From contig VGQC01000007.1 of NCBI GenBank assembly GCA_016882385.1, positions 1-33,990 on the forward strand: a DNA stretch of 33,990 nucleotides. Direction: 5' to 3'. Both the position numbers and the translations under genes were made by a program. This stretch comes from Cyanobacteria bacterium M_DeepCast_100m_m1_067. Its GTDB lineage: Bacteria; Cyanobacteriota; Cyanobacteriia; PCC-6307; Cyanobiaceae. The notes below the pieces were generated by a model. The model did not search any database and had not been told where the DNA came from. It saw nothing but the letters and a program-made list of their open reading frames with translations. This document shows, piece by piece, positions 1 through 33,990 of the stretch (within the stretch, counting starts at the first letter, position 1; each line of letters opens with the position of its first letter).

Positions 1-503
1 GCAGGGGTGTTCGTGCACTTGCCCGAACCCTGCTGGCCGCTCCCCTGGCTCTGCTGTTGTGCCTGGGCTTCGGTGGCCCGGCCCTGGCGGCCGCGTGGAG
101 CACCGAGCAGCTCACCGTGCCCGCCACTCCGGACGGCACCTTGGTGACCTTCAGCGAGCAGGAGATCAAGTCTGGCCGCAAGGTGTTCAACAGCAGCTGC
201 GGCGAGTGCCATGCCGGCGGCATCACCAAGACCAACCAGAACGTGGGCCTCGATCCCGAGACCCTGGCCCTGGCCACCCCGCCCCGCGACAACGTGGAGG
301 CCCTGGTCGACTACATGAAAGATCCCACGTCTTACGACGGGGAATACAGCATCGCCGACGTCCACCCGAGCCTGCGCAGCAGCGACATCTTCGTGAAGAT
401 GCGCGATCTCGACGACGACGACCTGCGTCTGATGGCCGGCTACATCCTGGTGGCCCCCAAGGTGCAGGGCGTGCAGTGGGGCGGCGGCAAGATCTACTTC
501 TGA
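1..503 (+). CDS. psbV: Cytochrome c-550 of photosystem II (PsbV), 5' end outside window
   Basis: Extrinsic lumenal subunit of photosystem II that stabilises the oxygen-evolving Mn cluster. The reading frame is open from base 3, so the start codon lies upstream of the window. The visible N-terminus is a Leu/Ala-rich signal peptide ending in an Ala-rich region (about bases 30-95), consistent with export to the thylakoid lumen. The heme-attachment motif CGECH is at about bases 199-213, and the likely distal heme ligand is the His of DVHPSLRSSD. The C-terminus ends in GGGKIYF, close to the usual GGGKIYY-type end of PsbV. A strong terminator follows 30 nt later, so psbV ends its transcript here. 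Identification is secure; only the 5' end is missing. Confidence 0.95.
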   Translation, partial: RGVRALARTLLAAPLALLLCLGFGGPALAAAWSTEQLTVPATPDGTLVTFSEQEIKSGRKVFNSSCGECHAGGITKTNQNVGLDPETLALATPPRDNVEALVDYMKDPTSYDGEYSIADVHPSLRSSDIFVKMRDLDDDDLRLMAGYILVAPKVQGVQWGGGKIYF

Positions 504-532
504 TCGCGCACCCTCTCAATCGATCCCCCATC

Positions 533-559
533 AGCCGGTGCCCCAGCACCGGCTTTTTT
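533..559 (+). terminator. Rho-independent terminator of psbV
   Basis: Perfect 9-bp stem AGCCGGTGC/GCACCGGCT with a 4-nt loop (CCCA), followed by a run of six T (554-559). It lies 30 nt after the psbV stop codon. Confidence 0.9.
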
Positions 560-591
560 GTGGCGTTTGTGGCCCGTTTTGGATGCTCGAC

Positions 592-1038
592 TCAGGGGCG
601 TTGCTCAGGCGTCAGCGACTGGCTGGGGGGCTGGCTGTTGGCCTCGTCGAGGGAAGCCGGCAACTTGCTGTACCACCACTCCTGCAGGCCTGCCCCCAGT
701 CGCACCGGGAACAGGGTGATCACCGTGCGCGTGGGACGCGCTCCGGGCTGGAGCAGCTCCACGGCATAGGAGGGGCAGCGGCGCGAGGCCAGATCGGGGA
801 CAAAACGCCGGCCGATCCGCCGCCAGCTGGGCTCCTTGCTGCGCCAGGCCAAGCGGCAGCACGGCCAGGGCAGCTCCTCGCGATCAAACAAACGGCAACA
901 GGGGCCCAGCACCCGATAGCTGTACTGCCCTCCAGGGCTGGTGTGCTCGCTCCCCGGCTCCAGCAGGACGTCGATGGTGCCGCGCGTGGAGGTGCCGCGT
1001 GTGGAGGCGCCCCGCAACGGAGTTGTCTGGCCTGACAC
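592..1038 (-). CDS. Conserved-looking Cys-rich hypothetical protein (148 aa)
   Basis: I do not recognise a named family. The GTG start at 1038 is chosen because GGAG lies about 9 nt upstream; an ATG further out (1134) would run back through the petF terminator. The protein contains paired cysteines (GPCCRLF, WPCCRLAW), several Arg and Trp residues, and a motif ending EWWYSKLPAS, which looks like a structured small domain rather than a random reading frame. The first 22 residues are partly encoded by a degenerate 15-nt tandem repeat (STRGT repeats), so the conserved part probably begins at about residue 23 (IDVLLEPG). There is no signal peptide or membrane segment. It is transcribed towards the psbV terminator. 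CxxC-like pairs could bind a metal, but this is only inference. Confidence 0.7.
   Translation of the reverse strand: MSGQTTPLRGASTRGTSTRGTIDVLLEPGSEHTSPGGQYSYRVLGPCCRLFDREELPWPCCRLAWRSKEPSWRRIGRRFVPDLASRRCPSYAVELLQPGARPTRTVITLFPVRLGAGLQEWWYSKLPASLDEANSQPPSQSLTPEQRP
976..1020. repeat. Degenerate 15-nt tandem repeat inside a CDS
   Basis: Three consecutive 15-nt units (976-990, 991-1005, 1006-1020). The first two differ at one base (GGTGCCGCGCGTGGA versus GGTGCCGCGTGTGGA); the third is diverged. On the minus strand they encode STRGT-like repeats near the N-terminus of the 148-aa protein. Confidence 0.75.
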
Positions 1039-1062
1039 AGAACAAGGCTCCGGGACGACAAT

Positions 1063-1085
1063 AAAAAGCCACCCCGCAGGGTGGC
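1063..1085 (-). terminator. Rho-independent terminator of petF
   Basis: Minus-strand hairpin GCCACCC/GGGTGGC (1068-1074 with 1079-1085) with a 4-nt loop, followed on the minus strand by five T (1063-1067). It lies 68 nt after the petF stop. Confidence 0.85.
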
Positions 1086-1152
1086 AAAGAAGCTTGGGTG
1101 GTTCAAGGGGCGCCAGCCAGGACCTGACTGGCACCGCGCAGGAAACCCGGGC

Positions 1153-1452
1153 TCAGTAGAGCTCTTCTTCAGCGTGGGTCTTGATGGTGCAGTCGCTGGT
1201 GGGGTAAGCGACGCAGGTGAGCACAAAGCCAGCTTCGATCTGGTCGTCGTCGAGGAAGCTCTGGTCGCTTTGGTCGACGGTGCCGGCGGTCAGCTTGCCA
1301 GCGCAGGTGGAGCAGGCACCTGCACGACAGGAGTAGGGAAGATCGATGCCCTGCTCTTCAGCGGCATCGAGGATGTACTGGTCGTCAGGAACCTCGATGG
1401 TCTTGTTGAGGCCTTCGCTCTCGCTGATGAGGGTGACCTTGTAGGAAGCCAT
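1153..1452 (-). CDS. petF: Plant-type [2Fe-2S] ferredoxin I
   Basis: Soluble 99-aa ferredoxin, the main electron acceptor of photosystem I, which feeds FNR, ferredoxin-thioredoxin reductase and assimilatory reductases. The cluster ligands are visible as Cys42, Cys47, Cys50 (CRAGACSTC) and Cys80. The length, acidic composition and C-terminal EEELY ending are typical of cyanobacterial PetF. ATG start at 1452. It is monocistronic as seen here: about 140 nt of upstream sequence separates it from prmA and a clear terminator follows. A second, divergent ferredoxin is encoded at 32514-32876. Confidence 0.96.
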
Positions 1453-1573
1453 GAAAAGGATTGGGGCTCACAGGCACCCGGAAGCCGGGCCTGTAGGACA
1501 CGCCCTTCATACATCCGCCGCACGCCTTTCCTGCTGATTTGCGCGCCGGGATCCGGGAAGCCCAATCAAAGCC

Positions 1574-1595
1574 AAGGCACAGATCAGCGTGCCTT
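1574..1595 (-). terminator. Possible weak terminator overlapping the prmA stop
   Basis: Inverted repeat AAGGCAC/GTGCCTT with an 8-nt loop. It overlaps the prmA TAA stop (1594-1596). Only scattered T residues follow on the minus strand, so termination would be weak. Confidence 0.35.
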
Positions 1596-2520
1596 ATGCA
1601 ACACGCCGGATCGTCATCAGCCCCCACTGGCTCTGCTGGGCCGTGAGCTCCGCCTGCCAGCCCTGCTCCAGCAGCGCCTGCTGCAGGGCCGGGGCCTGAT
1701 CCACCAGCAGGCCACTGAGCAGGCCGACGCCGTGGGGGGCCAGCACCGTCTCAAAGGCCGGGCAGAGGGCCTGGATCACCGGCGCCAGGATGTTGCAGAG
1801 CAGCAGATCGGCCGGCTGGCCGTCGAGCAGGGCAGCCAATGCCTCCACCGAGCCCTGGCCCACCCGCACCTGGGCTGGGAGGCCGTTGAGGGCGGCATTG
1901 TCGGCGGTGGCCCGCACCGCCAGGGAGTCGGTATCGGCGGCCGCCACCGAGGCCGCGCCCAAGCGCAGGGCCGCCAGGCCCAGCACGCCGCTGCCGCAGC
2001 CGAGGTCGGCCACCCGCAGCCCGGCCAGCTCAAGGCCCTCGAGGGCCTCCAAGCAGAGACGGGTGGTGGGATGGCTGCCGGTGCCGAAGGCACTGCCGGG
2101 ATCCATGGCGATCACCAGGCGATCGGCGTGCTCGGGCGGACAGGGCAACCAGGCCGGCAGGATCAGCAGGCGCTGGCCCACCGGGTCGGCCTGCCAGTGC
2201 TGCTTCCAGCTGAGGCTCCAGTCTTCGTCGGCCTGCTCACTCCAGCGGATCGGCGGCAGCACCAGGCCAAAGGTCTGCGCCAGGGGGGCCAGGGCGCGCT
2301 CTAGCTGGGAGCGCTCCGGTTCGGGCCAATCGATGGCCGGCAGCCAGGCCACCAGCTGCCGCTCAGCGGGATCTTCGGGCCGGTGTTGCACGGCCACGCG
2401 GGAAATCCCCAGGGCCCCGAGCTTCCAGAGCAGGGATTCCTCAAGCTCGGGTAGCGCCGCCAGCTCCAATCGCCACCAGCTGGGGCCGGCGCCGGAGGGG
2501 ACGCCAGACGCGGCCACCAT
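1594..2520 (-). CDS. prmA: Ribosomal protein L11 methyltransferase
   Basis: SAM-dependent methyltransferase that methylates ribosomal protein L11. The 308-aa product has the PrmA-specific motif GSAFGTGSHPTT in the middle, followed by the SAM-binding motif VADLGCGSGVLGLAA and the NPPY-like catalytic element LLCNILAPVI. The ATG at 2520 shares one base with the serA stop (TGATG), so translation is probably coupled to serA. A TTG one codon upstream is less likely. The serA-prmA pairing is the only operon partner visible. Confidence 0.92.
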   Translation of the reverse strand: MVAASGVPSGAGPSWWRLELAALPELEESLLWKLGALGISRVAVQHRPEDPAERQLVAWLPAIDWPEPERSQLERALAPLAQTFGLVLPPIRWSEQADEDWSLSWKQHWQADPVGQRLLILPAWLPCPPEHADRLVIAMDPGSAFGTGSHPTTRLCLEALEGLELAGLRVADLGCGSGVLGLAALRLGAASVAAADTDSLAVRATADNAALNGLPAQVRVGQGSVEALAALLDGQPADLLLCNILAPVIQALCPAFETVLAPHGVGLLSGLLVDQAPALQQALLEQGWQAELTAQQSQWGLMTIRRVA

Positions 2521-4106
2521 CAAAGGGTGACCGGGTGGGCTTCCTGGATGCCGTTGATGGCGTGGATCGTGGCCAGCAGGCTGGCGGGGATCGGGTCATC
2601 CACGCTGAGCACCATCACGGCATCACCGCGCACGATGCGGCGACCCACCTGCATCGAAGCGATGTTGACGTTGTGCTCTCCCAGCACCGAGCCCAGGTGG
2701 CCAATGATGCCTGGCATGTCGCGGTGGCGGGTGAACAGCATGTGGCGGCTGGGGGCCACGTTCACCGGGAACTCATCGATGGTGGTGATCCGAAGCTCAC
2801 CGTCGGCGAACACGGCGCCCGTCACGGTGTGATTGCCATTGGAGCCCTTGGAGCTGAGCTGCAGCGAGCCGCCGGCGAAATCGCGGCTGGCGTCATCCTT
2901 CACCTCGAGCACATGAATGCCGCGCTCCTTGGCCTCCAGGCTGGCGTTCACATAGTTGATGCTGTCGCCCAGGGCCGTGGAGAGCAGGCCCTTGAGGGCG
3001 GCTACCACCAGCGGCTGGGGCGGATGGGCAGCGAAGTCGCCCTGGAGCCGCACCTCCAGCTCATTGATCGGGCCGCCGGCCAGCTGGCTCAACAGCTGGC
3101 CGAGGGTTTCAGCCAGCTGCAGATGGGGCTTGAGCTGCTCCATCACCTCGGCGTTGAGGCCAGGGATGTTGACGGCACTGCGGGCCGGCAGGCCCAGGAG
3201 CACGTCGCGAATCTGCTCAGCCACATCGATCGCCACATTCTCCTGGGCCTCTTCGGTGGAGGCACCCAGGTGGGGGGTGAGGATCAACCGCTCCCGCACC
3301 TGGCGCAGGGGCGAACCGGCGTCGAGGGGCTCATTGGCATACACATCAAGAGCGGCGCCGCCGATGGTGCCGTTGTCCACCGCTTCGGCCAGGGCCGCCT
3401 CATCGATGATGCCGCCGCGGGCGCAATTGACGATGCGGGCGGTGGGCTTCATCGTCTTGAGCAGCGCAGCGTTCACCAGGTTCTCGGTGTCCGGCGTGCG
3501 CGGCAGGTGCAGGCTGACGAAGTCGGCTTCGGCGAATAGGGCCGGCAGGGGCAGCAAGCGCACCTGCATCTGCTGGGCCCGCTCCGCGGACACGAAAGGG
3601 TCGTAGGCCATCACGTCCATGCCCATGGCCTTGGCCACCCGGGCCACGTGGGAGCCGATTTTGCCCAGGCCCACCACACCGAGCTTCTTTTTATAGAGCT
3701 CGTTGCCAACGTATTTCTTGCGATCCCAGCCGCCGGCCATGGTGCTGGCGTGGGCGTGGGGCACATGGCGCGAGAGGGCCAACATCAGCGCCAGAGCCTG
3801 CTCAGCGGCGGCAATCGTGTTGCCCTCAGGGGAGTTCACCACCAGCACACCCCGCTTGGTGGCCGCGGGCACATCCACGTTGTCCACACCCACACCGGCA
3901 CGACCGATGATCCGCAGCTTGCCTGCGGCTTCAATAATGTCAGCGGTCACCGTGGTGCCTGATCGGATCATCAAGGCGTCGTAGTCGCCAATGATTGCCT
4001 TGAGCTCTTCGGGAGGCAAGCCGGTGCGCACATCCACCGTGGCCACCTGGGACAGGATGTCGATCCCCGCCTGGTCGATGGGATCCGAAACGAGAACCTT
4101 TGTCAT
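2520..4106 (-). CDS. serA: D-3-phosphoglycerate dehydrogenase
   Basis: First enzyme of phosphorylated serine biosynthesis: oxidises 3-phosphoglycerate to 3-phosphohydroxypyruvate with NAD+. The product is 528 aa, the long form, with substrate/NAD domains first (Rossmann motif LGVVGLGKIGSHVA; catalytic region NCARGGIIDE; HLGASTEEAQ), an intervening domain, and a C-terminal ACT domain (MPGIIGHLGSVLGEHNVNIASMQVG) that usually senses serine. The ATG at 4106 begins MTKVLVSD, the normal family start; the frame is open 40 codons further up but without family similarity. A possible -10 (TACACT, 4144-4139 on the minus strand) lies in the 82-nt divergent region shared with the next gene. prmA follows with an overlapping start. 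Confidence 0.96.
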   Translation of the reverse strand: MTKVLVSDPIDQAGIDILSQVATVDVRTGLPPEELKAIIGDYDALMIRSGTTVTADIIEAAGKLRIIGRAGVGVDNVDVPAATKRGVLVVNSPEGNTIAAAEQALALMLALSRHVPHAHASTMAGGWDRKKYVGNELYKKKLGVVGLGKIGSHVARVAKAMGMDVMAYDPFVSAERAQQMQVRLLPLPALFAEADFVSLHLPRTPDTENLVNAALLKTMKPTARIVNCARGGIIDEAALAEAVDNGTIGGAALDVYANEPLDAGSPLRQVRERLILTPHLGASTEEAQENVAIDVAEQIRDVLLGLPARSAVNIPGLNAEVMEQLKPHLQLAETLGQLLSQLAGGPINELEVRLQGDFAAHPPQPLVVAALKGLLSTALGDSINYVNASLEAKERGIHVLEVKDDASRDFAGGSLQLSSKGSNGNHTVTGAVFADGELRITTIDEFPVNVAPSRHMLFTRHRDMPGIIGHLGSVLGEHNVNIASMQVGRRIVRGDAVMVLSVDDPIPASLLATIHAINGIQEAHPVTL

Positions 4107-4188
4107 GCCCGGCGGTGGGGTGGGTGAGCCGGCGGTGCAGTGTAGTGAGCGGCGAGAATCCCCCCATCCCCAAGGAGTCGAGCGCAGC

Positions 4189-4692
4189 GTGGGCACGAGT
4201 GTGGTGGTGGTGTTGAACGACCGCAAACGGCTGCATCAGCTGAAGGATCGGCTGGCGGAGGTGCAGCCGCCGATGGTGCGGTTGGAGGCCATCGGCGCGG
4301 GCGAGCAGACCCTGGCGGAGGTGGAGCGGCTCAATCCGGCGGTGGCGCGGCGCAACCGCCAGCGCTCCATGGCCCGCTGGCTGATCCCCTTCGGCTTCCT
4401 GGCCGGCCTCACTTTCACCTACATCACCGACCTCGACACCTTTGCCTTTGCTGGCGCCTGGAGTCAGCACCTGATCGGCGCCCTGCTGGGCATGGGCTCG
4501 GGCTGGATGGGCAGCTTCGCGGCGGCGGCAAGCGTGCGCTCAGAAGAAGACGACCGCATCCGCAGCCTGCGCAACCGGGTGGAGGAGGGCAACTGGCTGC
4601 TGCTGGCCGAAACCGCCAATGGCGTTGAGATGCCGTGGATCAGCCTGCAGCAGGCCAAACCGCTGGCCGTGGTGCGCCTGGGTGATGGCTAA
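4189..4692 (+). CDS. Two-TM conserved-looking membrane protein (167 aa)
   Basis: Unknown function. The GTG start at 4189 is preceded by AAGGAG (4172-4177) at 11 nt. The N-terminal 60 residues form a soluble domain that starts with a beta-strand-like VVVVLND segment. Two hydrophobic segments follow, at about residues 64-79 and 95-116 (Gly/Ala-rich), then a charged helix (RSEEDDRIRSLRNRVEEG) and a C-terminal part ending AKPLAVVRLGDG. The gene sits 6 nt before the photosystem II S4-domain gene, so the two are probably co-transcribed. It is divergent from serA. Membrane association is a prediction from hydrophobicity only. Confidence 0.75.
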   Translation: MGTSVVVVLNDRKRLHQLKDRLAEVQPPMVRLEAIGAGEQTLAEVERLNPAVARRNRQRSMARWLIPFGFLAGLTFTYITDLDTFAFAGAWSQHLIGALLGMGSGWMGSFAAAASVRSEEDDRIRSLRNRVEEGNWLLLAETANGVEMPWISLQQAKPLAVVRLGDG

Positions 4693-4698
4693 GCAGGC

Positions 4699-5493
4699 GT
4701 GGATCTGATGCTGCCGCGGCGCGACCTGCTGGCTGCAAGCCAGCACCCGCAGGAGCTGGAGGCCGTGATCGAAGCGGCCGACCAGGCCCTGCGCACCTGG
4801 GAGCCGGTGTGGACAACCTTTCTGGAGGCCGAGGTGTGCGAGGAGGCCGAGCAACGGCTAGGCGACCTGAGCGAACTCAGCCTGAGCAGCAGCGGTGGCT
4901 ACCCCGGAGCGGAGCGACGGCGTCTGCTGCTGCAGCGCCGCGAAGCGGCCCTGGAGCCCCCCACCGTGCCCCAGGCGCTGATGGGCCTGGAGATCAGTGG
5001 CAACTTCCTGTTCGATCCCGCCGAACGCACCGATTTCCGCGCAGGCCTGCTCGCCCTCGGTGCACAGGCCGGTGCCCTGGGCGACCTGTGGGTGCGGGGC
5101 GACCGGGGCGCCCAGGCGGTGCTCACCACCCAGCAGGCCATGGCCCTCGATGGGCTCCGCACCACGGTGCGCACGGTGGACGTGCAGCTGGAAGCCCGCC
5201 CCCTCGATCAGCTGCAGCTGCCCGCCCCGCGCCAGCCGCGGTGCTTCCACACCGTGGAAGCCTCCCTGCGCCTGGATGCGGTGGCCTCAGCGGGCTTCGG
5301 GATCTCGCGCAGCCGCATGGCCGAACTGATCCGCCAAGGCAGCGTGCGACTCAACTGGCAGCCCATTTCCAGCCCCAGCCGCCTGCTCGCGGTGGGCGAT
5401 CGCGTGCAGCTGGAGGGCCGCGGCGAGCTGCGGCTTGAGACCATCACTGCCACCAAGCGGGAGCGCTGGCGCATCGAGCTGGTGCGCTACTGA
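4699..5493 (+). CDS. Photosystem II S4 domain protein (YlmH-like RNA-binding)
   Basis: The 264-aa product matches the cyanobacterial/plastid 'photosystem II S4 domain protein' family, related to YlmH. The N-terminal half has the family's LGDLSELSLSSSGGYPGAERRRLLL region and FLFDPAERTDFRAGLLALG. The S4 RNA-binding domain lies at about residues 185-250 (RLDAVASAGFGISRSRMAEL, VRLNWQPISSPSRLLAVGDRVQLEGRGEL). GTG start at 4699, only 6 nt after the preceding gene. The precise role is unsettled; the family is conserved in oxygenic phototrophs, and an RNA- or ribosome-related role is inferred from the S4 fold. Confidence 0.88.
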   Translation: MDLMLPRRDLLAASQHPQELEAVIEAADQALRTWEPVWTTFLEAEVCEEAEQRLGDLSELSLSSSGGYPGAERRRLLLQRREAALEPPTVPQALMGLEISGNFLFDPAERTDFRAGLLALGAQAGALGDLWVRGDRGAQAVLTTQQAMALDGLRTTVRTVDVQLEARPLDQLQLPAPRQPRCFHTVEASLRLDAVASAGFGISRSRMAELIRQGSVRLNWQPISSPSRLLAVGDRVQLEGRGELRLETITATKRERWRIELVRY

Positions 5494-5525
5494 AGAGATG
5501 GGGCAAACCCCTGCTTGCCGGTCTG

Positions 5526-5531
5526 TAAAGT
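5526..5531 (+). promoter_or_regulatory. Possible -10 box of tRNA-Val/murD
   Basis: TAAAGT preceded by TG (extended -10 style), 13 nt before the mature tRNA 5' end. No convincing -35 is visible. Confidence 0.35.
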
Positions 5532-5544
5532 GAGCTCGCTTCTG

Positions 5545-5616
5545 GGGCGATTAGCTCAGAGGTAGAGCACTACCTTGACACGGTAGGAGTCACTGGTTCG
5601 ATTCCAGTATCGCCCA
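5545..5616 (+). tRNA. trnV-GAC: tRNA-Val (GAC)
   Basis: A 72-nt cloverleaf. The acceptor stem GGGCGAT/ATCGCCC is perfect, with discriminator A at 5616. The D-arm is TTAGCTCAGAGGTAGAGC, the anticodon stem CTACC/GGTAG with loop TTGACAC gives anticodon GAC (valine), and the T-arm is CTGG-TTCGATT-CCAG. CCA is not encoded. The murD start follows within about 25 nt with only a short T-rich stretch between. Confidence 0.96.
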
Positions 5617-5641
5617 TTTTCTTGATTCAAGATCAGCTGCA

Positions 5642-7069
5642 GTGTCGGAGATGGCAGTCACGGCAAGCGATTTGACCGTGGTTGTTGGTCTGGCGCGCTC
5701 CGGGATTGGCGCCGCTCGGTTATTGCAGCATCTGGGGCGCGCCGTGCTGGTGATCGACAACCAGAGCGGCCCTGCCCTCGAAGCCAAAGCCGCCGCGCTG
5801 CGGCAGAGCGGCATCCCTGTCCAGCTGGATGCCGCTCTGCATCCCGATACCTTTGCTGCGCTGACCGCGCCCCTGGCCGCGGTGGTGGTGAGTCCGGGGA
5901 TCCGCTGGGATCACCCCACCTTGGAAGCGCTGCGCCGTCAGGGCGTTCCCACCCTGGGTGAACTCGACCTGGCCTGGCAGGCCAACGCTGCTGCCGTGCC
6001 CTGGATCGGCATCACCGGTACCAACGGCAAAACCACCGTCACCCACCTGGTGAGCCACCTGCTGCAGCATGCCGGCCTGGATGCGCCCATGGGCGGCAAC
6101 GTGGGCTTTTCCGCCGCCGAGCTGGTGCTGGAGCAGCGGCAACGCAGCACAGCACCGCCGGACTGGTTGGTGATGGAGCTCAGCAGCTACCAGATCGAAG
6201 CGGCCCCGCAGGTGGCCCCCGACGTGGGCATCTGGACCACGCTGACACCAGACCATCTGGAGCGCCACGGCAGCCTCGAGGCGTACCGCGCCATCAAACG
6301 CAGCCTGCTGGAGCGTTCCAAGCTGCGCATCCTCAACGCCGACGACCCCGATCTCCGGGCCCATGCCGCCAGTTGGGACCAGGCGACCTGGATCACCGCA
6401 GGCCGCCGGGACGACCTGCCCGCCACGCTGCAAGCCAGCCTCTGGATCGAAGACGGCCAGGTGATGCGCGCCGTCCAGTCCGGCCCCGGCACTGCCACCG
6501 AACCCCTGATGGCCGCCGACTGCCTGGCCATGCCCGGAGCCCACAACCGCCAAAACCTCCTGATGGCGGCCGCAGCCGGACTGGCCGCCGGGCTCTCGGG
6601 CCCCCAGATGGAGGAGGCCTTCCGGGCTTTCCCCGGGGTACCCCACCGGCTCGAGCGGATTCGCGACCAGCAGGGCATCTGCTATTTCAACGACAGCAAA
6701 GCCACCAATTACGACGCTGCCGAAGTGGCGATCCATGCCCTGGAGGGCCCCCTGGTGGTGCTGGCCGGCGGCGAATCGAAACGCGGCAATCCCGCCGGCT
6801 GGCTCGCCGCGCTGCATCAGAAAGCCGCTGCGGTGGTGCTCTATGGCGCCGCTCAAACGGAATTCAAGCGGCTGCTCGAGCAGGCTGCGTTTCCCGGGGA
6901 GGTGCAGTGCTGCCCGGGCCTGGCCGAGGGGGTCCCCCTGGCCGCCCAACTGGCAACGACCCTGCGCTGCCGCGCCGTGCTGCTGTCACCCGCCTGCGCC
7001 AGCTTTGATCAGTACAGCGACTTCGAAGCCCGCGGCGATCACTTCCGGCAACTGGTCGCCGCGCTATAG
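5642..7069 (+). CDS. murD: UDP-N-acetylmuramoyl-L-alanine--D-glutamate ligase
   Basis: Cytoplasmic Mur ligase that adds D-glutamate to UDP-MurNAc-L-Ala in peptidoglycan synthesis. Visible features of the 475-aa product: N-terminal nucleotide-binding start VVVGLARSGIGAARLL, the P-loop GITGTNGKTTVTHLVSHLL, the Mur signature region LTPDHLERHGS, and the C-terminal domain FNDSKATNYDAAEVAI with SPACASFDQYSDFEARGDHF. The start is ambiguous: GTG at 5642 gives 475 aa, ATG at 5651 gives 472 aa; neither has a clean ribosome-binding site. It lies just behind tRNA-Val and may share its promoter. Confidence 0.95.
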   Translation: MSEMAVTASDLTVVVGLARSGIGAARLLQHLGRAVLVIDNQSGPALEAKAAALRQSGIPVQLDAALHPDTFAALTAPLAAVVVSPGIRWDHPTLEALRRQGVPTLGELDLAWQANAAAVPWIGITGTNGKTTVTHLVSHLLQHAGLDAPMGGNVGFSAAELVLEQRQRSTAPPDWLVMELSSYQIEAAPQVAPDVGIWTTLTPDHLERHGSLEAYRAIKRSLLERSKLRILNADDPDLRAHAASWDQATWITAGRRDDLPATLQASLWIEDGQVMRAVQSGPGTATEPLMAADCLAMPGAHNRQNLLMAAAAGLAAGLSGPQMEEAFRAFPGVPHRLERIRDQQGICYFNDSKATNYDAAEVAIHALEGPLVVLAGGESKRGNPAGWLAALHQKAAAVVLYGAAQTEFKRLLEQAAFPGEVQCCPGLAEGVPLAAQLATTLRCRAVLLSPACASFDQYSDFEARGDHFRQLVAAL

Positions 7070-7145
7070 CACCCCAGGGGTCGCGCTGTAGCGACTCAGA
7101 GGTCGACCTTTAGCATCCGCCAACGAGCCGTCCGCTGCGACGCCC

Positions 7146-7604
7146 ATGGCCTATTGGTTGATGAAGAGCGAGCCCGATGTGTACGGGATCGACCATCTGC
7201 AGCGGGAGGGCACCACACTCTGGGATGGCATTCGCAACTACCAGGCCCGCAACTTCATGCGGACCATGCAGATCGGCGACCAGGCTTTCTTCTACCACTC
7301 CAACACCAAACCACCCGGCATTGTGGGCCTAATGGAGGTGATCGAAACCCAGCTCATCGATCCCAGCCAGTTTGATCCCAACTCCAACTACTTCGACCCC
7401 GCCGCCACGCCGGAGCGGCCCCGCTGGGACTGCGTCCGTCTGCGGTACCTGCGTCACTTCGACAGCCTGCTGAGCCTGGATGCCCTACGGGACAACTTCA
7501 GCCCAGAGGAGTTGGGGGTTGTGAAGCGGGGCAATCGGCTCTCGATCCTCCCAGTCAGTTCCAGCAGCGCCGAGCAGCTCTTCGCCCTGCTCGAATCCGC
7601 GTGA
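7146..7604 (+). CDS. EVE domain-containing protein
   Basis: The 152-aa protein is essentially a single EVE (PUA-like) domain: it opens with AYWLMKSEPDVYGIDHL, then TTLWDGIRNYQARNFMRTMQIGDQAFFYHSNTK split by the characteristic aromatic/basic residues, and ends LSILPVSSSSAEQLFALL. EVE domains bind modified bases in DNA or RNA; which substrate applies in cyanobacteria is not established. ATG at 7146. Its stop overlaps the start of the next gene by GTGA, so the two are probably coupled. Confidence 0.9.
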   Translation: MAYWLMKSEPDVYGIDHLQREGTTLWDGIRNYQARNFMRTMQIGDQAFFYHSNTKPPGIVGLMEVIETQLIDPSQFDPNSNYFDPAATPERPRWDCVRLRYLRHFDSLLSLDALRDNFSPEELGVVKRGNRLSILPVSSSSAEQLFALLESA

Positions 7605-8365
7605 GCACCCCGGCGCCACGCAGCCAGCAGCCACTGGCGATCCGCAGCGCGGTTGAGCGGGGCTGGGCAGCCTTTGGCCGCTGCCCCTGGGTGTTGATGG
7701 GATTCACCCTGATCGGCGGGGGGGTGAATCTGCTGAGCCAGCTGCTCTACCGCCATCAGAGCAACCTGGTGATCTCGCTGCTGGGGCGCCCCGATCCCCT
7801 GCCGATTGCCCTGGCGAGCTTCGCCTGGATCCTCTATGTGGTCACGGGCCTCTGGCTCGTGGTGGGGTTGCTGCGTGGAGCACTGCTGGCCCTCAACCAG
7901 CAGCGGCCCCGGCTGGGCGAACTGCTGTGGGTGGATGGACGGGCGATCCTGCGCTGTTTCGGGATGCTGATGCTGATCCTGGCGGTGCTGGCGCTGATCG
8001 TGCGCCTGGCCCAGGCCAGCTCGTGGTTGCTCACCTTGATCCAACCGGTGCTGGCCCCGCTGCCCCTGTTGGCGGGGCTCGCGGCTGCCATCTACTTCAG
8101 CGCCGACCAGATTCTGAGCCTGCCGCTCACCCTGATCGGGGGCCTCAACCCCCTGGCGGCCTTCCGTTGCAGCCGGGCTGCGACAGACCCCCACTGGCTC
8201 CAGGCCCTGGGGCTGACCCTGGTGCTGCTCGGCATGGTGCTGGCCGGTTTCCTGGTGCTGCTGGTGGGGCTCGTGGTAACCCTGCCGCTGGCGGCCTGCA
8301 CCCTCACGGCGGCTTACCAACAGCTGTTCGGCCCCGACGACCGGGGCCGGCTCACGGGCTCCTGA
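7601..8365 (+). CDS. Polytopic membrane protein of unknown function (254 aa)
   Basis: GTG start at 7601 overlaps the stop of the EVE gene (GTGA). Hydrophobic segments are visible at about residues 29-50, 69-97, 115-137, 142-165 and 200-240 (Leu/Val/Gly-rich), so an integral membrane protein with roughly five to six spans is likely. A short amphipathic motif PLAAFRCSRAATDPHW sits before the last hydrophobic region. I do not recognise a specific family. Its last 14 nt overlap the end of the convergent DUF2811 gene. Confidence 0.8.
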   Translation: MSTPAPRSQQPLAIRSAVERGWAAFGRCPWVLMGFTLIGGGVNLLSQLLYRHQSNLVISLLGRPDPLPIALASFAWILYVVTGLWLVVGLLRGALLALNQQRPRLGELLWVDGRAILRCFGMLMLILAVLALIVRLAQASSWLLTLIQPVLAPLPLLAGLAAAIYFSADQILSLPLTLIGGLNPLAAFRCSRAATDPHWLQALGLTLVLLGMVLAGFLVLLVGLVVTLPLAACTLTAAYQQLFGPDDRGRLTGS

Positions 8366-8621
8366 AACCGGCCTGGGCGGGGAACAGATTGGCCAGGTAG
8401 CAACGGGTCACCCCGCGGCTGTTGAGGCCGTTCTGCACCAGAAAGCCAGCGAGGGCAGCCTGGAACAGGCGGTATTGATCCCAGTTGGGGTGCTGCGCAA
8501 TGAAATCGCGCATCGACGCCAGCAGCACCTCCGGCACCTCCGCGTGAAAACTGACCATCGCAGCAGCCGCTGCTTCAGGCTCCTCAGCCGCCTGGGCAAC
8601 ACCTGTGGACTGCAACGCCAT
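8352..8621 (-). CDS. DUF2811 family protein (89 aa)
   Basis: Small cyanobacterial protein of unknown function. The core VSFHAEVPEVLLASMRDFI followed by HPNWDQYRLFQAALAGFLVQ is characteristic of DUF2811. The ATG at 8621 is used because the segment before the core is a short Ala/Glu-rich lead; an internal ATG at 8558 directly before VSF is possible. The reading frame is open up to 8930 but the upstream part has no protein-like pattern. Tail-to-tail overlap of 14 nt with the membrane-protein gene. Confidence 0.85.
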   Translation of the reverse strand: MALQSTGVAQAAEEPEAAAAAMVSFHAEVPEVLLASMRDFIAQHPNWDQYRLFQAALAGFLVQNGLNSRGVTRCYLANLFPAQAGFRSP

Positions 8622-8959
8622 TGGGGCTCGACAAAGACTTGGCACCAGTTCTCCACATCCGCTCACAACCGTCAAATCGCCGCGCCACGCCCCACAACCA
8701 GAGCTCCCAGGCTGAGATCGCCTGCCCCTCAAGGGGCCTTCAGCGGGCCCACCCCACCGGGGCCGCTGCGGGAGGAGACCTCGGGCGCTGTCAAGGGGAA
8801 AGCAGACATCGGCACCGTTCTCCCCAGCGCCCAGCCCCAGAACCCCATCCGGGCCCGTGGGCTGGGGAAAACCTGGGCAAAACGCCAGCGGTTCTTGGGG
8901 GGCAAGCGGGAAAGCGACCGTGATCAGCACTGCTGATCAACACCCAGATCGGCTGGGTC
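8622..8959. other. Intergenic stretch without a recognisable gene
   Basis: About 340 nt between DUF2811 and the DUF1818-like gene. Reading frames here are Pro/Arg/Gly-rich and look like by-products of high GC. The only clear structure is the dyad at 8921-8939. The minus-strand TTGACG near 8675 could be a -35 for DUF2811, but no good -10 follows. Confidence 0.6.
8921..8939. repeat. Perfect 9-bp inverted repeat with 1-nt centre
   Basis: TGATCAGCA-C-TGCTGATCA, just beyond the DUF1818 stop (8960) on the minus strand. No T-run follows on either strand, so an operator is as plausible as a terminator. Confidence 0.7.
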
Positions 8960-9340
8960 TCAGCTGGGATCATCCTGGGTCAAGGCCGACACGAGGGCCG
9001 CCACCAGGGCCACGCTGGCCTCAGGCCGCCAGCCGCCCTCCACGGCCCGGCTCTGGGATGCCGGCGTGAGCACAAAGCGCAGCTGCCACACCTCTCGGTC
9101 GCCCTCCAGGGCCATCCAGAGCGGCCCCCGCTCCAGCTCCAGGCTGATCGCCTCCTCGGGCATCAGCTGGTCGACCAGGCCGCGATGCTCCTGCACCAAG
9201 TGGACCAAACCCTCTTGCAGCCCCCGTGCCTCCTCGGCAGTCAGCTCCACCGCCCAATCCTGGCCGCCGACCAACACAACAAAGGGGTGGCGGCCTGGGT
9301 CCACCAGCCAACGCCACCCCTCACCCTCCTGAACCTGCAT
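8960..9340 (-). CDS. DUF1818 family protein (126 aa)
   Basis: Matches the small cyanobacterial DUF1818 pattern: EGEGWRWLVDPGRHPFVVL, VGGQDWAVELTAEEARGL, then LMPEEAISLELE and LEGDREVWQLRFVLTP, ending RAVEGGW. Function is unknown; family structures are compact alpha/beta folds as I recall. The ATG at 9340 is chosen because similarity starts there; the open frame continues to 9409 into rpoZ. The start lies in a 12-nt direct repeat. It follows rpoZ by 22 nt on the same strand and is probably co-transcribed. Confidence 0.75.
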   Translation of the reverse strand: MQVQEGEGWRWLVDPGRHPFVVLVGGQDWAVELTAEEARGLQEGLVHLVQEHRGLVDQLMPEEAISLELERGPLWMALEGDREVWQLRFVLTPASQSRAVEGGWRPEASVALVAALVSALTQDDPS

Positions 9341-9351
9341 CCTGAACCTGC
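9327..9351. repeat. 12-nt direct repeat spanning the DUF1818 start codon
   Basis: TCCTGAACCTGC occurs at 9327-9338 and 9340-9351 (period 13 nt). The start codon of the minus-strand gene (9338-9340) falls on the junction. Confidence 0.8.
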
Positions 9352-9362
9352 CTGGGCCAGGC

Positions 9363-9593
9363 TCAGCCAGGCAGCAGGTCGGGCTGATCCTGCTCGTCGC
9401 TGAGCTCAACGATGGCCCGCTGCACGGGCTTGATCATTGAGTCGTCAAGCAGGCCATCGAAATCATCGAAGCGGCGTTGCTTGGCCCGGAAGGCAATGCG
9501 CACCGTGGTGAGGTAGCGGTTGCTGGAATGGCGGATCAGGCTCTCGGCCCGCTGGGCCAGTTCCTTGGGGTTGAGATCAAGACCGCTCTGCAT
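9363..9593 (-). CDS. rpoZ: DNA-directed RNA polymerase omega subunit
   Basis: Small RNA polymerase subunit that helps assembly of the beta' subunit. The 76-aa product has the omega signature [33 protein letters not shown] and the cyanobacterial tail [20 protein letters not shown]. Of two nearby ATGs, the one at 9593 is preferred: GAGG lies 8 nt upstream, whereas it is only 2 nt before the ATG at 9599. Followed by the DUF1818 gene; divergent from the Hsp70-like gene. Confidence 0.93.
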
Positions 9594-9656
9594 AAACATC
9601 ACCTCAATAGGCGCAGCGTAGGTCAGCAGCGGCAATCCACCGGTTAGAAGGGGACC

Positions 9657-11237
9657 ATGGGCGGCACCCTGGCGATCGATCTGGGCAGCACCACCACGGT
9701 GGTGGCCTACCAGGCAGCCGGCGCTGCGGCGCAGCTGCTGGCCTTGCCGCCCTACAGCACCAGCGAGCCGGTGGTGGTGCCCACCCTGCTCTGGCTCAGC
9801 GCACCCGCCCCATCCCGGCCCCTGATCGGACGCCAGGTGCTCGAGGCCGGCCTAGCCCATGGCGACGGACCCGAGCTGCACCGCGACTTCAAACGCCAGA
9901 TCGGCGCCGCCCCAGGAGTCGGATCTGCCGCCATAGACCCCACCCCAGGCGCCGGCCTGCCCCTCTCGCCGGAGCAAGCCGGCGCCCTGCTGCTGCGTCG
10001 GCTCTGGGCCGCACTGCCCGCCGACCTGGAGCCGCAGCGGCTGGTGCTCACGGCCCCGATCGACAGCTACCTGCGCTATCGCCAATGGCTGCAGGAGGTG
10101 TGCAGCGCCTTGGCCGTGCCCGAACTGGCCCTGGTGGACGAACCCACCGCCGCCGCGATCGGGGCGGGCTTGCCAGCCGGCAGCACGGTGCTCGTGGTGG
10201 ACCTGGGTGGCGGCACCATCGACCTCTCCCTGGTGGCCCTGGAGGGGGGCGAGGGCCGGCCGGCACCGATGGCCCAGCTGCTGCGCTTCGCCGGCCGCAC
10301 CTTGGGGTCCAGCCGCCAGGTCCTGCGCTGTGCCCGGGTGATCGGCAAGGCAGGCCTGGCCCTGGGGGGCCGGGATCTCGACCGCTGGATCGCCGCCGAG
10401 CTCTGCCCTGGGGCACCCCTGGATGGTGCGCTGCTCCAGGCGGCGGAAAGCCTGAAGTGCCAGCTCAGCAGCCAGGAGGAGGCCCTGGCGCTCTGGATCC
10501 CCCCGGGGCCAGGCCAACCACCCCAGCCCCTCCGACTGAGCCGCCATGCCCTGGAGGAGCTGCTACGGCAGCGGGGTCTGCTCGCCCAACTCGATGGCCT
10601 CCTGGAGGAGGTGCTGGCCGCGGCCCGGCGCGAGGGCTTGGCCCTGCAGCAGATCACGGCCGTGCTGCCGGTGGGGGGCAGCAGCCGCATCCCCCTGATC
10701 CGCCAGTGGCTGAGCGAGCGCTGCGGCGGCGTACCCCTGCGCGACGAGCGTCCGGTGGAAGCCGTGGCCCTCGGCGCCCTGGCGCTCACCCCTGGCGTGC
10801 AGGTGCGCGACGTGCTGCGCCATGGCGTCAGTTTGCGCTGCTGGGACCAGCGCTCCGGTCGCCACCACTGGCAACCCTTGTTTGTCGCGGGGCAACCCTG
10901 GCCCAGTGAACGGCCGCTGGAACTGGTGCTGGCCTGCAGCAGCCCCGACCAACGGGCGCTGGAGCTGGAGTTGGGGGAACCCGACAACGAACAGCGCCGC
11001 GAAGTGCTGTTCGAGGACGGTCTACCGGTGCTGCGCCAGCGACCGGCAGGCCAGGGCCGGGTGCGGGCCTGGAGCACCCAGCCCCCGCCCCTGGCCCTCG
11101 ACACCCCGGGCCAGCCCGGCGAGGACTGCCTGCGGCTGGCCTTCCAGGTGAATGGTCAGGGCCAGCTGGTGTTGGAGGCCACCGACCTGCGCAGCGGCCG
11201 GACTGCCCCGGCGCGGGTGCTGGGTGCCGTGCGCTGA
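9657..11237 (+). CDS. Hsp70-family (DnaK-like) protein without C-terminal lid
   Basis: 526-aa Hsp70-type ATPase. The nucleotide-binding domain (residues about 1-385) shows phosphate-1 [14 protein letters not shown], the [13 protein letters not shown] element, phosphate-2 [18 protein letters not shown] and the adenosine motif [14 protein letters not shown]. After it come about 140 residues that fit a reduced beta-sandwich substrate-binding part ([27 protein letters not shown]), but the alpha-helical lid and the EEVD-like tail of DnaK are missing (DnaK is about 630 aa). It is therefore a specialised Hsp70 homologue, not the main DnaK. ATG at 9657, divergent from rpoZ with only 63 nt between. 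Confidence 0.9.
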
Positions 11238-11304
11238 GCCCCCTTGCCTGCCCCCTTGCCTGACCCCCATGCGCCCAATCGGTGGACGCCACAGGCGCTG
11301 CCCC

Positions 11305-11330
11305 CGCAAGGGTGCATTTGGACCCTTGCG
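11305..11330 (+). promoter_or_regulatory. Stem-loop upstream of the 279-aa membrane-anchored gene
   Basis: Perfect 9-bp stem CGCAAGGGT/ACCCTTGCG with an 8-nt loop. It has no T-run, so it is not a typical terminator, and it ends 10 nt before the GGAGG (11341-11345) of the next gene. Confidence 0.55.
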
Positions 11331-11353
11331 CCCATAAAACGGAGGCTGTCTCC

Positions 11354-12193
11354 ATGAGCCCTGCCTTGGCCCTGCGCCGCCACAGGCTGCCCCGATTCTG
11401 GCTGGGTCTCACCCTGGGCCTGGTGGCCAGCGGCGTCGGGGCGGCCTACTGGTGGGAGCAACAGCTGCCGCAACGCCTGGAGCAGGCCGCCCTGGGCGGT
11501 GATCTCGAGGCCTGCCTCCGCTACAGCGAACAACTCGAGGCCCTGCGCTGGCTCGGTGGCCAGGCCCCGGCCGAGCAGGGCAGCTGCCGGCGCCGCAAGG
11601 CCGCCCAGTTGTGGCAGCAAGAGCAATGGAGCCCCGCCCTGCAACTGCAGCTGCAACTGGTCAACTCCCAGGCCGGCGAAGCGGCCGACCGCCAACAGCT
11701 GCTGGTGTGGCAGCAGTCTCTGCAAGAGAAGGCTCTCAGCCGCTTCCAGGAGGGAGACCTGCCCGGCGCCCTGGCGCTCCTGGCCGTGATGGGGGACGAC
11801 CAGCGTGCCGACGGCAACAGCCTGGGCAACAAGTTGAACGAAAACTGGACCCGCAACCGACTGCAGTTCGAGCGAGCCAAACGCCTTGGCGATCAACAGC
11901 GCTGGTGGGAAGCCCTCGATGCCCTGACCCGCATTGACCATCCCTGGTGGAAAACCCACAGCCGCGACGTGCAGGCGAAGGTGAAGCAAGGCATCGAGAG
12001 CCTCCAGGGCCAGGAGCGCGAGCGGGACGCCCACGGCCAACTGCCGCACACGGTGCCCGCCTCACAGCTCGACGCCCAGGTGCGCCAGCGGATTGCCAGC
12101 GGCATGGACGAATGGTCGGCGTTTCAGGCCGCCTGCCGGGCCCTGGGCGGCAAGGTGGTGGAAGCCGGACCGGAAACGGCCTGCCAGCGGTGA
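11354..12193 (+). CDS. Membrane-anchored protein of unknown function (279 aa)
   Basis: ATG at 11354 with a near-ideal GGAGG 8 nt upstream. Residues about 15-32 (FWLGLTLGLVASGVGAAY) form a single N-terminal membrane anchor after a basic start (RRHRLPR), so the remaining 245 residues are probably on the outer or lumenal side. The soluble part is Gln/Leu/Trp-rich and helical (RLEQAALGGDLEACLRYSEQ, repeated LQLQLQLVN), suggestive of TPR-like helical repeats. It carries Cys-containing segments near the C-terminus (FQAACRALGG, ETACQR). I know no family name. It lies 117 nt after the Hsp70-like gene on the same strand. Confidence 0.75.
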   Translation: MSPALALRRHRLPRFWLGLTLGLVASGVGAAYWWEQQLPQRLEQAALGGDLEACLRYSEQLEALRWLGGQAPAEQGSCRRRKAAQLWQQEQWSPALQLQLQLVNSQAGEAADRQQLLVWQQSLQEKALSRFQEGDLPGALALLAVMGDDQRADGNSLGNKLNENWTRNRLQFERAKRLGDQQRWWEALDALTRIDHPWWKTHSRDVQAKVKQGIESLQGQERERDAHGQLPHTVPASQLDAQVRQRIASGMDEWSAFQAACRALGGKVVEAGPETACQR

Positions 12194-12206
12194 GTCGCGC
12201 ATGACA

Positions 12207-12216
12207 GGATTAATCC
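12207..12216. repeat. 10-bp palindrome upstream of ftrV
   Basis: GGATTAATCC, 20 nt before the ftrV start codon; AT-rich against the surrounding GC-rich DNA. Confidence 0.5.
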
Positions 12217-12235
12217 GTCTCCAAGCTTCGAGGCC

Positions 12236-12454
12236 ATGCAGCCAGGTGATCAGGTCAAGGTCTCCCAGAGCGTGGTCGTTTACCACTACCCCCAGCACCG
12301 CGGTGAGGCCTTTGATCTGCAGGGTCAGCAAGGCGAGGTGGTGACCGTTCTCAATGAGTGGAAGGGACGGGTGATCAGCCCCACCCTGCCGGTGGTGGTG
12401 GCCTTCGGCAAATTCCGAGCCCACTTCCGGGACGACGAACTCGAGCCCGCCTAA
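12236..12454 (+). CDS. ftrV: Ferredoxin-thioredoxin reductase, variable (alpha) chain
   Basis: The non-catalytic subunit of the ferredoxin-thioredoxin reductase heterodimer, which passes electrons from ferredoxin to thioredoxin for light-dependent redox control. The 72-aa product has the normal family length and its SH3-like pattern: VSQSVVVYHYPQHRGEAFDL, then GQQGEVVTVLNEWKGRVISP, VVVAFGKFRAHFRDDEL. The catalytic subunit is not in this window. Its stop codon overlaps the pyrR stop from the opposite strand (bases 12451-12454 are shared). Confidence 0.94.
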   Translation: MQPGDQVKVSQSVVVYHYPQHRGEAFDLQGQQGEVVTVLNEWKGRVISPTLPVVVAFGKFRAHFRDDELEPA

Positions 12455-12987
12455 AGCTCCGAGCGCACCAGGTACACCCCTTCCTCCCCATCGATCCCCT
12501 GCAGGCAGAGCTGGATGGATTCATGGCGGCTTGTTGGCACCACCCGACCGCAGAAGTCGGGTTGGATCGGCAGTTCCCGATGGCCGCGATCCACCATGGC
12601 CAGCAAGCGCACCCGCTTCGGCCGTCCCCAGGCCTGCAGCGCCTCAAGGGCTGCCCGCACGGTGCGTCCCGTGAAGATCACATCGTCCACCAGCACCACC
12701 TCACGCCCATCCAGCGCCACCGGCAGGTCGGTGGGCTGGGACAGGCGGGTTCCCACCCGCTCCAGATCATCCCGATGGAAGGTGGGATCCACCGTGCCCT
12801 GATCGATTGGGTGACCCGTCATTGCAGCCAGGCGCTGGGCCAACACCGCGGCCAACGCCACACCGCGGGTGGGGATTCCCAGCAGCACCAGGGCTCGACT
12901 GTCGGTGACACGCTCCAACACCTGGGAGGCCAGCCGGTCGAGGGTGCGTCCCAGATCCTGGGCCGAGAGCAGTTCAAGCCGATCCAT
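12451..12987 (-). CDS. pyrR: PyrR-type uracil phosphoribosyltransferase / pyr regulator
   Basis: 178-aa phosphoribosyltransferase-fold protein. The PRPP-binding loop VVLVDDVIFTGRTVRAAL and the PyrR region ALVLLGIPTRGVALA, plus DPTFHRDDL, identify PyrR rather than Upp. In Gram-positives PyrR attenuates pyr operon transcription and has weak UPRTase activity; the regulatory role in cyanobacteria is uncertain, and no pyr genes are in this window. ATG at 12987 is supported by GAGG close upstream. It converges with ftrV and is divergent from gpmI. Confidence 0.9.
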   Translation of the reverse strand: MDRLELLSAQDLGRTLDRLASQVLERVTDSRALVLLGIPTRGVALAAVLAQRLAAMTGHPIDQGTVDPTFHRDDLERVGTRLSQPTDLPVALDGREVVLVDDVIFTGRTVRAALEALQAWGRPKRVRLLAMVDRGHRELPIQPDFCGRVVPTSRHESIQLCLQGIDGEEGVYLVRSEL

Positions 12988-13091
12988 CAGCACCTCTTGC
13001 AGAACCCAGGGGCAGTGCGTGTCGCCAAAGGCTGACCGGACCGGGGTCCGCGGGGATCGCAGCACATCTGCACTGTAGGTTGGACTTGGAA

Positions 13092-13108
13092 GGCGTTGGC
13101 CCAACGCC
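13092..13108. repeat. Inverted repeat upstream of gpmI
   Basis: GGCGTTGG-C-CCAACGCC, perfect 8-bp arms. It lies 14 nt before the preferred gpmI start, in the pyrR-gpmI divergent region. Confidence 0.65.
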
Positions 13109-13122
13109 GCTAGGTGAGACGG

Positions 13123-14781
13123 GTGACAACAATTCCCTCCCAGCAGCAATCCACCCTGAACGCTGGCTCTCCCCCGGCGTTTCGAGAATCTGCGTCTGTC
13201 GCCCCTGTCGTGCTCGCCATCCTGGATGGCTGGGGCTATCGCCACGAGGATGAACACAACGCCATCCGCGCTGCCAGCACCCCGGTGATGGATGCCCTCT
13301 GGCACGCCTATCCCCACACCCTGATTGAAGCCAGTGGAGCGGCCGTTGGCTTACCCGACGACCAAATGGGCAACTCGGAAGTCGGGCACCTCACCATCGG
13401 CTCCGGTCGCATCATTCGCCAGGAGCTGGTGCGCATCAGCCAGGCCGTCAAGGACGGCAGCCTCGCCGCCAACCCCGCCCTCAATGCCCTGGCCGATGGC
13501 CTGATCCAACGGGGAGGCACCCTGCACCTGATCGGCCTCTGCTCCGACGGGGGCGTCCACAGCCATATCACCCACCTGGGCGGTCTGCTGCGCTGGGCTG
13601 CTGCGCGGGGTCTGAACGATGTCTGCGTGCATGTCATCACCGATGGCCGCGACACCGACCCGAGCAGCGCCCCCCGATTCGTCGCCCAGGTGCAGGATCA
13701 GATCAGCCGGGCTGGCATCGGGCGGATCGCCACGCTGTGCGGCCGCTACTGGGCGATGGACCGCGACAACCGCTGGGATCGCACCGAGAAGGCCTACCGC
13801 CTCTACACCGAACCAGCCCCCATCTCCGAGCTCAGCCCGGTCAATGCCATCCATGCCTCCTACGCGCTGGACATTGGCGATGAATTCCTGGAGCCCCTGC
13901 GCCTGGCCGAGGGGCTGATTCAGGCAGGCGATGCCCTGGTGTGTTTCAACTTCCGCCCCGACCGGGTGCGGCAACTGATTCGGGCCCTGGTGGTGCCCGA
14001 CTTTGACGGCTTCGAGCGGGAGGCGATCACCCCCCTCGACGTGGTGACCTTCACCCAATACGAGAAGGGCCTGCCGGTGGCGGTGGCCTTCCCACCGGAA
14101 TCTCTGGACGGCCTGCTGGGGCAGGTGGTCTCCGAGGCGGGACTGCGTCAGTTCCGCACCGCCGAAACGGAGAAATATCCCCACGTCACCTATTTCATGA
14201 ATGGAGGGATCGAGCAGGCCTTCCCAGGCGAAGACCGCCACCTGGTGCCCTCACCTCGCGTCGCCACCTACGACCAATCCCCCGCCATGTCGGCGAGCCA
14301 ACTCACCGACAGCTGCATCGCTGCGATCCAAAAGGGCATCTACTCCCTGGTGGTGATCAACTACGCCAACCCCGACATGGTGGGCCACACCGGCAAGATG
14401 GATGCCACCACAGAAGCGATCAGCACCGTGGATGCCTGCGTCGGCCGGCTGATGGAGGCCGCCAATCGCATGGGTGGCACCCTGTTGATCACCGCCGACC
14501 ACGGCAACGCCGAGACGATGGAAGGGCCCGATGGCCGCCCCTGGACCGCCCACACCACCAACCCGGTGCCCGTGATCCTGGTGGAGGGCGAAAAGCGCAA
14601 ACTGCCAGGCCACGGCACCAATGTGCTGCTGCGCGACCAAGGCGGGCTGGCCGACATCGCCCCGACCATCCTTGAGATCCTGAACCTGCCGAAACCGGCA
14701 ACGATGAGCGGCGCGTCGCTGGTCTTGCCCGCCGGCACCACCGCCGACGCCAGCCGCATCCCCCAGACCCTGGGCGTTTAG
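13123..14781 (+). CDS. gpmI: 2,3-bisphosphoglycerate-independent phosphoglycerate mutase
   Basis: Interconverts 3- and 2-phosphoglycerate in glycolysis; Mn-dependent. The metal/catalytic motifs of the alkaline-phosphatase superfamily are clear: [12 protein letters not shown] (Asp), [16 protein letters not shown] with the phospho-Ser, [44 protein letters not shown] and [14 protein letters not shown]. The length of 552 aa fits a cyanobacterial enzyme. The start is not an ATG: GTG at 13123 has AGGTGAG upstream and is preferred, GTG at 13114 is the alternative; both give a short N-terminal extension before [11 protein letters not shown]. secG follows 24 nt later. Confidence 0.95.
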
Positions 14782-14805
14782 CCTGCATCCATCAGCGGAG
14801 AGGCC

Positions 14806-15036
14806 ATGATCACATCTGTGTTGTCGTGGGTGTGGATCGGCAGTGGCGTCCTGCTGATCATCAGTGTGCTGCTGCACAGCCCCAAGGGCGACGGGATGGG
14901 CGGTCTGGCCGCCAGCGGCGGGTCCATGTTCACCAGCGCCCGCAGCGCCGAAGCCACCCTCAACCGCATCAGCTGGACGCTGCTGGCCATCTTTCTGGGG
15001 CTGGCCGTGGTGCTCAGCGCCGGCTGGCTGAGCTGA
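14806..15036 (+). CDS. secG: Preprotein translocase subunit SecG
   Basis: 76-aa inner/thylakoid membrane subunit of SecYEG. Two membrane segments (residues about 4-22 and 55-74) flank the family's conserved cytosolic loop HSPKGDGMGGLAASGGSMF. ATG at 14806, 24 nt after gpmI, probably in one transcript with gpmI and msrB. Confidence 0.94.
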   Translation: MITSVLSWVWIGSGVLLIISVLLHSPKGDGMGGLAASGGSMFTSARSAEATLNRISWTLLAIFLGLAVVLSAGWLS

Positions 15037-15065
15037 ATTCCCACCGCCCCACCACCCCCACCCGG

Positions 15066-15554
15066 ATGACGATGCCGCGCCGCAACCTCCTGGTGGCCCT
15101 GGGATCCAGCCTGGGTGCCTTCTTCGCTGGTGCCTCCCGCGCCGAAGCCGCCTCCAAAGCCCAGGATCCGGCCTGGCAGCTCAGCGAAGCCACCTGGAAA
15201 CAACGGCTCAGCCCGGCCGCCTACCAGGTGCTACGCCAGGAAGGCACCGAACGCCCCTTCTCCAGCCCGTTGAACGGCGAAAAACGTGCGGGCACCTATG
15301 TCTGCGCCGGTTGCGCCCTGCCGCTGTTCAGCTCCAAGGCCAAATACGACAGCGGCACCGGTTGGCCCAGCTTCTGGCAACCCCTGCCCAACGGCATCGC
15401 CACGAAGTTGGATTTCAAGCTGATCGTGCCGCGCACCGAATACCACTGCCGGCGCTGCGGCGGCCACCAGGGCCATGTCTTCGACGACGGCCCCAAGCCC
15501 ACCGGCAAGCGTTACTGCAACAACGGCGTGGCGCTGACCTTCAAGCCAGGCTGA
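15066..15554 (+). CDS. msrB: Peptide-methionine (R)-S-oxide reductase with export signal
   Basis: Repairs methionine-R-sulfoxide. The 162-aa protein has the zinc pairs Cys80/Cys83 (CAGC) and Cys128/Cys131 (CRRC), the conserved SGTGWPSFW, the HCRRCGGHQGHVFDDGP block and catalytic Cys151 (GKRYCNN). Unlike cytosolic MsrB it begins with PRRNLLVALG, a hydrophobic stretch to about residue 22 and an ASRAEA cleavage-like site, which looks like a twin-arginine or Sec signal; location in lumen or periplasm is therefore inferred. The ATG at 15066 is used; ATG at 15072 is two codons later. The last 43 nt overlap the 3' end of the LysR-like gene on the other strand. Confidence 0.92.
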   Translation: MTMPRRNLLVALGSSLGAFFAGASRAEAASKAQDPAWQLSEATWKQRLSPAAYQVLRQEGTERPFSSPLNGEKRAGTYVCAGCALPLFSSKAKYDSGTGWPSFWQPLPNGIATKLDFKLIVPRTEYHCRRCGGHQGHVFDDGPKPTGKRYCNNGVALTFKPG

Positions 15555-16432
15555 TCGCTCAGCAGCACCTCCACATCGTCCAGCCCGGAGGCCAACTGGG
15601 TGGCTCTGCTGACCAGCGCGGCCAGCAGGCTGCGCAGATGGGGGCCGGCGACAAACTCCCGTTTCACCACCAGGGCCTCCCCTACGGACATCGGCAGGGA
15701 GAGGGGCAGGCGCACGCAGCCATCCAGGAAGCCCGTCACCTGCTGCAGGGGCGTGCCGAAGCTGATCATCAACTCCTCCACCGGCACCGTGCCAAACCAG
15801 GAGGCCTGCTGGAACCGCCGATCCCGCGCCGGACACGACCAGAGGTTGTGGTCTTCGAGGATGCGTTGGGCCTTGGGGAAGGCGCCATCGGGCAACGGCA
15901 ACACGGGGTAGTCGTCTAGATCCGCAAAGGCGAGCTGATCTCCACGCTCCAGGAGCGGGTGACCGTGCTTCACCATCATGTGCAGCGGCATGGCCGTGAG
16001 CTGGATGGCGTGCAGGTCGGGATGGTCGGGGAGATCGGGTGCGGAGCAGAGCCAGGCATCGATCACGCCATGGAGCAACAGCTCCTGGGGCCGCTGGCAT
16101 TCGAAATAATTGGTGTTGCCGCACGTCCAGGCGTCGGGCAGCTCCGTGGCCAGCAAATGGCCGCACCAGTGTTGGCTGTCGAGGCGCAGGACGCGACCTT
16201 GCCGCCAGCGCAGCAGCTGATGAACGGCGCGCTCCAGATCAATCAGGGTTGGATCTCCTTGCAAGCACCATTCGCCTGAGCGCTTCTCCATCGCCAGGTC
16301 AAACACCTGCAGACAGCGGCGGCTGTGACGGCTCACCGTCGACTGGGTGCACTGGAGATGGACGGCAGCGCGCTCACCGGTGCGCAGCCATAGCAGGGCA
16401 TCCAACGCCGCCAACACCTCTACGGAGACCAC
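15512..16432 (-). CDS. LysR-like transcriptional regulator (306 aa)
   Basis: The N-terminal 60 residues form a LysR-style winged helix-turn-helix (LDALLWLRTGERAAVHLQ, CTQSTVSRHSRRCLQVFDL), though the turn is more divergent than in CbbR/NtcB-like members. The remainder resembles a LysR effector domain (LLHGVIDAWLCSAPDLP, LPLHMMVKHGHPLLERGDQL, LDDYPVLPLPDGAFPKA, GTPLQQVTGFLDGCVRLP). It is Cys-rich. GTG start at 16432; a 24-bp dyad (16453-16476) lies 20 nt upstream, as expected for autoregulation. The 3' 43 nt overlap msrB. Effector and targets are unknown. Confidence 0.75.
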   Translation of the reverse strand: MVSVEVLAALDALLWLRTGERAAVHLQCTQSTVSRHSRRCLQVFDLAMEKRSGEWCLQGDPTLIDLERAVHQLLRWRQGRVLRLDSQHWCGHLLATELPDAWTCGNTNYFECQRPQELLLHGVIDAWLCSAPDLPDHPDLHAIQLTAMPLHMMVKHGHPLLERGDQLAFADLDDYPVLPLPDGAFPKAQRILEDHNLWSCPARDRRFQQASWFGTVPVEELMISFGTPLQQVTGFLDGCVRLPLSLPMSVGEALVVKREFVAGPHLRSLLAALVSRATQLASGLDDVEVLLSDQPGLKVSATPLLQ

Positions 16433-16452
16433 GCCAGCCTGCCAGCCCTCGT

Positions 16453-16476
16453 TGGCGGAACGTTAACGTCGCCAAT
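16453..16476. promoter_or_regulatory. Dyad operator upstream of the LysR-like gene
   Basis: Perfect 10-bp palindrome ACGTTAACGT (16461-16470) nested inside TTGGCG (16453-16458) and CGCCAA (16471-16476), with two extra bases (GA) on the left side. It lies 20 nt upstream of the LysR-like start codon. Confidence 0.65.
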
Positions 16477-16640
16477 TCACTAAAAAGGCGCGAATTCAGC
16501 CCAACACAACACGATCCAACTGATCTTGCAGTTTCTGCATAAACTTCCAGCTCACAAGCCCACACGGGACAGAAAACCCGGGTCAAAGGCAACGTCGCCA
16601 TGGTTGCGAACCATGGGCAGATAGCGCCAATGCAGCTTTA

Positions 16641-16823
16641 CTAATAGGCCCTGCAGGGGGCGGTGCCATAGCCCACGACAAGTGCCTGCTCGGCCCGACC
16701 GAATACCACAAAGAACACCGACATCCGGATGACGGGGGTGGCCTCCAGACGCAGCGGCCCACAGCCGCGCCAGCGGGCTTCCTGGTGCACGTGCCGCTCC
16801 CGCAGCAACAGCAGCTCAACCAA
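16641..16823 (-). CDS. Possible small protein (60 aa), unverified
   Basis: Reading frame downstream of the groEL terminator with codon positions biased to G/C at third positions, like real genes here. From a TTG at 16823 it reads VELLLLRERHVHQEARWRGC and later RMSVFFVVFGRAEQALVVGY, ending CRAY, with a possible hydrophobic stretch. The frame is open further up but only through the terminator hairpin. No clear ribosome-binding site or promoter fits between hairpin and start, so it may be translated from read-through transcript, begin later (GTG within the HVHQ region), or not be a gene. Confidence 0.35.
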   Translation of the reverse strand: MVELLLLRERHVHQEARWRGCGPLRLEATPVIRMSVFFVVFGRAEQALVVGYGTAPCRAY

Positions 16824-16851
16824 AACACCCCCACCATTCAGCGAAAGCCAT

Positions 16852-16886
16852 AAAAAAGGGAGAGGAGGGCGAACCCCCACTCTCCC
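16852..16886 (-). terminator. Rho-independent terminator of groES-groEL
   Basis: Minus-strand hairpin with GGGAGAG (16858-16864) paired to CTCTCCC (16880-16886) and an inner GGG/CCC pairing, followed by six T on the minus strand (16852-16857). It lies 67 nt after the groEL stop. Confidence 0.85.
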
Positions 16887-16952
16887 CATGCTTCAGAGAC
16901 CGTGATCAGACGACAGGGGCTGGCCTGAGCTGATCAGGCTGGCCTGCTTCGA

Positions 16953-18620
<1,668 letters not shown>

Positions 18621-18637
18621 TCAGGAGAGGCAATCGC

Positions 18638-18949
18638 TTAGTTGACGATGGCGAGGATGTCCTTCTCGGAGAGCAGCACGAACTCGTCGCTGCCGAGCTT
18701 GATGTCGGTGCCGGCGTACTTGCTGTAGAGCACCTTGTCGCCCACGCTGACTTCAGGCGCCTGACGGCTGCCGTCGTCATTGCGCTTGCCGGGGCCGACC
18801 TGCACCACCTCACCCACCTGGGGCTTTTCCTTGGCGGTGTCGGGCAGCAGGATGCCGCCGGCGGTTTTCTCCTCCGATTCGGACACCTTGATGAAAATGC
18901 GATCTCCGAGGGGCTTAACCGTGGAGACGCTGAGAGAAACAGCAGCCAT
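18638..18949 (-). CDS. groS: Co-chaperonin GroES (Hsp10)
   Basis: 103-aa co-chaperonin that caps GroEL. Typical blocks: [29 protein letters not shown] with the mobile loop, [29 protein letters not shown] and the ending [13 protein letters not shown] at 18949; the open frame continues upstream but lacks similarity. Transcription is expected from the CIRCE/K-box promoter region at 19026-19106. Confidence 0.96.
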
Positions 18950-19025
18950 GGATGAATTGCGAAAGCAACGGCATGGCGCCTGAGACGCCACAGGATTGCG
19001 AGCAAGAGTGCGCCCAGAGGGCGGA

Positions 19026-19052
19026 TTAGCACTCGAGCCCGACGAGTGCCAA
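19026..19052 (-). promoter_or_regulatory. CIRCE element (HrcA operator) of groESL
   Basis: TTAGCACTC-N9-GAGTGCCAA: matches the CIRCE consensus TTAGCACTC-N9-GAGTGCTAA with one mismatch. It lies 76 nt upstream of the groES ATG. CATAAG directly beside it (19058-19053, minus strand) could be the -10 box. Confidence 0.9.
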
Positions 19053-19090
19053 CTTATGCCGGCCTGGCATGGGCTGGCCAGTCCCGCGCT

Positions 19091-20699
<1,609 letters not shown>

Positions 20700-20728
20700 T
20701 CCCCTCTCCCTCCTGAGGACCCCTACCC

Positions 20729-21136
20729 ATGAGTCTCACCCTGCGCGTTCTGGCCCCCGATCAGAGCGTTTTTGATGGAACCGCCGAAGAGGTGATCCTG
20801 CCCAGCACCAGTGGACAGGTGGGCATCCTGCCGGGCCACGTCACCATGCTGGCCGCACTGGACACCGGTGTGATGCGGCTGCGCTCCGGCGGTGCCTGGT
20901 CGACGATCGCCTTGATGGGCGGATTCGCCGAGGTGGAAGCGGACGAGGTGACCGTGCTTGTCAACGGTGCTGAGCTGGGCAGCAGCATTGATGCCGCCGC
21001 CGCTGAAGCAGCCTTTGAGGCCGCCCAGAGTGCTGCAGCGGCCTTTGAAGGCCAAGCCACCAGCGCCAACAAGGTGAAAGCCCTGCAGGCCCTGGCCACG
21101 GCCCGCGCCCGCTTCCAAGCCACCAAGGCGGGCTGA
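20729..21136 (+). CDS. atpC: ATP synthase F1 epsilon subunit
   Basis: 135-aa regulatory/rotor subunit (called atpE or atpC depending on the naming used in cyanobacteria). Family features: [20 protein letters not shown], the [19 protein letters not shown] block, [19 protein letters not shown] and the Ala-rich C-terminal helical hairpin. ATG at 20729 with GAGGA upstream. A terminator follows. Confidence 0.96.
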
Positions 21137-21194
21137 AGCCAAGCCGCCACCAAGCTCCCAACCCGGCCGAGTCCTAGGCCGGTTGAGCTCCTCC

Positions 21195-21218
21195 AAGCGC
21201 CCCACAAGGGCGCTTTTT
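21195..21218 (+). terminator. Rho-independent terminator of atpB-atpC
   Basis: Stem AAGCGCCC/GGGCGCTT with a 5-nt loop, followed by a T-run to 21218; 58 nt after the epsilon stop. Confidence 0.9.
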
Positions 21219-21267
21219 AGTGGATTGGCTCGATCAACAACACCCCACGTGGTGGGAGCAGAACCAC

Positions 21268-21293
21268 AAAAAAAGCGCCCCAGTCGGGGGCGC
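21268..21293 (-). terminator. Rho-independent terminator of ycf65
   Basis: Minus-strand stem GCGCCCC/GGGGCGC (21275-21281 with 21287-21293), then seven T on the minus strand (21268-21274). It faces the atpC terminator from the opposite strand. Confidence 0.9.
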
Positions 21294-21323
21294 AAAGGGG
21301 AAGTAGTGGGACAGACCCACCAA

Positions 21324-21824
<501 letters not shown>

Positions 21825-21877
21825 TCAAACAACTAACCTACCAGCCGCTCCGCCGGTCGCCGGCCTGCTCCCCGGCC

Positions 21878-22537
21878 ATGGCCTTGCGCCTGTTCCTCGA
21901 TTCGGCCGACCCGCAAGCCTGGGAGCGGTGGCTGCCCAGCGGCCTGTTCCACGGCGTCACCACCAATCCCACTCTGCTGCGCCGGGCCAACCAGCCCTGC
22001 AGCCTCCACGGCCTGGCTGAGCTCAGCCGCGTGGCCCTGGCCCATGGCATCGCCGAACTGCACCTGCAGGCCTGGGGCGCCACCGCAGCAGAGATGCTGC
22101 AGTGCGGCCAGGCCCTGGCGGCGCTGGCCCCCGGCCGCATCGCCGTGAAACTGCCCGTCACCGAGCAGGGCGCGGCGGTGGCCCGCGCGTTGGTCCGCGC
22201 TGGCATCCCCGTCACTTTCACGGCCTGCTACGAGCCCCACCAGGTGCTGATCGCCGCCGCCCTGGGGGTCGCCTACATCGCCCCCTATCTGGGCCGGATC
22301 AACGATCAGGGCCGCGACGGCGTGGCGGCGGTGATCGCCATGCAACGCAGCCTTGCGGGAGTTGGCGCGAGTGTGCGTCTGCTGGTGGCCAGCCTGCGCC
22401 AGCCCCACGACCTCACCCGCCTGGCGAGCGCCGGCCTGAACACCTTCACGATCAGCCCGGAGCTGGCCGCAGCCCTGTTCAGCTGCGAGGCCACCGCCGC
22501 CGCCAGCGCCGCGTTCGAGCGCGACGCCCAACCCTGA
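21878..22537 (+). CDS. Transaldolase-family (fructose-6-phosphate aldolase-like) protein
   Basis: 219-aa single-domain TIM barrel of the short transaldolase/FSA type. The barrel start LFLDSADPQAWERWL, GVTTNPTLLRRA, the Schiff-base lysine region IAVKLPVTEQG (Lys91), FTACYEPHQ and the loop YIAPYLGRINDQGRDG are typical. True transaldolases are longer, so FSA-like aldolase or a short transaldolase are the options; the substrate is not certain. ATG at 21878. The HAD gene follows after 17 nt. Confidence 0.88.
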   Translation: MALRLFLDSADPQAWERWLPSGLFHGVTTNPTLLRRANQPCSLHGLAELSRVALAHGIAELHLQAWGATAAEMLQCGQALAALAPGRIAVKLPVTEQGAAVARALVRAGIPVTFTACYEPHQVLIAAALGVAYIAPYLGRINDQGRDGVAAVIAMQRSLAGVGASVRLLVASLRQPHDLTRLASAGLNTFTISPELAAALFSCEATAAASAAFERDAQP

Positions 22538-22554
22538 GCCCCCCACCAAAACTG

Positions 22555-23343
22555 ATGTCCACCCGCCCCCAGGCCGTTGTGCTGTTCGACATCGACGGCG
22601 TGATCCGCGATGTGAGCGCCAGCTACCGCCGGGCGATCGTGGAAACGGTGCACCACTACGCCGGCCAGCGGCCTGCGCCCGCCGCCATCGACGCCCTCAA
22701 GAGCGAAGGCTGCTGGAACAACGACTGGGAGGCCTCCCTGGAACTGCTGCGGCGGGCGGGCCACACCCCCCTGCCGGCTTTTGCAGCGCTGGTGGCCGTG
22801 TTCGAAACCTTCTATTTCGGCGGCGATCCCGAGGGCGACCCCAGCCAGTGGCAGGGGTTCATCGGCGACGAGCCGCTGCTGGTGCAGCCGTCTTTCTTTG
22901 CCGCCCTAACGGCGGCAGATCTGACCTACGGCTTCGTCAGCGGCGCCGAACCCCCCTCCTGCCGCTACGTGCTGGAGACCCGGCTGGGGCTCGTGAATCC
23001 GCCCCTGATCGCCATGGGGGATGCGCCCGACAAGCCTGATCCCACCGGCCTGCTACGGCTAGCCGCCCCGCTGGCGGGCGGGCCCCTCGGCGTTGGTGCA
23101 CCGCCGGTGGTTTACCTGGGCGACACCGTGGCTGATGTGCTCACCGTGCAGCGGGCCCGCGCGGCGTTCGCAGAACAGCGCTTCCTCAGCCTGGCGGTGG
23201 CGCCACCACACCTGCACGGGCACCCCGAGGCCCGCACCACCTACGAAGCCAAGCTGCTGGAAGCCGGCGCCGATGCGGTGATCCCCAGCACTGGCCTGCT
23301 CTTGAACCAGCTGCAACGGCTGGATGCCATCAAAGTCCCCTAG
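22555..23343 (+). CDS. HAD-superfamily hydrolase, subfamily IA
   Basis: 262-aa phosphatase-like protein. Motif I VVLFDIDGVIRDVS has the two catalytic Asp residues; motif II FVSGAEPPS contains the Ser; motif III lies around DKPDP; motif IV VVYLGDTVADVLTV carries the Asp pair. It resembles the group sometimes listed as TIGR01548. Substrate unknown. ATG at 22555. A 45-aa ORF in the +1 frame starts inside its last codons (23324) and leads to vapC. Confidence 0.85.
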   Translation: MSTRPQAVVLFDIDGVIRDVSASYRRAIVETVHHYAGQRPAPAAIDALKSEGCWNNDWEASLELLRRAGHTPLPAFAALVAVFETFYFGGDPEGDPSQWQGFIGDEPLLVQPSFFAALTAADLTYGFVSGAEPPSCRYVLETRLGLVNPPLIAMGDAPDKPDPTGLLRLAAPLAGGPLGVGAPPVVYLGDTVADVLTVQRARAAFAEQRFLSLAVAPPHLHGHPEARTTYEAKLLEAGADAVIPSTGLLLNQLQRLDAIKVP

Positions 23344-23461
23344 CTTGCAGGCAGCCGCTGTGATCAGCCTCAATCGCCTGGTTCTACACCGATTAACAGG
23401 GGAGGCCTTCGCAGCAGCCATCGCACCGCTTGAGCAGGTCGACCCAGAGCTCTGGGCCTGA
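23324..23461 (+). CDS. Small ORF upstream of vapC, possible antitoxin (45 aa)
   Basis: ATG at 23324, in the +1 frame of the HAD gene and overlapping its last 20 nt; stop TGA at 23459-23461, only 3 nt before the vapC ATG (TGAGCCATG). The product begins MPSKSPSLQAAAV and continues LNRLVLHRLTGEAF, ending EQVDPELWA. It is too short for a full ribbon-helix-helix or AbrB DNA-binding domain plus tail; it looks like a short toxin-binding helix with an acidic C-terminus. The position is exactly that of an antitoxin, but no recognisable antitoxin family is seen. A degraded antitoxin remnant is the alternative. Confidence 0.5.
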   Translation: MPSKSPSLQAAAVISLNRLVLHRLTGEAFAAAIAPLEQVDPELWA

Positions 23462-23464
23462 GCC

Positions 23465-23875
23465 ATGCGGCCGATTGCGCTCGACACCAACGCTTACGCA
23501 GGTTTTAAGCGGGGCCTACTCCCCTGCGAGGAACTCGTCCAACGTGCCGAAAAGCTGCTGATCAGCAGCACCGTGATCGGCGAACTGCTGGCTGGATTCG
23601 CCTGCGGCAGTCGCGACGCGTGCAACCGAGAAGAACTCAGCCAATTTCTGGCCTCGCCGCGGGTCGAGCACTGCCCTTGCAGCCTCGCCACAGCTGACAC
23701 CTATGCGCTGATTGATCGAGACCTGCGACGCAAGGGCCGGCCCATTCCCACCAACGACATTTGGATTGCCGCCAGCGCCTTGGAGTGGGGAGCCGCCCTG
23801 TTCAGCTTCGACGACCATTTCCAGCAGATCGACGGGCTGCGGATTGTGCAGAGCTGGTCTGAAACCCTGCCCTGA
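23465..23875 (+). CDS. vapC: PIN-domain ribonuclease toxin, VapC type
   Basis: 136-aa PIN domain, the usual VapC length. Conserved acidic residues: Asp7 (ALDTNAYAGF), Glu40 (VIGELLAGF), Asp98 (TNDIWIAASALEWGA) and Asp116/117 (FSFDDHFQQI), a complete active site for Mg-dependent RNA cleavage. The ATG at 23465 is 3 nt after the small upstream ORF. Stops 3 nt before the convergent pepP stop. Toxicity and partner are inferred from the family. Confidence 0.9.
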   Translation: MRPIALDTNAYAGFKRGLLPCEELVQRAEKLLISSTVIGELLAGFACGSRDACNREELSQFLASPRVEHCPCSLATADTYALIDRDLRRKGRPIPTNDIWIAASALEWGAALFSFDDHFQQIDGLRIVQSWSETLP

Positions 23876-23878
23876 GCC

Positions 23879-25198
23879 TCAGCGCTCCAGTGCCGCCGGA
23901 GCCTTGAGCGCTGCAGCGGTGAGGTTCTCGTGGCCGTGGTCGGTGACGGCCACGTCGTCTTCGATGCGGATGCCAATCCCCTTCCAGCGCGCCTCGATCG
24001 CCGGCTGGCCCTCCGGCACCGGCAGCCGGTCGCTCACGTAGAGGCCTGGCTCCACCGTGAGCACCATGCCCGGCTCCAGCTCCACGTGGTGCTCCCCGAG
24101 GCGGTAGGCGCCCACATCGTGCACATCCAGCCCCAGCCAGTGGCCGGTGCGGTGCATGTAGAGGTGGCGGTAGGCGCCCTGCTCGATCACGCCGTCCACC
24201 GAGCCCGCCAGCAGCCCCAGCTCCAGCAACCCTTCCACCAGCACCCGCACGGCCGTGTCGTGCACCCCCTCGGCGGTGAACCCCGGCGCCACGGAAGCCA
24301 CCGCCGCCGCCTGGGCCGCCAGCACCAGCTCATACAGGGCCCGCTGCTCACCGCTGAAGCGGCCGCCCACCGGGAAGGTGCGGGTGATGTCGCCGTTGTA
24401 GTAATCGCCCAGGGAGCAACCGGCGTCGATCAGCAGCAGGTCGCCGTCGCGCAGGGTGGCGTTGTTGGCGGTGTAGTGCAGCACGCAGGCGTTGTCGCCG
24501 CCGGCCACGATCGTGCCGTAGGCCGGGCCGCGGGCGCCCTGCTCTAGGAAGTGCTGCTCGATCACCGCCTGCACCTGGCGCTCGTTGAGGCCGGGCCGCA
24601 CCACCTGACGGGCCAGCTCATGGGCTTCGGCGGAGATGCGCGCCGCCTCCCGCATCCGCTCCAGCTCCTCGGGCCCCTTGCGCAGCCGCAGGTCGTGCAG
24701 CAGGGGGCAGGGGGCCACCAGGCCGAGGGCGGCCGAGCCGCTGCGGGGGGCTCGATCGAGCTGACCGGCCCAGGCCGCCAGCACCAGCGGCTCCACCTTG
24801 GGGTGCCGGCCCACACGGAAGGCGATGCCCTCAGCGCCCGCCAGGTAGTGGGGCAGCCGCTGCTCCAGTTCGCTGCGGGGATGGGCCAGGTCGGCGCCAA
24901 ACGCGGCCACCGCCCCTTCGGTGCCCCAACGGAAACCGTTCCACACCTCGGCGCTGGGCTCCTTGGGGGCCACAAACAACACGAAACGTTCGCCCTCGGG
25001 CCGGTGCGGCAGGAACAGGGCCACCGCCTCCGGCTCATCGAAGCCGGTGAGATACCAGAAATCGCTGTTTTGGCGGAAGGGCCACTCGCAGTCGGCGTGG
25101 TGAACCGCCAACGCCGCCGCCGGGATCACCGCCGCCGCTCCCCCGAGCAGCTCGAAGAAGCGCGCGCGCCGCTGGGCAAAGATCGACGGGTCGAGCAT
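23879..25198 (-). CDS. pepP: Xaa-Pro aminopeptidase
   Basis: 439-aa metallopeptidase of the pita-bread fold that removes N-terminal residues preceding proline. An N-terminal creatinase-like domain (FRQNSDFWYLTGFDEPEAVA) precedes the catalytic part with metal ligands in DLLLIDAGCSLGDYYNGDITRT split in two, HRTGHWLGLDVHDVG, VLTVEPGLYV and GIRIEDDVAVT. ATG at 25198. Divergent from the CNNM-type gene across 108 nt; convergent with vapC. Confidence 0.94.
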   Translation of the reverse strand: MLDPSIFAQRRARFFELLGGAAAVIPAAALAVHHADCEWPFRQNSDFWYLTGFDEPEAVALFLPHRPEGERFVLFVAPKEPSAEVWNGFRWGTEGAVAAFGADLAHPRSELEQRLPHYLAGAEGIAFRVGRHPKVEPLVLAAWAGQLDRAPRSGSAALGLVAPCPLLHDLRLRKGPEELERMREAARISAEAHELARQVVRPGLNERQVQAVIEQHFLEQGARGPAYGTIVAGGDNACVLHYTANNATLRDGDLLLIDAGCSLGDYYNGDITRTFPVGGRFSGEQRALYELVLAAQAAAVASVAPGFTAEGVHDTAVRVLVEGLLELGLLAGSVDGVIEQGAYRHLYMHRTGHWLGLDVHDVGAYRLGEHHVELEPGMVLTVEPGLYVSDRLPVPEGQPAIEARWKGIGIRIEDDVAVTDHGHENLTAAALKAPAALER

Positions 25199-25244
25199 GG
25201 GGTGGTGGCCTGCGGGCCCTGGCTGGGCGCCAGTCTGGAGCAGT

Positions 25245-25261
25245 CAACGCCAGAGGCGTTG
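25245..25261. repeat. Inverted repeat in the pepP/CNNM divergent region
   Basis: CAACGCC-AGA-GGCGTTG, perfect 7-bp arms. The same half-site sequence as the dyad upstream of gpmI, in the opposite arrangement. Confidence 0.6.
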
Positions 25262-25306
25262 GCAGGGACGATTGAATAGGGGCATGGCCAGCAGCGACCC
25301 GGCGGA

Positions 25307-26323
25307 ATGAACGACCTGCTCGCCCTGGCGCTGCTGGTGGTGGTGGTGATCGCCGGATCGGCCCTGTGCTCCGGGGTGGAAGCGGCCCTGCTCACGGTCA
25401 ACCCCGTGCGCGTGCATGAATTGGCGGCCCGCAGCCGCCCCGTGCGCGGCGCCCGGCGTCTGGAGCAGCTGCGGCAACGGCTGGGCCGAACGCTCTCAGT
25501 GCTGGTGATCGCCAACAACGGCTTCAACATCTTCGGCAGCCTGATGCTGGGCGGCTATGCCGCCACCGTGTTCAGCCGCCACGGCATTGAAGGCATTGCC
25601 CTGCCGCTGTTTTCGGTGGGACTCACCGTGCTGGTGATCCTGTTGGGCGAAATCCTGCCCAAAGCCCTGGGCAGCCGGCTGGCCCTGCCGGTGGCCCTGG
25701 GCAGTGCACCGGCCCTGGCGGTGATGGCGCAGCTCATGCTGCCCCTGGTGCTGCTGCTGGAGCAGCTGCTGCCGGCGATCACCGCCGAAAACGAGATCAG
25801 CACCGACGAGGAGGAAATTCGCCTGCTGGCCCGCCTGGGCTCCCAGAAGGGCCAGATCGAAGCCGATGAAGCGGCAATGATCGCCAAGGTGTTTCAGCTC
25901 AACGACCTCACCGCCCGCGACCTGATGACGCCGCGGGTGGCCGCCCCCACCCTCGAAGGGGCCGCCAGCCTCGAGCAGCTGCGCGATGCATTGCTGGCCC
26001 AGAACGCCGAGTGGTGGGTGGTGCTGGGCGAGGAAGTGGATGAGGTGCTGGGGGTGGCCAGCCGCGAGAAGCTGCTCACGGCCCTGCTCCAGGGCTATGG
26101 AGCCCGCAGCGCCGCCTCCCTGAGCGAGCCGGTCGACTACGTGCCGGAGATGATTCGCGCCGACCGGCTGCTCACCGGCTTTCGCCGCAACAGCACCGGC
26201 GTGCGGGTGGTGGTGGATGAATTCGGTGGCTTTGTGGGGGTGATCGGTGCCGAGGCGGTGCTGGCGGTGCTGGCGGGCTGGTGGCGCCGGCCCCAACCCG
26301 CCGCCGAGGGAGGCCGGCCATGA
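25307..26323 (+). CDS. CNNM/DUF21-type membrane protein with CBS region
   Basis: 338 aa. The N-terminal ~150 residues form the CNNM transmembrane domain (LALALLVVVVIAGSALCSGV, EAALLTVNPVRV, LVIANNGFNIFGSLMLGGYA, LVILLGEILPKALGSRLA), known for Mg/cation transport or sensing. A CBS-pair region follows (EISTDEEEIRLL, MIAKVFQLNDLTARDLMTPR, VVVDEFGGFVGVIGAEAV). The C-terminal CorC_HlyC domain seen in many CorC/HlyC-like proteins is missing. ATG at 25307; its stop overlaps the next ATG by ATGA. Confidence 0.9.
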   Translation: MNDLLALALLVVVVIAGSALCSGVEAALLTVNPVRVHELAARSRPVRGARRLEQLRQRLGRTLSVLVIANNGFNIFGSLMLGGYAATVFSRHGIEGIALPLFSVGLTVLVILLGEILPKALGSRLALPVALGSAPALAVMAQLMLPLVLLLEQLLPAITAENEISTDEEEIRLLARLGSQKGQIEADEAAMIAKVFQLNDLTARDLMTPRVAAPTLEGAASLEQLRDALLAQNAEWWVVLGEEVDEVLGVASREKLLTALLQGYGARSAASLSEPVDYVPEMIRADRLLTGFRRNSTGVRVVVDEFGGFVGVIGAEAVLAVLAGWWRRPQPAAEGGRP

Positions 26324-27645
26324 CGCCCACCGCTGGCGCGACCCCGGTGCCCGCCACCCCGCAGCGCTGCCAGCAGTTGCTCGACCAATGGCGCCGCCAG
26401 TTGACGTTGAGTGGCCGCGAACAGAGCCAGCTGGCTGGCCAGCGCCAAGCCCTCGATCGCCAGCTGGAGCGCCTGCGCCAACGCTGCCTGCGGGTGGCCG
26501 TGTTCGGCCGGGTGGGGGTGGGCAAGTCGAGCCTGCTCAATGCCCTGCTGGGCGAGGCCGCCTTCGCCACCGACGTAGCCCATGGCTGCACCCGCCACCA
26601 GGCCACCCGGGCCTGGGATCAGCCGATTGCAGGCCTGCAGCGGGTGGAGCTGGTGGACACCCCCGGCATCGACGAGATCGCCGCCGCGGCCAGGGCCCGG
26701 CTGGCGGCCCGGGTGGCCCTGGGCGCCGACCTGGTGCTGCTGGTGCTCGATGGCGACCTCACCAGCGTCGAGCACGACGCCCTCGAGCCCCTGCTGGCCA
26801 GCGGCAAGCCGCTGCTGCTGGTGCTCAACCGCTGCGACACCTGGAGCGAGGCCGAGCAGGCCGACCTGATCACCAGCATCCAGCGGCGCCTGCCCGCCGC
26901 GGCCCGGCATCTGGAGCTGATCCCGGTAGCCGCCGCGCCACGCCAACCCCAGCTGCTGGCCGATGGGCGGGTGCGCAGCATCCCCCAGCTTCCCCGGGTG
27001 GCGCCGCTGCGCCAGGCCTTGATGCAGCTGCTGGAGCAGCACGGGGCGCTGCTGCTGGCCCTCAATGCCCTCGGCGCCGCCGACCGCTTCCACCAAGCCC
27101 TGCAGCGCTGGCGGCTGGGAGCCAGCCGCCAGGCCGCCCAATCCCTGATCGGCCGCTTCGCCGCCCTCAAGGCCACGGGCGTGGCCGCCAACCCGTTGGT
27201 GCTGCTCGACCTGGCCGGCGGCCTGGCCTGCGACACCGCCCTGGTGCTGCAGCTTTGCCAGCTCTATGGCCTGCCGATGCACGGCGCCGGTGCCCGCCAG
27301 TTGCTGCGACGGCTTTCAGGCCACAACGCCCTGCTGGGGGGCGCCCAACTCGGCATCCAGCTGGCCCTGGGGGCGCTGCGCCAGCTGCTGCTGCTGGCGG
27401 TGCCGCTCACCGGCGGGCTCAGCCTGGCGCCGGCCGCGCCGGTGGCCCTGGCCCAGGCCGCCCTGGCCGTGCACACCACCCGGCTCACGGGCCGGCTGGC
27501 GGCGGCCGAGCTGCTGCGAGGCGCCCAACGGGGCGGCCGCCCCGGGGCCCTACTGCGCCGCCTGGCCCGCACCGATCCCCAGGTGCGCCTGTGGCTGGGC
27601 GATCGGCCCGAACCACCAGCCAACCTGCAGGCCCTGCTGCCGTGA
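26320..27645 (+). CDS. Era-like GTPase with hydrophobic C-terminal region
   Basis: 441-aa protein. After a Gln-rich N-terminal helix comes a G-domain: G1 FGRVGVGKSSLLNAL (Gly63-Ser70), G3 VDTPGIDE, G4 LNRCDTW. The C-terminal half has Ala/Leu-rich helical and membrane-like segments (GIQLALGALRQLLLLAVPLT, LSLAPAAPVALAQAALAVHT) similar to DUF697-type GTPases. ATG at 26320 overlaps the previous stop (ATGA); the stop overlaps the nadD start (GTGA). Role unknown; membrane-associated GTPase is inferred. Confidence 0.85.
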   Translation: MTPTAGATPVPATPQRCQQLLDQWRRQLTLSGREQSQLAGQRQALDRQLERLRQRCLRVAVFGRVGVGKSSLLNALLGEAAFATDVAHGCTRHQATRAWDQPIAGLQRVELVDTPGIDEIAAAARARLAARVALGADLVLLVLDGDLTSVEHDALEPLLASGKPLLLVLNRCDTWSEAEQADLITSIQRRLPAAARHLELIPVAAAPRQPQLLADGRVRSIPQLPRVAPLRQALMQLLEQHGALLLALNALGAADRFHQALQRWRLGASRQAAQSLIGRFAALKATGVAANPLVLLDLAGGLACDTALVLQLCQLYGLPMHGAGARQLLRRLSGHNALLGGAQLGIQLALGALRQLLLLAVPLTGGLSLAPAAPVALAQAALAVHTTRLTGRLAAAELLRGAQRGGRPGALLRRLARTDPQVRLWLGDRPEPPANLQALLP

Positions 27646-27671
27646 GCACTGGGGTCGTGAGCACTGGGGCC
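27642..27671. repeat. 15-nt direct repeat at the nadD start
   Basis: GTGAGCACTGGGGTC at 27642-27656 followed by GTGAGCACTGGGGCC at 27657-27671, giving two possible GTG starts 15 nt apart. Confidence 0.85.
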
Positions 27672-28292
27672 GTCCAGACTGACGCGGGCCCGGTTGCCCT
27701 GTTCGGCACCAGCGCCGATCCCCCCACCCGCGGCCACCAGGCCCTGCTGGAGGGGCTGCTGCAGCTCTATCCCACGGTGGCCACCTGGGCCAGCGACAAC
27801 CCCCTCAAGCAGCACGGCGCGCCCCTGGAGCAGCGGGCGGCCCTGCTCGGCCAGCTGGTGGCCGCCATCGACAACCCGAAGCTCAGCCACCGGCAGGAGC
27901 TGAGCAGCCCCTGGGCGATCACCACCCTGGAGCGGGCGGCGGCGTGCTGGCCCGGCCGCGAGCTGGTGTTTGTGGTGGGCAGCGATCTGGCTCCCCAGAT
28001 CCCCAGCTGGAAGCAGGCCCAGGCGGTGCTGGAGCGCTGCCTGCTGGCCATCGCCCCCCGGGCCGGCTGGCCCCGGCAGCCCGGCAGCGTGGAGGCGCTC
28101 GAGGCCCTCGGCGGCCGGGTGATCAGCCTCAACCTCGAGGTGCCCGCTACCGCGAGCTCGGCGGTGCGCGAAAACCCAGACCCCAGCCAGATTCCCGCCG
28201 CACTGGTACCGCTGCTGCTGGAGCACAATCTCTACGGGCTGACCGGCTCGCGCCACACCCGCCGCCTCGACCACCGCCTCGACCACCCCTGA
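27642..28292 (+). CDS. nadD: Nicotinate-nucleotide adenylyltransferase
   Basis: Makes deamido-NAD from nicotinate mononucleotide and ATP. 216 aa with the nucleotidyltransferase start VALFGTSADPPTRGHQALLE (a diverged HxGH motif, T-R-G-H), the S-W-K pattern in LAPQIPSWKQAQAVL, and the C-terminal adenylyl-binding element TASSAVRENPDPSQIPAAL with the final LEHNLYG. GTG at 27642 overlaps the GTPase stop; a second in-frame GTG at 27657 lies in a 15-nt direct repeat and could also start. The nadE start overlaps its stop (TGATG). Confidence 0.9.
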   Translation: MSTGVVSTGAVQTDAGPVALFGTSADPPTRGHQALLEGLLQLYPTVATWASDNPLKQHGAPLEQRAALLGQLVAAIDNPKLSHRQELSSPWAITTLERAAACWPGRELVFVVGSDLAPQIPSWKQAQAVLERCLLAIAPRAGWPRQPGSVEALEALGGRVISLNLEVPATASSAVRENPDPSQIPAALVPLLLEHNLYGLTGSRHTRRLDHRLDHP

Positions 28293-30118
28293 TGCGCCTC
28301 GCCCTGGCCCAACTCAATCCGCTGGTGGGCGATCTGGCGGGCAACGGCGCGCGGATCTTGGCGGCCTGCCACCAGGCTGCTGCCCAGGGGGCCAGCCTGG
28401 TGCTCACTCCCGAGCTCTCCCTCTGGGGCTACCCGCCGCGCGACCTGCTGCTGCGCCCGAGCCTGATCGCCCAGCAAAGCGTTGTGTTGCAGCAACTGGC
28501 CGATGCCCTGGCGGCGGAGCTGCCTCAGCTGGCCGTGCTGGTGGGCATCGCCGAACCCAATGGCGCGGCGGCGTTGCCCAACCTGTTCAACGCCGTGGCC
28601 CTGGTGGAAGCCGGCAGCTGGCGGGTGGTGGCCCGCAAGCGGCTGCTACCCACCTACGACGTCTTCGACGAACAGCGCTACTTCTGCGCCGCCCGAGAGC
28701 CGAGCCTGCTCGAGCTGGAGCAGGGCGGCCGCCGCTGGCGCCTTGGGCTGACGATCTGCGAAGACCTCTGGGTGGAGGAGGAGCTGCAGGGCCACCGCCT
28801 GGCTGGAGCCGATCCCGTCGCCGAATTGCTCCCGCACCACGTCGACCTGCTGCTCAACCTCTCGGCGTCCCCCTTTGGCCAGGCCAAAGTGGCCCTGCGC
28901 CAGAGCCTGGCCCTCCGTGCCGCCACCCGGCTCGGCTGCCCGGTGGTCTACGTCAACCAGGTGGGCGGCAACGACGAGCTGGTCTTCGACGGTGCCAGCT
29001 TCGTGATGGATGCCAGCAGCGGCGTGGTCTGCCAGCTGGCCTGTGGCCGCGAGCAGGTGTTGGCCTGGGATCCCGCATCCTGCCGCCAAGCCTCCCCAGC
29101 ATCCTCCAAAAAAGAACCACAAAAAGAACCACATTCCCAACACACCTCCGACAGCACCGCCACGAACGCCGCCACCAGCACCCCCCACCCGAACGCCCTC
29201 CTGATCACCCCGGTGCCCGAGCCGCTCGAGCAGCTGTTCCGCACCCTGGTGCTGGGCTTGGGCGACTACGCCCGCAAATGCGGCTTTGACGCTGCGCTTC
29301 TGGGCCTGAGCGGCGGCATCGATTCGGCCCTGGTGGCGGTGATCGCCGCCGCCGCCCTGGGGGCCGAGCGGGTGCAGGGTCTGCTGATGCCCTCCCCCTG
29401 GAGCTCGGAGGGGTCGCTGCGCGACGCCCAGACCCTGGCCGCCCGGCTGGGGCTGGCCACCCAGATCGCGCCCATCGCCCCACTGATGGCTGGCTTCGAT
29501 GCCGCCCTCACGCCGGTGCTGGACGGCCCGCCCGCCGGGCTCAGCGCCGAAAACCTGCAGTCGCGCATCCGCGGCACCCTGCTGATGGCGGTGGCCAACC
29601 AGCAGGGTCAGCTGCTGCTCTCCACCGGCAACAAAAGCGAGCTGGCCGTGGGCTACTGCACCCTCTACGGCGACATGAACGGCGGCCTGGCGGTGATTGG
29701 CGACCTCTACAAGACCACCGTGTTTGCCCTCTGCGCCTGGCTCGACAGCCCGGCCGCCGGCCCCTGCCGCCGCGCACTGGGGCTGCCGGCCGATGGCGAG
29801 CTGGTGGGGCACGCCATCCGCGAGAAGCCCCCCAGCGCCGAGCTACGGCCCGATCAGCGCGACAGCGATTCACTGCCCGATTACGCCGTGCTCGATCCGA
29901 TCCTGCGCCGCTACATCGAAGCCCTGCAAAGCCCGGAGGAGCTGATCGCCGACGGCACCCCAGCCGAGCTGGCCCACCGGGTGATGGCGCTGCTGCGCCG
30001 GGCCGAATTCAAACGGCGCCAGGCCCCACCGCTGCTGAAGGTCGTCAGCCGGTCGTTTGGCAGTGGCTGGCGGATGCCGATCGCCGCCGCCAACCTGGAG
30101 GAACATCTCCGCAGCTGA
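28292..30118 (+). CDS. nadE: Glutamine-dependent NAD+ synthetase
   Basis: Last step of NAD synthesis, with its own glutaminase. 608 aa. The N-terminal nitrilase-like domain has Glu41 (TPELSLWGYPPRDLLL), Lys116 (VARKRLLPTYDVFDEQRYF) and Cys156 (LTICEDLW). The C-terminal synthetase domain has the P-loop LGLSGGIDSALVAVI at about residue 340, ENLQSRIRGTLLMA, STGNKSELAVGYCTLYGD and EKPPSAELRPDQRDSDSLPDY split at its end. Between the domains, about residues 265-305, is a Ser/Thr/Lys/His/Asn-rich linker with lower GC. ATG overlaps the nadD stop. Confidence 0.94.
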   Translation: MRLALAQLNPLVGDLAGNGARILAACHQAAAQGASLVLTPELSLWGYPPRDLLLRPSLIAQQSVVLQQLADALAAELPQLAVLVGIAEPNGAAALPNLFNAVALVEAGSWRVVARKRLLPTYDVFDEQRYFCAAREPSLLELEQGGRRWRLGLTICEDLWVEEELQGHRLAGADPVAELLPHHVDLLLNLSASPFGQAKVALRQSLALRAATRLGCPVVYVNQVGGNDELVFDGASFVMDASSGVVCQLACGREQVLAWDPASCRQASPASSKKEPQKEPHSQHTSDSTATNAATSTPHPNALLITPVPEPLEQLFRTLVLGLGDYARKCGFDAALLGLSGGIDSALVAVIAAAALGAERVQGLLMPSPWSSEGSLRDAQTLAARLGLATQIAPIAPLMAGFDAALTPVLDGPPAGLSAENLQSRIRGTLLMAVANQQGQLLLSTGNKSELAVGYCTLYGDMNGGLAVIGDLYKTTVFALCAWLDSPAAGPCRRALGLPADGELVGHAIREKPPSAELRPDQRDSDSLPDYAVLDPILRRYIEALQSPEELIADGTPAELAHRVMALLRRAEFKRRQAPPLLKVVSRSFGSGWRMPIAAANLEEHLRS

Positions 30119-30121
30119 TCG

Positions 30122-31273
30122 ATGGCAGCCCCCAGCCCCGGCCCGGGCCTCACGGCACCGATGGCCAGCATCGGCGTGCCAGCGGAAATCAAGCGCGACG
30201 AGCAGCGGGTTGCCCTCACCCCCGACGCCGCCGGCGACCTGGTGAACCAGGGCATGGAGGTGAGGATCCAGGCGGGCGCTGGCCTGGGGGCGGGATTCAG
30301 CGATGCCGCCTTCGCCGCCGCCGGCGCCCGGCTGGTGAGCGCTGAGGAGGCCTGGGCCGCCCACCTGGTGGTGAAAGTGAAGGAGCCCCAGCCGGAGGAA
30401 TTTGCCTTCCTGCGCCGCGACCTGGTGCTATTCACCTACCTGCACCTGGCGGCCTATCCCGAGGTGGGCCGAGCCCTACTGGCGGCCGGCACCACAGCGT
30501 TGGCCTACGAAACGGTGCAGCTCGACGACGGCTCCCTGCCCCTGCTGGCGCCGATGAGCGAAATCGCCGGCCGCCTGGCCGCCCAGGTGGGAGCCCACCT
30601 GCTGGAAAAACCCCACGGGGGGCGCGGCATCCTGATGGGCGGCTGCACCGGGGTGCGCCCGGCCCGGGTGGTCGTGTTGGGGGCGGGCAGTGTGGGCTGG
30701 AATGCCGCCAGGATCGCCGCGGCCATGGACGCGGAAGTGTTTCTGCTGGACCGCTCGCCCCAGAAATTGCGCAGCCTGGAGGCCCACCGCCGCGGGCGCC
30801 TGGTGAGCCTGGTGAGCAACCGCAGCCTGATCGAACGCCTGGTGCCGGAGGCCGATCTGGTGATCGGCGCCGTGCTCACCGCCGGCGGCCGCGCCCCCAC
30901 CCTGGTGAGCGAAGCGCTGGTGCAGCAGATGCAGCCTGGGTCAGTGGTGATCGATGTGGCGATCGATCAGGGAGGCTGCATTGCCACCAGCCGCGAGACC
31001 ACCCACACCAATCCGGTGCACACCCTCCACGGCGTGCAGCACTACGCGGTCGGCAACATGCCCGGCGCCGTGCCCTACACCTCCACCGAAGCGCTGGTGA
31101 GCGTCACCTTGCCCTACATCCTGGTGATGGCCGGGCGGGGCCTGGTGGAGGCCGTCACCGATCGCCCCGAGCTGCTCTCAGGCCTCAACACCGCGGCTGG
31201 TGCCGTGTGCCACCCGGGCGTGGCCCGGGCCCTGGGGGTGACACCCCGGCACCCGATGGCCTGCCTGCAGTAA
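30122..31273 (+). CDS. ald: Alanine dehydrogenase
   Basis: Reversible NAD-dependent conversion of L-alanine to pyruvate and ammonia. 383 aa; the family N-terminus GVPAEIKRDEQRVALTPDAA begins at residue 18, so the family-like start is probably the ATG at 30161, with ATG 30122 giving a 13-residue extension. Rossmann region PARVVVLGAGSVGWNAARI; substrate/NAD motifs IDVAIDQGGCIATSRETTHT (20 residues) and GNMPGAVPYTSTEAL are typical. It starts 3 nt after nadE; the stop abuts the convergent DUF3326 stop. Confidence 0.94.
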   Translation: MAAPSPGPGLTAPMASIGVPAEIKRDEQRVALTPDAAGDLVNQGMEVRIQAGAGLGAGFSDAAFAAAGARLVSAEEAWAAHLVVKVKEPQPEEFAFLRRDLVLFTYLHLAAYPEVGRALLAAGTTALAYETVQLDDGSLPLLAPMSEIAGRLAAQVGAHLLEKPHGGRGILMGGCTGVRPARVVVLGAGSVGWNAARIAAAMDAEVFLLDRSPQKLRSLEAHRRGRLVSLVSNRSLIERLVPEADLVIGAVLTAGGRAPTLVSEALVQQMQPGSVVIDVAIDQGGCIATSRETTHTNPVHTLHGVQHYAVGNMPGAVPYTSTEALVSVTLPYILVMAGRGLVEAVTDRPELLSGLNTAAGAVCHPGVARALGVTPRHPMACLQ

Positions 31274-32317
31274 CTAGCCCAGGCGGGGCAAGGGCCGCTC
31301 CAGCGAAGCGGGACTGATCCCCTCCCGCAGGGCCACCACCAGCCCCGCCGCTGCCACATAGCTGCCCGCCGTCAGCACCTCCAGCCCCAGGGCCTCCGCC
31401 GACACGGCCAGCACACAGGGGTTGTGCACGGCGATCACAGGAATGCCCCGCTCGGCGCAGGCCAGCACAGCGGCACCGCCGAGGGCTCCTGCGGGAGCCA
31501 CCACGGCCCCCACGTCACCGATCTGGAGCAGGTCGGCACCCGCCGCAGCGACCGGCACCAGATCGGGCGCCCGGCTCAGCCCCACCAGCACGCAGGCCAG
31601 AAACGTGTAGCCCAGCTCCTCCCCCGCCGCCCGCGGATCAAGATCTGGATCCAACGGCAGCGGGCTGAGGGCGGGGGCATGGGCGCAGGGGATCCCCAGC
31701 TCCCGGCTGAGCAGATGGCTGATCACCGCTTCGGCGCCGGCCAGAGCATCCACGCCGGAGCCCTGGCGGTAGGCCACCAGGGCCTCACTGCCCGGATCCT
31801 CAGGGAAGCGGGCCACCACGGCGATGGCCGTGGCCCCGGCCGCCTGCAGCTGCCGGCCAGCCCGCAGCAGGGCGTCGGGGCGGCCGAGCTGGCCCCAGCT
31901 GGCGCCACTGGCCCCCTGACGCAAGGAGACCTCGAGGGGTGCATCGGTGGTGACCACCGGGCCGATCTCCAGGCCGAGGCTGGCGCGACAGCCCTCGGCC
32001 ACCTGCAGGTGGCGCCAGCGCAACTCCTCCTCGATACCGGCATCCAGCAGCAGGCCCACCCGCTGCCGGCGCACCGGCTGCAACGCCAGCGCCCCGGCGG
32101 CGAACCGATCCAGCGCCGATCCCTCCACGTAGTGAATCCGGGAATCGCTCCAGTAGAGCGCCGCCCCGTTCATCACGTTGGGGTGGGTGATCAGGCAGCC
32201 GCTGGCGGCCGCCAGCAACCGGGCGACGGGTAGGGCATCGCCCGCGTAGCCGCCCAGCTCACAACCGATGCCGGTGGGAATCACCAGCAGGGTGGGCAGG
32301 GGCCGGGAGGCCGTCAT
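31274..32317 (-). CDS. DUF3326 domain protein (347 aa)
   Basis: Matches the DUF3326 family found in cyanobacteria and plastid-bearing eukaryotes, function unknown. Recognisable blocks: VIPTGIGCELGGYAGDALPV, HPNVMNGAALYWSDSRIHYV, EEELRWRHLQVAEGCRASLG and C-terminal VAPAGALGGAAVLACAERGI, VIAVHNPCVLAVSAEALGLE. No signal peptide or membrane span is evident. ATG at 32317 overlaps the stop of the 67-aa gene (ATGA). Third gene of the ferredoxin cassette. Confidence 0.7.
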   Translation of the reverse strand: MTASRPLPTLLVIPTGIGCELGGYAGDALPVARLLAAASGCLITHPNVMNGAALYWSDSRIHYVEGSALDRFAAGALALQPVRRQRVGLLLDAGIEEELRWRHLQVAEGCRASLGLEIGPVVTTDAPLEVSLRQGASGASWGQLGRPDALLRAGRQLQAAGATAIAVVARFPEDPGSEALVAYRQGSGVDALAGAEAVISHLLSRELGIPCAHAPALSPLPLDPDLDPRAAGEELGYTFLACVLVGLSRAPDLVPVAAAGADLLQIGDVGAVVAPAGALGGAAVLACAERGIPVIAVHNPCVLAVSAEALGLEVLTAGSYVAAAGLVVALREGISPASLERPLPRLG

Positions 32318-32517
32318 GCCAGCACCACCGCTTCAATCGTCAGCAACGCACCCCCGGATGCCGCCTCAGGATCAGCGGCCGGCTCCACCGCGGTGATCGC
32401 CCAGCGCAACGGCTGCCCCTCCGCCGCCAGGGCGGTTTCGATCTGGGCCCGCAACGACCCGGAGCCACGGGGGAGACGCAAGGTGACGGGGCGCAGGCTG
32501 AGCGCCGAACTGCTCAC
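32314..32517 (-). CDS. Small protein of the ferredoxin cassette (67 aa)
   Basis: Unknown function. GTG start at 32517 overlaps the ferredoxin stop (GTGA) and its stop overlaps the DUF3326 start (ATGA). The sequence starts SSSALSLRPVTLRLPRGSG and continues RAQIETALAAEGQPLRWAIT, ending TIEAVVLA. No Cys, no hydrophobic span; a beta-alpha-beta mini-fold is plausible. The frame is open further upstream to 32715, but that portion is antisense-frame noise inside the ferredoxin gene. Confidence 0.75.
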   Translation of the reverse strand: MSSSALSLRPVTLRLPRGSGSLRAQIETALAAEGQPLRWAITAVEPAADPEAASGGALLTIEAVVLA

Positions 32518-32876
32518 TTCTGGTATTGGCCGAACTGGGCTTCGTAGAGGGCGTCCTCCATCCCTGCCTGGAGCTTGAGATCCGCCAGGGGAAAGGAGAC
32601 GCAGAGCAAGGCATACCCCTGCTGCTGCAGCTCGGCCTTGACGCCCATGGCGTCGGGCTGATGCACGCTGCCCTCGCTGATCAGCGCCGCACAGGTGGTG
32701 CACACCCCCGAACAACAGGAGCTGGGCAGGGACACGCCGGCCGCCTCCGCAGCGGACAGCACGGTCTGATCGCTGCGGCAGGGGAAGGTGTGCTGGGCGC
32801 CTTCAAATGCGGCGGTGATCGTGAAGGTCTGGGGATCGGTCACGGGAGGGGCCGGATCGGAGCAGCGATGTCCCAT
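32514..32876 (-). CDS. [2Fe-2S] ferredoxin, divergent from PetF
   Basis: 120 aa with cluster ligands Cys54, Cys59, Cys62 (CCSGVCTTC) and Cys92 (LLCVS). The loop (SGVC) and the C-terminal tail ending GQYQK differ from PetF, and the sequence is less acidic, so it likely has a different partner or potential. ATG at 32876 gives an N-terminal extension before the TFTITAAF strand; a later start is possible. First gene of an overlapping three-gene cassette. Confidence 0.9.
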   Translation of the reverse strand: MGHRCSDPAPPVTDPQTFTITAAFEGAQHTFPCRSDQTVLSAAEAAGVSLPSSCCSGVCTTCAALISEGSVHQPDAMGVKAELQQQGYALLCVSFPLADLKLQAGMEDALYEAQFGQYQK

Positions 32877-32912
32877 CTTCCCAGCCCGCCTCCACGCGCC
32901 CCGCTTGGGTGC

Positions 32913-33635
32913 TCACAACTCCTGCCACTGGCTGGGGTGGGGAGCCAGGTATTCCGGCGGTGTCGCTTCGGCCGCTGCGGCAGGTGCGCTCAGGGCGAAG
33001 TCGATGCTGAGGGAGCAGCGCAGATCGTCGGGGTCCTCGTTGGGCAACACGGCATGATCCAGACAGCTGGGGAACAGCAGCAGCAGGCCGGCCTGGGGAG
33101 CTACATCCACCCAGGGAGCGGTCCAAGGCGAGAGGGCGAGAGGCCCGTCGTGCCCCACAGCCATGCCTGGCACCAGCTCATTGATCTGCCGGTGCGGCCA
33201 CAGGCGCAGACAACCGCTGCGCCCCGTGCCGTCGCCGTTGAGGTAGTAGATGGCGCTCAGATGGGCATTGGGATGGTGGTGCCGGCCCACCACCTGCCCC
33301 GCCTCGCTGAGCACGGGCCAGCAGCGTTGGATGTGCAGGGCCAGCCTGGAGCGATCAAAGCCCAGCTGCTGCAGGTAGGCCTCAGCATGCGCCACCAGCG
33401 TCGCGATCAACGGGGCGAAGTCGGGGTGCTGCTGCAGTTGCCAGACCCCATTGAGATCACCGGTCCAGGCACAACCGGGATCAGGATTTGAGGTGGCCTC
33501 GCCCCGAAGCCGATGAATCGCCTGGATCTGCAAAGCCGTGTCGATCGGATCAGGAGCCAACTGCACCCGGCCAAGGGCCACCGGAAACAGGGGCTCGATC
33601 GCCAGTTCCCCCGGCCCAGGCAACGGCAGAGACAT
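32913..33635 (-). CDS. 2OG-Fe(II) oxygenase family protein (putative)
   Basis: 240 aa from the ATG at 33635, supported by GAGGAGG 6 nt upstream. The central VGRHHHPNAHLSAIYYLNGD and the C-terminal LLLFPSCLDHAVLPNEDPDD with downstream Arg fit the putative 2OG-Fe(II) oxygenase family listed as TIGR02466. The His-rich first motif would supply one metal ligand and the LDHAV His another; the acidic ligand is not obvious. Substrate unknown. It lies between the ferredoxin cassette and atpG, on the same strand as both. Confidence 0.7.
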   Translation of the reverse strand: MSLPLPGPGELAIEPLFPVALGRVQLAPDPIDTALQIQAIHRLRGEATSNPDPGCAWTGDLNGVWQLQQHPDFAPLIATLVAHAEAYLQQLGFDRSRLALHIQRCWPVLSEAGQVVGRHHHPNAHLSAIYYLNGDGTGRSGCLRLWPHRQINELVPGMAVGHDGPLALSPWTAPWVDVAPQAGLLLLFPSCLDHAVLPNEDPDDLRCSLSIDFALSAPAAAAEATPPEYLAPHPSQWQEL

Positions 33636-33720
33636 GGCGAACCTCCTCGGCAATGAAGATCAGCATCAGATGCCGGGTGCTGCTGGGCATCGCCCAAGGG
33701 GGCTGCAGCCTGAAAAGCAC

Positions 33721-33742
33721 GAATCCCCGGATCCGGGGATTC
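33721..33742 (-). terminator. Palindromic terminator downstream of atpG
   Basis: Perfect 22-bp palindrome (GAATCCCCGGA and its complement), 34 nt after the atpG stop, followed on the minus strand by GTGCTTTT. A terminator is the likely role although the T-run is short. Confidence 0.7.
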
Positions 33743-33775
33743 AGGGGAACCAGACGGGCCGGTGAGCCGAAGGGT

Positions 33776-33990
33776 TCAGGCCATGGCGGCGGCGCCACCC
33801 ACCACTTCCAGAATTTCCTGGGTGATGGCCGCCTGACGCGCCTTGTTGTAGTCCAGGGTCAGCGTCTTGGCGAGCGCCTTGGCGTTATCGCTGGCGTTGT
33901 TCATGGCCGTCATCCGGCTGGCCAGCTCGGACGCCGCCGCCTCCTGGAGGGAGCGCAGCAACTGGTTTTCCAGATAGAGCGGCAGCAGTG
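33776..33990 (-). CDS. atpG: ATP synthase F1 gamma subunit, C-terminal part
   Basis: The frame runs off the right edge; the visible 71 codons hold the gamma-subunit C-terminus, with [20 protein letters not shown], then [20 protein letters not shown] ending GGAAAMA. Gamma is the last gene of the main cyanobacterial atp operon, which must lie beyond the right edge, while beta and epsilon are at 19-21 kb. Confidence 0.95.

What the first reader, a model, noticed from the sequence alone, without database searches (positions are those of the whole stretch)
23324..23875. VapC toxin whose only candidate antitoxin is a 45-aa ORF nested in the HAD gene's 3' end
The PIN toxin has a complete active site. 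Directly upstream, with a 3-nt spacer, is a +1-frame ORF that starts inside the HAD gene. It lacks room for a DNA-binding domain, so it would be a minimal antitoxin that neutralises without autoregulating, or a decayed relic leaving an orphan toxin.
Basis: partly seen in the sequence, partly recalled or inferred. Interest (0 to 1): 0.6.

Follow-up and report, generated by a model that had tools for sequence, protein, structure and literature searches.

The report
Deletion-gutted antitoxin beside an intact VapC toxin

Summary
The sequence is as described: a 45-aa ORF (23324-23461), then GCC, then a 136-aa PIN-domain toxin (23465-23875) with D7, E40, D98 and D116 intact. The ORF is not a designed mini-antitoxin. 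In two same-genus genomes and in 'Vulcanococcus sp. Clear-D1' the same HAD-pepP slot holds an intact 81-aa FitA-like ribbon-helix-helix antitoxin. Against it the window lacks 82 nt (start codon, DNA-binding strand, first helix; lost between two ATCAGCC repeats) and 72 nt (24 codons, including the near-invariant Gly-x-Trp toxin-binding anchor). Together they account exactly for the 121 vs 275 nt spacing. The first 12-13 residues are HAD and spacer DNA out of frame. Of 80 toxin relatives, 78 have the antitoxin. Three other broken copies in the family lost or truncated the toxin; here the toxin looks intact and constrained. The 32 surviving antitoxin codons also changed almost only silently, so either the deletions are recent or the stump still helps. 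I favour a recent relic with a poorly expressed orphan toxin. A working stump (about 0.2) is not excluded and is easy to test. New example of a known kind: decay of a chromosomal toxin-antitoxin locus.

The parts
22555..23343 (+). HAD-type hydrolase gene upstream; its last 20 nt overlap the 45-aa ORF in another frame
   Evidence: PF00702 and TIGR01548 above cut-off
23324..23461 (+). the 45-aa ORF; codons 1-13 are HAD 3' end and spacer read out of frame, codons 14-45 are antitoxin remnant
23363..23369 (+). joint of deletion 1: ATCAGCC; in L002 two ATCAGCC copies lie exactly 82 nt apart, at 1245 and 1327
23363..23404 (+). remnant of antitoxin codons 26-39 (ISLNRLVLHRLTGE, second helix of the ribbon-helix-helix)
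23404..23405 (+). joint of deletion 2: 72 nt, 24 codons, in frame; removes linker and DLxxLAGTWSEEE anchor
23405..23461 (+). remnant of antitoxin codons 64-81 (AFAAAIAPLEQVDPELWA) and stop; keeps family-invariant Asp76 and Trp80
23465..23875 (+). VapC-like PIN toxin gene, 136 aa, active site intact
23879..25198 (-). pepP (M24 aminopeptidase P) gene, the convergent neighbour that fixes synteny
   Evidence: synteny

Best explanation
A decayed type II toxin-antitoxin locus of the VapBC/FitAB kind. An intact ancestor, as still seen in relatives, had an 81-aa FitA-like antitoxin, then the PIN toxin, between the convergent HAD and pepP genes. In the window's lineage an 82-nt deletion between two ATCAGCC repeats removed the antitoxin's start codon, strand and first helix, and a 72-nt in-frame deletion removed the linker and the Gly-x-Trp toxin-binding anchor. 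What is left is readable only because an out-of-frame ATG in the end of the HAD gene happens to be in phase. Shown: the homology, both deletions and their sizes, the intact toxin frame and catalytic residues. Inferred: that the stump no longer represses (no DNA-binding fold) and no longer neutralises properly; that the toxin, which has no Shine-Dalgarno-like site and sits 3 nt after the antitoxin stop, is now poorly translated because the antitoxin's own start is gone; and that the event is recent, so the toxin has not yet decayed.
For: Syntenic intact antitoxins in G010, G013 and Clear-D1. 82 + 72 nt exactly account for the HAD-stop to toxin-start distance, 121 vs 275 nt, and the 82-nt repeat pair is visible in L002. 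78 of 80 toxin relatives from a genome scan carry the antitoxin C-terminal motif directly upstream. Gly55 and Trp57 of the antitoxin are near-invariant in 39 relatives and absent here. In solved VapBC complexes a conserved antitoxin Trp or other aromatics are buried in the toxin (PMC6265470; PMC3384007). The same slot has decayed in other ways in the genus: G015 has the HAD gene fused to antitoxin residues 26-81 with the toxin gone, and G004 has only an antitoxin tail left. No other antitoxin of this family in the window's genome. AlphaFold places the 45-aa part only weakly (pLDDT 60-71) next to a toxin at 97 (no intact control was run).
Against: The toxin shows no decay: window-branch omega 0.13, omega 1 rejected (2 dlnL about 6.9), and no clear excess of odd residues over its partnered relatives. 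The 32 remnant codons also look constrained on the window branch: omega 0.07, omega 1 rejected (2 dlnL 13.1). That fits a recent deletion but also a stump still in use. In other broken copies of the family the toxin is truncated or absent; an intact toxin beside a broken antitoxin is the exception. The poor-translation step is untested, and intact vapB starts also lack a Shine-Dalgarno-like site.
Confidence: 0.7

Rival explanations
1. Functional stump: the 45-aa (or 33-aa, from GTG 23360) product still binds the toxin through its C-terminal segment AFAAAIAPLEQVDPELWA and neutralises it without autoregulation.
For: The segment keeps the two family-invariant residues Asp76 and Trp80. Remnant codons changed almost only silently: about 14 silent vs 5 replacement differences from L002, omega 0.07. 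The homologous tail in G015, where no toxin remains, shows omega near or above 1. The toxin is intact. Short VapB11-derived peptides inhibit VapC11 in vitro in a dose range of 10-1000 uM (PMC6265470).
Against: Lost the near-invariant Gly-x-Trp anchor. Lost the RHH strand and first helix, so no antitoxin dimer. No Shine-Dalgarno-like site at ATG 23324, TTG 23345 or GTG 23360 (intact vapB starts lack one too). The other copy that keeps the same C-terminal piece, G267, has a truncated toxin. Weak AlphaFold placement. A deletion in the last ~15% of the branch explains the silent pattern equally well (inference).
Confidence: 0.2
2. Assembly or population artefact: the genome is a draft of 162 contigs, about 84% complete, and real cells carry an intact antitoxin.
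For: Draft state. The toxin and remnant look constrained.
Against: Two separate clean deletions; the repeat at joint 1 is 7 nt, too short to mislead an assembler; no second copy elsewhere in the assembly; flanks are normal.
Confidence: 0.05
3. The toxin is neutralised in trans by an antitoxin encoded elsewhere in the genome.
For: The genome holds seven other PIN loci over the cut-off and one strong FitA-like RHH elsewhere.
Against: None of the other PIN proteins examined resembles this toxin, and the antitoxins seen beside them lack its C-terminal motif (which resolved only some of them). No second antitoxin of this family was found. About 16% of the genome is unseen.
Confidence: 0.05

Closest known systems
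VapBC / FitAB type II toxin-antitoxin loci with RHH antitoxin (PF22513) and PIN toxin (PF01850); solved FitAB 2h1o/2bsq, VapC 6nkl
   Same: PIN toxin with four acids; relatives have an RHH antitoxin directly upstream with a C-terminal toxin-binding tail
   Different: In the window the antitoxin lacks its start, RHH strand and first helix, and the Gly-x-Trp anchor
Degraded chromosomal TA loci and orphan VapC toxins (reviewed in PMC7354431; noted in M. tuberculosis)
   Same: One partner broken or missing while related species keep the pair
   Different: Here the surviving partner is the toxin with an intact active site, and both deletion joints can be mapped

Membership tests
VapC / PIN toxin | PIN domain above Pfam cut-off | tested here: met
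   PF01850 42 bits vs 23.6
VapC / PIN toxin | conserved acidic active-site residues | tested here: met
   D7, E40, D98, D116
VapC / PIN toxin | NCBIfam VapC equivalog score (NF047863, NF047959) | tested here: not met
   45 of 140 and 38 of 80 bits; so a relative, not a member of those equivalogs
VapC / PIN toxin | ribonuclease activity, growth arrest | not testable with these tools
   needs an assay
FitA-like RHH antitoxin (PF22513), 45-aa product | ribbon-helix-helix domain | tested here: not met
   no Pfam hit; strand and first helix deleted
FitA-like RHH antitoxin (PF22513), intact relative L002 | ribbon-helix-helix domain | tested here: met
   27.8 vs 27 bits; L003 scores 22, below the cut-off
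FitA-like RHH antitoxin (PF22513), 45-aa product | complete C-terminal toxin-binding tail, GxW...IDxxLW | tested here: not met
   GxW half deleted, IDxxLW half kept as VDPELW
VapBC operon | complete antitoxin gene directly upstream of toxin | tested here: not met
   antitoxin present in L002, L003, L039 and 78 of 80 relatives, not intact in the window

The most novel reading that the evidence does not exclude
A deletion-built minimal antitoxin: a 33-45-residue product with no DNA-binding fold and without the usual Gly-x-Trp anchor still neutralises a PIN toxin through its last 18 residues, leaving an unregulated but viable pair.
Probability: 0.2. Interest if true: 0.5.

Novelty: new member of a known kind. 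Interest (0 to 1): 0.3.

Why it matters
It gives a comparative series of how one chromosomal toxin-antitoxin pair is dismantled at one site: intact pair, HAD-antitoxin fusion with toxin lost, bare antitoxin tail, and here toxin kept with antitoxin gutted. The window is the awkward case, because theory says the antitoxin should not go first while the toxin is intact. It makes a simple question testable: is the toxin silent, or is a stump enough?

Tried and rejected
Chance ORF only: rejected as the full account, because residues 14-45 are homologous to syntenic antitoxins, though the frame length itself is ordinary. An existing mini-antitoxin family: no relative found keeps only this part with an intact toxin. 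Toxin decay through odd residues (V22E, Y84D, R53C, M108W): dropped after a control, since the window has 9 such sites and its partnered relatives 8, 6 and 6. Joint antitoxin-toxin alignment A4 was unusable because antitoxin rows aligned onto the toxin. Promoter scan found nothing. No PADLOC defence hit. Possible toxin 3'-end scars after HAD in G012, G001, G005 and G006 rest on about 20 GC-rich bases and are left open.

Full report
Observation. The window reads as described. ATG 23324 opens a 45-codon frame in the +1 frame of the HAD gene (stop 23341-23343). It ends with TGA at 23459-23461, then GCC, then the ATG of a 136-aa PIN protein ending at 23875. The PIN domain is above the Pfam cut-off, and the residues that are near-invariant in 85 relatives, including D7, E40, D98 and D116, are all present. 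AlphaFold folds it at pLDDT 97. A 45-aa ATG frame is ordinary here, so the frame by itself carries no weight.

What it is. Their antitoxin is 81 aa with a FitA-like ribbon-helix-helix start (PF22513) and, in G010, the tail DLDDLAGTWSEEESDAFSAAIAPLEQIDPELWA. The window aligns to it with two gaps. The first removes codons 1-25 with the start codon. In L002 two ATCAGCC copies, one just before the start codon and one at codons 26-28, lie 82 nt apart, and the window has one copy at the joint. The second removes 24 codons in frame. 275 - 82 - 72 = 121 nt, exactly the window's HAD-stop to toxin-start spacing.

How unusual. A genome-collection scan gave 80 toxin relatives from many phyla; 78 have the antitoxin tail directly upstream, two of them cut by contig ends, and two (L044, L061) have none. 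Asp76 and Trp80 are invariant and Gly55 and Trp57 near-invariant. The window keeps the first pair and lost the second. In solved VapBC complexes a conserved Trp or other aromatics are buried in the toxin, and residues nearer the antitoxin's C-terminus reach the active site (PMC6265470; PMC3384007). That the residues here play the same roles is inference.

Fate of the locus. A tree of HAD plus pepP scatters the presence of the pair, which suggests an old insertion lost several times; the root and several nodes are uncertain. G015 has HAD fused in frame to antitoxin residues 26-81 with the toxin gone. Its sister G004 has a HAD gene ending LDAISQQINPERWP, a scar of the antitoxin tail. G007 and G014 are clean. 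Elsewhere in the family, G267 has an upstream gene fused to the antitoxin C-terminus with a truncated toxin, G320 a frameshifted antitoxin with an internally deleted toxin, and G284 an N-terminally cut antitoxin with a truncated toxin that has D7G. In that sample the window is the only broken antitoxin beside an intact toxin.

Selection. The 32 surviving antitoxin codons have omega 0.07 on the window branch with omega 1 rejected, while the G015 tail, which has no toxin to neutralise, fits omega 1 or more. Counts: about 14 silent and 5 replacement differences from L002. A rough bound from these counts (my estimate) is that the stump was free of constraint for no more than about 15% of its branch. 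This cannot tell a recent deletion from a stump still in use. Topology and the small number of sites are caveats.

Mechanism. Best reading: a relic. The stump cannot form the RHH dimer, so no autorepression. The toxin start has no Shine-Dalgarno-like site and probably depended on translation of the antitoxin, whose start is gone; ATG 23324 may allow a little coupling from HAD. No related antitoxin exists elsewhere in the 84%-complete assembly, and the antitoxins seen beside its other PIN genes look unrelated. AlphaFold of the read-through stump plus toxin gives the stump pLDDT 60-71 and the toxin 97, weak evidence because no intact control could be run. The rival, a working stump, keeps about one chance in five.

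Verdict. Ordinary kind, well resolved: decay of a known type of toxin-antitoxin pair, with one open and easily tested point.

Noticed in passing
L024:1495-2439 (minus strand), genome G015: HAD hydrolase fused in frame to antitoxin residues 26-81 at a GCCATCAG joint, toxin gene deleted; the tail evolves near neutrally.
   Followed up: partly
L028 (G004), HAD 3' end: HAD ends LDAISQQINPERWP, a short scar of the antitoxin tail; sister genome of G015.
   Followed up: partly
L124 (G267) around 1414-1704: Upstream gene fused to the same antitoxin C-terminal piece (RFQAAIAPLQQVDPDLWD), followed by a toxin truncated near residue 68.
   Followed up: partly
L123 (G284): Antitoxin missing its N-terminus at almost the same point as the window, toxin truncated and with catalytic D7 changed to G.
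   Followed up: partly
L044 and L061, upstream of 4001: Two homologous PIN genes in other phyla with no antitoxin upstream at all.
   Followed up: no
L120 and L121, just upstream of the antitoxin start: Perfect inverted repeat TGCCAGCA-N5-TGCTGGCA, a likely antitoxin operator; not found before the window stump.
   Followed up: no
L085, L099, L116 (Anabaena and relatives): Antitoxins with the same C-terminal toxin-binding motif but a different N-terminal domain.
   Followed up: no
L037, L038 (G003, G002): HAD gene runs past and overlaps the end of convergent pepP.
   Followed up: no
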